A stretch of DNA of 64,000 nucleotides from Adhaeribacter radiodurans (GTDB lineage: Bacteria; Bacteroidota; Bacteroidia; Cytophagales; Hymenobacteraceae): NCBI RefSeq assembly GCF_014075995.1, contig NZ_CP055153.1, positions 3,658,001 through 3,722,000 of the forward strand, given 5' to 3'. A program made the translations under genes and the position numbers. Position 1 is the stretch's first letter. Each line of letters opens with the position of its first letter. This document shows positions 1 to 64,000 of this stretch, one piece after another. The notes beneath the pieces are model-generated. The model did no database searches and was not told where the DNA came from. It saw only the letters and a program-made list of their open reading frames with translations.

Positions 1-3000
1 AATTTCACGTATTTATGGCAAAGTAAAACCGACCGGGATTCGGATTGGAAAACTGCCGCTAACGGCACAGATCCAAGATATGCTAATAACCAGGAAAGCT
101 ACCAACCTACGGCAATTACCCGTACTACTACTTTCCGGCGGTTAATTATTTCTGGTTCCTGCGCCGCGCCCAACTACAGCAACGAAATAGTTATTGAGGT
201 TATTCCGTCGTCGTTAGCTCCCGACGTTGCTCTTGTAGAACCTATTTGTGCCGGAGAAACGGCGCAATTACAAGTTACTTCCAGAGGGGGCATTTACGAG
301 TGGTTTGCCTCAGAAACCAGCAACGAAGTAATTTTTACCGGAACGACTTTCTTTACACCGGCTTTATCGGCTGCTACAACTTATTACGTACATAACCGAA
401 CTACCAGTTGTGTAAGTCCCCGCACTCCAGTACTTGTTACCGTAAACCCGATTATATCTCAAAATATCATTACTCCTGTTCCTGCTACTTGTGCTGATGG
501 CACTTCTAATCCGCTTATAGGTACCGAACCAACGGGCGGCGCCGGTATTGGCACCTACACCTATCGTTGGGAAAGCCGGACCGAATTTACTTCCTTCACC
601 CCTATTAGCGGAGATTTAACTTTCTCGAAAGATAAAAAGGATTATTCTCCCGGGAATTTAAATGAAAATACCTGGTTCCGGAGAATTGTACGCTCCGGCC
701 CTTGCGAAAATGTTTCAGCAGAAATAAAAGTAGAAGTGCTGCCTGTTATTACAGGCAATACAATAGCTTCTACAAGCGGAATTGAATTTTGTAAGGGAGA
801 AATAAACACAAATTTAATTGGAACCGGAATAATTAGCGGCGGAAATAACCAATATACGTATATCTGGGAGAGCAGTACCGATGCGTTTCGGACAAACTCA
901 ACCATCGTGGCGCAAGGTCAAAGTCCGGCCTTAGCGGAGTATACACCTCAAAATTTAACCCAGAATACTTGGTACCGCCGGAAGATAACTTCCGGTCCTT
1001 GTTTAGTAAATATCAGTAATGTTATTGAAATAAAAGTAAATCCCCTGCCGGCTGCTCCGGTAGTTGCCCCAATTGCTCCTATATGCCAGGGTAGCTCTGC
1101 TACTTTTACCGTAAATTTAGTAAATGGCGTTACGTTTACGGTTTTCGATGAAGCCGGCAACAGCATTCCTACCAATACTGCTGGGGGCAATCGTTTTACA
1201 ACTCCTGCTTTAACTGTAGCTAAAACCTATACATATTACGTTTTGGCCACCAATAGTAGTAATTGTAAAAGCACCCGCACTCCGGTAAGCATTCAGGTTT
1301 TAGCCCCATTAGCAAATTTTAATATTTCGCAACCTAATCCGGTGTGTACCGGCGAACGCCCAGTTGAAATAACTAGCACCGATAATCCAACAGGTGGAAA
1401 TAATTCTTTCGCCTTCATTTGGGAAAGTAAAGCCATAGATGAGCAGGAATTTAAGACCGTAACTACTTCTGGTAGTAATCCCAACTATCAACCGCCCAAC
1501 TTAACTAAAACTACTTACTTCCGTCGCAAAATCACTTCTGGTACCTGTTCTGAATACAGCAACGTAGTAGAAGTTAAAGTTAATGAAACCATTGTTAACA
1601 ATTTAAATGCCTCTAACCAGGAGATTTGCGAAGAGGTTCGTCCGGGTAAAATCACTGGTTTGCCGGCCTCTGGTGGTGACGGAGTTACCTATACTTATTT
1701 ATGGGAAAGCAGCCGAGATAATAACCTTTATTCGGCAGCAACAACAATCCCGGGCGGCTCAAACGCCCAGTTAGACTTTGAACCAACTATGCTGCCGCAA
1801 GGGAATACCTGGTTCCGGCGCAAAGTAACCTCGGGAGCATGTACCAGCTTTAGTGCCCCCATCCTTATAAGAGTAAATGCAGCTATTTCCAATAATACCA
1901 TAAATTTAACCGGAAATGCGGCCAATTGTTTAAATACTAAACCCAGCCCAATTCAGGGTTCTGTTCCGGGTGGCGGTACGGGTACTCCAACGTATATTTG
2001 GCAAGGCAGTACTAATGGAATTACCTTTATTAATGCTCCTCAATCTAACACGCTTAAAGATTACTCACCCACTACTTTAACTCAAACAACCTGGTTCCGG
2101 CGGATTGTGTTTAATTTGGCCTGTTTACCAGATACAAGCAACGTAGTAAAGGTAGATGTTTATCAACCGGTAACTAATAACATTATTACTACTCCGAACC
2201 AGGAAATTTGCCTGGGCAGTGAGGCAGCCACGCTCCTTGCCTCTGTTCCGGAAAAAGGTGATGGACAATACATTTATAGTTGGGAAAGCAGCAGGGATAA
2301 TATAAACTTTACTACGGCTAATAACACCACCACCAACCCTACTGAAAAAGATTATGCTCCAGGTTCTTTAGCAAAAGGAGTTTGGTACTTCCGGCGCTGG
2401 GTTACTGCTGGCCCATGCGCGGCAGTTGTAAGCCAAACAATTAAAATAACGGTAAATGAGGTAATAGCCGGAAATTTTGTTACCGCAAATCAAACCATTC
2501 GTACTGGCGACAAACCGGCTGCGCTGACCGGTACTAAACCCAAAGGTGGCAATGGGACTTTTACTTATCGCTGGGAAAGCAGTTTAGATAATCAAACTTT
2601 TTCTACTGCCCCAGGTAGTGCTTTGCAACAAACCTATGCCCCGGCTGCTTTAACTAAAACTACCTGGTTCCGGCGGGTAGCTCTGTCGGGTAGCTGCGAA
2701 TTAATAAGTAACGTGGTTGAGATAACGGTTACTCAGGCAATTACTAATAATCTTATTTCGGCCAATCAAACCATTTGCTACAATGCCGTGCCGGCTACCT
2801 TAACGGGCTCGATTCCGAGTGGTGGGGACGAAGACTTTACTTACCTCTGGGAGTATAGTACTACCGGTTTAGCTTCTGATTTTGTAACAGCGCCCAACCA
2901 GGCCCAAACGAAGGACTATCAAGCTAATAATTTAAAAGAAACTACCTGGTTCCGGCGTAAGGTAAGTTCGGCCGGTAACACGCATATATCTAATGTTATT

Positions 3001-4026
3001 AAAATTACGGTAGCGGAACCCTTATCAGCAAATTCTATTTCCGGGGCACAAACAATTTGCTACGGCAATACACCTGCTCTTCTAACAGGCTCGGCTGTTT
3101 CGGGTGGTAGTACTCAACCCGTTTACCTCTGGGAAATCAGCACCGATGGAACCAACTTTTTAACCGCTCCGGGTACTAATAACCAACCTATTTACTCACC
3201 TGGTGCTTTAACCCGTGATACCTGGTTCCGGAGATTAGTAAGTTCAGGTGGTTGCGCTAACCTGGCTAGTAATACTGTACAGGTAAAAGTAATTCCATTA
3301 TTAAATTTAGCTTCCATTAATCCGGTAACTATCTGTCCGGGTAGCAGTGCAACTTTAACAATACCGAGCAATAATTACAAAATTGAATGGTTTGAAACGG
3401 TAACCAGCCCTAGCCCAATTTATACTGGTGCTACTTTTATCACACCTGCTCTAAATGCCGAACACACTTATTATGTCCAGGCCGTAAACCAAGGTTGCGC
3501 GGGCGAACGGGTTCCGGTAAAAGTTTTATTACAAACACCTGCGGCAGATGCGGGTTCTGATATAACTATTGCAGCCGGTAAATCTATTGAACTAGCCGGA
3601 AAAGGTGGAGTAACGTACCAGTGGTCTCCAGCCGAAGGATTAAGTAATCCCAATATTGCCAACCCTATTGCTTCTCCGAAACAAACAACCCGCTATACTT
3701 TAACTATTACCACTGCTGAGGGTTGTACAGCTAACGACGAAGTAGTAGTTGCTCTGTTGCCCGGTATTTCTGTTCCGAATGGCTTTACCCCCAATAACGA
3801 CGGAATGAACGATACCTGGGAAATTGCCAACATCGAAAAGTATCCGGATTGCCAGGTTACAATATTTAACCGTTGGGGTACCCAATTATATTCTTCAACG
3901 GGTTACAAACAACCTTGGGATGGCACCTACAACCAGCAACATTTACCTGTAGCTACTTACTATTACACTATTATCCTGAAACCGGGAGAAAAACCGGTAT
4001 CGGGTAGCCTAACCATTATCAAATAA
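1..4026 (+). CDS. T9SS type B cargo protein with tandem adhesin repeats (5' partial)
   Basis: The reading frame is open from the first base, so the start lies outside the window; 1341 residues are visible. Most of it is about ten copies of a 92-99 residue beta-sandwich-like repeat, each with a TYxWESS-type strand and a TWFRR-x6-GxC block. Three CHU_C-type Ig-like modules interrupt the array (around residues 75-150, 345-430 and 1100-1170). The last ~85 residues, from the FTPNNDGMND motif near residue 1260, match the gliding-motility-associated C-terminal domain that sends proteins through the type IX secretion system (type B signal). Role inferred: large cell-surface adhesin or SprB-like filament. 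The SprF-like gene seven bases downstream is the usual partner for attaching type B cargo to the surface. Family placement is firm; the ligand cannot be read from the sequence. Confidence 0.9.
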   Translation, partial: NFTYLWQSKTDRDSDWKTAANGTDPRYANNQESYQPTAITRTTTFRRLIISGSCAAPNYSNEIVIEVIPSSLAPDVALVEPICAGETAQLQVTSRGGIYEWFASETSNEVIFTGTTFFTPALSAATTYYVHNRTTSCVSPRTPVLVTVNPIISQNIITPVPATCADGTSNPLIGTEPTGGAGIGTYTYRWESRTEFTSFTPISGDLTFSKDKKDYSPGNLNENTWFRRIVRSGPCENVSAEIKVEVLPVITGNTIASTSGIEFCKGEINTNLIGTGIISGGNNQYTYIWESSTDAFRTNSTIVAQGQSPALAEYTPQNLTQNTWYRRKITSGPCLVNISNVIEIKVNPLPAAPVVAPIAPICQGSSATFTVNLVNGVTFTVFDEAGNSIPTNTAGGNRFTTPALTVAKTYTYYVLATNSSNCKSTRTPVSIQVLAPLANFNISQPNPVCTGERPVEITSTDNPTGGNNSFAFIWESKAIDEQEFKTVTTSGSNPNYQPPNLTKTTYFRRKITSGTCSEYSNVVEVKVNETIVNNLNASNQEICEEVRPGKITGLPASGGDGVTYTYLWESSRDNNLYSAATTIPGGSNAQLDFEPTMLPQGNTWFRRKVTSGACTSFSAPILIRVNAAISNNTINLTGNAANCLNTKPSPIQGSVPGGGTGTPTYIWQGSTNGITFINAPQSNTLKDYSPTTLTQTTWFRRIVFNLACLPDTSNVVKVDVYQPVTNNIITTPNQEICLGSEAATLLASVPEKGDGQYIYSWESSRDNINFTTANNTTTNPTEKDYAPGSLAKGVWYFRRWVTAGPCAAVVSQTIKITVNEVIAGNFVTANQTIRTGDKPAALTGTKPKGGNGTFTYRWESSLDNQTFSTAPGSALQQTYAPAALTKTTWFRRVALSGSCELISNVVEITVTQAITNNLISANQTICYNAVPATLTGSIPSGGDEDFTYLWEYSTTGLASDFVTAPNQAQTKDYQANNLKETTWFRRKVSSAGNTHISNVIKITVAEPLSANSISGAQTICYGNTPALLTGSAVSGGSTQPVYLWEISTDGTNFLTAPGTNNQPIYSPGALTRDTWFRRLVSSGGCANLASNTVQVKVIPLLNLASINPVTICPGSSATLTIPSNNYKIEWFETVTSPSPIYTGATFITPALNAEHTYYVQAVNQGCAGERVPVKVLLQTPAADAGSDITIAAGKSIELAGKGGVTYQWSPAEGLSNPNIANPIASPKQTTRYTLTITTAEGCTANDEVVVALLPGISVPNGFTPNNDGMNDTWEIANIEKYPDCQVTIFNRWGTQLYSSTGYKQPWDGTYNQQHLPVATYYYTIILKPGEKPVSGSLTIIK
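124..3234 (+). repeat. Tandem ~280-300 bp coding repeats of the adhesin
   Basis: Ten blocks encoding [ST]TWFRR-like sequence start near 124, 670, 967, 1516, 1806, 2089, 2380, 2662, 2944 and 3220. The usual spacing is 276-297 bp and becomes about 547 bp where an extra Ig-like module is inserted. Six of the ten (670, 1806, 2089, 2662, 2944, 3220) share the exact DNA word acctggttccgg, so codon choice as well as protein sequence is conserved. The rest of each unit has diverged strongly. Confidence 0.85.
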
Positions 4027-4033
4027 GTCGTTC

Positions 4034-5032
4034 ATGAAAATAGTCTATACTTTCGCATTGATGGCTTTATTGGCAGGCAGTTTAAAAGCACAGCAACAGC
4101 CGCACTTTAGCCAGTACATGATTAATAATTATATTCTAAATCCGGCCATCTCCGGCATTGAAGATTATACCGATGTAAAATCGGGGTTTCGCAGGCAATG
4201 GATGGGTTTGGAAGGCGCACCACTTACTTATTATACGAGTGCCCACATGCCGTTAAATAAAACGGATATAACGGTTTCTGCTTTACGCAATAAAGACCGT
4301 CGGATTAAAAGAATTGGCTTACACCAAAAAGCCCGACCGCACCATGGTATTGGGGTTATAGCGCAGGTTGATAAAACCGGACCATTAAAAAGTACCTCGT
4401 TTAATGCCAGTTACGCCTACCACATACCATTTACCAACAAAATTAAACTTTCGGCGGGTATTTCTGGTGGCACAATTAAATACCGGTTAAATACGAACGA
4501 AGTGTTTCTGGCAAACCAAAACGACCCAACTTTGTACGATAATGATATTAGCCGGCTTAAATTTAATTTAAGCGTAGGTCTTTGGTTGTATTCTCAGCGT
4601 TTTTACCTGGGTTTAGCGGGTAATCAGTTGTTGCGCAACAACCGGGACTTTGAAACCAACGGTCAATATAGTGGCCCCGGCTCCCTGCAAAAGCATTATG
4701 TTCTTACCGGTGGGGTCCGATTTGATGTTGCGCCGACAATTGCTATAGTACCATCGGTGCAGGTAAATGTAGCGTTTCCTAGCCCGGCTTCTTACGATTT
4801 TAATTTAAAGGCCATTTACAGCGACCGTTTCTGGGTAGGCAGTTCTTACCGCCACGGCGATGCCTTTGCGGGTTTAGCCGGGGTAAATATAAGTCCGATT
4901 TTAGATTTAGGTTATTCGTACGATGTAACTACTTCGGAGCTAAGCAGTAGCAACGCCGGCAGCCACGAAATTGTAATAGGTTTTAAACTGCAAAACCGGG
5001 GTAAAGTCATCTGCCCCATTTGGATGTGGTAA
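4034..5032 (+). CDS. PorP/SprF family type IX secretion membrane protein
   Basis: 332 residues with a clear signal peptide (hydrophobic stretch ending in SLKA before QQQPHFSQYM). The mature N-terminus, PHFSQYM-x5-NPAxxG, is the hallmark of the PorP/SprF family, and the rest is rich in alternating beta strands as expected of an outer-membrane barrel. Family knowledge: SprF-like proteins help secrete or anchor the type B T9SS cargo encoded beside them. The gene starts seven bases after the adhesin stop, so the two almost certainly form an operon. It is the cargo-specific partner type rather than core PorP, judged from this context. Confidence 0.9.
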   Translation: MKIVYTFALMALLAGSLKAQQQPHFSQYMINNYILNPAISGIEDYTDVKSGFRRQWMGLEGAPLTYYTSAHMPLNKTDITVSALRNKDRRIKRIGLHQKARPHHGIGVIAQVDKTGPLKSTSFNASYAYHIPFTNKIKLSAGISGGTIKYRLNTNEVFLANQNDPTLYDNDISRLKFNLSVGLWLYSQRFYLGLAGNQLLRNNRDFETNGQYSGPGSLQKHYVLTGGVRFDVAPTIAIVPSVQVNVAFPSPASYDFNLKAIYSDRFWVGSSYRHGDAFAGLAGVNISPILDLGYSYDVTTSELSSSNAGSHEIVIGFKLQNRGKVICPIWMW

Positions 5033-5545
5033 ACAATAATTCAGAGTATTATTTGAATAGGAATATTATAATTAAAATATAGTAAACCGCACAAACTTTA
5101 TCTATAGTTAGCTTTAATTTTCAGCTTGGTCTAGAAAGTAAAGTGAAATTTATAAGTTTACAAAACTCCATAGGGGTTTTTAACCTATCCGTTAATTAGC
5201 CATCAATTATCATCCAACGTGGTGAACAAAGAGGCACTTTCAATACAAATTAGTAAATTTTAGTTCTTAACAGGATTCAAGGATTATAAGTCAGGCTGGT
5301 ACTTATTCTATTTTCAAAGTCAAAATTCCTTTGTCAATGAAAAGTTTACTGGTCTGTCTTTTTACATTCATTACCTACTCCATTTTGGAACATATCCCTA
5401 CCTACTTTTTTATCTTACCCATTAATAAATATCAAACTTTTCTTTATTAAAAATAAAAAGTAAGTGTTGCCGATAACCCTTGAAAGGGTTCATACCTTTG
5501 TGCTGGCTTAATGAAACTCATAATTTCATCAAATTTTAAAAATAC
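5033..5545. other. Intergenic region, 513 bp
   Basis: AT-rich spacer after the SprF-like gene. It holds a promoter near its right end (annotated separately). A 37-codon hydrophobic frame begins with ATG at 5337 and ends at 5450, but it has no recognisable relatives or ribosome-binding site and I do not call it a gene. No RNA gene or strong terminator was seen. Confidence 0.4.
5466..5500 (+). promoter_or_regulatory. Promoter with palindromic operator candidate
   Basis: TACCTTTG at 5493-5500 is a full match to the Bacteroidota -7 consensus TAnnTTTG, about 45 nt upstream of the acetyltransferase start. A TTG at 5467-5469 could be the -33 element, with an unusually long 23-nt spacer. The spacer holds a 7-bp inverted repeat, AACCCTT-GA-AAGGGTT (5475-5490), placed where a regulator would touch both elements. 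Confidence 0.5.
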
Positions 5546-5992
5546 ATGTTAGTAGTAAAAGTTTGTAAATCTTTCCCTGAACTCACTCCTCTTGAATTGT
5601 ACAATTTACTGCGCCTCCGGAGCGAAGTTTTTGTGGTAGAGCAAAATTGTATTTTCCTGGAAATGGATAACAAAGACCAAACATGCCATCACTTACTGCT
5701 CTACCAAAATAACCAATTAGCAGCCTGTGCCCGTTTGCTGCCACCGGGTTTATATTACGAGCAAATTTCGATTGGCCGGATTGTAACCAGCTTGCAAGCG
5801 AGAGGCACCGGATTAGGCAAAAAATTAGTAAGTACGGCTATTAAAGAATGTTACCGGTTATTTGGCACCGGCCCGATTAAAATTGGGGCTCAACTTTATG
5901 CCAAAGCTTTTTACGAAAAATTTGGTTTTACCCAGACCGGCGAGATTTACGACGAAGATGGCATTGACCATATTCACATGATTAAACCTTGA
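5546..5992 (+). CDS. ElaA-like GNAT N-acetyltransferase
   Basis: 148 residues, close to the length of E. coli ElaA. The N-terminal LLxLRxEVFVVEQNC segment and the C-terminal YxEDGIxHIxM segment are typical of the ElaA subgroup. The acetyl-CoA-binding motif A appears as IGRIVTSLQARGTGLG near residues 74-89. Expected activity is acetyl transfer from acetyl-CoA to a small amine; the substrate of ElaA proteins is not known. It is monocistronic by spacing and has its own promoter with a palindrome in the spacer, so it may be regulated. Confidence 0.85.
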   Translation: MLVVKVCKSFPELTPLELYNLLRLRSEVFVVEQNCIFLEMDNKDQTCHHLLLYQNNQLAACARLLPPGLYYEQISIGRIVTSLQARGTGLGKKLVSTAIKECYRLFGTGPIKIGAQLYAKAFYEKFGFTQTGEIYDEDGIDHIHMIKP

Positions 5993-6102
5993 AGTTTTCT
6001 GCTTTTGCAGGAATAAAAGTAGAAGTTTATTGCCAAAGCTTTATTTTCATCCGGAATGGTACTGCCGCTAAAAAATTTTAATTTTTACTATAGATATTGA
6101 TT

Positions 6103-6342
6103 ATGCCTGAAACACAACCCAACTCCGAAATATTATTGGACTTGGTCCGCCTGAAAATGCCTTTCGGTAAATACAAAGGTACGCTGCTCTGCGACTTACC
6201 CATCTCGTACCTGGAGTGGTTTCACAAAGAAGGCTTTCCACCGGGCAAATTAGGTATGCAATTAAGTACCATTTACGAGATAAAAATGAATGGCTTAATG
6301 TATTTACTGGAGCCAATTAAAAAGCTATTAGATCGCCGGTAA
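6103..6342 (+). CDS. DUF3820 family protein
   Basis: 79 residues. I chose the ATG at 6103 over an in-frame TTG six bases upstream. The core MPFGKYKGxxLxDLPxxYLEWF and the following GxPxGKLG are the signature of DUF3820 (sometimes labelled putative quorum-sensing-regulated virulence factor, a name with little support here). Function is unknown. It stands alone between the acetyltransferase and a broken transposase. Confidence 0.8.
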   Translation: MPETQPNSEILLDLVRLKMPFGKYKGTLLCDLPISYLEWFHKEGFPPGKLGMQLSTIYEIKMNGLMYLLEPIKKLLDRR

Positions 6343-6465
6343 TTACATTCTGTCATTCTTCGGAAAGCTATATTTTAAATAAACAGGTGTAGTCACCAAC
6401 CAAGATTAGTAAAGTAAGTAAAAAGTTATTTTTAACTTTCTCTTACTACTGGAAACACATACAAG

Positions 6466-6480
6466 CAAGCTTCCAACTTG
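6466..6480 (+). repeat. REP-like palindrome upstream of the transposase remnant
   Basis: CAAGCTTCCAACTTG lies 22 bp before the transposase start. It matches 13 of 15 bases of the CAAGCTTTCAGCTTG unit downstream of the same gene, as expected for palindromes flanking REP-associated transposases. Confidence 0.5.
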
Positions 6481-6502
6481 CCTTTATTTAGTATTATCGT
6501 GC

Positions 6503-7055
6503 ATGAGCCGGAACTACAAATTCAACAACCATAACGCCTTGTATTTTATTACTTTCAGTGTAGTGCAATGGATAGATGTATTTACCCGACCGTTGTATAG
6601 AGACATTATGTTACAGAGCCTTCGCTACTGCATGCAGCACAAAGGACTGGAAGTTTACGCCTACATAATTATGACCAACCACGTTCATGCGATTATCGGC
6701 AGTACGCAAGAACCTATTTCAGATATTATCCGCGATTTTAAAAGGCATACTTCCAAAGAAATTTTAAAAGCTATAGAAGCTAACTTGCAAGAAAGCCGGC
6801 GTAATTGGATGCTCTGGATTTTTAAACAAACCGGAAAGGAAAACCCTAACAACGACATTTATCAGTTCTGGCAGCAAAACAACCATCCTATCGAACTAAA
6901 CAGTAACGCCTTGTTGGGTTGGAGCAGAAGTTAACTTACATTCACCAGAATCCGGTAAAAGCCGGTTTGTAGACGAACCCGAAACATATTTATATTCCAG
7001 CGCCCGCAACTATGCCGGACAACCGGGTTTACTACCGGTTAAGTTGATTGAATAG
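6503..7055 (+). pseudogene. Broken REP-associated tyrosine (Y1) transposase, RAYT/IS200-like
   Basis: The first 138 codons encode the Y1 transposase fold: an HUH motif in TNHVHAII near residues 53-60 and an IYQFWQQNNHP block that should carry the catalytic tyrosine. The frame then breaks twice. A 5-bp tandem duplication, GTTGG-GTTGG at 6913-6922, shifts into a frame that continues as EQKLTYIHQNPVKAG; a missing T near 6967 then shifts again into VDEPETYLYSSARNYAG, ending at the TAG of 7053-7055. Joining the three pieces restores a normal-length RAYT, so this is a recently inactivated gene and not a short one. Family knowledge: RAYTs process and mobilise REP palindromes, which do flank it here. 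Confidence 0.85.
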
Positions 7056-7119
7056 CTAAAAACCACATGTTTCTATCGTAACTTGTTCTCACTTCCGCTT
7101 TTACAACTGCCTTACAACT

Positions 7120-7321
7120 GCCGCCAGTTTAGCGCAGCGTAACTGGTGGCTTTTTATAGAAACAAGCTTTCAGCTTGTCTAGATATGTGTTCTAAAAATG
7201 CCAGCTAACCCGGAAATCAGCAGCGTAAAGCTTTGATATTGATGAAGCTTATTAATTTCCCTACGCAAGCTGAAAGCTTGCTTTTTAATTAAGACCGACC
7301 AGTTACGCTGCGCTAAACTGA
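7120..7321. repeat. Nested inverted REP-like palindromes (A-B...B'-A')
   Basis: Unit A at 7120-7150 is a hairpin (GCCGCCAGTT/AACTGGTGGC with one G-T pair) followed by a T run. Its core at 7124-7146 is repeated in inverse orientation at 7299-7321 with one mismatch. Unit B, CAAGCTTTCAGCTTG (7163-7177), is repeated exactly as its reverse complement at 7266-7280. The whole 200-bp block is therefore an inverted pair of composite palindromes, like the BIMEs of enteric bacteria. It lies just downstream of the broken RAYT. Confidence 0.7.
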
Positions 7322-7373
7322 CGGGATAGAAGGATAGAAGAATTTTAATAATACTAAATTATCGAAATCATGT

Positions 7374-8186
7374 TTAATTAATTATGCTGCTATTTAAGAT
7401 AAAAGCTTTATTTAATAAATATTTATAATATCTTAAATAATGATTATCAAACGACAAATTAACTTGTAGTCCTAACGAGATAGCTTCATTTAATAAAGAT
7501 TTCATTTCATCATAACAACTTTTGCTAAAATCATAATCTACCAAAAATAGATTTAAAAAAATCCAATCTTGAAAATCAACAAACATCTTATAATGTTCAT
7601 TAATTAAATCAATTAAGTAGATTCTCTCATCGAGCTTTTCCAATAGTAATAAGGCCGGCTTATCCCAATTATTCCAATCTTTTAATGTAGATTTTGGTAT
7701 ATAAATATTTTGTAAAGCATTCCCATCGTCTTTATTGAAAGTTATTGAAGATACAATTTTTAAATATGATTAATGTATTGTATAATTCCTAAGACCTTGT
7801 ATAAAACGATGCAAAGGGTTTAAAGTAAAGTTTAGATTAACTTTATGTTGAAATGATTCATAGAGCAGAGTATCTTTTTTGATATAAGTTTCCAATGTTC
7901 TCCTACTATAATCAACTACTGAAAAAACTGAAGATAAATAATTGATTAAAGATTTAACAATTTTAATTTGAGTCTTTCTTCTAATCTTTGAATTACTATT
8001 TAAACATATTGTCTTGTTATTTTCAAGTGAGTTATGAAATTGAACAATATTATACACCTCATTAAAATTTTCTTTTAAAAGAGAAATCCTAAGCCGATTT
8101 TCTTTAATAAGCATATAAAAATCATAAGATGATGTTTCTTTAAACTTTTCATATTTATTTATAAAATTAAAAATCTCTCTCCTCAT
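7374..8186 (-). pseudogene. AT-rich HEPN-like gene interrupted by an in-frame stop
   Basis: Read on the minus strand, one frame runs 138 codons from the ATG at 8186, meets a single TAA at 7770-7772, and continues in the same frame for another 132 codons. The second part has no ATG of its own, only a TTG at 7643, so one gene of about 270 residues split by a nonsense codon is the simplest reading. The residues just before the stop are LRNYTIH, which fits the Rx4H motif of HEPN ribonuclease folds; the rest is helical and Lys/Asn/Leu-rich. Base composition is far more AT-rich than its neighbours, and it sits beside the REP block, suggesting acquired DNA. HEPN assignment is tentative. A sequencing error at the stop cannot be excluded. 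Confidence 0.5.
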
Positions 8187-8222
8187 TATCTGTGTAATTT
8201 TAACCTTACCAAATCCTTACAT

Positions 8223-11200
8223 TCACCTCACCCGTACAACTCCCCCGCCACTATACGAATGATATTCGGCGTTATACATAGCATCAGCACCAACAGGCCC
8301 CATTTGAAAAGTGCCCGGTGAGACGGCCCGCACTTGGTAGTAAAAGTATTTCGGTTTGGCGGTAGCCGTGGTGTAAATATTAATGCGGTCATCGCGAATA
8401 TCGGTGTGGTCGGGTACCGATACGTCTTTGGCCCAGGCCAGCTCCCGTTCTGAAGTCAGGCGCGGGTTTTCGATTTCGAAACCGGCGGGTAGTAAATCGG
8501 TAATAGCTACGTTGGGGATATTGCGGCTATCCTGAGTTTGCAAAGCAATGCGCACCACTATTAAATCGTTCTGGCGGAAAATATTTCGGGTAATTTGGTT
8601 GCCGTTGCGGTCGAAGAACGTTTTGCGTACTTGCAGGAAACTATCTTCTTCTTTGGTAGTACCGCTTTGAGGAATGCCCTCCACCTCCCAGAAATAATAC
8701 AACGTACCTTGCCCCGTAGTGCGAATAGAGGTATTATCGCGATTTAGTTTATTGGTAAGCGTAACATCTTTGCCAGTAAAAGTGCCGATAACTTTTCCAT
8801 TCTGGTAAATTTTAGCTGTTACATTTCCCTCGCCCCGTCGTGCTATTTTACCTAATGCCAATAAGGCAAAGGCGCGTTCCTGGGTATTAAACCAGCGGTT
8901 AGAACGTAATTCACCAGACAAGTGCCGGGCCAGTATGCCTACCTGCGGATTATCCGGATCCGCTTCAATTAAACCGTTTAAAGCCAGTGCACGATCACGC
9001 AATGCCGAGTAAAAACTACCATTTAAAGCGCGTTCCGATGTTTGACCGCTAAAATTGGCCGGTAAAAGTTGCGTAAAACTTTCACGGTTGCCGCTTAGGG
9101 CAAAAGTGCTGGCCAGCACGTATTTTTCGTCGAGAGCAAGTAAATCCGGCTTGGATTTGTAATAGTTCATGGTGGCCCAATCGGTTTTACCCGCCACGCT
9201 GAGTACGTAAAGCGAATAGGTAATTTCGTGCGCCGCGATAAATTTGCTTTGCAATTGGCGTTTGGTATCGTAGAACCGGTATTCTTCCATGGCCCGGCCT
9301 TTTACTTTGCGTTGTAAATAAATTAACACTTTATCCAGTACGGCGGCATTTACCGGGTAACCGGCTTTGCGGGCTTCGAGCAGGAAGTGGGTAGCGTAAG
9401 CACTCGTCCACCAATGGGTTTCGGCTTCGCCGGGCCAGTAGGTAAAGCCACCGTCGTATTGCTGCATGCCTTCCATTTTGGTAATGGCTTCCTGCACCAG
9501 GTAGTTGGGGTTGAATGTCCGGGTTTTCCGATCCTGGTTTAAAACCCGGGCCAAATCAGAATAATACAACAGGGGGAAAGCCGTAGAAACGGTTTGCTCC
9601 AGGCAACCATACGGGTATTGCAGCAAATACGTAATATCGTCGGTAAACTCGGCTACCGGTGATTTACTGATAACCAGCCGCGAAGCCAAAGAGGCCAGTA
9701 AAAAATCGTGGGTAGGTTTAATATCGGCGGTAGCGCTCCCTTTTAAAGAACCGGAACTAGTAATTTTAGTTAAAGAGGCCGGTGGCCGGATGGTAATATC
9801 GGTGCGGTTGCTAAACGACTCACCCAAGGCCTTTACGTTTACCGTAACGGAAGCCTGACCAATAGCAGGTGCCGCTACTACTTTATACACGACCATTGAC
9901 TCTTTATTTGCTCCCAGGGTAGCCGTTGAAGTGGTGGTTCCAACCACCCGAAGAGATCCGGTTACGGCTAAGGCAGTGCTCGCAGCCGTAGCTTTAGCGG
10001 TCGTATTGCTTAAAGTAACCGGCACCAAAATCGTATCTTTCGGACTCACAAACCGCGGCAAAGCCGTACTGATAACTACCGGGTCCGCCACGCGCATTAT
10101 TTTATCTGCCGAGCCAAAAGCATTTTCTTTATAGGCCACCGCCATCACCCGCAACGAACCCGAGAACTGCGGTATATTTACTTTAATGGTGGCTTCGCCG
10201 TTAGAACCAGTTTTTAAATGACCACTCCACTGGGCTACCAGTTTTACCCTTTTGGAAGTAAGCGGATTAATGCGTTTTTCCAGATCATAGCCATCTCCCC
10301 CAAAACTGGAACGTTTACCTGTTAGCTCCGGAAACAAAAATGGGTACAAATCATAGGCATTTACTTCGAGGGCCCGCTTCTGGTAGAAGAACCCGTAAGG
10401 ATCGGGGGTTTGGTAATCTTTTAACTGCAAAATACCTTCGTCTACCACGGCCAGCGTTACTTCGGCATTAGGAGCAGTACGTACTTTTATTTCTTGTGTG
10501 CGCTGCGAACGGGAAGTTTCGGCGGCAGTAATGGCTACGTCGAGCTTGGTGCTTTTTTTGGTAACAGTTACCGGCATAAACCCGCGGGCCACGGTAAGCG
10601 GCAAGCTATTATCTTTTACCGGCCGCAGGGCCGTGGCGGTAATGTACAGGGTAGGTAAATAATTTTCTTTGATGGGCAACGTGAGCGAAGCGGCTTTTTT
10701 ATCGGTTTGTAAATAATAGTAGCTTAGTACTTTGTCGCGCTCCACGGTTACCAGAATTTTACCGGCAAACGGGGCCTTAAACAAAACCTTGGCTTCGTCG
10801 CCTACTTCGTACGTAGGTTTATCCAAGGTAATATCTATTTCCCCTTCGTTGTTTACTTCAAAGGAAGTACTCTCGGTATCACCGAAACCATAGGCGTAAA
10901 ATTCCTGGGCTACGAAATTGCTAGCACCCGGCCGCATTATCCGGATTTCGTAATCGCCAGAGGCTACGGGCGTAAACTCAAACGGGGCGCCCCCAGCCGG
11001 AATAGAAATGGTGCGGCTGTTCACGATGCTTTCTTTGCGCTGCGATTTATAATTATAAGCCGCATCCGGCGAACGCTCAATCACCGATTCGTACGTAAAC
11101 CGCACCAGTTGCACGGTAGCCTGAGCGGCTATGGCTTGACCCGTTTTATCTACCGCGATCAGCGGAATGCGCAAGGGTTGCCGGGTACTCACGTATTCCT

Positions 11201-13649
11201 CAAAATTACGCATGCCGTAAAATACAGGTTGGGTACTTACTTCAAATTTAGATAGGCGGTTAACCGGGCGATCCGTTTCGTCAAAAACTGTGGTGTATAC
11301 CGATCCATCCAGTAATCCAATATCTCGATAATCGGCTAAAGTAAAGCTTTCCTGCCCTTCGCCCTGCGCATTAGTCTGTCCCTGCCGCACGCTGTTCTGA
11401 ATTTCTACGGAGCCGGACGTAACTAAATCAAAAATGTACTCGGGGTACTTTTTGGCTTCGAAAACTTTCTTTTTCAGGCTGAGCTGCATTTCGTAATTAC
11501 GCCCCGCCGCCGGCGGACCAAATAAGTTTAACGCGGTAAACTTCGTAACTACACTCTCGCCCGCATTATAACTGGGTTTGTTTAAAGCGGCCGTTACTTT
11601 TAAACGGTCCGGAATAAATTCTTCTACGCCAATTTTTTTGGAATTAAGGAGCACCTCGTTGCCCGAATAAACTTCTACGGTATAGGTACCGGTTACGGCG
11701 GCAGCAGGCAAAATAAAGCTGGATTCAGCGGCCCCACTCTGGTTAAGTTTGGCTTTGGCACTGCGGTATTCTTTGCCATTGGGCAACAATAATTTTAATT
11801 TTATGGGCAAGCCCGCCACAGTTTTCCAGGTGGGCGTACGTACTACGGTGTTCAGGTGGATTACGTCGCCGGGGCGGTACAAGTCCCGGTCGCCGTAAAT
11901 AAAAGCATCGTAGGGAATATCGTTCAGGCGCTTGCCGCCTACCTCGAACCGGGAAGTGTTTACCTGGGTTTGGCTGTATGGTAAATACGTAAAATCCTGA
12001 CCTAACCGGGCGGTAACTAATCCTAATTTAAAATCCGGGGCTTGTTTATCAATGTTCGCGAACCGTACCACGCCATCTTTATCGGTGGTTCCTTTATAAA
12101 TCACCTGGTTACTGGTGCTGATAAACCGGACTTCCACCCCCGACTGCACTTTAGCTTCCCGGATGGAATTGGCAAATACAATCACATCATTCTTACCTTG
12201 TTTCGCAATTAAACCAATATCCGAAACTGAAATCAATTTAGAATCGCGCAGCCATTTTTGTTCGGTACTAGTTACCGTGAGCACGTACAAGCCTTTAAAT
12301 TCACTGTCAAAATCCAGATCGTCGAGGTTTAGGTTGAGCAAGTAGGAATTGCCTTGTTTGCGCAGGTTGTTGGTTTCGTACTCGCGTTCAAAAATTGTAG
12401 TGCCGTTGGTTTCGTTTACCGGGTAGGAGCTGCTGGAATAATATTCATCGGCGGCTTCGTCGTACTCGCCTTCGTACATTTTTCCTTCCTGTAGAGCCCG
12501 TAAGATATTGTTTTCGTATATTTTGCCAATGCTGACCTTAAAACGGGGAATTTTATTTATGTTAAGGGCAATGTTGCGCGCACCCTGGCTGCTGAGGTAC
12601 ACGCTGCGGGTATTGGCAAAGGCAATACCGGGCCGCACCGAAGCAAATGAAATTGGGTGAACGTATTCCTGACCCAGCTTCGCTCCTTCCAAGCCGGTTA
12701 AATTTTTAGAAATTACTAAATCGTAGGTAGTTTGCTGGGGTAAGTTGCCTTGCAGCACAAAGCCGCCTTCCATTTCTTCTACGGTAAACGCATATTCTGG
12801 CCGCAACTTTACTAGTTCGCGCAGGTTCTCGGTTTGCACGGGTTGGGTGGTAGCCACGTAAATTTGTTCTTCTCCGTTTTCTACACCAGTAGTTACCTCC
12901 GATACTTGTAAGAGTTGCCGGTTAGGTAAAACCACTTCTTTTTCGATTAGTTTGTTCGTGCGGTACTGGCTACCGGGAGTAATTAAACCGGGCTTTACCT
13001 GAATGCGCAAAGGCTGGGTACTATTCTTTAATTGCTTTACCCGCAAGGAGATATAATCCGGGCTGCTGTTTACCAATTCTACCGGCACGGGCGCGGTGCT
13101 GGGCCCTTGAGACACTTGTAAATAGTTGCGCAAGGCGGCATAGGTAACCGGGTAATTAAAGGCTACTCGCACTCGGGCTTCTAACTGGTCCGGAGAACTT
13201 GCGGAACGTCCCCAGAAAGCTTGCGCTTCGGGTAAGTCCAGGTAAGGCGTATGGAATCGGATAGTCTGGCCGCTGGTTATGCTGTATTTTTTGGGACTAT
13301 GCTTTAGTAATTCGTCGGTTAATTCCGCCTGAAAGTCGGTGCTGGGAGCAAAAGATTGCAGCGGCGAAAATACCAGCTCGTTCGGAGCCGTCCATTTAAA
13401 ACGCCCCTTTATTTTTGGAGTAAAGTTCAGGTAGTTTACCGTATCCCATTTTTGCAGAATGGCAGGAGGAGCCAATTCTTTATCAAAAGTAAATACAAGG
13501 TTCTGCTCCTGCTCAATTTGCTCTTCAAAGTTTTTACTTTCCAACCGGAGTTCGTTGCGGTTGCCCCGGCAACTAACGAGTAAGCACAACACAACCAGAA
13601 ACCAAACCGGAAAGGCGTGGGTACCACGAAAATAGAACGGAAATTTCAT
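8223..13649 (-). CDS. Bacterial alpha-2-macroglobulin lipoprotein with thioester
   Basis: 1808 residues. An N-terminal hydrophobic segment ends in a lipobox (LLVSC, lipid-anchored Cys27), so the mature protein should be tethered to a membrane on the periplasmic or outer side. Many MG-type beta domains follow, including an MG2-like domain around YGDRDLYRPGDVI (A2M_N) and the A2M region around WSGHLKTGSNGEA. The CxEQ thioester motif is intact as CLEQ at Cys1349-Gln1352, within a helical thioester domain. Family knowledge: these proteins trap attacking proteases and are often encoded with penicillin-binding protein 1C. No pbpC gene lies next to it here. It is transcribed alone, away from the DUF3500 gene. 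Confidence 0.93.
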   Translation of the reverse strand: MKFPFYFRGTHAFPVWFLVVLCLLVSCRGNRNELRLESKNFEEQIEQEQNLVFTFDKELAPPAILQKWDTVNYLNFTPKIKGRFKWTAPNELVFSPLQSFAPSTDFQAELTDELLKHSPKKYSITSGQTIRFHTPYLDLPEAQAFWGRSASSPDQLEARVRVAFNYPVTYAALRNYLQVSQGPSTAPVPVELVNSSPDYISLRVKQLKNSTQPLRIQVKPGLITPGSQYRTNKLIEKEVVLPNRQLLQVSEVTTGVENGEEQIYVATTQPVQTENLRELVKLRPEYAFTVEEMEGGFVLQGNLPQQTTYDLVISKNLTGLEGAKLGQEYVHPISFASVRPGIAFANTRSVYLSSQGARNIALNINKIPRFKVSIGKIYENNILRALQEGKMYEGEYDEAADEYYSSSSYPVNETNGTTIFEREYETNNLRKQGNSYLLNLNLDDLDFDSEFKGLYVLTVTSTEQKWLRDSKLISVSDIGLIAKQGKNDVIVFANSIREAKVQSGVEVRFISTSNQVIYKGTTDKDGVVRFANIDKQAPDFKLGLVTARLGQDFTYLPYSQTQVNTSRFEVGGKRLNDIPYDAFIYGDRDLYRPGDVIHLNTVVRTPTWKTVAGLPIKLKLLLPNGKEYRSAKAKLNQSGAAESSFILPAAAVTGTYTVEVYSGNEVLLNSKKIGVEEFIPDRLKVTAALNKPSYNAGESVVTKFTALNLFGPPAAGRNYEMQLSLKKKVFEAKKYPEYIFDLVTSGSVEIQNSVRQGQTNAQGEGQESFTLADYRDIGLLDGSVYTTVFDETDRPVNRLSKFEVSTQPVFYGMRNFEEYVSTRQPLRIPLIAVDKTGQAIAAQATVQLVRFTYESVIERSPDAAYNYKSQRKESIVNSRTISIPAGGAPFEFTPVASGDYEIRIMRPGASNFVAQEFYAYGFGDTESTSFEVNNEGEIDITLDKPTYEVGDEAKVLFKAPFAGKILVTVERDKVLSYYYLQTDKKAASLTLPIKENYLPTLYITATALRPVKDNSLPLTVARGFMPVTVTKKSTKLDVAITAAETSRSQRTQEIKVRTAPNAEVTLAVVDEGILQLKDYQTPDPYGFFYQKRALEVNAYDLYPFLFPELTGKRSSFGGDGYDLEKRINPLTSKRVKLVAQWSGHLKTGSNGEATIKVNIPQFSGSLRVMAVAYKENAFGSADKIMRVADPVVISTALPRFVSPKDTILVPVTLSNTTAKATAASTALAVTGSLRVVGTTTSTATLGANKESMVVYKVVAAPAIGQASVTVNVKALGESFSNRTDITIRPPASLTKITSSGSLKGSATADIKPTHDFLLASLASRLVISKSPVAEFTDDITYLLQYPYGCLEQTVSTAFPLLYYSDLARVLNQDRKTRTFNPNYLVQEAITKMEGMQQYDGGFTYWPGEAETHWWTSAYATHFLLEARKAGYPVNAAVLDKVLIYLQRKVKGRAMEEYRFYDTKRQLQSKFIAAHEITYSLYVLSVAGKTDWATMNYYKSKPDLLALDEKYVLASTFALSGNRESFTQLLPANFSGQTSERALNGSFYSALRDRALALNGLIEADPDNPQVGILARHLSGELRSNRWFNTQERAFALLALGKIARRGEGNVTAKIYQNGKVIGTFTGKDVTLTNKLNRDNTSIRTTGQGTLYYFWEVEGIPQSGTTKEEDSFLQVRKTFFDRNGNQITRNIFRQNDLIVVRIALQTQDSRNIPNVAITDLLPAGFEIENPRLTSERELAWAKDVSVPDHTDIRDDRINIYTTATAKPKYFYYQVRAVSPGTFQMGPVGADAMYNAEYHSYSGGGVVRVR

Positions 13650-14009
13650 AGATAGGCGGAGAAAAAGAGTTTGGTAAACGGCAGCGGAAACTTACAAAAT
13701 TGTTAATTACTCTAACGTGAATACCACATATTTTATTTAGGTAATATTCTATTCTCCATTAAAATTAATTTCCTCTCATCAGTAAAGCCGAATTTTTAAA
13801 TTTTTTCATTTATGAAACATGGGAAATTAAAGGAAACACCCTTTAAAATTTTAAAAATTTACCTGGCAGTTACTTTTTATTTTAAGTTGAGCCATTCGGG
13901 CAACTTCCTATTGGATAATTCTTTATATTTAATGCTGTTTACTTTGGGGGTTCGGCCTGGGAGCTGATCGTTATTGTTTTTAGGGTTTATTTTAAAAATT
14001 CGGTTTTTT
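13650..14009. other. Divergent intergenic region
   Basis: AT-rich spacer between the minus-strand alpha-2-macroglobulin and the plus-strand DUF3500 gene, so it should hold promoters for both. I see only near-matches to TAnnTTTG (for example TTACTTTG about 70 bp before the DUF3500 start). No RNA gene or repeat was recognised. Confidence 0.35.
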
Positions 14010-15074
14010 ATGATAAGAACTTACCTGGTTGCCTGTCTGCTATTTTTCGCTACTGTTTTAAGTTTCGCTCAAACTACGGCCACTACCAAAAAAACTACGC
14101 TCTCCGCGCCGAAGAATAAAGACATGCTGCGCGTGGTAAATGCTTTTTTAAATTCCTTAGCCCCAGAGCAACGCCAAAAAGCTACATTCCCTTTCGGCGA
14201 CGAAGAACGGTTTAACTGGCATTTCGTACCCCGCGATCGCAAAGGAGTACCCTTGAAAGAAATGACGGCTGATCAACAGAAAATGGCCATGGCCATCGTG
14301 CAAACTGCCCTCAGCAACCAAGGTTACCAGAAAGCAAAAGCCATTATGGAACTGGAAGTGATTTTAAAAGCCCTGGAAAAACAACCCGCCGAAAGCACCT
14401 ACCGCGATCCGGGTAAATACTATTTTTCAGTTTTTGGTCAACCATCGGCGCAGGAACCTTGGGGTTGCCGCATCGAAGGCCATCATTTGTCTTTGAATTT
14501 TACGTCCACCACCGGTGCCCTTGTCGCAGAAACTCCGGCTTTTATGGGTTCTAACCCAGCCATTGTTCCAGAGGGTCCGGAGAAAGGCAAACAAATTTTA
14601 AAAGAAGAAGCTAACCTGGGTTTTACATTAGTGCAATCCTTTACTCCGGAACAGCTTAAAAAATCCTTAATTAACGAAGTAGCTCCTAACGACATTGTTA
14701 CCAGTAATAAACGAAAAGCCCTCCTGGAGAAACCCGAAGGAATTTTATATTCAGAAATGACGGCCAAACAGCAACAACAATTTAAAGATTTACTAAATGT
14801 TTATTTAAATAAGTACAACCCTGAACTAGCCGGTGATTTACGAGCGAAAGTAGAAAAAGCGGGATTAGCCAAAACGTATTTTGCCTGGGCCGGCAGCCAA
14901 ACCCAGGAAATTGGCAAAGCCCATTACTACCGCATCCATAACCCGGTACTGCTGATTGAATACGACAACTCACAGAACAATGCCAACCACGTGCATACCG
15001 TAGTGCGCGACTTGACGAACGATTTCGGCGAAGATGCTTTACAGGCTCATTACCAGAAGCATCCACATGAATAA
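14010..15074 (+). CDS. Secreted DUF3500 family protein
   Basis: 354 residues from the ATG at 14010, which begins a standard signal peptide (MIRTYLVACLLFFATVLSFA, cleavage before QTT). An in-frame TTG 36 bases upstream would put a poor extension before the signal sequence and was rejected. The body carries the DUF3500 features: the FPFGDEERxNWHFVPRDRKG segment, the WGCRIEGHHLSLNFT block and the C-terminal YYRIHNPVLLIEYDN and HVHTVVRD motifs. The biochemical function of the family is not established; export to periplasm or surface is predicted. It is monocistronic by spacing. Confidence 0.85.
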   Translation: MIRTYLVACLLFFATVLSFAQTTATTKKTTLSAPKNKDMLRVVNAFLNSLAPEQRQKATFPFGDEERFNWHFVPRDRKGVPLKEMTADQQKMAMAIVQTALSNQGYQKAKAIMELEVILKALEKQPAESTYRDPGKYYFSVFGQPSAQEPWGCRIEGHHLSLNFTSTTGALVAETPAFMGSNPAIVPEGPEKGKQILKEEANLGFTLVQSFTPEQLKKSLINEVAPNDIVTSNKRKALLEKPEGILYSEMTAKQQQQFKDLLNVYLNKYNPELAGDLRAKVEKAGLAKTYFAWAGSQTQEIGKAHYYRIHNPVLLIEYDNSQNNANHVHTVVRDLTNDFGEDALQAHYQKHPHE

Positions 15075-15384
15075 ATTTTTAAAAAAGTTAAATTTTCATC
15101 TAGTATAGCCCAACAGGCTTTTCTAGATTGGTCGTTTTACCGGATTAAGCAATCCTTTCGACAATGCACCAATCATAAAAAAGACAGGCATTTTTAAATT
15201 TTATCCTTTATTCTTCATTCTCCCTTAAGTTTTATTCCGAAAAAGCCATACCAAAACCGGTTTGTAGGTGTTCTTTTCTTTTCCTGATTAAATCATATCT
15301 AAAAGGCTAGTTCCACGTATTTGAGTACGATTCGGTTTACAGGTAACCGAAATAGTAATAATTATTTTCTACTTTAAAAATCAA
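15075..15384. other. Intergenic region, 310 bp
   Basis: I see no gene, convincing promoter, terminator hairpin or repeat in this stretch. Confidence 0.3.
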
Positions 15385-16497
15385 ATGACTCAATCGGAAC
15401 CCTTTTATAAGAAAAGCACGCTTATTCTGCTCGGTATTATACTTTTTGTGTACGTGCTGTACATTCTGGCCGATGTGCTGGTACCCATTGCTTTTTCGGT
15501 GTTGCTGGCTATTCTGCTAAATCCTTTGTATTCCCGGTTAATCCGCCTCCGGGTTCCTAAAGTACTGGCTATTACCCTAACTTTATTAATTGCCATTATT
15601 GCACTGGCTGGTTTATTGTACTTTTTATCTTCGCAAATTGCGCAGTTCAGCGATATGGCCCCAGTTCTAAAAGAAAAGTTCAGCGAGATTCTCACCAACT
15701 TACAAACCTGGGTACAACGCACATTTGGCATTACCCTCGAAAAACAACTTCAACTACTACGCGAAACTGCCAGCAGCGGCAAAGCTTTAGCCGGACAAAC
15801 AGTATCCAGCGTAATGGGCATTTTCGGGATATTATTTTTGATTCCGGTGTATGTTTTCTTGTTCTTGTTTTACAAGCCTTTAATTTTAAATTTTATATTC
15901 GAAGCCTTCTCCCGCGAAAATACCGGGCCAATTGCCGACATTTTGCAGGAAACTAAAACGGCTATTCAGAGTTACATTGTGGGGTTATTAATTGAAGCTT
16001 CTATTGTGGCTGTGCTTAACTCCATTGCCTTAACCGCGCTGGGCGTAAAGTATGGTATTTTACTAGGGGTAATCGGTGCTATTCTTAATTTAATTCCATA
16101 CGTCGGGGGTATTATTGCCATTATTTTACCGGTGCTTATGGCCACCTTAACCAAAGACGGGTATACAACGCAATTGTTAATTGTTGGCGCTTACGCCTTA
16201 ATCCAATTCATCGACAACAACATATTAGTGCCGCGCATTGTATCCTCTAAAGTTAAAATTAACGCATTGGCTTCTATTCTGGCTGTTTTATTTGGCGGCG
16301 CTCTATGGGGCTTTTCGGGGATGTTTTTATCAATTCCGTTCGTGGCGGTTTTAAAGATTGTTTTCGACCGCATTGATTCCCTGAAACCTTGGGGCAAGTT
16401 ACTTGGCGACCAAATTCCGGATTATTACGGCACCATGCAGGCGAAAACGCAAAAAAATTTAAAAACGCCGCAAAAAGTAGAAGAGCAAAAATCCTGA
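15385..16497 (+). CDS. AI-2E family transporter (YdiK/PerM/TqsA type)
   Basis: 370 residues with about eight hydrophobic segments arranged as the family expects: two or three at the N-terminus, a long soluble stretch (about residues 85-140), then a dense C-terminal membrane core. The LIPYVGGIIAIILPV and QFIDNNILVPRIVSSKVKINALASI segments are the most conserved part of PF01594. Family members export small molecules or ions; the autoinducer-2 link comes from E. coli TqsA and should not be assumed here. The tail is charged and cytoplasmic. A strong hairpin downstream probably ends the transcript. Confidence 0.88.
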   Translation: MTQSEPFYKKSTLILLGIILFVYVLYILADVLVPIAFSVLLAILLNPLYSRLIRLRVPKVLAITLTLLIAIIALAGLLYFLSSQIAQFSDMAPVLKEKFSEILTNLQTWVQRTFGITLEKQLQLLRETASSGKALAGQTVSSVMGIFGILFLIPVYVFLFLFYKPLILNFIFEAFSRENTGPIADILQETKTAIQSYIVGLLIEASIVAVLNSIALTALGVKYGILLGVIGAILNLIPYVGGIIAIILPVLMATLTKDGYTTQLLIVGAYALIQFIDNNILVPRIVSSKVKINALASILAVLFGGALWGFSGMFLSIPFVAVLKIVFDRIDSLKPWGKLLGDQIPDYYGTMQAKTQKNLKTPQKVEEQKS

Positions 16498-16646
16498 TAA
16501 AATGTAGATGCTTTGTTTTACCAAATTGTGGCTGTATTAATTTTTTAAATTTTTGGGTAATTTAGAACAAGACAAACCTAAAATCTAAATATTCAGGCAT
16601 ATACCAGCCGTTGCAAGATTAACTTGTTCTGACTGGTTAAAGAAAC

Positions 16647-16691
16647 AAAAAGGTAGTTTTAATCTGTTTACAAGATTAGAACTACCTTTTT
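16647..16691 (+). terminator. Rho-independent terminator after the AI-2E transporter
   Basis: A 19-bp stem (AAAAAGGTAGTT.../...AACTACCTTTTT, one G-T pair) encloses a 7-nt loop and ends in a T run; it would work in both directions. The rest of the 369-bp spacer between the transporter and the DnaJ gene shows nothing else I can identify. Confidence 0.75.
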
Positions 16692-16866
16692 GGCGTTTTA
16701 ATAAGTGAGCAATAAAAGTAAATCCGTTGATTGGCATTTTGCTACTTGTTTAGATTTACTTTACTCCTTAGTTTTAAGGAAATACAAGAGCCTGGGTTTA
16801 GTTTACTCCGGGCAAAACTTACGTATAAACTTTCCAGAAAGGGTTAATAAAAAATGCTAAGTAACC

Positions 16867-17787
16867 GTGGAATATAAAGATTATTACAAAATTCTGGAGG
16901 TAGATAAAAAAGCCTCGAAAGAAGAAATAAAAAAGCAGTACAAAAAACTGGCGCGCAAGTACCACCCCGATGTGAACCCCGGGAACAAAGAGGCCGAAGA
17001 AAAATTTAAAGCCATCAACGAAGCCCACGAGGTATTGTCGGATGAGGATAAACGGCAAAAATACGATACCCTCGGAGCCGATTGGCAACGCTATCAGCAA
17101 ACGGGTGGCCGCACCGGTGGTTTTGATTGGGCGCAATACGCACAAGGCGCAAACGCGGGCGGAGGCCGTTATACTTACCAAACCGAAGACGAAGGCAGCG
17201 ATTTCTCCGATTTTTTCAGTTCTATTTTTGGTGAAAGAAGAGGTAGTGGGCGTCGGGGCAGCATGCGCTCCAAGGGGCAAGATTATTCTGCGGAACTAAC
17301 CGTGTTTATGGAAGAAGCGTTTCACGGGGTAAAAAAAACCTTTACGCTGCATGATAAAAGCTTGCGGATTAACATAAAACCCGGCGTAGAAGATGGTCAG
17401 GTAATCCGGTTAAAAGGCAACGGCGGGCCCGGTCGCAACGGCAGCGAACCCGGTGATTTATACATTACTTTACGCGTTCCTCCGGATCCTCGTTTTACCC
17501 GGCAAGGCAACGATATTTACCTGGACGCTCAGGTGCCCGTTTACCGGGCAGCGCTGGGAGGTGATTTTTTTGTGGACACGCTGGATGGGCAGTTAAAACT
17601 TAAAATTAAACCCGAAACCAAAAATGGCACCTTGCTGCGCTTAAAAGGCAAAGGGTTTCCGGTTTATAACCAGCCGGACCAATCCGGTGATTTGTACGTA
17701 AAAGTGGTACTGCAATTACCCGAAGCGCTCACGGACAAAGAAAAAGAATTGTTTCAACAGCTCGCCCAGTTGCGTAACGACAAATAA
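16867..17787 (+). CDS. DnaJ-class co-chaperone, CbpA-type
   Basis: 306 residues with a GTG start; the protein then begins [11 protein letters not shown], so the start fits the family exactly. The J domain occupies residues 1-70 with HPD at 33-35, followed by a Gly-rich linker (about 80-140) and the two C-terminal client-binding domains. There is no CxxCxGxG zinc finger, so it is CbpA/type II and not classical DnaJ. It stimulates DnaK ATPase and delivers unfolded clients. The next gene encodes CbpM, the specific modulator of CbpA, which confirms the assignment. Confidence 0.92.
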
Positions 17788-17870
17788 CACTGCGTATTTA
17801 CTGATTTTTAATTTTTTATTAACCTTCAGATTTAAAAGTAGTACCTGGTTATTAGTAAATAATTAAAATT

Positions 17871-18218
17871 ATGAACTACATCGCCATTGAAGAATTTTGC
17901 CGGCATTACGGCGTAGAATTACGCCTGATTCAGGAATTTGCCGACTTTGGTTTGGTGCGGTTACAAACCAGCGAAGCAGGCCCCACCGTAGCGGCATCAG
18001 AAGTAAAGCAACTGGAGCGTATGTTACGGCTGGCCCTGGATCTGGATTTGAACCCGGAAGGTATTGATGTAATTTTAAACATGCGCCAGGAAATGCAACG
18101 CCTGCGTCGTAAAACTCAAAAACTGGAAAATCGCCTGCGCCAACTGGAACAAGAACGTTACTGGAATTTAATCCAAGGTCCGCAAAGCCGGGGGCACATT
18201 GTTGATTTAGGGGAATAA
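17871..18218 (+). CDS. cbpM: Chaperone modulator CbpM
   Basis: 115 residues. The N-terminus (YIAIEEFCRHYGVELRLIQEF...GLV) is a MerR-like winged-helix fold, and residues 75-105 form a Lys/Arg/Leu-rich coiled coil ending in QLEQERYW. Known role of the family: CbpM binds the J domain of CbpA and blocks its interaction with DnaK. It lies 83 bp downstream of the CbpA-like gene on the same strand, so the two are very likely co-transcribed. Confidence 0.88.
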   Translation: MNYIAIEEFCRHYGVELRLIQEFADFGLVRLQTSEAGPTVAASEVKQLERMLRLALDLDLNPEGIDVILNMRQEMQRLRRKTQKLENRLRQLEQERYWNLIQGPQSRGHIVDLGE

Positions 18219-18458
18219 AGCTACTTAACAGCTTTACCGGGGCATTTGCTTTTATTTACCTGCCAGCAAACCTGGTTTCTTAGCTAATAATTAGAGCGGT
18301 TTTATCTACTGCAAGATAGAAAAGTTGCTGTTTTTTTTCTTAAAACACAATCTTTATCTGGAGTAAAGCAACCCGACTACAGTTCTTACTCCGGCTTGCC
18401 TTCACGGATCAGCTATATTATTTACCAACGCCAGATTCAGATACAACCCGGATGTTAT

Positions 18459-19682
18459 TTACATTTCTACACCCAGGGCGTATTCCTGCAAATAAGCATA
18501 CCGCTCCGTCAGTTTTCCGTTTTGCGCTATGGTAGCCCGGGCCAGAATACCTTCCGGATCATTGTTTACTAAATGCGGAAAAACTTCGTCGATAAGTTGG
18601 CGGCCAAAATCGCGGGAAGCGCTACGGGGTAACTCGCAAGGCAAATTATCCACGGCCATTACGGTAATATTTTCCGGGCGACTAAATGCCGGGTCCAGTT
18701 GTTGGGTAAATGGATTGTAATCGTACACCGGATCCGGAATACTGCTCGCCCGTTTGGTACAGGGTAAAGAACCATCTACATCGCAAGTAACATCGGCAAT
18801 GGTAGTAATTTTAAAATCTGGCCGTTGCATGTCTTCTGAGGTAAATAACTTAGGAGCAGCGGGATTCCAGTAAGCGCCCGCCATTAACACATCGGTAACC
18901 GGAATAAATTTTTCAAAAGTAGATTCGTATTCGTGCGGGTTCCGGTAAAAATCTGCGTTATCCCACACGCGGCCATCGCGGCGGCGGTTATAATCCGAGG
19001 AATGTAATTGCGCATAAACTGGTTCGGTAAAAGAATGATACAAGTAATCGTACACGCTCACCTTCCGGATGCCCATTTTATCGAGCACTTCCATAATGCC
19101 CTGCGCTACCCTTCCGCCCCCCGTAACCGCAATTTTAATCGGCGGCAAGGCTTTTACCTTAAAGTATTCTTCTTCCATATCCTCAATATCCAAACACTGG
19201 TGCGCCGGATGCAAGTCAAATAATTTAGATTTTTTGCCGTAGGTCATGATGCCGTTGTAAGCGCCCACAATACCAGCGTAACGTCCAAAAGCAACAGTGC
19301 GCTCGCCTTTAATATTGGTAAGCGTTTCGTAATCAATCAGGGTTATGTTCTTTTCCAGAATGGCTTGCAACAAGGGCTGATTATGGGGTTGTTTTTTAAT
19401 AGTATGCGAAAAGAAAAAGTACGTTTTATTAAATAATAAATCCGGAATAGGTACTTCTTTCACCCCCATTAAAACGTCGCATTCCGATAAATCTTCCTGC
19501 ACCCGAATATTTAAATCGCGGTATTCCTGGTCGGAGTAGCTCCGGATGGCGCTGGGCTGTACTATAATCTCCAGTTCCGGAAATACAGAAACGGCTTCCT
19601 GGCATTTTAAGGGCGTTAAGGGTACGCGTTTATCGGGCGGAATTTTTCCTTCGCGGATAATTCCTACAACTAGTTTTTTCAT
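18459..19682 (-). CDS. Saccharopine/alanine dehydrogenase-like NAD-dependent oxidoreductase
   Basis: 407 residues. The N-terminal half (VGIIREGKIPPDKRVPLTP, DVLMGVKEVP) matches the alanine dehydrogenase/PNT N-terminal domain, and VAVTGGGRVAQG-type sequence near residues 186-200 is the NAD-binding Rossmann loop. Overall it resembles lysine-forming saccharopine dehydrogenase (LYS1-like) rather than true alanine dehydrogenase, including the ADVTCDVDGSLPCT segment. Reaction inferred: reversible oxidative deamination with NAD; the natural substrate is uncertain because no other lysine or alpha-aminoadipate genes are nearby. It is divergent from gcvP and likely transcribed alone. Confidence 0.75.
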   Translation of the reverse strand: MKKLVVGIIREGKIPPDKRVPLTPLKCQEAVSVFPELEIIVQPSAIRSYSDQEYRDLNIRVQEDLSECDVLMGVKEVPIPDLLFNKTYFFFSHTIKKQPHNQPLLQAILEKNITLIDYETLTNIKGERTVAFGRYAGIVGAYNGIMTYGKKSKLFDLHPAHQCLDIEDMEEEYFKVKALPPIKIAVTGGGRVAQGIMEVLDKMGIRKVSVYDYLYHSFTEPVYAQLHSSDYNRRRDGRVWDNADFYRNPHEYESTFEKFIPVTDVLMAGAYWNPAAPKLFTSEDMQRPDFKITTIADVTCDVDGSLPCTKRASSIPDPVYDYNPFTQQLDPAFSRPENITVMAVDNLPCELPRSASRDFGRQLIDEVFPHLVNNDPEGILARATIAQNGKLTERYAYLQEYALGVEM

Positions 19683-19806
19683 TTTGGGCGAATAGGCTTG
19701 TGTTTTCTAAAATACGAAATATTCTGCATTCTATTTCTTTGGTCTCTCAGGTTGGCAGCTCGCGGAAATAAGCTAATGGAATGTAGCTTAGTTGCCGGAA
19801 TAAGAG

Positions 19807-19814
19807 TATTTTTG
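19807..19814 (+). promoter_or_regulatory. -7 element of the gcvP promoter
   Basis: TATTTTTG matches TAnnTTTG exactly and lies 78 bp before the gcvP start. No good TTG at the usual 19-nt spacing was found. No glycine riboswitch-like structure was recognised in the leader. Confidence 0.4.
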
Positions 19815-19892
19815 CGGCACCATAATAACCGAACTTTTTAAGCAAAAGAAGTCGTTTAAAAAGTAGCATCTGATTACTTCTAAAAAACAGCT

Positions 19893-22817
19893 ATGTTGAT
19901 AAAAACCAAGCCCGCCGATATTTTTAAGGAACGTCACAATGGTCCGGTAAAGCAATCCATACAGGATATGTTACAAACCATTGAGGTAAATTCCTTGGAT
20001 CAGCTGATTGATGAAACCGTTCCGGCGGCAATCCGCTTGAAAAAACCTTTAAATATACCTAGTGCATTAACCGAACGTGATTTTTTAAAAAAATTCGGAA
20101 CCATCGCTAAAAGAAACAAAGTATTTCGTTCGTACATTGGTTTAGGTTACCACGATACGGTACTGCCGCCGGTTATTCAGCGCAATATTTTTGAAAATCC
20201 GGGTTGGTACACCGCCTATACTCCCTACCAGGCCGAAATTGCCCAGGGTCGCTTAGAAGCCCTGATCAATTACCAGACCATGGTGATGGACTTAACGGCT
20301 ATGGAAATTGCCAATGCTTCGTTGCTCGACGAAGCCACGGCCGCTGCCGAAGCCATGAACATGTTTTATGGTTTACGGAAGGGCACCCGCAAAAATGCAA
20401 CCCGGTTCTTTGTGTCGGATCAGGTATTGCCGCAAACTCTTGATGTGTTAAAAACCCGCGCTACTCCTTTGGGTTGGGAATTAGTTATTGGCGACCACCG
20501 CACCCTAGACTTAAACGACAACACCTTATTTGGCGCTTTAGTGCAATACCCAGCTGCTGATGGCGAACTGTTTGACTATTCTGAATTTATCTCTAACGCG
20601 CACCAGCAGGATATTTTAGTAGCTGTAGCCGCCGATTTATTAAGTTTAACCTTATTAACACCTCCCGGCGAAATGGGAGCCGATGCCGTAGTAGGCAACA
20701 GCCAGCGTTTTGGCGTACCCATGGGTTATGGTGGACCTCATGCCGGTTTCCTGGCTACCCGCGATGCTTACAAACGCTCTTTACCGGGCCGCATTATCGG
20801 CCAATCGGTAGATGTACACGGCAATAAAGCGTACCGGATGGCTTTGCAAACCCGCGAGCAACATATTCGCCGCGAGAAAGCTACTTCTAATATTTGTACA
20901 GCTCAGGTTTTATTAGCGGTAATAGCGGGGATGTATGCCGTGTACCACGGGCCACGCCGCTTAAAATACATTGCCCTGAACATTCATTTACTAACCCAAC
21001 TGCTGGAACAAGGCTTAACGGAACTTGGCTTAGAGCAAGTAAATGAAAACTACTTTGATACTTTAAAAATTAAAGTTGAAAGCGCCGAATTAAAAACTGC
21101 CATTCGTCGGGAAGCCGAAGCGGCCGAAATAAACTTCCGGTATTTTGCCGACAATTTTATTGGTATTTCCTTAAACGAAAACACTGATTTAAACGATTTA
21201 AAAGATATTCTGGCAGTATTTACCAAGGTAATGAATCAACAAACTTCGGTAAATAACCTGACTGAGTTGCCCCACGAAACAGATATAACCTGGCCGGAAA
21301 ACTTGGTACGTACCAGCCCTTTCCTGCAGCACGATATATTTAACCAGCACCACTCGGAACTGGAAATTTTGCGCTACATGAAATACTTGGAAAACAAAGA
21401 TATTTCTTTAGTGCACAGCATGATTCCGCTGGGTTCTTGTACCATGAAATTAAATTCTACCGCCGAAATGTTGCCGGTAACCTGGCCGGAGATTGGCGGC
21501 TTGCACCCGTTTGTTCCCGCAGAACAGGCAGAAGGTTACAAACAAATATTTACCGACCTGGAAAGCTGGCTTTGTGAAATTACCGGTTTTGCGGGCATAT
21601 CATTACAACCTAACTCGGGCGCTCAGGGCGAATACGCGGGTTTAATGGTAATCCGGGCCTACCATGAGGCACAAGGCCACCATCATCGTAATGTATCTCT
21701 CATTCCGTCTTCGGCGCACGGCACTAATCCGGCTTCCGCGGTAATGGCCGGTATGAAAGTAGTAATCGTAAAATGCGACGACCGGGGTAATATTGACGTA
21801 GCTGATCTGCGCGTCAAAGCCGAACAGCACCGGGATGATCTTTCTTGTTTAATGGTTACCTACCCTTCTACCCACGGCGTGTACGAAGAAAGTATTATTG
21901 AGATCTGTAATATTATTCATGAAAACGGGGGCCGCGTGTACATGGATGGCGCCAACATGAATGCCCAGGTAGGGTTAACCAGTCCGGCTACTATCGGCGC
22001 CGATGTGTGCCATTTAAACCTGCATAAAACTTTCTGTATTCCGCACGGGGGCGGCGGTCCGGGTGTTGGCCCAATTGGCGTGGTAGCCGATTTAGTGCCT
22101 TATTTACCGGGGCACGCGGTGGTAAAAACCGGTGGCGAGCAAGCCATCTCGGCAATATCGGCCGCTCCCTGGGGTTCGGCTAGTATTTTACCTATTTCTT
22201 ACGCTTACATTGCCATGATGGGCGGCGAAGGATTAACCGAAGCTACCAAAATGGCTATTTTAAATGCCAATTACATTAAAGCCCGGCTGCAGGAACATTA
22301 CCCGGTTTTATACACCGGCACTAATGGCCGTTGCGCCCACGAAATGATTCTGGATTGCCGGTCGTTTAAAAAAGTGGGTATTGAAGTGGAAGATATTGCC
22401 AAGCGATTAATGGATTACTGTTTTCATGCGCCTACAGTATCGTTTCCGGTAGCGGGTACTTTAATGGTAGAGCCTACCGAAAGCGAATCGAAAGAAGAAA
22501 TTGACCGTTTCTGCGACGCCATGATTTCGATCCGGGCTGAGATCCGGGAAGTAGAAGAAGGTACCGCCGATCAGAAAAACAATGTTTTGAAAAACGCACC
22601 GCATTCCATGGCAATAGGTTTATCCGACAATTGGACTTACCCATACAGCCGCGAAAAAGCAGTATTTCCTTATGCGTTTGCCCGCACCCACAAAGTTTGG
22701 CCAACCGTAAGCCGCATCGATTCAGCGTACGGCGACCGGAATTTAATTTGCTCCTGCACTCCGCTGGAGGCCTATGCGCAACCGGAAGTTGCTCAAACGG
22801 CTACTGGCATTGACTAA
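19893..22817 (+). CDS. gcvP: Glycine dehydrogenase (aminomethyl-transferring), P protein of the glycine cleavage system
   Basis: 974 residues, the single-chain length. The N-terminal half carries the RHNGP start and [16 protein letters not shown]; the C-terminal half holds the catalytic half-site with [18 protein letters not shown], where Lys712 should bind pyridoxal phosphate. LGSCTMKLN and YPSTHGVYE are further family blocks. The enzyme decarboxylates glycine and passes the aminomethyl group to the lipoylated H protein. Neither gcvT nor gcvH is adjacent, so the system is dispersed in this genome. It stands alone between its own promoter and a terminator. Confidence 0.97.
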
Positions 22818-22835
22818 ATTTTAAAAAATTAAAAA

Positions 22836-22861
22836 AATCCCGCGAGGTAAACCGCGGGATT
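22836..22861 (+). terminator. Terminator after gcvP
   Basis: A 9-bp stem, AATCCCGCG/CGCGGGATT, with an 8-nt loop, preceded by an A run and followed by T-rich sequence. The remaining 270 bp up to the DUF4136 gene are AT-rich and show only a weak -7-like TAAAATTG close to that gene. Confidence 0.8.
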
Positions 22862-23131
22862 TATATTTATAACAGGCAATTCCTGTCAGGTTTCTGCCAT
22901 ACTGACAAATCTTCATTTTAGTATATTTAATCTGAGTAAGAAAGGCAAAACGTTTTCAACTAAATTTTATTATAAAACAGCTTAAACCGAATAATTTCTT
23001 GTAAAACACACAAGATAAAGAGGTAAATACCGTTTAAGTTTAAGCAAGGTTAATACTTAAAAAAATTACATAAATTGGTATTAAAATTGCCATGTTTATA
23101 TCACCAACAATTAAAAATTATATAATTAAAG

Positions 23132-23659
23132 ATGAAATTAGTTAAGTATATAAGCTTTATCATGTTACTTAGTTTGGTTTCGGCTTGTGCTCCTTACGTG
23201 AACGTAAGCACCGACTACGACCACTCCATTAATTTTCAAGAGTACAAATCATTTAATTGGTACACTAATAAAGCAGGTATAAAACGGGATTCTTTGCAAT
23301 ACGACACATTCTTTGATAAGCGCATGCAAAACGCCATTAAAGCTAATTTATCGCAACGCGGCATGGAATACTCTGACAGACCGGAGTTTTACGTGAACTA
23401 TAATGTTAGTTTTGCTAACCAAACCACCGCCAATGCTGGTCCTTTCTATCCTTACGGCTACTATGGTGGCTACAGCCGGTTTAATAACTCCAGCCAGTAT
23501 AAAGAAGGTACCATTATCGTGGATTTAATTGATGCGCGTAACAACCAATTATTATGGCGGGGTGTAGGCGAATCTGAAGTACGGAGCCGGAACATTCCGG
23601 AAGACAAAGTAATTGAGATTGTTAACAGCATTTTAAGCAAATTTCCACCAAAAAGATAA
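23132..23659 (+). CDS. DUF4136 lipoprotein
   Basis: 175 residues with a lipoprotein signal peptide: hydrophobic core and lipobox LVSAC, lipidated Cys19. The mature part opens with PYVNVSTDYDHSINFQEYKSFNW, the typical DUF4136 N-terminus, and ends with EGTIIVDLIDARNNQLLWRG...IPEDKVIEIVNSILSKFPP, its conserved end. Function of the family is unknown; a membrane-anchored envelope protein is the safe description. A Gly/Tyr-rich stretch (PYGYYGGYSRF, about residues 108-118) is a local insertion. It is convergent with the trp/aroF operon and shares a terminator with it. Confidence 0.88.
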   Translation: MKLVKYISFIMLLSLVSACAPYVNVSTDYDHSINFQEYKSFNWYTNKAGIKRDSLQYDTFFDKRMQNAIKANLSQRGMEYSDRPEFYVNYNVSFANQTTANAGPFYPYGYYGGYSRFNNSSQYKEGTIIVDLIDARNNQLLWRGVGESEVRSRNIPEDKVIEIVNSILSKFPPKR

Positions 23660-23682
23660 AGGTTAAGCTGTTTATCTAATGT

Positions 23683-23708
23683 AAAAGCCCGGTTTTATCC
23701 GGGCTTTT
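23683..23708. terminator. Bidirectional terminator between the DUF4136 gene and the trp-aroF operon
   Basis: AAAAGCCCGG-TTTTAT-CCGGGCTTTT: a perfect 10-bp stem with A and T runs on both sides. It lies between two convergent genes and should stop transcription from either side, closing the 9-kb trp operon. Confidence 0.88.
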
Positions 23709-23733
23709 TTGTTTCATTTTTTAACGATAAAAT

Positions 23734-24747
23734 TTATCCTAATTTCTGACGTAGCTCATAGGTAGTTAGAAGTTTTTTCACTAATCGTTCTGATTCACCA
23801 AAATTTAAAGTTTGGGCACCGTCGGAAGCAGCTTCTTCTGGCTTTTCGTGAATTTCATAAATAATGCCATCTGCCCCGGCCATTACGGCCGCTAAGGCCA
23901 TTGGTTCAATATAATCCCGGATACCAATTCCGTGAGAAGGATCTACGATTACGGGTAGGTGGGTTTTATCTTTTAAAATTGGAACGGCGTTTAAATCCAA
24001 AGTATTACGGCTAGCGGTTTCGTAGGTGCGAATACCCCGTTCGCACAAAATTAGTTTTTCGTTACCGCCCGAGAACACATACTCCGCCGAATAGAGTAAT
24101 TCATCAATCGTACCCGAAATACCCCGCTTAATTAATACGGGTTTATCTACTTTCCCCAGCTCATCCAGTAAATTGAAATTTTGCGTATTGCGGGCACCTA
24201 CCTGAAAAATATCGGTAAAATCGTACATAGGGGCAATCTGCGACACCTGCATTACTTCGGTTATTATTTTTATACCGTGTTCCCGGCATTTAGCATAAAA
24301 CATTTTCAAGCCTTCAATCCCTAATCCCCGAAAAGAATATGGCGAACTGCGAGGCTTGAAAACACCGCCACGCATTACCCGTACGTTATTGGCTACTAAA
24401 TGCGCAATCGTTTTTTCTACTTGTTGTTCGGTTTCAATGGAACAAGGGCCAGCCATTAAAGTAAAATTACCTTGCTTTATCTCTACCCCATCCCCTAAAT
24501 CAACTACCGATGGGTTTACCTTCCATTTCCGGGAAACCAGTTTATAATCGTCCGAAACAATGTGCAAGTCTTTGATACCCTGCATGTGGCCCAGGCTCCG
24601 GATATCGAATTCAGCTTTGCCAATCCCAATCAGGTAATCGCCGCGTTGCGTTTTTACCGGAGTGACTTTGTATTTAAAGCTTTTTATCTTTTCGATTATC
24701 GCCTTTCTTTCTGTATCAGCAATTTCGTTTTGTAGTTGGATGATCAT
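23734..24747 (-). CDS. aroF: 3-deoxy-7-phosphoheptulonate (DAHP) synthase, type I-beta
   Basis: 337 residues from the ATG at 24747. A possible seven-residue upstream extension (MDYRLNN) is encoded by a repeat word and was rejected. Residues 1-75 form a ferredoxin-like regulatory domain as in Thermotoga-type enzymes. The catalytic barrel follows with AGPCSIE (metal-binding Cys), VMRGGVFKPRSSPYSF, GARNTQNF, LIKRG and VDPSHGIG. There is no chorismate mutase domain. It condenses phosphoenolpyruvate with erythrose-4-phosphate, the first step to chorismate. As the last gene of the trp operon it would raise precursor supply when tryptophan is short. Feedback by an aromatic amino acid through the N-terminal domain is likely but not shown. 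Confidence 0.95.
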   Translation of the reverse strand: MIIQLQNEIADTERKAIIEKIKSFKYKVTPVKTQRGDYLIGIGKAEFDIRSLGHMQGIKDLHIVSDDYKLVSRKWKVNPSVVDLGDGVEIKQGNFTLMAGPCSIETEQQVEKTIAHLVANNVRVMRGGVFKPRSSPYSFRGLGIEGLKMFYAKCREHGIKIITEVMQVSQIAPMYDFTDIFQVGARNTQNFNLLDELGKVDKPVLIKRGISGTIDELLYSAEYVFSGGNEKLILCERGIRTYETASRNTLDLNAVPILKDKTHLPVIVDPSHGIGIRDYIEPMALAAVMAGADGIIYEIHEKPEEAASDGAQTLNFGESERLVKKLLTTYELRQKLG

Positions 24748-24753
24748 GTTATT

Positions 24754-25055
24754 TAGTCGATAGTCCATAGTCCACGGTCGACAGATTATAAACTATAGAC
24801 TATGCGGGTTTTTTAGATGAAAGATGTATTCTTAGTATTTTAAATTTTTCTCATATTAGAGAAAGCTGAAGAACTAAAATTGGTGACGTAATAAGTAAAA
24901 TCTATTCGAAAGATTTATAACCGTCTTTCAGAAGGAACCTATTTAGCTACTTAGTTAAACAGGTCCCTTCTGAAGCACGGTATTTATACGTTCATTGCTC
25001 CAAGGTGAAGCTTTCATTACTCTACTGTGGACTGTCGACTATGGACCATCGACTA
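24754..25055. repeat. Inverted-repeat element filling the trpA-aroF spacer
   Basis: Imperfect terminal inverted repeats of 31 nt (24754-24784 and 25025-25055, 27 of 31 matching) are made of the recurring word GGACTAT/ATAGTCC. They start seven bases before aroF and end five bases after the trpA stop. The centre holds a hairpin (TTCAGAAGGAACCT/AGGTCCCTTCTGAA, one mismatch), and the segment at 24927-24950 recurs in the trpB-trpF spacer with 22 of 24 bases identical. No ORF was found inside. Confidence 0.65.
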
Positions 25056-25059
25056 AAAC

Positions 25060-25854
25060 CTAACTAAATATCTCTTCACCGGATTTTATTAAGTGAATAA
25101 AGTCGCGGATGTTTTCCTGTAAGCCGGTAGGTTGCTGAATAACTTTAATAAAGGCACTTCCTATAATGGCTCCTTCGGCGTATCGGCAGGCCAGGTCAAA
25201 AGATTTTTTATCAGAAATTCCAAAGCCAATTAGCTTAGGATTTTTTAAATTCATTTGCTTGATGCGCTCAAAATAAGCTAATTGATTTTGGGTTCCGGCA
25301 ACGGTATTCCCGGTAGTGCTGGCCGTTGAAACCATGTAAATAAAAGAATTGGTGAGCTCATCTATTTTGCGGATACGGGCTTCAGACGTTTGTGGGGTAA
25401 TCAGGAAAATAGCACTTAAATTATACTTCCCGAAAATAGCCTGGTATTCTTCTTCGTATTCTACTAAAGGCATATCCGGAATTATCAAACCATCTACCCC
25501 TACTCTGGCAGCTTCTCGGCAAAAATTCTCGAATCCGTATTGTAGCACTGGGTTTAAGTAACCCATTAATATAATTGGCAAAGTAACAGTATCGCGTACA
25601 TCGTTTAACTGCTCAAACAGCTTCTTAATGGACATGCCGTTACGCAAAGCCACAGTATTACTTTGCTGAATGGTAGGACCATCAGCCAGCGGATCTGAAT
25701 ACGGCATACCAATTTCAACTAAATCAGCGCCGGCATCTTGCAAGGTTTTCAAAATAGTAGTAGTAGATCCTAACTCTGGGAAGCCAGCCGTAAAGTAAAC
25801 GTTTAAATTAGGGGTACTGTGTCCTTTAAAAAGTTGGGCTATTTTATTTTCCAT
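25060..25854 (-). CDS. trpA: Tryptophan synthase alpha chain
   Basis: 264 residues. [15 protein letters not shown] supplies the catalytic pair Glu47 and Asp58 (Glu49 and Asp60 in Salmonella). The phosphate-binding loop is GFGIS near residue 213. It cleaves indole-3-glycerol phosphate to indole and glyceraldehyde-3-phosphate, and the indole is channelled to TrpB. The start overlaps the end of trpB by 11 bases, so translation is coupled and the two subunits are made in step. Confidence 0.97.
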
Positions 25855-27037
25855 CTTGCTCGTCGAGGTAATTAATTATGGTTTGCAAATCTTTGTCGCC
25901 ACGACCCGAGAGGTTTAACACTACAATATCATCGGGTTTTGGCTGCATGTAATGCAAGGCAGCAATGGCGTGCGCCGATTCAATGGCTGGAATAATACCT
26001 TCCAGACGGCTGCAAAGTACCACACCTTGCATGGCTTCTTCGTCGGTGATTGCGTAGAATTTGGCACGGCCACTATCATACAAATGGGCGTGCATCGGCC
26101 CAATACCTGGATAATCTAACCCCGCCGATATAGAATGTGGTTCCACAATCTGACCGTCTTCGGTTTGCATTAACAAGGTTTTACTGCCATGAATAATACC
26201 CAAAGAACCCAAAACCGATGTAGCTGCTGATAATCCGGAATTTACGCCGTGACCTGCCGCCTCAACCGCCACTAAATTTACGGCTGGTTCATTTAAATAA
26301 TGGTAAAAAGCACCCGCCGCATTACTACCGCCGCCCACGCAAGCCACCACATAAGTAGGAAACTCGGTACCTTCTTTAAAAAGTAATTGTTGGCGTACTT
26401 CGGCGCTGATTACCGCCTGAAAACGCGCTACCATATCGGGGTACGGGTGCGGACCTACTACCGAACCAATAATATAATGCGTGTCCTCAGGGTTACTAAT
26501 CCAGTCGCGAATGGCTTCATTGGTAGCATCTTTTAATGTTTGGCTGCCCGAAGTTACCGGTACCACCTTGGCGCCTAGTAATTTCATGCGGGCTACATTT
26601 GGCTTCTGGCGTTCGGTATCTATCTGGCCCATGTACACAATACACTCCAGACCGGCCAAGGCACAAACCGTAGCCGTGGCTACCCCGTGCTGACCTGCAC
26701 CGGTTTCGGCAATTATACGCTTTTTGCCCAAGCGTTTAGCCAACAAAATTTGACCGACCGTATTGTTAATTTTATGCGCGCCAGTGTGGGCTAAATCTTC
26801 GCGCTTCAGGTAAATTTTAGTATTAAATTTTTCGGAAAGCCGCTTAGCAAAGTATAAAGGGGTGGGCCGCCCAACGTAATCACGCAACAGCTCATCTAGT
26901 TCTTCCTGAAAACTGGGTTCGTAGATAATATCCAGGTATTTCTGGCGAAGTTCTTCTACGTTGGGATACAACATTTCCGGAATGTAAGCCCCACCGAACT
27001 TACCATAATACCCACGTTCATCAACAGAATAGTTCAT
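25844..27037 (-). CDS. trpB: Tryptophan synthase beta chain
   Basis: 397 residues, TrpB1 type. [10 protein letters not shown] contains the pyridoxal phosphate lysine (Lys89), GGGSNAAG is the phosphate-binding loop, and the N-terminus [13 protein letters not shown] is standard. It joins indole and serine to tryptophan in an alpha2-beta2 complex with TrpA. It is separated from trpF upstream by a repeat-bearing spacer but overlaps trpA downstream. Confidence 0.98.
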
Positions 27038-27293
27038 ATATTTTTAGTTACAAATTACAGGTTACAAGTTGCAGGTTTGAAATCAAGTTAAAGGTTAAAA
27101 GGTTTTAAAATTGGAAAGTTGATCTTGGTTCTTTGATAATAGTTTTAAAATAAAACCTGTTTTCTGGTCATTCAGAAAGAACCTATTTGGCTACGAAGCG
27201 CAATACTTCATCCTTACAAATTGCTTAACTTACTTTATTCCTTCCATCATTCCTTTATTACAAACCAACAATATTCTTTAAAGCAAATTCTAT
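27038..27293. repeat. trpF-trpB spacer with word repeats
   Basis: Begins next to trpB with degenerate copies of the word GTTACAAGTTGCAGGTT (27048-27075). It contains TTCAGAAAGAACCTATTTGG at 27171, the copy of the hairpin arm seen in the trpA-aroF element. No clear terminal inverted repeat pair and no ORF. Confidence 0.5.
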
Positions 27294-27968
27294 TTATTCT
27301 CGAAATGCGGTAAGCATTTGCTTTACTTTCGAGATATCTTTTAAGCCGGGTTCTAGTTCAAACCGGCTGTTTATATCTATGCCCCGTAGCAGGGGCCATC
27401 GACCTGCTTTAATTGCTGGCGCATGATCTAAATCAAGGCCGCCACTCAGAAAAAAAGGAGTTTGGAAACAGTAATTGTTCAACACTTCCCAGTTAAACGT
27501 CTGGCCGTTGCCACCGTACTGGGGGCCTTTGGTATCGAATAAATAATAATTGCAGGTGCCTTCGTAAGCTTCTAAAACTGTAAAATCAAAATCATCGCTT
27601 AAAGCAAAAGCTTTTAAAACCAGAAGCCCGGATTGACGCACTTTTGCGCATAAGGTAGGAGTTTCATTGCCGTGTAACTGTACTGCCTGCAATTCAAATT
27701 TTTCGGCAGTAGCTAAAATAGTAGTCAACAATTCGTTTACAAATACACCCACTTTCTGCACCGTTGCAGGTAATTGTTTCAGGGCTTTTGCTTGCAGTTT
27801 CTCTCCGGCAAAACGGGAGGATTTGGAGTAGAATATAAAGCCGATTAAATCTGGTTGAAGCGTTACTAATTCATTTATATTTTCCGGTTCCCGCATTCCA
27901 CATACTTTTACCTGTAAAGCGTTGGACGGACTTGTTAGGGAAGTGGAAAAATGCGGAACAGTCATCAT
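27294..27968 (-). CDS. trpF: Phosphoribosylanthranilate isomerase
   Basis: 224 residues from the ATG at 27968, 10 bases after the trpC stop; an upstream in-frame TTG would overlap trpC. VKVCGM gives the catalytic general-base cysteine (Cys23), and LFDTKGPQYGG supplies the general-acid aspartate and a phosphate-site loop. It carries out the Amadori rearrangement of phosphoribosylanthranilate to CdRP, the substrate of the enzyme encoded just upstream. About 18 residues precede the usual TIM-barrel start. Confidence 0.95.
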   Translation of the reverse strand: MMTVPHFSTSLTSPSNALQVKVCGMREPENINELVTLQPDLIGFIFYSKSSRFAGEKLQAKALKQLPATVQKVGVFVNELLTTILATAEKFELQAVQLHGNETPTLCAKVRQSGLLVLKAFALSDDFDFTVLEAYEGTCNYYLFDTKGPQYGGNGQTFNWEVLNNYCFQTPFFLSGGLDLDHAPAIKAGRWPLLRGIDINSRFELEPGLKDISKVKQMLTAFRE

Positions 27969-27978
27969 TAATAAGCTA

Positions 27979-28785
27979 TTAAGCAAAAATTGGTTTATCG
28001 GTTTTTAATGTTTCAATAAACGAGGCCAGAGCTTTTTCTGGCCGGCTGGTTTTCATAAATGCTTCGCCCATTAAGAAACCACGGTAGCCGTAAGTACGCA
28101 AATCCAAAATAGTTTCGGCTTTACTAATACCACTTTCCGAAACTTTTACGAATTTATCCGGAATAAGGGCGGCCAGTTCTTTAGAAGTGTTAATGCTAAC
28201 CGAAAAGTCTTTTAAGTTACGATTATTTACACCAATGGCATCTACCTGGTCCGTTAGAGTTCTTTCTAATTCTTCGCGGTCGTGTACTTCTAACAAAATT
28301 TCTAAGCCCAGAGATTTAGCAAAAGCCGCTAGTTTATTTACTTCGTCGGCTTGTAAAATACCGGCAATTAATAAAATTACGTCGGCTCCAATGGATTTCG
28401 CTTCAATGATCTGGTATTCGTCAATAATAAAATCTTTCCGCAGAATGGGACAAAAATTAAATTTCCGGGCAATTTTTAAATCATCGTTTTTACCGCCAAA
28501 AAACTGGGCATCGGTAAGCACAGATAAGGCCGAAGCGCCCGCCTGCATGTAACCAATAGTAGTACGCTCTACTGAAGCATGCGCATTTATAATGCCCAAG
28601 GAAGGAGATTTTCGCTTGAACTCGGCAATAATTCCATGTAAATCCTGGCGCAATAAATACTTCCTAAACGACACTGGTTGCGTTTCGAAGTAAATAGTTT
28701 GCTCCAGTAATTTTACCGGATATAATGCCTTCCGTTCGGCTACTTCCTGCCGCTTGAAAGCAGTAATTTGTTCGAGTATGTTCAT
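27979..28785 (-). CDS. trpC: Indole-3-glycerol phosphate synthase
   Basis: 268 residues from the ATG at 28785 (MNILEQITAFKRQEV). An 11-residue extension reading MDYGPWTIDYN is translated repeat sequence and not part of the protein. IAEFKRKSPS holds the substrate-binding lysine, LRKDFIIDEYQ the catalytic lysine, and EVHDREELE, GVNNRNL and SESGI are further family blocks. It closes the indole ring from CdRP. It is a single-function enzyme, with trpF as a separate downstream gene. Confidence 0.97.
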   Translation of the reverse strand: MNILEQITAFKRQEVAERKALYPVKLLEQTIYFETQPVSFRKYLLRQDLHGIIAEFKRKSPSLGIINAHASVERTTIGYMQAGASALSVLTDAQFFGGKNDDLKIARKFNFCPILRKDFIIDEYQIIEAKSIGADVILLIAGILQADEVNKLAAFAKSLGLEILLEVHDREELERTLTDQVDAIGVNNRNLKDFSVSINTSKELAALIPDKFVKVSESGISKAETILDLRTYGYRGFLMGEAFMKTSRPEKALASFIETLKTDKPIFA

Positions 28786-29037
28786 GTTGTAGTCGATAGT
28801 CCATGGTCCATAGTCCACGGTTTATTTTTTTAGGCTATTTAGCTTCCCTCCTAAGCTAAGCAGGAGCAGGAATTTCTAATTTTTTGAATTAACGTAGTTC
28901 CTAATGCTCCCCTACCCTCTCACATGGGCTTTTCTACAGCTTTGCTAAGATATTATTATGATTTTTAATTTAAATTTAAAGTTAACATCTAATATTCTTT
29001 GTCTAATATCTAGTAGTATCTACCGTCTAATATCTAA
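28786..29037. repeat. trpD-trpC spacer with word repeats
   Basis: The trpC side carries TAGTCGATAGTCCATGG and GTCCATAGTCCACGG (28791-28821), the same words as the trpA-aroF element. The trpD side has three copies of a TCTAATATCTA-type word (28988-29036). A GGAGCAGGAA/TTCC..TGCTCC stem-loop lies between. The two ends are not inverted copies of each other. Confidence 0.5.
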
Positions 29038-30024
29038 CTAATCTATCAGCAATTTAAATGATGCCAGGGCTTTACCAGAATCCAATGATTCACGGGCAAC
29101 GGCTACGGCTTCGTCTATGGAAAAGTTTTTGTTCATTAAGTACAAACCCATAGCAGCATTCGCCACTACGGCATTGGTTTGCGCTGCTGTACCTCGACCT
29201 TCCAAAACATCTACAAAAATTTTTGCCGATTCTTCTACCGTTGTGCCGCCTGCTAATTCTTCTTGTTTAACTTCGGTGAAGCCGATTTTCTGGGGGGAGA
29301 GAATTTGTTCGCCATTTTCGGTAACTACTTTAAACGGACCTGTGAGCGAAATTTCGTCATAGCCGTCTAAGGCGTGCACCACCATAAAATGCTTATCCGT
29401 CTGCTGGTACAAATAAGCGTACAAGCGTAGTAACTCCAGGTTAAAAACTCCTACCATCTGGTAATGTGGTATAGCCGGGTTTACCATAGGCCCTAACATG
29501 TTAAAGAACGTTTTTAAACCCAATTGCTTCCGGATAGGCCCAACGTGGCTCATGGCCGGGTGAAAAGCGGGAGCGTGCAAAAAGCAAATATTTGCTTCGT
29601 CGAGTTTCCGGCGCAGGTAATCGCTGTCGCTGGTAAACTGGTAACCAAAATGAGCCATTATGTTAGACGACCCACAAACGGATGATACCCCAAAATTGCC
29701 GTGTTTAGCAACTTTATACCCCGCCCCCGCTACCACAAACGAAGCCAGCGTAGAAATATTAAAGGTATCTTTGCCATCGCCGCCGGTGCCGCACATATCA
29801 ATTACCTCGTGCGTACCTAAATTAGGCTTAATACAAAGCTCCAGTAGGGCATCCCGAAAACCTTCCAGCTCGTTTACGGTAATATTTCGCATCAGGAAAA
29901 CGGTTAAAAACGCCGCCATTTCTGACTGGTTAAATTTTCCCTGGCCTAAATCTACTAAAACTTTGTAAGCAGCTTCTTTTGTGAGAGCTTTCTGCTCAAA
30001 AAGTTGTAATAATATCTCTTTCAT
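29038..30024 (-). CDS. trpD: Anthranilate phosphoribosyltransferase
   Basis: 328 residues. The GTGGDGKDTFNIST segment (near residues 82-95) binds phosphoribosyl pyrophosphate, and KHGNFGVSSVCGSSNI and FFNMLGPMVNP are conserved substrate-site blocks. It adds the phosphoribosyl group to anthranilate. Its ATG overlaps the trpG stop by four bases, so the two are translationally coupled, but it is not fused to trpG as in enterics. Confidence 0.97.
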   Translation of the reverse strand: MKEILLQLFEQKALTKEAAYKVLVDLGQGKFNQSEMAAFLTVFLMRNITVNELEGFRDALLELCIKPNLGTHEVIDMCGTGGDGKDTFNISTLASFVVAGAGYKVAKHGNFGVSSVCGSSNIMAHFGYQFTSDSDYLRRKLDEANICFLHAPAFHPAMSHVGPIRKQLGLKTFFNMLGPMVNPAIPHYQMVGVFNLELLRLYAYLYQQTDKHFMVVHALDGYDEISLTGPFKVVTENGEQILSPQKIGFTEVKQEELAGGTTVEESAKIFVDVLEGRGTAAQTNAVVANAAMGLYLMNKNFSIDEAVAVARESLDSGKALASFKLLID

Positions 30025-30620
30025 ATCCAGCTTTTCTTTGGCGTGATGGATCCTTTTAACCAGCTACGCATCATACTTTCGCCGTGCTCCGTTAAAATAG
30101 ATTCCGGGTGAAACTGAACCCCTTTTACGTTATGAACCCGGTGCCGTAATGCCATAATCTGCCCATCCACATCTACAGCCGTAACTTCCAACTCTTTCGG
30201 CATTGTGGTTGGTACTACTACCCAGGAATGATACCGGCACACTTTAAATTCGGTGGGCAACCCCCGGAACATGGTTTCGTTTTTAGAAGTAATTTTAACG
30301 GAGGTAGCTACGCCGTGCATGGGCTCAGGTAAGTTATATAAACTGGCTCCAAATACTTCGCCAATGGCTTGGTGCCCTAAACAAACCCCCATAATCTTTT
30401 TAGTAGAAGCGTATTGTTTAATCACATCCATCATAATACCGGCTTCGGAAGGGACCCCTGGCCCCGGCGACAACAGAATACTATCGTACTCTTCAACATC
30501 TGCCACGCTTATTTTGTCGTTCCGGTACACGTCCAGGTTCATGCCATAGCCTAGCTTTTTCACTAGCTGTACCAGGTTGTAAGTGAATGAATCGTAATTA
30601 TCTAAAACTAGTATTTTCAT
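30021..30620 (-). CDS. trpG: Anthranilate synthase component II (glutamine amidotransferase)
   Basis: 199 residues, class I amidotransferase. GVCLGHQ gives the nucleophile Cys80, and QFHPES gives His171 and Glu173; SPGPGVP is the oxyanion strand. It supplies ammonia from glutamine to TrpE. In many bacteria the same subunit also serves folate synthesis with PabB; I saw no pabB here. It is coupled to trpD by a four-base overlap. Confidence 0.96.
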   Translation of the reverse strand: MKILVLDNYDSFTYNLVQLVKKLGYGMNLDVYRNDKISVADVEEYDSILLSPGPGVPSEAGIMMDVIKQYASTKKIMGVCLGHQAIGEVFGASLYNLPEPMHGVATSVKITSKNETMFRGLPTEFKVCRYHSWVVVPTTMPKELEVTAVDVDGQIMALRHRVHNVKGVQFHPESILTEHGESMMRSWLKGSITPKKSWI

Positions 30621-30634
30621 GATGTGGGTTGCGC

Positions 30635-31087
30635 GTTGCAGGTTACAAGTTGCAGGTTAAAAATTTTAATAATTAAATATTCTTAGTTTCTAGATTTTTT
30701 AAATATTTGATAAAAGCTGCCAATTACTGCGATAATTGAATAAGTTCATCGTATTTGTTTAGGTAATAAGCATCATCTAACGTTTTCAATTCTTTTAGAA
30801 CATACAGCTGATTTCTTAGTTCCCCAGCTGACCCTTTCGCGTATTTTAGAAATCTAATAAATTCTGCATTGTTGTTAGAAATAGACATGGCCGCTCGTTG
30901 CATTTGGTCCCGGGTACCATAATCCGGTTTTATATTTCCTGTAGCATACAGCTTATAAACATCAATAGCAATGACAGTAACTTTTTGGTAAATTTCTAAA
31001 TCCTCAAACCTTTCTACTCGCGCCATCTCAGAATCCTAAATTTAGAATTAACTTTTAACCTGAAACCTGCAACTTGTAAACTGCAAC
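30635..31087. mobile_element. IVS-like inverted-repeat element between trpE and trpG
   Basis: The 24-nt repeat at 30635-30658 (beginning GTTGCAGGTTACAAGTTG) recurs as its reverse complement at 31064-31087 with 23 of 24 bases matching; the right copy reaches the first base of the trpE stop codon. Between them sits the remnant of an S23-type four-helix-bundle gene in operon orientation. The arrangement, inverted ends able to pair in RNA around an S23 ORF, is that of the intervening sequences in 23S rRNA genes of Leptospira and others, but here it is in an mRNA. No transposase is present; how it moved is unknown. Confidence 0.6.
30673..31026 (-). pseudogene. Decayed S23/four-helix-bundle (IVP-like) protein
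   Basis: The frame starts MARVERFEDLEIYQKV and keeps RDQMQRAAMSIS and FIRFLKYAKGSAGELRNQLY, the core of the S23/IVP four-helix-bundle family (usually about 120 residues). Two defects are visible. About ten residues that normally follow SIxxNIAEG are missing around residue 52, and a TAA at 30724-30726 stops the frame after 100 codons, just before LAAFIKYLKN, the conserved last helix, which still follows in frame to 30673. It may still make a shortened protein. Homologues occur in 23S rRNA intervening sequences and beside reverse transcriptases (Avd); neither is present here. Confidence 0.7.
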
Positions 31088-32499
31088 TAAATCCCCGCCG
31101 CTTTTTCCATGGCGGAGCGGAGTGCGGCCAGTTTGTGGTGTACTTCGTTAAGTTCGGATTCCGGGTTGGATTTGGCTACTACGCCGGCGCCGGCCTGGTA
31201 ATGGAGACGGTTGCGGGTGCTCAAAAAAGACCGGATCATAATGGCGTGATTGAAATCGCCGTTAAAACCAATGTACCCAATGCAACCACCATAATATCCG
31301 CGGCGGGTGGGTTCCAATTCGTCAATAATGGTCATGGCGCGGTACTTGGGCGCACCAGATAAAGTACCCGCTGGGAAAGTATCGGCTACCATTAACATAG
31401 GAGCTACTTCTTTGGAGCGTTGGCTGGTTACTTTAGATACCAGATGGATAACGTGGGAATAATACTGTACTTCTTTAAAAACTTCTACCGCTACCTGGTC
31501 GCCGTGCCGGCCTAAATCGTTGCGGGCCAAATCTACCAGCATTACGTGCTCCGAATTTTCTTTCGGGTCGTCGTAGAGTTTACGCGCTAGTTCGGCATCA
31601 GAGTTATCGTTTCCTGTTCGGCGGAAAGTGCCGGCAATGGGGTAAATAGAAGCTTTGTTGCCCTTTAAAGTAATTTGAGCTTCCGGCGAAGAACCGAAAA
31701 TTTTAAAATTGCCGTAATCGAAATAAAATAAATACGGCGACGGATTAATAGAACGTAAGGCCCGGTATACATTAAATTCATCGCCCTTAAAACCTTTCGA
31801 AAATTTCCGGGATAATACAATTTGAAAAACGTTGCCTAGTTTGCAATGTCGTTGCCCTTCTACTAAAACTTTCAGGAAATGGTCGTCGGTAAAGTTAGAC
31901 GTTTCGTCGGGATCGGGGGTAAAAGTAAAAGCCGGAATATTTTTATTTTTAATTAAAGCTTCTAACTGTTCCAGACCTGGCCCGGTAGTATTTTCGTCGA
32001 TGCTATGCTCGAAAATATACAGCTCGTTTTTAAACGGATCAACTACCACAATAAACCGGTATAACCGGTACAGAATTTCAGGTAATTCCGGGTAAGCGGT
32101 TTCTTTGGGTCTAAACTCAATGTCTTCGTAATAGGTTACGGCATCGTAGGTCATGTACCCGAACAAACCATTAGTAATAAAATTAAACGGGTTGCTCCGG
32201 ATGAAAAAAGAATTAATAAATTCCTGCAAATGCTTAACGGCATCGCGCCGATCTTCCAGAGGAAATTGTTGTTCGGTACCATCCGGAAAGTATTGGCTGA
32301 TTACCTGGTCTTTTAATTCAAAACCACCAATGGGATCGCAACAAATGTAAGAATAGCTGTTCTCGTTACCGTGGTAGTCCGAACTTTCGAGCATGATGCA
32401 GTTCGGGTACTTATCGCGTAGTTGTAAATAAATTCCAACGGGAGTAACCGTATCGGCAAGGAGTTGTTTATGCGTACTATACAGCTTATATTTATTCAT
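31087..32499 (-). CDS. trpE: Anthranilate synthase component I
   Basis: 470 residues from the ATG at 32499; an in-frame TTG nine codons upstream is less likely. The N-terminal part carries an LLESSDYHG motif, a site used for tryptophan feedback in this family. The chorismate-binding domain shows FQIVLSRKF, NPSPYLFYFDYG, SPEAQI, PIAGTFRRTG, LVDLARNDLGR, FPAGTLSGAPK and GYIGFNGD. It makes anthranilate from chorismate with ammonia from TrpG. First structural gene of the operon, it lies 170 bases downstream of an attenuator terminator, so it is controlled both by leader transcription and by end-product inhibition. Confidence 0.97.
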   Translation of the reverse strand: MNKYKLYSTHKQLLADTVTPVGIYLQLRDKYPNCIMLESSDYHGNENSYSYICCDPIGGFELKDQVISQYFPDGTEQQFPLEDRRDAVKHLQEFINSFFIRSNPFNFITNGLFGYMTYDAVTYYEDIEFRPKETAYPELPEILYRLYRFIVVVDPFKNELYIFEHSIDENTTGPGLEQLEALIKNKNIPAFTFTPDPDETSNFTDDHFLKVLVEGQRHCKLGNVFQIVLSRKFSKGFKGDEFNVYRALRSINPSPYLFYFDYGNFKIFGSSPEAQITLKGNKASIYPIAGTFRRTGNDNSDAELARKLYDDPKENSEHVMLVDLARNDLGRHGDQVAVEVFKEVQYYSHVIHLVSKVTSQRSKEVAPMLMVADTFPAGTLSGAPKYRAMTIIDELEPTRRGYYGGCIGYIGFNGDFNHAIMIRSFLSTRNRLHYQAGAGVVAKSNPESELNEVHHKLAALRSAMEKAAGI

Positions 32500-32670
32500 T
32501 TTACTATTTTCGTTTTTCTCTGACAATTATTATGGATTTTGGTAAGGGCTAAAAACTTAGTAAGTGTAACCTGTTGTAAAGTTTACTTAGCCTTGCCAGT
32601 AATAATTTGTCCGGAAGAAGAAATAAAGTCTCATTGATTTATTAATTGTTTAGAATAAAGTCTTAAAAAT

Positions 32671-32699
32671 AAAAAAGCCCAAGTGAACTTGGGCTTTTT
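32671..32699 (-). terminator. trp attenuator terminator (3:4 hairpin)
   Basis: In the minus-strand RNA the stem GCCCAAGT/ACTTGGGC with a two-base loop, extended by A-T pairs, is followed by a U run. It lies between the Trp-rich leader peptide and trpE. Its GTTCACTT segment (32681-32688) can pair instead with GAGTGAAC (32731-32738) upstream, which would dissolve the terminator. Confidence 0.85.
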
Positions 32700-32737
32700 A
32701 TGCTATTTATAGCTGTATACAAACGTGCCGGTTCACT

Positions 32738-32755
32738 CTTTTAGGATTCTAAAAG
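32738..32755 (-). promoter_or_regulatory. trp attenuator 1:2 pause hairpin
   Basis: In the leader RNA, CTTTTAG-AATC-CTAAAAG forms a perfect 7-bp hairpin that begins right after the Trp-Trp-His codons. Formation of this hairpin limits the antiterminator; a ribosome stalled at the Trp codons would cover its first arm. Confidence 0.75.
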
Positions 32756-32794
32756 GTGCCACCAGCCAGCAGTATAAAGTTGTTTCATCTTCAT
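32741..32794 (-). CDS. trpL: trp operon leader peptide with tandem Trp codons
   Basis: A 17-codon frame, MKMKQLYTAGWWHLLES, with two adjacent tryptophan codons (residues 11-12) directly before the first arm of the pause hairpin. Tryptophan is rare, so a tandem pair in this position is diagnostic of ribosome-mediated attenuation. The peptide itself needs no function. The start may be the first ATG or the second at 32788, because the inferred transcription start is only a few bases upstream. Confidence 0.85.
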   Translation of the reverse strand: MKMKQLYTAGWWHLLES

Positions 32795-32801
32795 GATGCT
32801 G

Positions 32802-32831
32802 CAAATATAACATCCATAATTTTTGGTGCAA
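32802..32831 (-). promoter_or_regulatory. trp operon promoter (TTG-N19-TATATTTG)
   Basis: On the minus strand TTG (32829-32831) is followed after exactly 19 nt by TATATTTG (32802-32809), a perfect match to the Bacteroidota -33/-7 consensus. It lies in the 45-bp gap between the esterase stop and the leader peptide, so transcription should begin within a few bases of the leader start codon. Confidence 0.8.
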
Positions 32832-32839
32832 CTTTTTTT

Positions 32840-33913
32840 TTATTTTTTTGTGTAAAGCCATTTAAAAGCTTCCGGAAACTCACGCCGCCAGAACCATTCG
32901 CTATGATTGCCATCCGGACGGGTTTGGTACCAGATGTTTTCGTTGGGAAAATTATGGGCTACTAATTGGTTATACAACTGCTGCATTTGAGATACCATTT
33001 CTTCCCCTTCCTGCTCCCCGGCTAATAAAACCAGGCGGGTATTTTTAAAATCTTTCCTGGCGATAGTAAATATTTTATCAGAAAACCACAGGGAAGGAGA
33101 TAGTACCATAGCTTTGCCAAAAACGTGCGGGTAATGCGCAGCGGCATATAAGGATATTAAACCACCCAAAGAAGAACCGCCTATTCCGGTATGCTCCGCC
33201 TCAGGTTGCGTTCTAAAATGAGTATCAATGTAAGGTTTTAAGTCCTGAATGATAAACTGAAGGTATTTTTCGCCATCACCGCCTCCGTATTCGGGATTCT
33301 TGTAGGGAGTTAATTCGTTAATCCGTTCCTCTCCGCCATGTTCAATTCCCACTACAATCACTTGAGGTCCGCCCGTTTGCGCCATTTGATCTAAGGTTTC
33401 GTCTATGCCCCACTCTTCTGTAAAACTGTAAAAAGCATCGAATAGATTTTGCCCATCATGCAAGTAAAGAACTGGGTAGCGCTTTTTACTGGTAGCATAA
33501 TCGATAGGTAAATAAAGCCAAATCCGCCGGGTACGACCCAATTCGGGCATCTCAAAAGCAGAATCTAATACTTGCACCTGGGGGCTCGCTGTATGCTTTC
33601 TGGGAGGCCGCTCTACTAAATCCGTCCAATTAGCCACTTGCACCGAAACTTTAGCAGGAAAGGGCGGCTTAATTCTTCGGTTAGGCATATCGCTGCCGTC
33701 TTCTGCTGCTTCCACTGTTTCCCAGGTGCCACGCGTTACTTTAAATTCAACGGGCCTGTTCATAAAAGGCACTGTTATTACGTAGGTACCGTTTGGCTGG
33801 GGTTGTAGCTTGTAAACCGGTACCCCCGGCTGCCACCGGTTAAAATTACCAACAAGGTACAAATGCGCATCGGCGGGAGTATCATCTGGAATTTTATCTA
33901 CAATTATTTTCAT
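32840..33913 (-). CDS. Putative esterase (esterase D family) with N-terminal CBM48-like domain
   Basis: 357 residues, no signal peptide. Residues 1-95 (YLVGNFNRWQPG...VEFKVTRGTWETVE) look like the Ig-type domain found before carbohydrate-acting hydrolases. From about residue 115 comes an alpha/beta hydrolase of the esterase D/enterochelin esterase type, with LPVLYLHDGQNLFD-like sequence, the nucleophile elbow GSSLG (Ser248) and the likely catalytic His337 in NHSEW. The substrate is unknown; feruloyl, acetyl-sugar or siderophore esters are all possible. It runs divergently from the GH13 gene. The trp promoter lies immediately after its stop. Confidence 0.85.
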   Translation of the reverse strand: MKIIVDKIPDDTPADAHLYLVGNFNRWQPGVPVYKLQPQPNGTYVITVPFMNRPVEFKVTRGTWETVEAAEDGSDMPNRRIKPPFPAKVSVQVANWTDLVERPPRKHTASPQVQVLDSAFEMPELGRTRRIWLYLPIDYATSKKRYPVLYLHDGQNLFDAFYSFTEEWGIDETLDQMAQTGGPQVIVVGIEHGGEERINELTPYKNPEYGGGDGEKYLQFIIQDLKPYIDTHFRTQPEAEHTGIGGSSLGGLISLYAAAHYPHVFGKAMVLSPSLWFSDKIFTIARKDFKNTRLVLLAGEQEGEEMVSQMQQLYNQLVAHNFPNENIWYQTRPDGNHSEWFWRREFPEAFKWLYTKK

Positions 33914-34379
33914 CTGCGCGGGTCCGGCAAGTATTAGAGATTAAAATATTATAAAATTAATCCCCAAAACGTAGTTTGTTTTCCAACAGTTTTTATTTTT
34001 AGAATCTTTAATTTGGTAGATATCTGCACATGCAATTTCGCTTCTACTTTTAAATGTTAATTAAATACTTGATATTGAATTAACCTCTTGGTAGAATCTA
34101 AATTTTCTTAGCGATAAAAGTTTATAATTTTACTTTTTTAAAGGTTAAAACTTTACTAAAAGCTCCCTATAACGTACCTGAACCTATTTTTACAATAAGC
34201 TACTCCACTTTACTTTTCTTAAATTTTAGAATTTAACCTTTTTAGTTTGTTGCTTAAGCGAGTTAATCAACTTATTTTTAATGCATTCTAATTCATTTTA
34301 CTATACACTCATAAAACAATATACTTAGCAGTATATAATTCCAGTTCTTATTCCTCCTTCAAAGCAAACCCAGAACTAA
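33914..34379. other. Divergent intergenic region, 466 bp
   Basis: Very AT-rich region between the esterase and the amylase genes. It must contain promoters for both, but no full TAnnTTTG match with a good partner was found. No ORF or repeat was recognised. Confidence 0.3.
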
Positions 34380-36239
34380 ATGGCACGAAGAATTTACGTC
34401 GGTTTTATTCTTATACTTTTAACCATTACCGAAGCTCGAACCCAACAAATAACCCGAATAGATCCAACTTTCTGGTGGGTGGGAATGAAAAACCCTAAAG
34501 TGCAGTTATTGGTTTACGGCCCTAGTATCGCCCAATCGCAGGTGAGCCTGAACTACCCCGGCGTAAAATTGGAAAAAGTAAAAAAGGTAGAAAATCCCAA
34601 TTATTTATTTTTGGACTTAAATATTAATCCTACGGCTAAAGCAGGTAAGCTAAATTTTACTTTTTCCGGCGCGAAGAAAACAACCTATACCTACGAATTG
34701 AAAGCCCGAAACACTAATCCTAAAGGCCAGGGTGTGAGCAGCAAAGATTTTATTTATTTAGTTCTGCCGGACCGTTTTGCCAACGCCGACGAAAGTAACG
34801 ATAATTTTGCTGATATGGCCGATCCTGAGGCAGATCGCCAGAACCCGTTTTTGCGTCACGGCGGCGATATTACTGGTATTACCAATCATTTAGATTATTT
34901 TCAGGAATTAGGAGTTACCGCGCTTTGGCTCAACCCGGTAATTGAAAACAATCAACCGCAAACAAATGAAGGCGGCTCCATGCGAAGTGCTTATCACGGG
35001 TACGGCTTTACCGACCACTACCAGGTAGATAAGCGCTTGGGCGGCAACGAAGCTTACCTAAAATTTGTGCAAGCGGCTCACGCCAAAAATTTACGGGTAG
35101 TGCAGGATGCCGTTTATAACCACCTAGGCATTAACCACTGGATCCTAAAAGACCCACCCAGCAAAGATTGGGTTCACCAATGGCCCACCTATACCAATAC
35201 GTCTTACAAATTTCAGCCAGTACTAGACCCTTACTCTGCCCTGAGCGACAAAAAAATAACTTTAGATGGTTGGTTTGTGCCTTTTTTACCGGATTTAAAT
35301 CAAGAAAATGCATACGTCGCAAATTACCTTATTCAGCATGCGCTCTGGACAGTAGAATATTTTGGCGTAGATGCCTGGCGGATTGACACCTACCTGTATA
35401 ATAACCAAGCTTTTATGAACCGGTGTAATCAAGCTTTACTGGAGGAGTATCCTAACATTCATATTTTTGGTGAATCGTGGGTTAATAATGTTATTAGTCA
35501 GGCATACTTTGTAAAAAATAAAATCAACTTTCCGTTTAAATGCAACCAGCCGGGTACTTTAGATTTTGTGTTATGGGGCGCTTTTAACCAGGCTTTAAAC
35601 CAAAAATCCGATTGGAACGAAAATTTAGTATACCAGGTACTGGCCCAGGATGCCGTTTATGAGAACCCACTTAAGTTGGTAACCTTTCTGGACAATCACG
35701 ACATGGACCGCTATTACTCGGTCATCGGCGAAGATTTTAATAAATATAAAATAGGTATTACCTGGCTTTTAACCACCCGCGGTATTCCGAGCCTCTATTA
35801 CGGTACCGAAATTTTAATGAAGAATTTCAAAAATCCGTCTGACGCAGAGGTACGAAAAGATTTTCCGGGGGGCTTTAAAGGCGATAAAGAAAATAAGTTT
35901 ACCGCAACCGGACGTACTGCCGCAGAAAACGAAGCTTTTAATTTTGTTAAGAAACTGGCGCAGTACCGGAAAGCCACGCCAGCTTTGCACAGCGGTAAAT
36001 TAATGCAGTATTTACCACAAAATAATACTTACGTGTACTTTCGGTTCGATGCTGCTAAAACAATTATGGTAGCTACCAACCCTACTGATCAGGAAATTAC
36101 ATTAGAAACCAGCCGTTTTGCTGAACGCATGTCTGGATTTAACCGGGCCCGCAACGTGCTGACAGAAGAAGTACAAAATAGCCTTGCTACCCTAAAATTA
36201 CCCGCCAAATCGGCCTTAGTTTTAGAATTACTAAAATAA
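34380..36239 (+). CDS. GH13 alpha-amylase family enzyme with cyclomaltodextrinase-type N-terminal domain
   Basis: 619 residues with a signal peptide (hydrophobic stretch, cleavage near EARTQQ). Residues 25-110 match the N-terminal beta domain of cyclomaltodextrinase/SusA-like enzymes (RIDPTFWWVGMKNP). All four GH13 regions are present: DAVYNH, WRID (nucleophile Asp336), FGESW (acid/base Glu365) and LDNHD (Asp441). It should cleave alpha-1,4-glucans or maltodextrins outside the cytoplasm, most likely in the periplasm as in Bacteroides SusA. No susC/susD genes are next to it, so it is not a complete starch-utilisation locus. Confidence 0.93.
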   Translation: MARRIYVGFILILLTITEARTQQITRIDPTFWWVGMKNPKVQLLVYGPSIAQSQVSLNYPGVKLEKVKKVENPNYLFLDLNINPTAKAGKLNFTFSGAKKTTYTYELKARNTNPKGQGVSSKDFIYLVLPDRFANADESNDNFADMADPEADRQNPFLRHGGDITGITNHLDYFQELGVTALWLNPVIENNQPQTNEGGSMRSAYHGYGFTDHYQVDKRLGGNEAYLKFVQAAHAKNLRVVQDAVYNHLGINHWILKDPPSKDWVHQWPTYTNTSYKFQPVLDPYSALSDKKITLDGWFVPFLPDLNQENAYVANYLIQHALWTVEYFGVDAWRIDTYLYNNQAFMNRCNQALLEEYPNIHIFGESWVNNVISQAYFVKNKINFPFKCNQPGTLDFVLWGAFNQALNQKSDWNENLVYQVLAQDAVYENPLKLVTFLDNHDMDRYYSVIGEDFNKYKIGITWLLTTRGIPSLYYGTEILMKNFKNPSDAEVRKDFPGGFKGDKENKFTATGRTAAENEAFNFVKKLAQYRKATPALHSGKLMQYLPQNNTYVYFRFDAAKTIMVATNPTDQEITLETSRFAERMSGFNRARNVLTEEVQNSLATLKLPAKSALVLELLK

Positions 36240-36696
36240 ATTACTAAAGAAATCGGGTAAGCTACACTGGCTTAATAACCGGATAAACCTAAACCCCATT
36301 GTGAAATTTTATACAGATTAATCTAAATTTGCCTAAACTATTTTACTCTGAATAAGTACTTTATAGAATCAGCAAATTAAATAATATAAGGTGTCAGTAC
36401 TACCAATTATGCCAGTTAATGGTAAGTGAACAATTAAGGAACTTTTATAAGTTTTTGGCCTTTTACTTACCGGTTATCTAAGAAGATTACCAATTACCTG
36501 AACAAATCACGTTGGATTACTCTTGTTTTTGCATAATATGAAATATTTATCCTTATACTATTATTAAATTATTAATTATTTATCTTAAGTTTACAAACCT
36601 TTTGCTTCGTAGAGCAGCAATTAAATATTTTCAAAAACCCGAGCATTACGTACAACAATAATCACAGCTTAAACCCTTTTAACTTTTTTACTTGAC
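36240..36696. other. Intergenic region, 457 bp
   Basis: AT-rich spacer. GGTAAGT near 36421 and ACTTACC near 36466 form a loose inverted pair. No clear promoter, terminator or ORF was seen. Confidence 0.3.
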
Positions 36697-37557
36697 ATGG
36701 TAATTATTGCAGATGGTGGTTCAACCAAAACAAGTTGGTGTTTAATTACGGACTCCAATACTAAGGTCTATTTCAACACGGAAGGTTACAATCCGTATTT
36801 TTCAGATACGCCTACTATTATTGCTTCGCTCCAAAAGAACCTACCGGAAAATCTTCGTAAAGATGCAGTAACTGAAGTAAATTATTACGGAGCAGGTTGC
36901 TCTGCTCCCGAAAAAATTGAAATAGTAGCTGCTGCCATGCGGGCAGTTTTTACCAACGCCAACGTGTACGTAGGCCACGATTTATTAGCCGCCGCCCGGG
37001 CTTTGCTGGGAGTAGAACCAGGTTTTGCCGCTATTTTAGGTACCGGCGCCAACACTTGTCTTTACGATGGCAAAAATGTTACATTAAACATCGACTCATT
37101 AGGTTATTTCCTGGGCGATGAAGGAAGTGGTTCGCACATTGGCAAACGCTTGGTTCGCGATTACATGCGGGGCTACTTGCCCGAAGGCATGCAGAAAATA
37201 TTTAAAGACACGTACGAGCTTACCAACGAAGACATTTTTGATAACCTTTACAATAAACCTTTACCGAACCGCTTTTTAGCAAGTTTTAGTAAATTTTTAT
37301 ACGAGAACAACAATTTTTCGTATTCCCGCGAGGTGGTAAAAGAATCTTTCGATGCTTTCTTTAAAAACCTGGTTTGCCATTATCCTAATTACGAACAGTA
37401 CTCACTTAACTGCGTGGGTTCGGTAGCTTATAACTTCCGCGATGTGTTAGAAGAAGTAAGCAATGAGCACAATATGGCCTTTGGTAAAATAATCCGTTCA
37501 CCAATAGATGACTTGGTGTATTATCATTCTGTTTTAGCGCCTCAAACCCTGATATAA
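36697..37557 (+). CDS. BadF/BadG-type ATPase, probable N-acetylglucosamine kinase
   Basis: 286 residues of the actin-like ATPase fold: phosphate-1 loop ADGGSTKTSW at residues 5-14, GTGANTCLYDG in the second phosphate region, and LGDEGSGSHIGKRL, which is typical of N-acetylglucosamine kinase-like members. Expected reaction: ATP-dependent phosphorylation of an amino sugar released from peptidoglycan or glycan. Context with glycosidases fits a sugar kinase, though the exact substrate is inferred. A strong terminator follows. Confidence 0.82.
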   Translation: MVIIADGGSTKTSWCLITDSNTKVYFNTEGYNPYFSDTPTIIASLQKNLPENLRKDAVTEVNYYGAGCSAPEKIEIVAAAMRAVFTNANVYVGHDLLAAARALLGVEPGFAAILGTGANTCLYDGKNVTLNIDSLGYFLGDEGSGSHIGKRLVRDYMRGYLPEGMQKIFKDTYELTNEDIFDNLYNKPLPNRFLASFSKFLYENNNFSYSREVVKESFDAFFKNLVCHYPNYEQYSLNCVGSVAYNFRDVLEEVSNEHNMAFGKIIRSPIDDLVYYHSVLAPQTLI

Positions 37558-37614
37558 GTAGTTGGGTGTTAGATAATAGATTTCAGACATAGGATATAAC
37601 ATACGCCACTGGTG

Positions 37615-37626
37615 GTGCCTGCACAA
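37615..37626 (+). repeat. Short hairpin GTGC-CT-GCAC, first copy
   Basis: ACTGGTG (37608-37614) is followed directly by GTGCCTGCACAA. The same two blocks recur at 38891-38918 before the Smr gene, there separated by nine bases. Each copy can form a small hairpin. Nature unknown. Confidence 0.35.
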
Positions 37627-37744
37627 CCATCTTTAGAAACCTTTACGACCTATATAGATTCTAAAAATACGGCGCTGATAATATCGGTTTAAAGTAAATT
37701 TAAGCATTCTTTAAGACGATTATCCTCAACATAATTAATGATTT

Positions 37745-37775
37745 AAAAAGCTTCTGTTAACAGCAGAAGCTTTTT
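37745..37775 (+). terminator. Terminator after the sugar kinase gene
   Basis: A 12-bp perfect stem, AAAAAGCTTCTG/CAGAAGCTTTTT, with a 7-nt loop and a following T-rich tract. It separates the kinase from the promoter of the DUF2279 gene. Confidence 0.85.
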
Positions 37776-37785
37776 GTTTTTCCGG

Positions 37786-37812
37786 TTGGCCGGAATAATT
37801 CCGGTATATTTG
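37786..37812 (+). promoter_or_regulatory. Promoter of the DUF2279 gene with palindrome
   Basis: TATATTTG (37805-37812) is a perfect -7 element only four bases before the GTG start codon, with a TTG 16 nt upstream (37786-37788). A perfect 15-nt palindrome, CCGGAATAATTCCGG (37790-37804), fills the spacer and could be an operator. CCGGA words are common in this genome, so chance is possible. Confidence 0.5.
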
Positions 37813-37816
37813 CGTC

Positions 37817-38764
37817 GTGAATACGCGTCAGCAAATTTTAAAACTTCGTGGAAGATTTGTAAAAGCAGGAGCGTTATGCCTGCTTTGCTTGTTTTCCGGG
37901 CAAGTCTGGGCACAGACTGATTCCATAATAACGTTTGCTGTGCCGGAAAAGCAACCCGCCAAAACGAAATTGAAAGAATTGGGTATTGGTACTGGTATAG
38001 TTTACGGCGGCTTTTTAGCTGCCGCTTCGCAAGTCTGGTACCAGGATATGCCCCGCACTCATTTTCATTTTTTTAACGACAATAAAGAATGGCAACAAGT
38101 AGATAAAATCGGGCACTTTTGGAGTGCTTTTCACGAAAGCCAATTTGCTATTAGCGCCTTAAAATGGGCCAATGTACCCGAAAAAAAAGCCATAATCTGG
38201 GGTAGTTTAACCGGCATTTTATTGCAAACACCCATTGAAATTTTAGATGGCTATGCCGTAGACTATGGAGCATCGGTGGGCGATTTAATTGCGAACGCAG
38301 CCGGTTCGGCCGCTGTGTTAGGTCAATACCTGGCTTGGTCAGAAGTGCGGGTGCAACCTAAATTCTCGTTTCACCAGACCAGGTTTGCCCAGGCACGGCC
38401 CAGGGTTTTAGGCAGTAACTTACCCGAACAACTTTTAAAAGATTATAACGGCCAAACGTATTGGTTAGCCGTAGATGTAGCAAAATTTATCTCACCTGCC
38501 AGTCGTTACCCCAAATGGTTAAATATAGCAATTGGCTACGGCACCGAAGAAATAGTTTTTAACGATCCGGATACGAATCGACAAGCTGGGTTTCGGGCTT
38601 ACCGGCAATTTTACCTGGCTCCGGATATTAACTTAGCGGCAATTAAAACCCGGAGTAAATTTTTAAAAACAACCCTGTTTATTTTGAATATGGTCCATTT
38701 ACCTTTTCCTACGCTGGAATTTAATAAGCGGCAAAAATTTAAGTTTCATCCCTTATATTTTTAA
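37817..38764 (+). CDS. DUF2279 (YfiM-like) predicted envelope protein
   Basis: 315 residues from a GTG start; no other start lies before the signal peptide, whose hydrophobic core (GALCLLCLFSGQVWA) ends before QTD. The conserved region HFFNDNKEWQQVDKIGHFWSAF...GSLTGILLQTPIEILDGY and the DYGASVGDLIANAAG stretch define the DUF2279/YfiM group. The function is unknown; polar residues (Lys-Ile-Gly-His and Asp-Gly-Tyr) inside hydrophobic segments suggest a membrane-associated enzyme, which is my inference only. The -7 promoter box sits almost on the start codon, so the mRNA may be leaderless. Confidence 0.75.
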   Translation: MNTRQQILKLRGRFVKAGALCLLCLFSGQVWAQTDSIITFAVPEKQPAKTKLKELGIGTGIVYGGFLAAASQVWYQDMPRTHFHFFNDNKEWQQVDKIGHFWSAFHESQFAISALKWANVPEKKAIIWGSLTGILLQTPIEILDGYAVDYGASVGDLIANAAGSAAVLGQYLAWSEVRVQPKFSFHQTRFAQARPRVLGSNLPEQLLKDYNGQTYWLAVDVAKFISPASRYPKWLNIAIGYGTEEIVFNDPDTNRQAGFRAYRQFYLAPDINLAAIKTRSKFLKTTLFILNMVHLPFPTLEFNKRQKFKFHPLYF

Positions 38765-38862
38765 AAAAGGACATATTGGTTTAAAAATTTGTTTTCAAAG
38801 AATAATAGTACAAAAAAATTAATATAGTGTTTAGTTAAGTGTTCTACAACCCAAGTACATTT

Positions 38863-38870
38863 TAAATTTG
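38863..38870 (+). promoter_or_regulatory. -7 element of the Smr gene promoter
   Basis: TAAATTTG fits TAnnTTTG. The 134-nt leader after it can fold into CCAGTTA/TAACTGG and TTTGTGC/GCACAAA hairpins; the second contains the GTGCCTGCACAA block (38907-38918) shared with 37615-37626. Confidence 0.45.
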
Positions 38871-39004
38871 CCAGTTAAAAATTGAAAATAACTGGTGCCG
38901 CCATTTGTGCCTGCACAAACGGCATTGCGTGAAAGTTCTTAAACAAGAATTGCCCGTAGAAGCTAAAACCAATTTAGTAAAAGATTAAATTAGAAATTAA
39001 GAAT

Positions 39005-39976
39005 ATGAATATAGGCGACCGCGTGCGCTTGTTGCACGGCAAAGAACAAGGAATTATTACTCAATTTATCGGTAACGATCAGGTAGAAATTGCCATTGAC
39101 AACGATTTTACTATACTGGTTTTACGACGCGAGGTAGTAGTAATTGCCGAAGAAGAAGATAAATATTTGAAAAACGTGGGCGTAGAACAGCCCGCCCGGG
39201 AAACTCGGAAAAACGAACCTGCTCCCCTACCGGTAACTGCAACAGCCGGTGTGTACGTGGCCCTAGTACCTCAAACAGAAGAATTACAGGCCGTAACTAT
39301 TATTAATTTTTCCGATTTCGATTTACTTTTTACCTACGGCGAAGAAACCAACAACCGGTACAAAGGCATTGTAAGCGATAAACTTACTCCCAAAAACAGT
39401 AAAGTAGTTTCGCACCTGCACCTGAAAGATTTTGATAAATGGCCCGATTTGGTTATTCAGTACCTGCAGCACCGGGTAAGCGGATTAACGTTATTGGAAC
39501 CAGTAGTAAAACGAATAAAGTTTAAAGCTTCGTCGTTTTACAAGAGTAAAAAAATGGCTCCGGTTGTAAAAAAAGAAGCTTATTTATTTTCGTTAGATCA
39601 GAAGCCAGTGGAAGTTAATCCAGATAAAATTTTAGAAAATTTAACGGAGGCCGAAACCAAGAACCCGGAAGCATACCAGTTAAAAATGCCTTTGCACGAG
39701 GTAGATTTGCACATTGAAAAACTTACGGACATCGACCCCGCCTTAATGAGCAACAGCGAAATCCTGCGAACGCAACTAGCTGTTTTTCAGGATAACCTCG
39801 ATCGGGCTTTGGCTACTAACATGCACGAAATTGTTTTTATTCACGGAACTGGTAATGGCGTTTTACGTAAAGAAATTCAAAAGATATTGAGTCAGCGGCG
39901 AACGCAAATTAAATATTACGAAGATGCGCGCAAAGAAAAATTTGGATTTGGAGCTACTTTAGTGCGTTTAAAGTAA
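39005..39976 (+). CDS. DUF2027 protein with C-terminal Smr domain
   Basis: 323 residues. The N-terminus (MNIGDRVRLLHGKEQGIITQF) is a KOW/Tudor-like barrel, the middle (about 80-200) is the DUF2027 region, and the last ~85 residues are an Smr domain: VDLHIEKL, FIHGTGNGVLRKEI and FGFGATLVRL. Smr domains bind or nick branched nucleic acids or mRNA; the same domain ends MutS2, but the MutS ATPase is absent, so this is not MutS2. This arrangement is common in Bacteroidota and uncharacterised. The RNase P RNA gene starts 48 bp after its stop. Confidence 0.85.
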   Translation: MNIGDRVRLLHGKEQGIITQFIGNDQVEIAIDNDFTILVLRREVVVIAEEEDKYLKNVGVEQPARETRKNEPAPLPVTATAGVYVALVPQTEELQAVTIINFSDFDLLFTYGEETNNRYKGIVSDKLTPKNSKVVSHLHLKDFDKWPDLVIQYLQHRVSGLTLLEPVVKRIKFKASSFYKSKKMAPVVKKEAYLFSLDQKPVEVNPDKILENLTEAETKNPEAYQLKMPLHEVDLHIEKLTDIDPALMSNSEILRTQLAVFQDNLDRALATNMHEIVFIHGTGNGVLRKEIQKILSQRRTQIKYYEDARKEKFGFGATLVRLK

Positions 39977-40024
39977 GCTGCGGCAAAGAACCAAAACCAG
40001 TAAATAATAGTTAAATTTGTAAAA

Positions 40025-40521
40025 ATATAGTAAGCCGTCTTATCGCTGCGCTTATGGGCGGAGAGGAAAGTCCGGGCAACAAAGAGCAGTCTACTTCCTA
40101 ACGGGAAGGGTTCCGGCGTAATCCGGAATACAGCCAGTGCCACAGAAAAGAACCGCCGGTACATGTACCAGGTACCATTTACCATTTGTTAAATTTTAAC
40201 TATTGTTAAGTGTAAACTGGTAAATGAAAAGGTAAGGGTGAAAAGGTGCGGTAAGAGCGCACCAGTACGCGGGCGACCGTTGTAGCTGGGTAAACCTTAG
40301 GCGTTGAAAGACCAAATAGGCTGGCAGCTCATTTATTATTGGTTACTGTTTATTCAGTTATTTAGGTAATTGGTAAATGGTACCTGGTAAATGATAAGGG
40401 CGGCTCGTCCAATGCTAGTGGGTAGGTTGATGGAGCCCCGCCGTGAGGTTGGGCCTAGATAAATGATAAGACGCTATCCTTTTGGGTTAGCGACAGAACC
40501 CGGCTTACAGGCTTGCTATAT
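40025..40521 (+). ncRNA. rnpB: RNase P RNA (bacterial class A)
   Basis: The universally conserved core is present: GAGGAAAGTCCGGGC at 40063-40077, CACAGAAAAGAACCGCC, AAGGGTGAAAAGGTGCGGTAA and GAGCGCACCAG in the specificity domain, and ACAGAACCCGGCTTA at 40493-40507. The ends pair as helix P1 (ATATAGTAAGCC with GGCTTGCTATAT, one G-U pair), and a T run follows. It is the catalytic RNA that matures tRNA 5' ends. At about 497 nt it is longer than the ~380 nt of E. coli because two variable arms carry AT-rich insertions. Confidence 0.95.
40166..40389 (+). repeat. Inverted 19-nt repeat pair inside rnpB
   Basis: TACCAGGTACCATTTACCA at 40166-40184 and its exact reverse complement at 40371-40389 lie in two different variable arms of RNase P RNA: one between ACCGCC and AAGGGTGAAA, the other after the CCAAATAGG segment. 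Both arms are much longer than in E. coli. The words (GGTAAATGGTACC) have the same low-complexity style as the intergenic inverted repeats of the trp operon. Confidence 0.7.
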
Positions 40522-40744
40522 TTTTTCTTTTACCTCTATCCTATTCTATTCCCGCTATAAATTTTTTACTTTTCTTTAAAGTTCTCTCATTTAAATTAAT
40601 GTACCCACAGTCATAAGGTAGCTTACTTTTTTGATAAAAAATTCTAATATCTAAAAAGTTCTTATTGATTCTTCCAGAAATGTTAAACAGAAAAGCAGAT
40701 AACCTTTTGTAGTTCTCTGCTTTTACGTTTAAGTTTTTGATTGG

Positions 40745-42715
40745 CTAATTTCCGCTGTTAATTTTTACCTCTTTTACTTTTGTAGGTAACCAAACCTGCA
40801 TTTGATTTTTGCCCCGGTTGGCCCAGGTATAATATGGAATGGCAATAACCTCCTTTTGCTGTGTTTGCACACCTGCCCCATTAAGAGTAGTGGTAATTAC
40901 CGGAGCTTTAGACTGAATGGCTATAACAGGTTCGTTTAAAACGTTATGCTTAATGGTTGTTAGGGTGGCATTTTCGGGTAAAATAATATTCCAGGCATTC
41001 CCGTTGTTATCGGCACCTTCTACGCAATAAACCAAAGGACCACGTTGTAAAGCGATGCGGTCGATGGTATAGGTTAAATCTTGTTTAGCGGCAATTCTTT
41101 TTACTTCCATTGGTAAATTCAACTCTACTACATCACTCTTTCGCCAGCTACGTTCCAGTACGGCATACCCGTTTTCTTCTTTATAATTAATTGGCTTGCC
41201 ATTTAGTAAAATTTCATATTTAGCGGGTGCGTTAGAAGTAAATGAGTACAAATCGCCGGGAGCAGGTACTCCTTTTACCCAACCCGGAATACGTAAATGA
41301 ACGGCAGACTTAACTGACTTGGCCGGATTGAGAGTTAACTTTACTTTTCCGTCCCAAGGATAATTGGTTTCCATGATTACCGGAATGGAATTTTTACCGA
41401 CTTTCAGGGTAGTATTACTTCCCACAAATAAATTCACCCACAATCCGTTGTCTGATTGTCCGTATATATAATCGCCTAAAGAAGCAATTAAACGCGAAAT
41501 ATTAGAAGGGCAGCAGGCGGTACCAAACCACTCACTCCGCGAGTGCTGGCCACTGGAGGCTAAAGGATTACCATAAAAGAAGCGGTCGCCACTTAAACTT
41601 AATCCATCCAGCGCTCCATTGTACAGGCTCCGTTCCAGAACATCCACAAACTTGGCATCGCCGGTTAGTAAATTCATGCGCTGGTTCCAGAAAACCATAC
41701 CCACCGAGGCACAGGTTTCGCAATATGCCTGTTCATTGGGTAAGTCGTAATCTTTAGAAAAGCCTTCGTTTTTGCCGGAAGAGCCAATGCCGCCTGTAAT
41801 GTACATGTTCCGGAAAATAACATCTTCCCACACATTATTCATGGCTTTTAAATAACCGGGATCTTTCGTAGCAGCGGCTACATCTGCGGCTCCGGTATAC
41901 AAGTACATGGCGCGCACGGCGTGGCCGGTAATTTCTTTTTGTTCTTTCACCGGAACATCGTCCTGGCAATATTTTGGATCTTTCCATTCGTCCCAAATTA
42001 CGCCTTTACCATAACCATGACCGCGTTGGTTTAAAAACCAATCGGCTAATTGCAGGTAGCGGTCGTTTTTAGTGGTGTGGTATAATTTCATTAAGGCGAG
42101 TTCAATTTCCTGGTGGCCACTAACCCAATGCCGGTTTTGCAACCGAAAAGTAGTATCAATATGGTCAGCAAACTTTATAGCAACATCCAGCAATTTTCTT
42201 TTACCGGTGGTATTGTAGTAAGCCACTGCTGCTTCCATTAAATGACCGGCATTATAATCTTCGTGCTTTTCCATATCGGTCCAGCGCTTACTCAGGTCGG
42301 TTAAAGTATAATAAGTATTTAAATAACCATCGGGTTGCTGGGCGGCGGCAATTTTATCTATCCATTCATCGGCCTTTTTTTCTAATGTAGCATCCGGATG
42401 ATTTTTCAAGGAATAAGCAATAGCTTCGAGAGCTTTGTAAACGTCGCTGTCATCGTAATAAATACCTTCGTGCTTTTCATTTTGCTTACGGGCAACTTTC
42501 TCAAAATTCCGGATACGAGCCGTTTTGTCTTCGGTCTGATAAATACAGGCTTGCAAAGTAGTGGTGGCTACTTTATCTAATTTAGGTTTCCAGAAATTAT
42601 CGGTAATGGTTACCTGCGAAAAGCTTACCGGCTCCAACTTTTTAGTGGGAGTTTGAGCCTGAAGGCAAGAACTTACTACAGAAAACAAAAAAACGGCTAA
42701 TTGATATTGCTTCAT
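40745..42715 (-). CDS. GH127 glycoside hydrolase (beta-L-arabinofuranosidase type)
   Basis: 656 residues with a signal peptide (VFLFSVVSSCLQA before QTP). The DUF1680/GH127 signature is complete: Glu333 and Cys335 in YCETC and Cys401-Cys402 in ACCPSN correspond by order and spacing to the zinc-binding Glu338, Cys340, Cys417 and nucleophile-adjacent Cys418 of HypBA1 (Cys417 being the nucleophile). It should release L-arabinofuranose or a related sugar from plant glycans outside the cytoplasm. The neighbouring upstream gene encodes a sugar epimerase 28 bp away, pointing to a small catabolic operon. Confidence 0.92.
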   Translation of the reverse strand: MKQYQLAVFLFSVVSSCLQAQTPTKKLEPVSFSQVTITDNFWKPKLDKVATTTLQACIYQTEDKTARIRNFEKVARKQNEKHEGIYYDDSDVYKALEAIAYSLKNHPDATLEKKADEWIDKIAAAQQPDGYLNTYYTLTDLSKRWTDMEKHEDYNAGHLMEAAVAYYNTTGKRKLLDVAIKFADHIDTTFRLQNRHWVSGHQEIELALMKLYHTTKNDRYLQLADWFLNQRGHGYGKGVIWDEWKDPKYCQDDVPVKEQKEITGHAVRAMYLYTGAADVAAATKDPGYLKAMNNVWEDVIFRNMYITGGIGSSGKNEGFSKDYDLPNEQAYCETCASVGMVFWNQRMNLLTGDAKFVDVLERSLYNGALDGLSLSGDRFFYGNPLASSGQHSRSEWFGTACCPSNISRLIASLGDYIYGQSDNGLWVNLFVGSNTTLKVGKNSIPVIMETNYPWDGKVKLTLNPAKSVKSAVHLRIPGWVKGVPAPGDLYSFTSNAPAKYEILLNGKPINYKEENGYAVLERSWRKSDVVELNLPMEVKRIAAKQDLTYTIDRIALQRGPLVYCVEGADNNGNAWNIILPENATLTTIKHNVLNEPVIAIQSKAPVITTTLNGAGVQTQQKEVIAIPYYTWANRGKNQMQVWLPTKVKEVKINSGN

Positions 42716-42743
42716 GGAAAGAACAAACCCCTTTGTATTTGAA

Positions 42744-43598
42744 TTATTTAAGTCCGTGTTTTTCGCACATTTGCTGGATAAAGGTTAAACCTTTTTCGGC
42801 AATATCCCAGGGCTTAGAAAATTCGCGCCATACCCCAATGGCATTCGCAAAATCCGGATCGTTCCGGGAAAAAGCTTCTATTGTAAACGAACCAGTATAA
42901 TTTATTCGAGCTAAAGCTGAAAAGGCATCGTCGAACGCAATGTGCCCATCGCCGGGAGTTCCCCGGTCGTTTTCACTGATATGGACGTGTACTAAATAAG
43001 GCGCTATGGTTTGAATAGCCTGGGCAAATTTCTTTTCTTCGATGTTGGCGTGATGGGTATCAAACATGGCCCGAACATTTGGATGTTGCGCTTCGCGAAT
43101 TAAACGGCTTAGTTGCTCCATGGTGTTGCAGAGGTAACTTTCGAACCGGTTTAAGGCTTCTAATCCTAAAGTAACATTTGCTGGGGCGGCGTGTTCTCCA
43201 ACGGCATGCAGTACCTCGGCACCCCAACCATATTCCTGGTCTTCGGGGGCATGCAAAGCAAATAACGAATGCGCTGAGTGTAAGGGCCCACAAAGAATTT
43301 TTGCTTGCAGGTCATGTGTCCGGTCCACTACCCATTTAAGACGATCTAAAGCTTTGGCCCGGACGGAAGCATCCGGACTAATAGGATTTTCTTCTTTGCT
43401 CACCGTCGCAACCGTGGTTACTTCTAAGCCTAATTCGCGACAATGGTTGCCAATGCGCTGGTAAGCAGCCTTATCGGGGGTTCCTACAAAAAACTCCACT
43501 CCATCATAGCCAATCTTCTTTAAACGGTCTACAATAGGCAATATTTCATCCGACATTCCAGCTGACCAGGCCAGCACATTAAATCCGATTTTATTCAT
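42744..43598 (-). CDS. Sugar phosphate isomerase/epimerase, tagatose-3-epimerase-like
   Basis: 284 residues, xylose-isomerase-like TIM barrel. Metal-binding positions typical of D-psicose/D-tagatose 3-epimerases are visible: Glu in LGLEALNRFE, Asp in MFDTHHANIEE, His in HVHISENDRGTPGDGHI, and Glu in FTIEAFSR. Hydroxypyruvate isomerase is the main alternative. It is cytoplasmic and first of a two-gene operon with the GH127 enzyme, so it probably converts the ketose form of the released sugar. Confidence 0.85.
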   Translation of the reverse strand: MNKIGFNVLAWSAGMSDEILPIVDRLKKIGYDGVEFFVGTPDKAAYQRIGNHCRELGLEVTTVATVSKEENPISPDASVRAKALDRLKWVVDRTHDLQAKILCGPLHSAHSLFALHAPEDQEYGWGAEVLHAVGEHAAPANVTLGLEALNRFESYLCNTMEQLSRLIREAQHPNVRAMFDTHHANIEEKKFAQAIQTIAPYLVHVHISENDRGTPGDGHIAFDDAFSALARINYTGSFTIEAFSRNDPDFANAIGVWREFSKPWDIAEKGLTFIQQMCEKHGLK

Positions 43599-44181
43599 AA
43601 TTCTATTTTAGGATTTCTTTATAAATTTTATTTTAGATTTTAGTATTGATCATAAATACAAGCCTAATTTCCTTCACGTTAATACCTCTTTAATGCTAAA
43701 AGCTTATAGAAAAGATATACTTTCAGCATAAAAGCCCCACGGTCCGGTTTCTTTTCCACCTAATCGAATTTAGGAAAAATTAAATATAGATAATTAATCC
43801 TGACAAACTATCCTGAACTGTCCTGAAAAAGGAACCAGAATATTGGGTTATAAACCAGCTAAGATTTACTAAATATTCAAAATATAAGCTGGTACAATAG
43901 ATTAGCAAAGAAATTTTGTACATCTAAAACTGTTTAGGCAAATTAACAATACCAATATCCACACCTATAGAATTGCCTAATTCCATAAATAGAGCAATTT
44001 ATTTTAAAGTATATGAAAAGCAGAAAGTTTGATGGAGTAGTTGGTACTAGAATTTGTTAGCAACAAGAAACTCAAAATTCATTACTAGCAAGGACAATCA
44101 TCTATTTCTTTCGGAAAGTAAAAGAGATTTTAAGTCTATGATTTAAGCTGAAGATGGAAGCTATTTAATAATTATTAGCAC
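43599..44181. other. Intergenic region, 583 bp
   Basis: Upstream of the GH127/epimerase pair and downstream of a hydrolase gene. It contains GCTAAGATTTACTAAATAT at 43858-43876, which occurs again exactly at 46398-46416, here flanked by an imperfect CCAGCTTA-type inverted repeat (ACCAGCT near 43854, AGCTGGT near 43888). No ORF, RNA gene or clear terminator was identified. Confidence 0.35.
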
Positions 44182-45090
44182 TTAAGGGTAATTTTTTATA
44201 GCCTGCCCAATAAAGTTCATGGCTTGGGTATAGGTTTCTATGCCGTGGCCCACGTTTTCGAATACAACTATCTCTTTTAAACTGCTAATTTTTTCTTTGG
44301 CATTCTGGATGGACTTCTGATACGGAAACAACAAGTCTTTGGTACCTTCCAGTAAGTAAGTATCCACTTTAACTCTTGTTAGCTCATCGCCCATGTAGTA
44401 AGGTTTTTGGGTGTTATCTTTATAGCGGGTAATGGCAAATAGTTCGTAATCTACTATTAGCTTTTCGGACTCCGGAGAAAGTTGATGAGTGGGTTTACTG
44501 AAAACTGCTTTATCTAAAAACTTACTTATATTTTTTTTATTGGGAGCAAAGAGAGGCAATAAATTATAATACAGATTATTAAAAGTTAAAGAAAAACGTT
44601 GCAAACAACCTGGATTTAACAAAAAAACGGTCTTTATTTTCTCCGGATCCACAATGGCTAATTTTAAGCAAATAAGTCCGCCGAATGATGCTCCTGCCAC
44701 ATAGGCATTTTCAATTTTAAGGTTTTCAAGAATTTCGGCGGCCCAAAAACCATAATCCATTGATTTAATATCCGGGGTATTGCCATCGCTTAAATTAGGT
44801 AAACCGTTAGTCTCCACCAGGTAAATTCTTACGTTATGCCTTATATTATCTAGGCCTTTATCGAAATCCCAAAATAAGGAACTGGTGCGGGCGCCGGGAA
44901 AAATAACCAAGGCATCCCAAGTTATTTGGTTGGTGTGTAAACCCCAGATGTGCGTTTTGCCTAATGATGTTTTAAAAGAGATTCGTTCGTATTGCCTGCT
45001 ATTGTTTGCTTCTAGTTGTTGCACCCAATCTTTAAACCATTGTTCATCTAGCGCAGGATTCTTGAAAAAGGATCTCTTACAAATTTTCAT
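44182..45090 (-). CDS. Alpha/beta hydrolase
   Basis: 302 residues from the ATG at 45090; an upstream in-frame TTG was rejected. The nucleophile elbow is GASFGG near residue 147, an acid residue candidate lies in LEGTKDLLFPYQ, and the catalytic histidine is in NVGHGIETY near the C-terminus. ALVIFPGARTSSLFW is the oxyanion-side strand. It belongs to the broad AB-hydrolase superfamily; the substrate cannot be read. It is Lys/Asn-rich and more AT-rich than the housekeeping genes around it. Confidence 0.8.
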   Translation of the reverse strand: MKICKRSFFKNPALDEQWFKDWVQQLEANNSRQYERISFKTSLGKTHIWGLHTNQITWDALVIFPGARTSSLFWDFDKGLDNIRHNVRIYLVETNGLPNLSDGNTPDIKSMDYGFWAAEILENLKIENAYVAGASFGGLICLKLAIVDPEKIKTVFLLNPGCLQRFSLTFNNLYYNLLPLFAPNKKNISKFLDKAVFSKPTHQLSPESEKLIVDYELFAITRYKDNTQKPYYMGDELTRVKVDTYLLEGTKDLLFPYQKSIQNAKEKISSLKEIVVFENVGHGIETYTQAMNFIGQAIKNYP

Positions 45091-45270
45091 ACCTTTTCTA
45101 AATGGTGTTTCATCTGTTTCTCTGGAAAACAAGCATGGCCGAGGATGAAAGCCCTAGCCTAATATTTCAGGACAATTAATGATAATTTGATAAAAAACTA
45201 ATAATCAGCAACTAACACACCTTCCAAAATTTACTTTAGTTAAAACTACATAGGTATACCCATATTTCAT

Positions 45271-46323
45271 TCATTTACGTCTGGATATAAGCATTCTTGT
45301 TTTCCGGATTTGTCTGGTTGCTATGAAATGAAGTCTTTCGTTGTATAATAACCAGCCACCGACTGCTCCTAATATACTGCCCAGTAATATATCAAAAAAG
45401 CGGGCGGTAATCAGCGTTGTAGAATTAGCCGCCAATGTATTACCAGATTCCGCCAGAAAAATTGTAAGTACGGTTATAAATATAACAGCCATTCCATAAT
45501 TACGAACCACTAAAAATTCAACAATTAATTGTAGCACGATTATACCAATACAAAAAGTAAGAGAAGTAGGATGCAACAATAAGACACCCCACGTAAGACC
45601 TAGCCCTATAAAGGTGCCTAAAATACGCTGAATACTCCTTTGCCATACATGTTTGCTACTGGCTCCTTGCATTACAGCCGCACAAGAGGTAGGTACCCAA
45701 TACGGATTTTCGAGCTTTAACAAATTGGCCAGCAGTAAAGCAAAGCCAACCATAAAACCAAAGGTTACCGACTCAACTAAATTCACATACTTATTCTTAG
45801 TTATTCCAATTGTTTGGTTTTCTGAATTGGAGTTTTTAAAAGTAAGCAGCCCATAAATTAATCCTAAGGTACAGGAGATCATGGTTCCTATGCCAATATA
45901 GCCAATATTCTGTGGAATACTTTTTAAGCTAAAAGGCATACAAAAAGCAACCGAAGCAATCATGATAAAGAAAAAATTGCCCGGCGGACGAGTCATTTTT
46001 AAATAGTACAAACCTAAATGCACCACAAAAGCATACAAGCCAAGTGCCAGCGGAGCTATATATGCATTAAAGCCAAAAAGACTACCTACCGAAAAAGAAA
46101 CCATAATACCAAAAGAACAGGCCATAAGCGTGACCATACTTTTAGTTATACTGAGAGAATGGATATATAAAATGACCAAACCAGCCATAGAGGCAAGTTT
46201 ACCACCTGCCATATTGCCGGTGAAATAGCCAGCTAAAATGGGAATGCCTACGCTTAAACCAGCTAAAACAGGAATATGCCATTTTCTATCTGTTTCCCTG
46301 AATTCGAAAAGCTGCTTTAGCAT
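45271..46323 (-). CDS. FUSC family membrane protein
   Basis: 350 residues from the ATG at 46323, with about ten hydrophobic segments in two sets of five separated by a short charged loop (FKNSNSENQTIG, about 162-173). The YWVPTSCAAVMQGASSKHVWQRSIQRILGT stretch is the conserved FUSC/YccS-like block (second half). Members export aromatic acids or other toxic compounds, or are uncharacterised; only the membrane half-modules are present, without a cytoplasmic domain. Possible transcription unit with the hydrolase downstream (180 bp gap). Confidence 0.78.
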   Translation of the reverse strand: MLKQLFEFRETDRKWHIPVLAGLSVGIPILAGYFTGNMAGGKLASMAGLVILYIHSLSITKSMVTLMACSFGIMVSFSVGSLFGFNAYIAPLALGLYAFVVHLGLYYLKMTRPPGNFFFIMIASVAFCMPFSLKSIPQNIGYIGIGTMISCTLGLIYGLLTFKNSNSENQTIGITKNKYVNLVESVTFGFMVGFALLLANLLKLENPYWVPTSCAAVMQGASSKHVWQRSIQRILGTFIGLGLTWGVLLLHPTSLTFCIGIIVLQLIVEFLVVRNYGMAVIFITVLTIFLAESGNTLAANSTTLITARFFDILLGSILGAVGGWLLYNERLHFIATRQIRKTRMLISRRK

Positions 46324-46587
46324 TTTGGCTATTCTCCTGGTTAAATACCAATAAAACTTTAACAATCAGAAAGGACTATTATTTAAGGGATATATCGGCT
46401 AAGATTTACTAAATATAAAAAACGAAAACAAAGTGCCGAATGGTTGTAAAGAATAAAGATTATTAAAGCGCTGAACTCTTGATAAAAGAATTAAAAAATG
46501 AAAATTTTAAGGACTTCTATCAGAAAGAAATTTACCTGAAAAATCAAAAGTCCAAGTTCTTATTTATTTAAACATTTACTATTTCCT

Positions 46588-47520
46588 TTAAGAATTTACC
46601 CGCGAAACCCGTTTGGTAATAGAGTCAATGCTAATGTTAATTTCAAAACCGAGTACTAACGTCATGGAAATAAAGTCGAGCCAAATCATTAGCCCGACTA
46701 AAGCGCCAATAGAACCATAAAAATGGTTGTAAGTATCGAATATTCTAATGTAAAGTGAAAAAAGCCACGACACTAGAAATATAAGCAAAGTAGCCACTAC
46801 AGCCCCCGCCGAAAAGAATGGCCATTTATCGTGAATAGCCGGAACGTAATAATAAATAGAGCAAGTAGCCAATAAAAACAGAAAGATAATAGCCAGGTAC
46901 TTAAGCGCTACAATTAAAGTATAAGTAAAAGCCTCGGTAACAATTTCGTAGAAGACCAGCACATCGAGCAAATACGTACCAAATAAAATAATACCGATGG
47001 AAGTAATAAGGATTAACGAAAGCATTAGGGTTAACCCGGTAGCAATTAACCGCTTACGCAAATACGTTCGTTGCCTGAAGGTTTTGTATTTTTTATCAAA
47101 AGCATCCATCAACGACATAATACCGTTGGTAGAAAGCACCAGCGCAAATAAAAAGTTAACCGACAACAAGCCCCCTCGCGGAATATTTACAATATCTTCA
47201 ATAGTACTACTCGCCGCAGCGTACATTTCTTTGGGCATAAAATCCTGCAAAAAGTTAAGGATGCTGGTATTTAAATCCGGAATGGGAATGTACGGGATAA
47301 GGGTAAACAGAAATATAATGGTGGGGAATATAGATAAAGTAAAATTAAACGCCATGTACGAGGCCCGCTTGGTAAGCGAGTCTAGCCGGAGTTCACGTAT
47401 CAGCACTTCCAGAATATCGTAAACCGAAAGCCGTCCTTGGCTAAAGCGAAGACGCTTTAGAAAAATAATAAATTTTCGGTAGGGTCGTCGCTCTTCTACG
47501 TATTTCTGCTGAAGTCCCAT
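46588..47520 (-). CDS. YihY/virulence factor BrkB family inner-membrane protein
   Basis: 310 residues with six predicted membrane helices. The family blocks are RASYMAFNFTLSIFPTIIFLFTLIPYIP near the N-terminus and FGSIGALVGLMIWLDFISMTLVLGFEIN-type sequence at the end. The function of the family is unsettled; despite an old name it is not RNase BN. Its start lies three bases after the thioesterase stop, so the two are co-transcribed and possibly coupled. Confidence 0.88.
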   Translation of the reverse strand: MGLQQKYVEERRPYRKFIIFLKRLRFSQGRLSVYDILEVLIRELRLDSLTKRASYMAFNFTLSIFPTIIFLFTLIPYIPIPDLNTSILNFLQDFMPKEMYAAASSTIEDIVNIPRGGLLSVNFLFALVLSTNGIMSLMDAFDKKYKTFRQRTYLRKRLIATGLTLMLSLILITSIGIILFGTYLLDVLVFYEIVTEAFTYTLIVALKYLAIIFLFLLATCSIYYYVPAIHDKWPFFSAGAVVATLLIFLVSWLFSLYIRIFDTYNHFYGSIGALVGLMIWLDFISMTLVLGFEINISIDSITKRVSRVNS

Positions 47521-47523
47521 GCT

Positions 47524-47931
47524 TTAGTAATAACTTTCCATTAACGAAATCAGGCTTTCCGGAATATGAGTTGGCCTTCCTGTTCGCATGTCTACAAATA
47601 CCAGGGTAGTTTCGCCAATATTCAAAAGCTCTTTGGCTTCGTTATACACTTCGTACTCAAACTTTATACGTGTTCCGTGCGGTTTGTTAGCAATTATTAC
47701 TTTAATGGTAAGCAAATCGTCGTAGCGAGCCGGCCGGATGTACTTGCAACGCAATTCTAATACGGGCATCATAACGCCCGCTTTTTCCATTTCATTATAA
47801 TTCACACCCAGGCTCCGAAACGTTTCGGTACGCGCTACCTCATAATATGCTGCAAAATTACCGTAATACACATAACCCATTTGGTCCGTTTCTGAATAAC
47901 GTACGCGCACTTGTATTTCCGATTGAAACAT
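47524..47931 (-). CDS. Acyl-CoA thioesterase, YbgC/4-hydroxybenzoyl-CoA type
   Basis: 135 residues, single hot-dog fold. The YSETDQMGYVYYGNFAAYYEVAR segment near residues 12-34 contains the active-site Asp of the YbgC family and the helix start. It hydrolyses short acyl- or hydroxyacyl-CoA thioesters; in other bacteria YbgC lies in the tol-pal cluster, but no tol genes are here. It is directly followed by the YihY-like gene. Confidence 0.9.
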   Translation of the reverse strand: MFQSEIQVRVRYSETDQMGYVYYGNFAAYYEVARTETFRSLGVNYNEMEKAGVMMPVLELRCKYIRPARYDDLLTIKVIIANKPHGTRIKFEYEVYNEAKELLNIGETTLVFVDMRTGRPTHIPESLISLMESYY

Positions 47932-47946
47932 GCTAAGTAAATTATG

Positions 47947-48076
47947 AATTAGAAATTAAAAATTAGAAATGATTAGACCGTCAATGATTTATAATATGAA
48001 ATAAATTATATGTATTTATAATTTTAAGCATTAGAATTACCCGTTCTTAAATTTTTCTAATTCTTTATTTCTAATT
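47947..48076. repeat. Inverted-repeat element in the mltG-thioesterase spacer
   Basis: A 23-nt AT-rich sequence at 47947-47969, made of the word AATTAGAAATTAAAAATTAG, recurs inverted at 48054-48076 with 21 of 23 matches. It nearly fills the 164-bp gap. Same architecture as the trp spacers with different words. Confidence 0.55.
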
Positions 48077-48095
48077 ATTAATTCATTAATGTCAA

Positions 48096-49154
48096 TTACT
48101 TTAAAATATTCCGGTCGTTTAGGGCTTGCTGGTAGCGGCGGGCATTCCGGATGTGCTCGGCTTCGGTAACAGCAAAATTATGATAGCCTGAGAAATCTTC
48201 TTTCGCGCAGAAATAAATGTAGTTATGTTGCTCCGGGTTCAATACAGCATCAATAGAAGAAATAGAAGGTAAGTTTATTGGCCCGGGTGGCAAACCTTTG
48301 TATTTATAAGTATTGTAAGGCGAATCAAAGCGCAAATGTTCATTTAAAACCCGCCGAATGCTAAAGTCGCCCACTGCAAAAACTACCGTTGGATCGGCCT
48401 GTAAAGGTAAGCCAATTTTTAACCGGTTTAAGTAAACACCTGCTATCCGGCGGCGCTCATCCGGATGAACTGATTGTTCGGCTTCCACAATAGAAGCTAA
48501 GGTAGATACCTCACTTTTACTCAACCCCAAAGACTTTGCCTTGGCTACCCGGACAGGAGTCCAGAAAGCATCGTATTCTTTCTTCATGCGCTTTAATAAC
48601 TCCTCAGCCGACGTATTCCAGTATAATTCGTAAGTATTCGGAATAAACATGGTCATAATAGTGGTAGTATCAAAGCCCAGGTTTTTCACGTATTTTTCGT
48701 CGCGCAGCAAGGAATCAAGTGCGGTTTGAGTTGCTGAAATATCACTGCTTAATTTGGCGGTAAGATCTCTTTTTATGCGGATATTGTTAAAGGTAAGCCG
48801 CACAGGCGATTGAATCCCGGCCCTTAACTGGCTAATCTGGTAGTAATTAGTCGCCCTATTAATTAATTCATAATGCCCTGGTTTAATTAATTTAGGATAG
48901 TCCATTAACTTAGCCAGAAAACGGAAAGACAACTCGTCTATTATCACCTTTTCATTTTCAATGGAATCCATTACCTGCTCAAACGTAGCACCTCTCGGAA
49001 TCCGGATGTAGACGTGCTTACCGTGCGTATCTACATTAGGCGTATATACAATCTGGTAGGCGTAATACGAAAAACTTATGAATAATAAACCGCCTACCAC
49101 CAGTAAATTGCGGAGCGTATTAGATTTTTTACGAGCTTTTTTCTGAACATCCAT
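48096..49154 (-). CDS. mltG: Endolytic murein transglycosylase MltG
   Basis: 352 residues: short cytoplasmic tail rich in Lys/Arg, one membrane helix (about residues 16-36), a LysM-like segment and the YceG catalytic domain. TLASIVEAEQ holds the catalytic Glu224; FIPNTYELYWNT, RIAGVYLNRLKIGLPLQADPTV and YNTYKYKGLPPGPI are family blocks. It cuts nascent glycan strands and sets their length. It is not next to the usual yqgF or tmk genes. Confidence 0.95.
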   Translation of the reverse strand: MDVQKKARKKSNTLRNLLVVGGLLFISFSYYAYQIVYTPNVDTHGKHVYIRIPRGATFEQVMDSIENEKVIIDELSFRFLAKLMDYPKLIKPGHYELINRATNYYQISQLRAGIQSPVRLTFNNIRIKRDLTAKLSSDISATQTALDSLLRDEKYVKNLGFDTTTIMTMFIPNTYELYWNTSAEELLKRMKKEYDAFWTPVRVAKAKSLGLSKSEVSTLASIVEAEQSVHPDERRRIAGVYLNRLKIGLPLQADPTVVFAVGDFSIRRVLNEHLRFDSPYNTYKYKGLPPGPINLPSISSIDAVLNPEQHNYIYFCAKEDFSGYHNFAVTEAEHIRNARRYQQALNDRNILK

Positions 49155-49209
49155 ATTTTACAAAATTCCACCTACCAGCACTACCATCCTCTTTTTGCCG
49201 GTATTCTAA

Positions 49210-49217
49210 CAAAAGTA
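49210..49217 (-). promoter_or_regulatory. -7 element candidate for mltG
   Basis: TACTTTTG on the minus strand fits TAnnTTTG and lies about 55 bp before mltG; no good -33 TTG at the expected distance was seen. Confidence 0.3.
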
Positions 49218-49413
49218 ATACATCTTACAGGATTTAAAAACCTGCCCAGAAACAGATAAGCAGATGGAATTGAATAAGGGGCAGAATGATGGCGGTTAAT
49301 AGCTGCTTTAGAATAGTTCTTCGTGATTAATTTACGAATGAGCTATCCTAAAAATATATCAGCTACTAACCAATTTTGCTGTTGTAAAATATAAAACGTT
49401 ATAAAGAATTGGT

Positions 49414-52400
49414 CTATTGTTTTTGCAGCCGATCTATTTCGGCTTGTAGTTCCGTAATGGCTTGATTGCTTATATTCTCAATATTAGCTACTAAGTCAGG
49501 CACATCAGTTAAATTAATTTGCTGCTTCGTGTAAGCTTCCAAATCCCGGATGGGCTGGTACAAAGCTGAAATTCCTACAGTGTCGTAATTTGCTTTTAGC
49601 TGATGGGCCAGGTTAGCCGCTTTCGCCCAATCCAACAGTGCTACTGCTTGCCCCATGGCCTGAACTTGCGGTGGTACCTGATCGATAAACATTTGCAGGA
49701 ACTTAATTAAAAAATCGGTATTGCCATTGGCCATGCTTTGCAATAATGTTAAATTGCATAATTTTTCGGGGGCGGAAAAGTCGGACATGGCTAAAGATGT
49801 TGTTTTATTCAAGGTGAATGATGCATCAACCGCTGAGGGTTGTTTAATAGTTGCTGCAATTTTCTGAAAAAGCTTACACTCTTCAAAAGGTTTTGCCAGG
49901 TAATCGTTCATACCAGCCGCGATAAAATGCTCCGCATCTCCTTTTAAAGCGTTTGCCGTTAAAGCAATAATAGGAATATTCGCCTTTTGGGTATCAACTA
50001 ATTGCCGGATGCGCTGGGTGGCTTCTATACCGCTTACTTCAGGCATCTGAATATCCATTAAAATTAAATCGTAATAGTTTTGAGATGCTAAAGTAATGGC
50101 CTCTCTTCCATTTTGGGCTGTATCTACGGTAAAACCCCAATTCTGCATAATAGACTGCGCCAAAAATTGATTTACCGCATTATCCTCGGCCAATAAGATT
50201 TTTAAACTTCCTAAACTGGTAAAATCAACCGGACTTCCATCTGATTTAACTTCTTTAATTTGAGCTGCTGCTGCTTTTTGAAAAGTAAGTTCAAATTTAA
50301 ACTCGCTGCCTTTACCTAGCTCGCTTTCCACCCAAATCTTACCCCCTTGCTTTTCTACTAAGTTTTTACAAATGGTAAGTCCCAGTCCGGTTCCGCCATA
50401 GTTGCGCGATGTGTGCGCGTGGGCCTGCATAAAGCCTTCGAAGATGGTAGCTTGCTTTTCTACCGGAATACCAATTCCTGAGTCTTTTACCAGAAATTGA
50501 AAGGTACTAGTAGTATCTGTTTCTGCTACAATTTCTGTGCGAATAACTACTACCCCCTGGTTGGTAAATTTAATAGCATTACTTACTAAATTAAGCAACA
50601 CCTGGGTAAGCCGGTGCGGGTCACCAACCAGAAACGGATGATTTAAATTAATGCTTTTTACTATTAATAAAATATCTTTTTCCTCGGCTTTATATTCAAG
50701 AGCTTGTTGAACTCCCTGCAAAATTTCGTGGATATTAAAGGGAATATATTCTAATACCAACTTACCGGACTCTATTTTAGCCAGATCTAATATATCATTA
50801 ATAATAACTAACAGGTTCCGGGCTGAATAATCAATAATATCCAGGTACTTTTGCTGGGTTTCGTGCAGGGCTGTTTTATTTAATAAACCCGCCATTCCTA
50901 GCACGCCATTTAGTGGCGTCCGGATTTCATGGCTCATATTGGCCAAAAAATTTTTCTTCGCTAAGGCCGATATTTCAGCAGCTTCTTTGGCTTTTTTAAG
51001 TTTACGTTCTGTCTTTTTCCGAATAGTAATATCCCTTGATACGGTTTGTACTTCAATTACCTTCCCACCTGCATTAAATATGGGACGCAAGCCAGTATCT
51101 ACCCAAATATATTGCCCATCTTTACGCCGAATCCGATACTCGATGTTCTTTGCTGATTTACCAGTAGTTAATATTTCAATTACTTTCTCTATAATCCGTT
51201 TCTTATCTTTAGAGTGAATAAACTCGTACGGAGAAACATCTATCATATCTTCAGGAGTATAACCTAATATATCCCGAGCAGAAGGAGAAGCATAAATAAT
51301 TTTTCCATCGGGTTCATGCAAACATACCAAATCGGTCATGTTCTCGGTAATTAACCGAAACTGTTTCTCACTTTTCCGGAGAGTGAATTCAGCTGCTTTA
51401 CGTTCACTAATATCCTGAATTATTCCGGTAAATACTGGATCAGTTGTGTTGCCGGTGGCGGTAATGGAAACTTCAACCGGAAATTCTTCGCCGTTCGCGC
51501 GTTTCGCAGTTAGCTCCACTCTTTTGCCCATTATTTTACTTTTTCCTGTCCGGAGATAACGGACCAGACTGGGCACATAATCTGAACGTAAACTAGACAG
51601 AATAATTACCTCGTATATTTTTTTACCAATTACTTCGTCCCGTTGATATCCAAAAGTTTTTTCAGCGGCCGGATTAAATTCCAGAATACAACCCTCTTTA
51701 TCCATACTGATAATGCAATCCATAGCCGAATTTAATACAGCTCGGTTTCGCATTTCACTATTTTCTAAAGCCCGCTGCGTTTGCAGTAAATCGGTGATAT
51801 TAATAGCGGTACCAGCAACAAAAGAATCGCCGTTTATAGTATGAATAGGAAATTTATGTACTAGAAATTGCCCCTTAGTACCATCTGATAAAATTACTTC
51901 CTCCCGGTACTCCATAGCCCGTTGATTTTTCGCCACTAAAACATCATTTTGGTGCAACTTGGCAGCAATAGATTCTGGATATAATTCAAAATCAGTTTTA
52001 CCTGTTACCAACTCCCGCGAAAGTCCCAGAGCATGTTTATGCGTTTGATTTACATAGCTATAACACCAGTCACCGGTATTTTTCATCCAGGCAAGCACCG
52101 GGCTGTTATCCATAAAAGCAGCAAAGCGTTCTTCACTTTCCAGTAAAGTTTTTTCAAATATTTTCTTTTCGGTTATATCGTGGTTAATTGTTAAAACAGC
52201 TTTTTTTCCTTTGTAAGTAATAAAGGAAGCACTTATAGATAAATGGATTTCAGTACCATCTTTACGGTATTGTGTGCTTTCTATATTATCTAAAGTACCC
52301 GTACGATTAAGTTGCTGCAAGTAGGCTTTGCCCCGAATCACATCTTTAGAAATACGCTGCAAAGTCATACCTATAAATTCAGCATGAGTAAAGCCATAAA

Positions 52401-53031
52401 GTTTACAAGCTTTATGGTTGGCATCAAATACTTGCTCCGTTTCCGGATCAAATATGAGAATGGCATCGTTCGCTTTATTAAATAAATCGCGGTAATCTCG
52501 TTCACTACGTATTAAAGCTTCCCGTTCTTTAGATATATCCCGAATAATTCCCCAGAATTTAAAATATCCATCCTGATCCAAGTATTTATTAGAGCTTATA
52601 TCAGCTAAGAAACGGCTACCATCCTTTCGTATCAGAACCATTTCGCCCCGGAATTTACCCATCCGTAATTTTTCCTGCCGGAATATAATCTGTTTAGGAT
52701 CTGTTATATCAACAACATCGTAATAGTTAAGTTGTAGCAGTTCAGATTTAGAATACTGCAACAAAGAACAAAAGGTGCTATTTACATCAAGGATAGTGTC
52801 TTCTAAAGACAGAATAACCATGGCTTCCGGACTTTCCTGGAAGAGCTGCCGGAAAATAGTATCATACGTATATAGAGGTTCAGGTACCCGGTAATTTTCT
52901 AATGGAACGTTATCCTCTTCAACAAAAAATTCTTTTTCAGTTAGTTGTTGGCTTAACAGTTGGTTACGCTGTTCTGCTTTTGCTAGCTTTATCTTTAATT
53001 CTTGTATTGTTTCTAATAGATTTGTTTGCAT
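49414..53031 (-). CDS. Hybrid sensor histidine kinase: five PAS, HisKA, HATPase, receiver, HPt
   Basis: 1205 residues from the ATG at 53031. An ATG 99 bases further upstream overlaps the promoter and was rejected. After a short coiled coil (1-40) come five PAS/PAC units (about 55-670), then HisKA with NMSHEIRTP (His701), HATPase with the N, G1 and G2 boxes (LVSNAIKFT, DSGIGIP, GTGLGLTI), a receiver with phospho-acceptor Asp993, and a C-terminal HPt domain with His1143 in AHQLKANYD. There is no membrane segment, so it senses a cytoplasmic cue through PAS domains. The phosphorelay would leave through HPt to an unlinked regulator; none is adjacent. Confidence 0.93.
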   Translation of the reverse strand: MQTNLLETIQELKIKLAKAEQRNQLLSQQLTEKEFFVEEDNVPLENYRVPEPLYTYDTIFRQLFQESPEAMVILSLEDTILDVNSTFCSLLQYSKSELLQLNYYDVVDITDPKQIIFRQEKLRMGKFRGEMVLIRKDGSRFLADISSNKYLDQDGYFKFWGIIRDISKEREALIRSERDYRDLFNKANDAILIFDPETEQVFDANHKACKLYGFTHAEFIGMTLQRISKDVIRGKAYLQQLNRTGTLDNIESTQYRKDGTEIHLSISASFITYKGKKAVLTINHDITEKKIFEKTLLESEERFAAFMDNSPVLAWMKNTGDWCYSYVNQTHKHALGLSRELVTGKTDFELYPESIAAKLHQNDVLVAKNQRAMEYREEVILSDGTKGQFLVHKFPIHTINGDSFVAGTAINITDLLQTQRALENSEMRNRAVLNSAMDCIISMDKEGCILEFNPAAEKTFGYQRDEVIGKKIYEVIILSSLRSDYVPSLVRYLRTGKSKIMGKRVELTAKRANGEEFPVEVSITATGNTTDPVFTGIIQDISERKAAEFTLRKSEKQFRLITENMTDLVCLHEPDGKIIYASPSARDILGYTPEDMIDVSPYEFIHSKDKKRIIEKVIEILTTGKSAKNIEYRIRRKDGQYIWVDTGLRPIFNAGGKVIEVQTVSRDITIRKKTERKLKKAKEAAEISALAKKNFLANMSHEIRTPLNGVLGMAGLLNKTALHETQQKYLDIIDYSARNLLVIINDILDLAKIESGKLVLEYIPFNIHEILQGVQQALEYKAEEKDILLIVKSINLNHPFLVGDPHRLTQVLLNLVSNAIKFTNQGVVVIRTEIVAETDTTSTFQFLVKDSGIGIPVEKQATIFEGFMQAHAHTSRNYGGTGLGLTICKNLVEKQGGKIWVESELGKGSEFKFELTFQKAAAAQIKEVKSDGSPVDFTSLGSLKILLAEDNAVNQFLAQSIMQNWGFTVDTAQNGREAITLASQNYYDLILMDIQMPEVSGIEATQRIRQLVDTQKANIPIIALTANALKGDAEHFIAAGMNDYLAKPFEECKLFQKIAATIKQPSAVDASFTLNKTTSLAMSDFSAPEKLCNLTLLQSMANGNTDFLIKFLQMFIDQVPPQVQAMGQAVALLDWAKAANLAHQLKANYDTVGISALYQPIRDLEAYTKQQINLTDVPDLVANIENISNQAITELQAEIDRLQKQ

Positions 53032-53127
53032 ATTTCTATTACTCGCACCAACCTTCTCTTTTTCCGAACAAACTGTAATAATACAAATTTTATTCTTGAG
53101 ATATTTATTAATTATACTGAAAAGCAA

Positions 53128-53155
53128 CAAAAGTAATAAGCAATTCTTGTTACAA
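53128..53155 (-). promoter_or_regulatory. Promoter of the hybrid histidine kinase
   Basis: On the minus strand TTG (53153-53155), a 17-nt spacer and TACTTTTG (53128-53135). Transcription would begin near 53123, downstream of the alternative ATG at 53130, which supports the later start at 53031. Confidence 0.5.
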
Positions 53156-53315
53156 TATAATTCCTTTTAGCTAGCTAAAGAGGCATTTAGTAAAACAGAA
53201 AGGCCCTTTGGCCTTGCCAACAATAAACAAGACCTAAATAGTTCTACAAAAAAATAAACCAATTTTTAATTAATAGGTAAAATAAGCATTCGTTTATACT
53301 TAAATAATAAACTAT

Positions 53316-53948
53316 ATGGCAAATGCTACTTTAATAAAAATTCATCCGGATAACCCACCTATGAATAAAATTCTGCAGGTAGTAGAAATTTTGCGCAAGG
53401 GAGGAATAGTAATTTACCCTACCGATACCATTTATGGAATGGGTTGCGATTTGCATAATGCCCGGGCATTAGAACGTCTTTGTCATTTAAAAGGCCTTAA
53501 ACCAGATAAAGCAAACTTATCTTTTATTTGCTCTGATCTTACCCATATTTCTGACTATGCCCGGAATATTTCTACTTCTGTTTATAAAGTCATGAAAAAA
53601 GCCTTGCCGGGTCCGTTCACTTTTGTACTGGAAGCAAGCAGTAAAGTACCCAGACTAGGAGGCATACGGAAAAAGACAGTTGGCATACGGGTACCGAATC
53701 ATCAAATACCATTGTGCATTGTTCGGGAATTAGGAAATCCTATTATTTCTACTTCTATCCACGACGACGATGCGATAATCGAATATGCTACTGACCCGGA
53801 GCTTATATTCGAAAAATTCAGACATTCGGTAGATGCGGTAATAGACGGAGGCTACGGCAAGAACGTACCTTCTACGGTAATTAACTGCGAAGATGAGCAG
53901 TTTGAAGTACTTCGCCAGGGTGCGGGTATTATTGAGGAATATGTTTAA
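53316..53948 (+). CDS. L-threonylcarbamoyladenylate synthase-type protein (Sua5/YciO/YrdC)
   Basis: 210 residues. GGIVIYPTDTIYGMGCD near residues 29-45 is the YrdC-domain nucleotide site, with LKPDKANLSFIC, PGPFTFVLEAS and VGIRVPNH following. The whole protein is closest in style to the YciO branch (no Sua5 C-terminal domain). YrdC members make the threonylcarbamoyl-AMP used for tRNA t6A; whether YciO-type members do so in vivo is less certain. It is monocistronic. Confidence 0.85.
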   Translation: MANATLIKIHPDNPPMNKILQVVEILRKGGIVIYPTDTIYGMGCDLHNARALERLCHLKGLKPDKANLSFICSDLTHISDYARNISTSVYKVMKKALPGPFTFVLEASSKVPRLGGIRKKTVGIRVPNHQIPLCIVRELGNPIISTSIHDDDAIIEYATDPELIFEKFRHSVDAVIDGGYGKNVPSTVINCEDEQFEVLRQGAGIIEEYV

Positions 53949-53965
53949 ATAAGTTATGAGTGTAG

Positions 53966-54066
53966 AGTTATGAGTTATCAAAATCAGCTTAATAATAAAT
54001 TTTTATTTATTAGCAAATTGACATCAAAATATAAGAATTTAGTTTCTTAATTTACAACTCATAACT
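53966..54066. repeat. Word-repeat inverted pair between convergent genes
   Basis: AGTTATGAGTT at 53966-53976 and its reverse complement at 54056-54066, each embedded in longer runs of related words (AAGTTATGAGTGTAGAG on the left, AACTTTTAACTTTTAAC on the right). They fill most of the 133-bp gap between the convergent YciO-like and acyltransferase genes and could act as a terminator hairpin. Confidence 0.45.
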
Positions 54067-54081
54067 TTTAACTTTTAACAC

Positions 54082-54975
54082 TTAACTGCCCACCGGACGC
54101 TCGTGTTTCCAGCGGCGGTGCGACCAAAGATAATCGGAAGGGTTTTCGTGAATCCAGGTTTCCAGCATCCGGGCAAATTGTTCTGTAATTGGGTAGTCCG
54201 ATTGCAAAGCTGCGCCGGCAGGTTCAATGGGAATAAATTTAAAATTATAATAGCCCCGGCCCACTCGTTGCGCATGAATGAAAAATACGGGCATATGAAA
54301 GGATGCTGCCAATTTTTCACCCCCGACGAAAAAGCCGGCATACTGGTTCATAAAGGTAGTCCAATATTGAATTTCGCTCTTGGGTGGGGTTTGATCTGAC
54401 AGCATACAGAAAAGGCGGGGTTGTTTCTTATGCTGAATTAAAAACCTTAAACTATCTTTCATGCGAACCAGATTTGGACCCAGCCGAGTGCGGATTCCAT
54501 AAACAAAAGCTTCGAAAAAGGTATTGCTTAAGGGTTTATATACTACATCAATGGGACAGTTCAGAAACGGAATACCGCCGGATGGGGCCCACTCCCAGTT
54601 ACCTTGGTGACCACCCATAGCTAAAACTAATTTTCCTTTACTAGTTTCGGCCTCTATTACCTCCGGATTAAGAATTTGTACCCGTTTTTTTAATTGCTCC
54701 GGCGAAATAACAGCTAACTTAATTGTTTCTACAAGGATATCGGTTAGGTTACGGTAAAACTGTTTTGCAATCTTTAAATGCTCCTCCTTGTTCTTTTCCG
54801 GAAAAGATCGTTGTAAATTTTGAAATACTACTTTCTTGCGGTAACCGGTTATATAAAATAAAAGCCCGTATAATACATCGGAAATAAGGTATAGTACCGG
54901 AAATGGTAGCCAGGCAATTGCCAAAAAAAGCCACCAAAGCAGATAATATTGTTTCCGGACGGGTAATTCCTTCAT
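54082..54975 (-). CDS. LpxL/HtrB-like lysophospholipid acyltransferase
   Basis: 297 residues with one N-terminal membrane segment (about residues 12-38). GGHQGNWEW near residue 117 is the catalytic H-x4-E motif of Kdo-dependent lipid A acyltransferases, and LSDQTPP plus FFVGGEKLAASFHMPVFF form the second and third blocks. It should transfer an acyl chain to lipid A precursor (or a related lipid) at the inner membrane. The adjacent divergent gene is a WbqC-family protein, fitting surface glycolipid assembly. Confidence 0.88.
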   Translation of the reverse strand: MKELPVRKQYYLLWWLFLAIAWLPFPVLYLISDVLYGLLFYITGYRKKVVFQNLQRSFPEKNKEEHLKIAKQFYRNLTDILVETIKLAVISPEQLKKRVQILNPEVIEAETSKGKLVLAMGGHQGNWEWAPSGGIPFLNCPIDVVYKPLSNTFFEAFVYGIRTRLGPNLVRMKDSLRFLIQHKKQPRLFCMLSDQTPPKSEIQYWTTFMNQYAGFFVGGEKLAASFHMPVFFIHAQRVGRGYYNFKFIPIEPAGAALQSDYPITEQFARMLETWIHENPSDYLWSHRRWKHERPVGS

Positions 54976-55067
54976 GCAGGCAATTGATTTGATATAGAAG
55001 ATTTAGTACCTTCCAAGCGATTTCTCATAAAAGGTACTAATATAGCGGTATTGAAGCCGACTTGTAT

Positions 55068-55664
55068 ATGCCTTTATTATCTGAAATTCATTATAACCCA
55101 TGTATTGCTTATTTCCAGCAAGTAAATAAAACGGATGAAATCTGGCTCGAGCAGCAGGAGCATTACGTGAAACAAAGTTACCGCAATCGTTGTTATGTAT
55201 TAACAGCACAGGGCGTAAAAGATTTAACTATACCCGTAAAGAAAGGAAATCGTAAAACTGTAATAACCGAAATTGAAATAGATTACGATCAGAAATGGCT
55301 AAATACCCACTGGCGAACTATTAAATCAGGATATGGTAGCGCACCCTATTTTACTTATTACAGCGACTATTTACAACAAATATTAGAACAACGCGTTCCA
55401 ACATTATTCGGGTTAAATGAAACTCTTTTACAATTTTATTTAAAAAGTTTGCAAATCCGCAAACCCATTCAGTACACAAAAGAGTATACCACTTTGTACC
55501 CAAACGGGGTACAAGACTTACGAAATCAGATACACCCGAAGAGGAAGTCTGCCATTTTGGACGTTAAACCTTACCAACAGGTGTTTGGCAAACAATTTGC
55601 CCCTAACTTGAGTATAATTGATTTGTTGTTTTCACAAGGTCCAGCAGCAAAAAACTACCTGTAA
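55068..55664 (+). CDS. WbqC family protein
   Basis: 198 residues from the ATG at 55068; an in-frame TTG six bases earlier is less likely. The start PLLSEIHYNPCIAYFQQV, the QSYRNRCYVLTAQGVKDLTIPVK segment and the late ISIIDLLFSQGP-type ending are the WbqC pattern. WbqC homologues lie in O-antigen and polysaccharide clusters, but their reaction is not well established. It is divergent from the acyltransferase gene by 92 bp. Confidence 0.85.
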   Translation: MPLLSEIHYNPCIAYFQQVNKTDEIWLEQQEHYVKQSYRNRCYVLTAQGVKDLTIPVKKGNRKTVITEIEIDYDQKWLNTHWRTIKSGYGSAPYFTYYSDYLQQILEQRVPTLFGLNETLLQFYLKSLQIRKPIQYTKEYTTLYPNGVQDLRNQIHPKRKSAILDVKPYQQVFGKQFAPNLSIIDLLFSQGPAAKNYL

Positions 55665-55781
55665 TTTCAGTTATCATTACACTGAACAATTACGTACAAA
55701 AGCTTGTTTTTATTTTATAATCGCTTAACTTGTTACGGCGGCAATCATAATTAATGCATTTTTTATTTTTAATACATATAC

Positions 55782-58364
55782 ATGGAAGCTAAATTCTCAA
55801 ACCGAGTAAAAGAGGTCATCTCGCTTAGCCGTGAAGAGGCTATTCGACTTGGTCATGATTATATAGGTACAGAACACTTGCTTTTAGGTATGATTCGCGA
55901 AGGCGAAGGTACTGCCATTACCTTGCTGAAAAAACTGGGTATTTCGATCGATGAGTTGAAATATGCTTTAGAGCAGGCTACCCGTAATACGGCGAGCCCC
56001 GGCACCAGCATTACCGGCAGCATTCCGCTCACGAAACAAACCGAAAAGGTACTGAAGATTACTTACCTGGAAGCCAAAATATTTAAAAGCGATATTATTG
56101 GCACCGAACATTTATTGCTCTCCATCCTTCGGGATGAAGATAACATATCTTCGCAAACTTTAGCCAAATTCAACGTGAACTACGAAACCATAAGAGATTC
56201 CTTGGATTATCAGAACAACAATCCTATGGCGTCTTCGGATACCGACGATAACGACGATAACGATAAATTGTTTGGCAGCAGCTCCAGCAAAGGAAGTACT
56301 GCCAAAAAGCCCGGCGAAAAATCCCGGACTCCAGTTCTCGATAACTTTGGTCGCGACTTAACTAAACTGGCCGAGGAAGATAAACTCGACCCGATTGTAG
56401 GCCGCGAAAAAGAAATCGAGCGGGTAGCCCAGGTACTGAGCCGCCGTAAGAAAAATAACCCAATTTTGATTGGGGAGCCTGGTGTGGGTAAAACAGCTAT
56501 TGCCGAAGGTTTAGCCCTGCGCATTGTGCAGAAAAAAGTATCGCGCGTGTTATTTAACAAACGCGTAGTAACTTTAGACTTAGCCTCTTTGGTAGCGGGT
56601 ACCAAATACCGTGGCCAGTTTGAAGAGCGGATGAAAGCCGTAATGAACGAACTGGAAAAATCACCAGATGTAATTTTGTTCATTGATGAGTTACATACTA
56701 TTGTAGGTGCGGGGGGTGCATCTGGCTCGTTAGATGCCAGTAACATGTTTAAACCAGCACTAGCTCGCGGCGAAATTCAATGCATCGGGGCTACTACCTT
56801 GGATGAATACCGCCAGTATATAGAGAAAGATGGTGCCTTGGCCCGTCGTTTCCAGATTGTAATGGTAGATCCAACTTCTCCAGAAGAAACTATTGAGATT
56901 CTGAACAACATTAAAGATAAGTACCAGGATCACCACCATGTACTGTACACCGACAAAGCTATTGAAGCTTGCGTAAAGTTATCAGACCGGTACATGAGCG
57001 ATCGTTTCTTACCAGATAAAGCGATTGATATTCTGGACGAAGCCGGTGCCCGCGTACACATCAATAACATTATTGTTCCGGAAGATATTCTGAAGCTCGA
57101 AGAGCAAATAGAAAATATTAAAACCGAGAAAAACCGGGTGGTTAAATCTCAGAAATACGAAGAAGCGGCTCAACTGCGCGATAAAGAGAAAAAATTGATC
57201 GATCAGTTAGATGCTGCCAAGAAAAGCTGGGAAGAAGAAACCAAGAAGAAACGTTACACCGTGAAGGAAGAAAACGTGGCGGAAGTTATTGCCATGATGA
57301 CAGGTATTCCGGTAAAACGTATTGCGCAGAAAGAAGGCGTTAAGCTTTTGAACATGGGCGAAGAACTTCGCGGTAAAGTTATCGGTCAGGACAAAGCTAT
57401 TGCGCAGTTAGTAAAAGCTATTCAGCGTACCCGCGTTGGTTTAAAAGATCCGAAAAAGCCAATTGGTTCCTTCGTATTCTTAGGCCCAACTGGGGTTGGT
57501 AAAACCGAGTTAGCGAAAGTACTGGCTACTTACTTATTTGATAAAGAAGATGCGCTAGTGCGGATAGACATGAGCGAATACATGGAGAAATTCAGCGTAT
57601 CACGGTTAGTGGGAGCGCCTCCAGGCTACGTAGGTTACGAAGAAGGTGGTCAGTTAACTGAGAAAATTCGTCGGAAACCTTACTCCGTAGTATTGTTGGA
57701 TGAAATTGAAAAAGCCCACCCGGATATTTACAACTTGTTGTTGCAGGTATTGGATGATGGTATTTTAACAGATGGTTTAGGTCGTAAAGTAGATTTCCGG
57801 AACACTATCATTATCATGACTTCTAACATCGGAGCCCGGGATTTACAGGATTTTGGAGCCGGTATCGGTTTTGCTTCCAAAGCAAAACAAGAGAACATGG
57901 ATGAAATCATGAAAGGTACCATAGCCAGCGCGTTAAAGAAAACTTTCTCGCCTGAATTCATGAACCGTTTGGACGATGTGATTGTGTTTAACTCGCTCAA
58001 CCGAGAAGATATCCACAAAATTATTGATATTTCACTCAGCAAACTATTGCACCGGGTAGATGCCTTAGGTTACAAGATTGAATTGACTAACAAAGCGAAG
58101 GATTTTGTTGCCGAAAAAGGTTACGATCCAAAATACGGTGCTCGTCCGCTGAACCGGGCCATCCAGAAATACCTGGAAGATCCAATAGCGGAGGAAATCC
58201 TGAAGGCAGAATTAGTACACGGAGATACCATTATCATTGATCACGAAGAAGGGAAAGAAACCTTAAACTTCCAATCGAGGAATAGTGGCAAAGGTACTAC
58301 CGATACGAAAGATGAATTACCGGAATCGGAGCCGAAAACATCGGACCCGAAAGCAACCGAGTAA
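55782..58364 (+). CDS. clpC: ATP-dependent Clp protease ATP-binding subunit ClpC
   Basis: 860 residues. Two Clp_N repeats (about 1-145) are followed by an acidic linker, AAA domain 1 with GEPGVGKTA (Lys237) and FIDELHTIVGAG, a UVR-like middle coiled coil (about 425-470) that distinguishes ClpC from ClpA, and AAA domain 2 with GPTGVGKTE (Lys574), LLDEIEKAHPD and the C-terminal small domain. It unfolds substrates for ClpP. The mcsA/mcsB/ctsR genes of Firmicutes are absent, as expected for Bacteroidota. It ends in a strong terminator and stands alone. Confidence 0.96.
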   Translation: MEAKFSNRVKEVISLSREEAIRLGHDYIGTEHLLLGMIREGEGTAITLLKKLGISIDELKYALEQATRNTASPGTSITGSIPLTKQTEKVLKITYLEAKIFKSDIIGTEHLLLSILRDEDNISSQTLAKFNVNYETIRDSLDYQNNNPMASSDTDDNDDNDKLFGSSSSKGSTAKKPGEKSRTPVLDNFGRDLTKLAEEDKLDPIVGREKEIERVAQVLSRRKKNNPILIGEPGVGKTAIAEGLALRIVQKKVSRVLFNKRVVTLDLASLVAGTKYRGQFEERMKAVMNELEKSPDVILFIDELHTIVGAGGASGSLDASNMFKPALARGEIQCIGATTLDEYRQYIEKDGALARRFQIVMVDPTSPEETIEILNNIKDKYQDHHHVLYTDKAIEACVKLSDRYMSDRFLPDKAIDILDEAGARVHINNIIVPEDILKLEEQIENIKTEKNRVVKSQKYEEAAQLRDKEKKLIDQLDAAKKSWEEETKKKRYTVKEENVAEVIAMMTGIPVKRIAQKEGVKLLNMGEELRGKVIGQDKAIAQLVKAIQRTRVGLKDPKKPIGSFVFLGPTGVGKTELAKVLATYLFDKEDALVRIDMSEYMEKFSVSRLVGAPPGYVGYEEGGQLTEKIRRKPYSVVLLDEIEKAHPDIYNLLLQVLDDGILTDGLGRKVDFRNTIIIMTSNIGARDLQDFGAGIGFASKAKQENMDEIMKGTIASALKKTFSPEFMNRLDDVIVFNSLNREDIHKIIDISLSKLLHRVDALGYKIELTNKAKDFVAEKGYDPKYGARPLNRAIQKYLEDPIAEEILKAELVHGDTIIIDHEEGKETLNFQSRNSGKGTTDTKDELPESEPKTSDPKATE

Positions 58365-58382
58365 TTAAACCTATTTAATTTT

Positions 58383-58410
58383 AAAAGGCTGGCAGTGTTG
58401 CCAGCCTTTT
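58383..58410 (+). terminator. Terminator after clpC
   Basis: A perfect 12-bp stem, AAAAGGCTGGCA/TGCCAGCCTTTT, with a GTGT loop and a T run. Confidence 0.92.
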
Positions 58411-58518
58411 TTGTTTAATAAATAATGCCTTAATATTATTTAAATTTATTCTTCTGCTAGTTCAACTTTTTATAAATTTACACACACTCAATCTTAATCC
58501 ACCCGATTAGCGCGTTAA

Positions 58519-60078
58519 ATGGCAGATACAACCGGATTAACTAAAATAGAAGTACTGGAACAAAAAAATGCCGAAGCCCTACTTGGCGGCGGCCAAGCCC
58601 GCATTGATGTCCAGCATAGCAAAGGAAAACTTACCGCTCGTGAACGTATTGATTTGTTTCTGGATCCGGGTTCTTTCGAAGAAATCGGAAAATTTGTCAT
58701 GCACCGCTCCAAAGACTTTGGCTTAGATAAAGAATATTATTTAGGCGATGGAGTTGTAACGGGCTATGGTACGGTAAACGGCAGATTGGTTTACTTATTT
58801 TCCCAGGATTTTACGGTTTTTGGTGGTTCCCTTTCAGAAACCCACGCCGAAAAAATCGTTAAAATCATGGATTTAGCCATGAAGAATGGTGCACCTGTTA
58901 TTGGCTTAAACGATTCAGGTGGTGCCCGTATTCAGGAAGGAGTGGTTTCATTGGGAGGATACGCCGATATTTTTTATAAAAACACCTTAGCTTCGGGCGT
59001 GGTACCGCAAATTTCGGCGGTAATGGGACCTTGTGCAGGAGGAGCAGTTTATTCGCCGGCAATTACCGATTTTATTTTGATGGTAGAAAATACCTCTTAT
59101 ATGTTTGTGACCGGCCCTAATGTGGTAAAAACCGTTACCCACGAAAATGTAACCTCCGAAGAATTAGGTGGGGCCAGTACCCACAGCACCAAAAGTGGTG
59201 TTACCCATTTCTCGTGTGCCAACGAAGTAGAATGCCTGAATACCATAAAACAATTAATTAGTTACATTCCTCAAAATTGCGAAGATACTACCCCACTCCT
59301 ACCCTACGAACCTGTAGAAGATGAAAACCGTACTGTGTTAAATACTATTGTACCAGAAAACCCTAACCAACCTTATGATATTCGGGAAGTAATAGATGGT
59401 ATAATCGACGAAGGTTCATTCCTGGAAATACACCAGAATTTCGGTGAAAATATTGTGGTAGGATTTGCCCGTTTAGCCGGTCGGAGTATTGGCATTGTGG
59501 GAAATCAGCCTGCCGTATTAGCCGGAGTTTTAGATATTAATGCCAGCACCAAAGCAGCACGTTTTGTACGTTTTTGTGATTGCTTTAATATTCCGCTTTT
59601 AGTGCTCGAAGACGTACCAGGCTTTTTACCGGGCACTGACCAGGAGTGGCGGGGAATTATAACCAATGGAGCCAAATTATTATATGCTTTCTGCGAGGCT
59701 ACCGTGCCCCGGATTACTGTTATCACGCGGAAGGCGTACGGGGGCGCCTACGATGTAATGAATTCTAAACACATTGGAGCCGATTTAAACTTTGCCTGGC
59801 CTACTGCCGAAATTGCAGTAATGGGTGCAAACGGAGCCGCCGAAATAATTTTTAAACGCGAAATTGTCGCAGCTGAGGACCCCGAAGCCAAATTGGCTGA
59901 AAAGATAGACGAATACCAAAGAAAATTTGCTACACCTTACCGGGCCGCTCACCGCGGGTTTATCGACGAAGTAATTATGCCTGAACAAACACGGGCAAAA
60001 TTAATAAAAGCTTTTAAAATGCTAGAGAACAAAGTGGACCAGCTTCCGCGTAAAAAGCACGGAAATATTCCGCTTTAA
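58519..60078 (+). CDS. Acyl-CoA carboxylase carboxyltransferase (beta) subunit, propionyl/methylmalonyl type
   Basis: 519 residues, the full carboxyltransferase length. [33 protein letters not shown] is the standard start; [12 protein letters not shown] and [12 protein letters not shown] are the N-terminal oxyanion site, and [16 protein letters not shown] plus [19 protein letters not shown] the C-terminal one. It transfers carboxyl from biotin to propionyl-CoA (or a related acyl-CoA), giving methylmalonyl-CoA. No biotin carboxylase or biotin carrier gene is adjacent, so partners are encoded elsewhere. Confidence 0.93.
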
Positions 60079-60182
60079 ATAAGTTAGAAGTTATGAATAT
60101 AACCTAGGATTGGGTGATTTACCGTTTCTTGTTTTTACATATATAATTTCTAATGCATAATCTTTAAATTCTAATTTTAAAC

Positions 60183-61253
60183 ATGCGACAGGAAAGTTTC
60201 GAATTTTTACAAAAATACTTAAATACAGCCGCCCCTACTGGTTTTGAGGCCGAAGGACAAAAAGTATGGCTCGACTATATTAAGCCTTACATTGACGAAT
60301 ATTTTGTAGATACTTACGGCACAGTAGTGGGAGTTATTAACCCAGAAGCCGAATACAAAGTAGTTATTGAAGCGCACGCCGACGAAATTAGCTGGTTCGT
60401 GAATTATATTACCGATCAAGGATATATTTACGTGCGGCGCAACGGCGGCTCGGATGCTTTAATTGCTCCTTCTAAACGTGTAAACATCCATACCCGAAAA
60501 GGAATAGTTAAAGCAGTATTTGGTTGGCCCGCCATTCACGTTCGTAAAGTAGAACAAGACAAAGCGCCTGCTATGGAAACCATATTTTTGGATTGTGGGG
60601 CAAATACGCGTGAAGAAGTAGAAAATATGGGCATTCACGTGGGTTCGGTTATTACTTTCGATGATGAGGTAATGGTGTTGAACGAAAAATATCTGGTGGG
60701 CCGGGCTTTGGACAACCGCATTGGTGGTTTTATGATTGCTGAAGTAGCGCGCATGCTCCAGGAAAATAAAAAGAAATTACCTTTTGGTTTGTATATTGTA
60801 AATGCCGTACAGGAAGAAATTGGTTTGCGCGGCGCCGAAATGATAGCTCACCGGATTAAACCCAATGTGGCGCTTATCACGGATGTAACCCACGACACCC
60901 AGGCACCGATGTACGAGAAAAAAGTAAGCGGCGATATATACTGCGGTAAAGGTCCGGTTATTACTTACGGACCAGCGGTGCAAAATAATGTTCGGGATAT
61001 GCTCTTTGATGTAGCTCAGAAATCGGAAATACCGGTTCAACGCGCAGCGGCTACCCGCAGTACCGGCACGGATACCGATGCTTTTGCTTATTCAAACGAG
61101 GGAGTTGCTTCTGCTTTAATTTCTTTACCTTTAAAATACATGCATACTACCGTAGAAATGGTTCACTTCGACGACGTTGAAAATGTATCTAAACTAATGT
61201 ACGAGTTTTTAATTCAGCTTCCATCCGATCACGACTTCCGCTATTTTCATTAA
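60183..61253 (+). CDS. M42 family metallopeptidase
   Basis: 356 residues. Metal ligands of the M42 aminopeptidase fold are visible: His in IEAHADEISW, Asp in GRALDNRIGG, the Glu pair in AVQEEIGLRGA, Asp in ITDVTHD and His in MHTTVEMVHFDD. A PDZ-like dimerisation insert lies at about residues 75-160. Family members trim N-terminal residues from peptides or deblock them; some are misannotated as endoglucanase. It is cytoplasmic. A degenerate word-repeat spacer precedes it and a strong terminator follows. Confidence 0.92.
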   Translation: MRQESFEFLQKYLNTAAPTGFEAEGQKVWLDYIKPYIDEYFVDTYGTVVGVINPEAEYKVVIEAHADEISWFVNYITDQGYIYVRRNGGSDALIAPSKRVNIHTRKGIVKAVFGWPAIHVRKVEQDKAPAMETIFLDCGANTREEVENMGIHVGSVITFDDEVMVLNEKYLVGRALDNRIGGFMIAEVARMLQENKKKLPFGLYIVNAVQEEIGLRGAEMIAHRIKPNVALITDVTHDTQAPMYEKKVSGDIYCGKGPVITYGPAVQNNVRDMLFDVAQKSEIPVQRAAATRSTGTDTDAFAYSNEGVASALISLPLKYMHTTVEMVHFDDVENVSKLMYEFLIQLPSDHDFRYFH

Positions 61254-61272
61254 TATTAATTTTTTAAAGTAT

Positions 61273-61309
61273 AAAACACCTCACAATTTTATTATTTGTG
61301 AGGTGTTTT
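61273..61309 (+). terminator. Terminator after the M42 peptidase gene
   Basis: A 14-bp stem, AAAACACCTCACAA/TTGTGAGGTGTTTT, with a 9-nt AT loop and T run. Confidence 0.9.
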
Positions 61310-61337
61310 TATTTGATCTCCATGGTAAAAAGAACTT

Positions 61338-62138
61338 ATGATAGTTAATGATCAAATGGGCTTTGAGGTAAAAATTCCAGGTTTACCTCAGCGGATAATA
61401 TCACTGGTACCCTCTCAAACAGAGTTATTGTTTGATTTAGGTTTAAAAGACAAGATTGTTGGAATTACAAAATTTTGTGTTCATCCAGCTCAAAAAATAA
61501 AATCTAAATCTATTATTGGCGGCACTAAAAACTTCCATTTCGATGTAATTGATAGTTTAAAACCGGATCTGATTATTGGGAACAAAGAAGAAAATTACCA
61601 GGCGGGTGTTCTACAACTAAAAGAAAAATATCCGGTTTGGATGAGCGATATTTCTAATTTAACAACTGCCTTGAGCATGATCCAGCAGATTGGTGTTCTT
61701 ACTAGTACCCAAAACAAATCTCAAAATATAACTCAAAAAATAAGTGATTCCTTTCAAAAGTTAAATTCGAATTTAAACGTACCTACTGCTTATTTTATCT
61801 GGCGAGAACCATTTATGAGTGTAGGGCAAAACACGTTTATTCAGGACATGCTGGTAAAATGTGGTTTTCGTAATGTCTTTGCTTCTCAGTACCGTTATCC
61901 AGAAATTACAGCAGATCAATTACTAAAAGCTCAACCTGAGTTAATTTTACTTTCTTCGGAGCCTTATCCATTTCAGGAGAAACACATTCGGGAGTTTCAG
62001 GAACTTTGTCCTAATGCTCTGGTAAAATTAGTGGATGGAGAAGTGTTTTCGTGGTACGGTAGCCGCTTGCTGTATTCGGCAGCTTATTTTAAAAAGCTAG
62101 TGGAAGAAGTGAAGAATGAGTTAAATCACCGAAATTAA
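61338..62138 (+). CDS. BtuF-like helical-backbone metal receptor (ABC substrate-binding fold)
   Basis: 266 residues. RIISLVPSQTELLFDLGLKDKIVGITKFCVHP is the typical start of cobalamin/iron-siderophore binding proteins, and SLKPDLIIGNKEENY and FSWYGSRLLYSAAYF are further family blocks. There is no signal peptide or lipobox, so it is probably cytoplasmic and not the usual transport receptor; Bacteroidota often carry such signal-less versions. Ligand unknown. No permease or ATPase gene is adjacent. Confidence 0.8.
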   Translation: MIVNDQMGFEVKIPGLPQRIISLVPSQTELLFDLGLKDKIVGITKFCVHPAQKIKSKSIIGGTKNFHFDVIDSLKPDLIIGNKEENYQAGVLQLKEKYPVWMSDISNLTTALSMIQQIGVLTSTQNKSQNITQKISDSFQKLNSNLNVPTAYFIWREPFMSVGQNTFIQDMLVKCGFRNVFASQYRYPEITADQLLKAQPELILLSSEPYPFQEKHIREFQELCPNALVKLVDGEVFSWYGSRLLYSAAYFKKLVEEVKNELNHRN

Positions 62139-62490
62139 GGTTTCTTTCAAATCAAAAAAGCAATTTATAAAAATTAGAATCCTTACAGGGATTTAAGTCA
62201 AGAGACACATGTATCAAGATAGTAGATGTTAAACTTTTGAATTCGTAAGTTGTCGATTTTCATTCTACTATTTCGTCCATCTCGACATCAGGTATTTTGA
62301 ATAAATATTGTTCAGTTACTTCATTCTGATTGACCGTTTATTTTACGGAGTACACCATACAAATTAGCTAATATGTAAGGATTATGCTATGTGAAAATTT
62401 AACCTTGGTATTAATTTTTAATTGATATCTTCTGAATTCTCTGCTTAGTTCTTAATCTATAAAATTTTTGAAAAATTTATCAATAAAAGC
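62139..62490. other. Intergenic region upstream of the merR-family gene
   Basis: About 350 bp, AT-rich, without ORF or recognisable riboswitch, terminator or repeat. Confidence 0.3.
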
Positions 62491-62523
62491 TTGACTCTCC
62501 CCTTACGTCATAGTTTATGTTTG
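62491..62523 (+). promoter_or_regulatory. MerR-type operator and promoter with long spacer
   Basis: TTGACT (62491-62496) is followed after 19 nt by TATGTT, the classic MerR-family geometry. The same sequence reads as the Bacteroidota elements TTG and TATGTTTG (62516-62523) separated by 22 nt instead of 19. ACTCT...ATAGT forms the imperfect dyad, with CCCCTTACGTCA in the centre as in TipAL/Mta-type operators. It lies 24 bp before the regulator's start. Confidence 0.65.
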
Positions 62524-62546
62524 TTTTAAATTTAATGCAATAAGCC

Positions 62547-63311
62547 GTGGAACGTTATTTTGTGAAAAAGCTGGCTGGTTTAGCCGGGGTAAGTGTCCGG
62601 ACACTTCACCTTTACGACCAATTGGGTTTGCTCAAACCTGCGATCCGTACGGAGAAAAAATACCGCATGTATGGAAAGGCAGAAGCTTTCCGGTTACAGC
62701 AGATTCTTTTTTATAGAGAGTTGGAAATGCCGCTTAAAGATATTGCAGAAATTCTAGATGACCCGCAATTTAATACCTTGTCGGCCTTAGAACTTCATAA
62801 AAAAGAATTGCAGCAACGAAAAGCTCGACTAGATACCTTATTGCAAACAATTGATAAAACAATTGACCACTTAAAAAACAAAGCTATGTTATCTACCGAA
62901 GAATTATACGAAGGTTTACCCAAGGAAACAGCTGAAGCCTGGCGAAAGGAAGCTAATGAAAAATGGGACTCCTCTGTTGAACGCTCTGAATATCATTTAC
63001 GCAATAAAACCAAGCAGGACTTTGAGTTCTTAAAAGAGCAAGCGAGTGTTAATGTGAAAAAACTTTTGAATTTAGTAAATGAAGACCCTGCAAGCGAAAA
63101 AGTACAAAAGGAAATTGCTACGAATTATGAAATTATCCGGGAATTTTGGGGAACAGCCGGAATACCGGATAAACAGGCAAAAGCTTATGCTGGCTTAGGT
63201 GATTTATACGTAAATGATGAGCGTTATACCAGCCAGGAAGGTAAGCCTAACCCAGAGTTCGCTCAGTTCATGAACAAAGCCATAAAGCATTTTGCCAGGC
63301 AATTGAAATAA
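62547..63311 (+). CDS. MerR family regulator with TipAS domain
   Basis: 254 residues, GTG start. Residues 1-70 are the MerR winged helix (VKKLAGLAGVSVRTLHLYDQLGLLKP), a dimerising coiled coil spans about 75-115, and residues 140-254 form a TipAS-type antibiotic-recognition helical domain (ANEKWDSSVERSEY... and IREFWGTAGIPDKQAKAYAGLGDLYVNDERYTS). Family knowledge: it binds drug-like ligands and activates promoters with over-long spacers, including its own. No efflux gene is adjacent, so autoregulation is the only target visible. Confidence 0.9.
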   Translation: MERYFVKKLAGLAGVSVRTLHLYDQLGLLKPAIRTEKKYRMYGKAEAFRLQQILFYRELEMPLKDIAEILDDPQFNTLSALELHKKELQQRKARLDTLLQTIDKTIDHLKNKAMLSTEELYEGLPKETAEAWRKEANEKWDSSVERSEYHLRNKTKQDFEFLKEQASVNVKKLLNLVNEDPASEKVQKEIATNYEIIREFWGTAGIPDKQAKAYAGLGDLYVNDERYTSQEGKPNPEFAQFMNKAIKHFARQLK

Positions 63312-63321
63312 TATTTATCTA

Positions 63322-63352
63322 AAAAGTCCTCATTTTTTAGGAGAGGACTTTT
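63322..63352. terminator. Terminator between the merR-family gene and aroA
   Basis: AAAAGTCCTC/GAGGACTTTT stem with an 11-nt loop between two convergent genes; usable in both directions. Confidence 0.8.
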
Positions 63353-63411
63353 CTATTTTTCTTGTAAAACTTTAGTTATAAAAATTATAACCTGCTATTT
63401 AAAACCAAGAA

Positions 63412-64000
63412 TTACTCTTCTTTTCCCTCTTCTACTTTCTCTACAATAAAGCTTAATTGCTCTAAGTCCCGCCAAAAACCCGGGTAAGATTTTTTTACTA
63501 CTTCCGGTTCTTCGATGGTTACAGGGGTGAGTAAAGCTAATGGAGCTAGAGCCATTGCCATGCGGTGATCTTCATACGTTTTAAAAACCGGATTACCCCC
63601 GATACTAGTAGCTGGCTTTACCCGAAACAAACCTTCTCCTTTATCTTCCAGATCGCCGCCAATTTTAGCTAGTTCTTGTTGTAAGGCAGCAATGCGGTCG
63701 GTTTCTTTAATGCGCAAACTTTCTAAACCGGTCAATTCTACAGCAATGCCTTTGGCAGCCGCAACTACCGCAATAGTTTGCGCTAAATCCGGGCAATCGG
63801 TAAAATCAAATCGGAAAGGTTCTAATCTGTCGCTTTTGGTTAAAATTACTTCTCCGCCTACGTAGGTTGTACGCACCCCCAAATGCTCCATAATAGTAGC
63901 AATTACACTATCGCCCTGGAATGATTCGGAACGGAGGCCTTTTAACTCAACGGTAGCTTCCGGAGCCAACGCCACCATGCTGTACCAATAGCTGGCCCCT
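63412..64000 (-). CDS. aroA: 3-phosphoshikimate 1-carboxyvinyltransferase (EPSP synthase), 5' partial
   Basis: The frame is open to the window edge, so only the C-terminal ~195 residues are seen. ASYWYSMVALAP, DFTDCPDLAQT (substrate-site Asp), RIKETDRI and the active-site YEDHRMAMALAPLAL identify it. It joins phosphoenolpyruvate to shikimate-3-phosphate, the sixth step to chorismate, upstream of the trp pathway. The C-terminus has an extra acidic tail (EKVEEGKEE). Confidence 0.95.
   Translation of the reverse strand, partial: GASYWYSMVALAPEATVELKGLRSESFQGDSVIATIMEHLGVRTTYVGGEVILTKSDRLEPFRFDFTDCPDLAQTIAVVAAAKGIAVELTGLESLRIKETDRIAALQQELAKIGGDLEDKGEGLFRVKPATSIGGNPVFKTYEDHRMAMALAPLALLTPVTIEEPEVVKKSYPGFWRDLEQLSFIVEKVEEGKEE

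Follow-up and report, generated by a model that had tools for sequence, protein, structure and literature searches.

A probable ribosome-mediated transcription attenuator ahead of the trp operon in Adhaeribacter radiodurans and its relatives

A short open reading frame with two adjacent tryptophan codons, followed by a hairpin and a T run, lies ahead of trpE in the window, the stretch of 64,000 nucleotides of Adhaeribacter radiodurans DNA analysed here. Does this arrangement sense tryptophan through a translating ribosome, as an earlier note on this DNA proposed, or is it an ordinary terminator beside a chance reading frame? Our comparison of sequences and modelled RNA folds indicates that the element very probably attenuates transcription of the trp operon in a ribosome-mediated manner.

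Locus, promoter and anatomy of the leader

The operon runs trpE-G-D-C-F-B-A on the minus strand, with the attenuator ahead of it and a DAHP synthase gene after trpA (Pfam). Matches to PF04715 and PF00425 identify its first gene as a true trpE. Alignments with species other than the closest ones begin around residue 10 (5 to 18) of the frame that opens with TTG, and codon 10 of this frame is an ATG. The ATG at 32499 is thus the likely start, which places trpE at 31087-32499 (minus strand). Measured from 32671, the terminator lies 145 nt before the TTG at 32526, as claimed earlier, and 172 nt before the ATG, against the 171 nt claimed. Between trpE and trpG, a gene of 100 amino acids resembling 23S_rRNA_IVP is found by Pfam (30724-31026, minus strand), so that the full order reads trpE-(IVP-like ORF)-G-D-C-F-B-A.

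The leader peptide ORF MKMKQLYTAGWWHLLES (32741-32794, minus strand) has 17 codons plus a stop. Its tandem Trp codons 11 and 12 (32759-32764, minus strand), located by sequence and codon scan, are the putative sensor, and both features are as first described. In all eight members of the window's genus (group g1) the peptide keeps AGWWHLLE, followed by one last residue.

A promoter had been placed just upstream, and a -7 box is indeed present there. This box, TATATTTG (32802-32809, minus strand), lies 7 nt from the start of the leader ORF and matches the Bacteroidota sigma-A consensus TAnnTTTG; the predicted transcription start is near 32797. A possible -33 element, TTG (32829-32831, minus strand) within GTTG, stands 19 nt ahead of the -7 box. 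GTTG has three of the four letters of the -33 motif TTTG of B. fragilis, a motif which, according to the accessible text of the same source, was not found in F. johnsoniae (PMC7366714). The TAnnTTTG box is reported to be located at -12 to -5, and 5.5% of mRNAs to be leaderless in the species studied (PMC9723704).

Lengths of 5' UTRs were predicted solely from the position of TAnnTTTG with this -12 to -5 rule. They come to 3 nt before the AUG in 8/8 g1 loci, which would make the leader mRNA of this genus almost leaderless. The same rule gives 0 nt in all 15 first leaders of genus g6, which carries two leaders (see below), and 17-18 nt in 8/8 g4 loci. The values are 23-37 nt in 17 of the 19 g5 entries and 28-51 nt in 18 of the 22 g3 entries, these counts including a few chance WW frames. 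Loci of the Rfam family RF01692 have 0-3 nt in 6/17 and 12-16 nt in 11/17. Among 19 entries from the order, no TAnnTTTG box was found within 70 nt in 10.

Folding defines four regions on the minus strand. Region 1, CACCTTTTAG (32749-32758), pairs in the free RNA with the part CTAAAAGAGTG of region 2 (32734-32744), and the pairing CTTTTAG/CTAAAAG has a predicted P of 1.0. The hairpin was said to start one codon after the Trp pair; it is present there, after CAC, and is longer than stated. In the fold of the 182-nt region the His codon CAC is also paired with GTG of region 2, a pair possible in 22/22 distinct rows of the 23 aligned sequences. This pairing at the start of region 1 may explain why His directly follows the two Trp residues.

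The antiterminator part of region 2, GAGTGAACCGGC (32727-32738), pairs with region 3, GCCCAAGTTCACTT (32681-32694), with a duplex energy of -14.8 kcal/mol. The target comprises the inner 5' arm of the terminator, its loop and the first bases of its 3' arm. The 8-bp match proposed between antiterminator and terminator is borne out by GAGTGAAC (32738-32731) and GTTCACTT (32688-32681), one G-U included. It gains GGC:GCC pairs with the terminator 5' arm, and the whole reads GAGTGAAC-C-GGC against GCC-CAA-GTTCACTT. In E. coli trpL the antiterminator pairs with the terminator 5' arm alone, whereas in the window it takes the terminator loop together with bases flanking the loop on either side. The intrinsic terminator (32665-32699, minus strand) consists of the 3:4 hairpin (32699-32672, -15.8 kcal/mol) and the T run.

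Folding behaviour of the switch

RNA was folded from the predicted start 32797 at several transcript lengths, with ribosome footprints masked. In the free RNA, 1:2 forms with P = 1.0 and 2:3 with P = 0, and the terminator rises from P = 0.03 at length 117 to 1.0 at length 120, where 6 of its 11 3'-arm bases are made. With the ribosomal A site on Trp 11 or Trp 12, 2:3 reaches P = 1.0 and the terminator is about 0 at both lengths. With the ribosome at the stop codon, 2:3 has P = 0 and the terminator P = 1.0 from length 120. Masked and unmasked folding of about 32796-32660 thus returns the mutually exclusive hairpins that the earlier note had predicted. When the 3' arm is complete, at lengths 125 and 128, the terminator still wins with a stalled ribosome, so that the mechanism would rely on kinetics. 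A scan of all codons, with a 14-nt downstream footprint, confines antitermination to A-site codons 9-15, both Trp codons inside. Three features of the attenuator class are present in the sequence or its predicted folds: a WW leader before trpE, exclusive 1:2, 2:3 and 3:4 helices, and an intrinsic terminator before trpE.

We infer the following course of events. Transcription would start about 3 nt before the leader AUG, and a ribosome would follow RNA polymerase while translating the 17 codons of the leader. If charged tRNA-Trp is sufficient, the ribosome would reach the stop codon and cover region 2, the 3:4 terminator would form and transcription would end near 32665. With scarce charged tRNA-Trp, it would stall at Trp 11 or 12 and cover region 1; region 2 could then pair with region 3 while the terminator still lacks part of its 3' arm, and polymerase would read into trpE. 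Without translation the 1:2 hairpin would form and the terminator would win.

Such behaviour is rare in shuffled sequence. When the segment from the Trp codons to the terminator was shuffled, a stall suppressed the terminator in 7/500 cases, and the full switch (suppression on stall plus a terminator kept in the free RNA) was reproduced in 1/500. The 182-nt region has a fold z of -4.73, and none of 200 shuffles was as stable. Across the 64-kb window there are 640 ATG-started ORFs of 8-30 codons, nested starts included, and 5 distinct ones contain WW. The trp leader is the only one of these five then followed by a terminator-like hairpin, as judged by our own criterion.

Conservation of the leader and its switch among relatives

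We sought trpE in 150 genomes of the window's family and found a close trpE in 146; G001, G007, G065 and G071, with matches to distant paralogues alone, were left out. The upstream sequence was examined in 70 of the 146, namely the 30 best-scoring loci, among them that of the window, and 40 retrieved by position. In 70/70 of these loci trpE is preceded by a short WW or WWW ORF; in one (L043) the leader starts with GTG. Relatives lacking the Trp codons or the hairpins, named earlier as evidence that would count against the proposal, were found neither among the eight g1 members nor, as regards the WW leader, among the 70 family loci. Outside the family, 17 of the 25 best-scoring loci of the order have a WW/WWW leader plus terminator. 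The other eight lack such a leader, seven of them having no WW ORF and one a WW ORF without terminator.

This conservation bears on the plainest alternative, that the hairpin is an ordinary intergenic terminator, constitutive or belonging to the esterase gene, and the WW frame a chance neighbour. The esterase gene adjoins the element upstream on the same strand and ends at 32840, and a hairpin with a T run would fit any terminator. However, the consensus -7 box stands between esterase gene and terminator, and the leader and switch strands are kept in 8/8 g1 members, even in L006-L009 with their much shorter spacing to trpE. The single shuffle in 500 with a full switch also argues against chance, and we consider this alternative very improbable.

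Equally improbable, in our judgement, is another kind of control by translation of the leader peptide, such as reinitiation, translational coupling or a Rho-dependent process, with the hairpins secondary. Reinitiation has been suggested as a way in which leader genes close to structural genes increase expression, and a further helix may form just upstream of trpE in close species (see below). However, the distances discussed in the accessible part of that proposal are 10-14 nt (PMC4833913), against 242 nt from the leader stop codon to the trpE ATG in the window, and the T-run terminator is conserved.

The attenuator reading was followed further in a length scan of 23 sequences (8 g1 and 15 g6 first leaders), which gives the number of 3'-arm bases needed for a terminator P of 0.5. 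In 8/8 g1 sequences this value is reached with 4-5 bases in the free RNA and with 7-8 when a ribosome sits on either Trp codon. The 15 g6 first leaders need 3-4 bases free and 6-9 stalled, one stall never reaching P = 0.5. A Trp stall thus delays the terminator in 23/23, by 2-4 bases in g1 and 3-6 in g6, and with the ribosome at the stop codon the number of bases needed differs from that of the free RNA by at most 1 in 23/23.

A cruder test, in which the transcript was cut once, halfway along the 3' arm, had preceded the scan, was replaced by it for these 23 sequences and was dropped as a family-wide count. Within g1 it showed the terminator cut to 0.14-0.24 by a Trp stall in L002, L006 and L009, and still favoured (0.77-0.97) in L003, L004, L005, L007 and L008; a C-U mismatch is present in the antiterminator of L006-L008. 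Among the rows listed, no stall effect was seen in L022 and several g4 and g5 loci. Four g5 loci with WWWP-type leaders (L025, L027, L062 and L063) behaved in the reverse order in this test: a ribosome placed on the Trp codons favoured the terminator. Their geometry may be different, or the model may fail there.

The region 2:3 duplex was compared with shuffled strands in several groups. Its median energy is -14.8 kcal/mol in g1 (reached by 0/800 shuffled strands), -17.2 in g6 leader 1 (10/1500), -19.1 in g6 leader 2 (4/1500), -14.2 in the RF01692 loci (42/1700) and -11.6 in g3 (32/1900, with L049 dropped of 20 rows for strands not recognised). When strands were exchanged between groups, the own-group duplex was strongest in three of five rows, those of g1, g6 leader 1 and RF01692. 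The strands of g6 leader 2 paired better with g3 terminators, and those of g3 better with RF01692 terminators.

The covariation check suggested earlier gave a mixed answer. It was carried out on the 8 g1 and 15 g6 first leaders, 22 rows of which are distinct. The supporting part lies in the terminator, where three pairs read A-U in g1 and G-C in g6; this is mostly one contrast between two genera, with few independent events. Two bases of these pairs, those of columns 119 and 120, have further partners in region 2. One of these partners is A in 5/8 g1 rows and G in 15/15 g6 rows, the remaining 3 g1 rows having a mismatched C, and the second is G in 22/23 rows. In the six core 2:3 columns there is hardly any variation and no covariation, and one column is unpaired in 14 of the 22 distinct rows. 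The MAFFT alignment misplaces a gap beside GTGAAC, and the outer antiterminator pairs were therefore counted by script.

A covariance model made from the 23 sequences finds one strong site in the window's own genome, the trp site at 101.4 bits, with the next match at 30.8. Of the 24 weaker matches in this genome we retrieved nine, all of them lacking a WW leader. Across 149 genomes of the class the same model gives matches at E <= 0.01 in 29. Nineteen class loci outside the own genome were fetched, and in three of them (L259, L265 and L269) the examined stretch contains a WW leader. Most weak matches of the model are probably plain terminators.

Known leader families and tandem attenuators

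The earlier note knew of no described attenuator of this exact form in the lineage. As a statement on the phylum this does not stand: Bacteroid-trp (RF01692, "Bacteroidete tryptophan peptide leader RNA") was published in 2010 among the probable cis-regulatory RNAs of Bacteroidetes (Weinberg 2010, PMC2864571). A 2019 paper describes its structure as similar to that in E. [...] and names psychrophilum (PMC6414381), and a flavobacterial transcriptome study found signs of leader-peptide attenuation ahead of amino acid operons (PMC9723704). What does stand is that the RF01692 model (cut-off 49 bits) misses g1, with no match in 32400-32950 even at E <= 10. Among the open-licence papers listed in literature searches, judged by titles and abstract starts, none treats trp attenuators in this Bacteroidota branch.

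Of 198 genomes sampled from the phylum, 17 have RF01692 matches, and these 17 belong to a single other family; among 14 controls Bacteroides ihuae has a match as well. In 20 loci from the window's family and order the model gave a single match, to L109 from another family, at 48.5 bits. At Rfam gathering thresholds the whole window matches RNase P alone and no riboswitch. At E <= 10 the stretch 32400-32950 has 25 matches, all below the cut-offs of their families. The best of these is Trp_leader RF00513, which spans the model end to end with 32.8 bits and E = 7e-5 (cut-off 41); on the g1 locus L007 it scores 31.5 bits. A leader that binds tryptophan or a protein directly, as a riboswitch or TRAP-like system would, has the stable fold of the leader in its favour, but the Trp codons are kept between genera while much of the surrounding RNA differs and no Rfam riboswitch reaches its cut-off, so this alternative is extremely improbable and the least credible of the three.

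The probable ribosome-mediated attenuator of the window is a divergent example, not listed in Rfam, of a class that had been described in the phylum before. All 17 RF01692 loci have a WWW leader plus terminator, and, as in the window, a GUGA strand after the leader can pair with the loop and arm of the T-run terminator; sequence and stem lengths are different in the window. With the enterobacterial trp leader the window shares the adjacent Trp codons and the hairpins 1:2, 2:3 and 3:4 in the same order. Unlike that leader, it has a Bacteroidota-type promoter and a predicted start that is nearly leaderless. A leaderless Trp-sensing leader, for the window a prediction, is already known from Sinorhizobium meliloti, whose trpL / rnTrpL transcript begins at the leader ATG and has reported trans activities (PMC7298713). 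Unlike the host of the window, S. meliloti is an alphaproteobacterium, and its leader peptide has 14 amino acids.

All 15 loci of g6 (L010-L024) have two WW leaders in series, about 145-170 nt apart and each with its own terminator, located some 305 and 148 nt ahead of the trpE match. No TAnnTTTG box was found within 70 nt of the second leader in 15/15, and this leader therefore probably depends on read-through from the first. Pairing crosswise between the two attenuators is weaker, with medians of -10.0 and -9.4 kcal/mol against -17.2 and -19.1 for their own partners. The window element resembles the first of the two g6 leaders. Tandem attenuators have been published for the Salmonella mgtCBR operon (PMC3641672).

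We tentatively propose, giving the idea rather less credence than doubt, that the window attenuator is the surviving upstream copy of such a tandem pair. It would sense tryptophan through a ribosome on an almost leaderless 5' end (3 nt; 0 nt in g6), from the emergence of the RNA onwards, and read-through in g6 would need both stalls. A relic of a second leader was sought between terminator and trpE in the window, and its alignment to g6 leader 2 scored within the range of shuffled sequences. In a quick TrpE tree, g1, g6, g4 and 8/9 g5 rows fall on one side of a branch with SH-aLRT 97. A sister relation of g1 and g6 was considered and set aside: the tree leaves the order of g1, g6 and g5+g4 unsettled, and its outgroup is not on one side of a branch. 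The tandem ancestor is accordingly put forward purely as a hypothesis.

The stretch between the trp terminator and trpE holds a second short ORF, MRLYFFFRTNYYWQG (32587-32634, minus strand), whose peptide contains many Phe, Tyr and Trp residues. The core FRTNYYW recurs in four closely related species (L002-L005), where some codons have changed synonymously; in the loci fetched from the remaining four g1 members nothing matches this pattern. A wider family was rejected: at least 119 stretches from many phyla carry the pattern, many of them in short frames that are presumably other frames of unrelated genes. The ORF is claimed for the four close species only. Inside it, 32600-32614 can pair with 32518-32532 just upstream of the trpE ATG (minus strand). 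Judged by eye from the alignment, one A-U pair of this helix is U-A in L003, and in L005 it is so only if shifted by one base. This hints at another RNA helix, one that would cover the start of trpE.

One branch of the Bacteroidota escapes the trp-leader families of Rfam, though every one of the 70 trpE loci examined in the window's family carries a Trp leader. Since attenuation of this kind needs ribosome-polymerase coupling, the leader would offer a test case for such coupling in a phylum described as without Shine-Dalgarno sequences (PMC9723704). The tandem version in g6 is a ready experiment on attenuators in series; if the tandem proposal is true, the two stalls needed there would give a steeper response to tryptophan.
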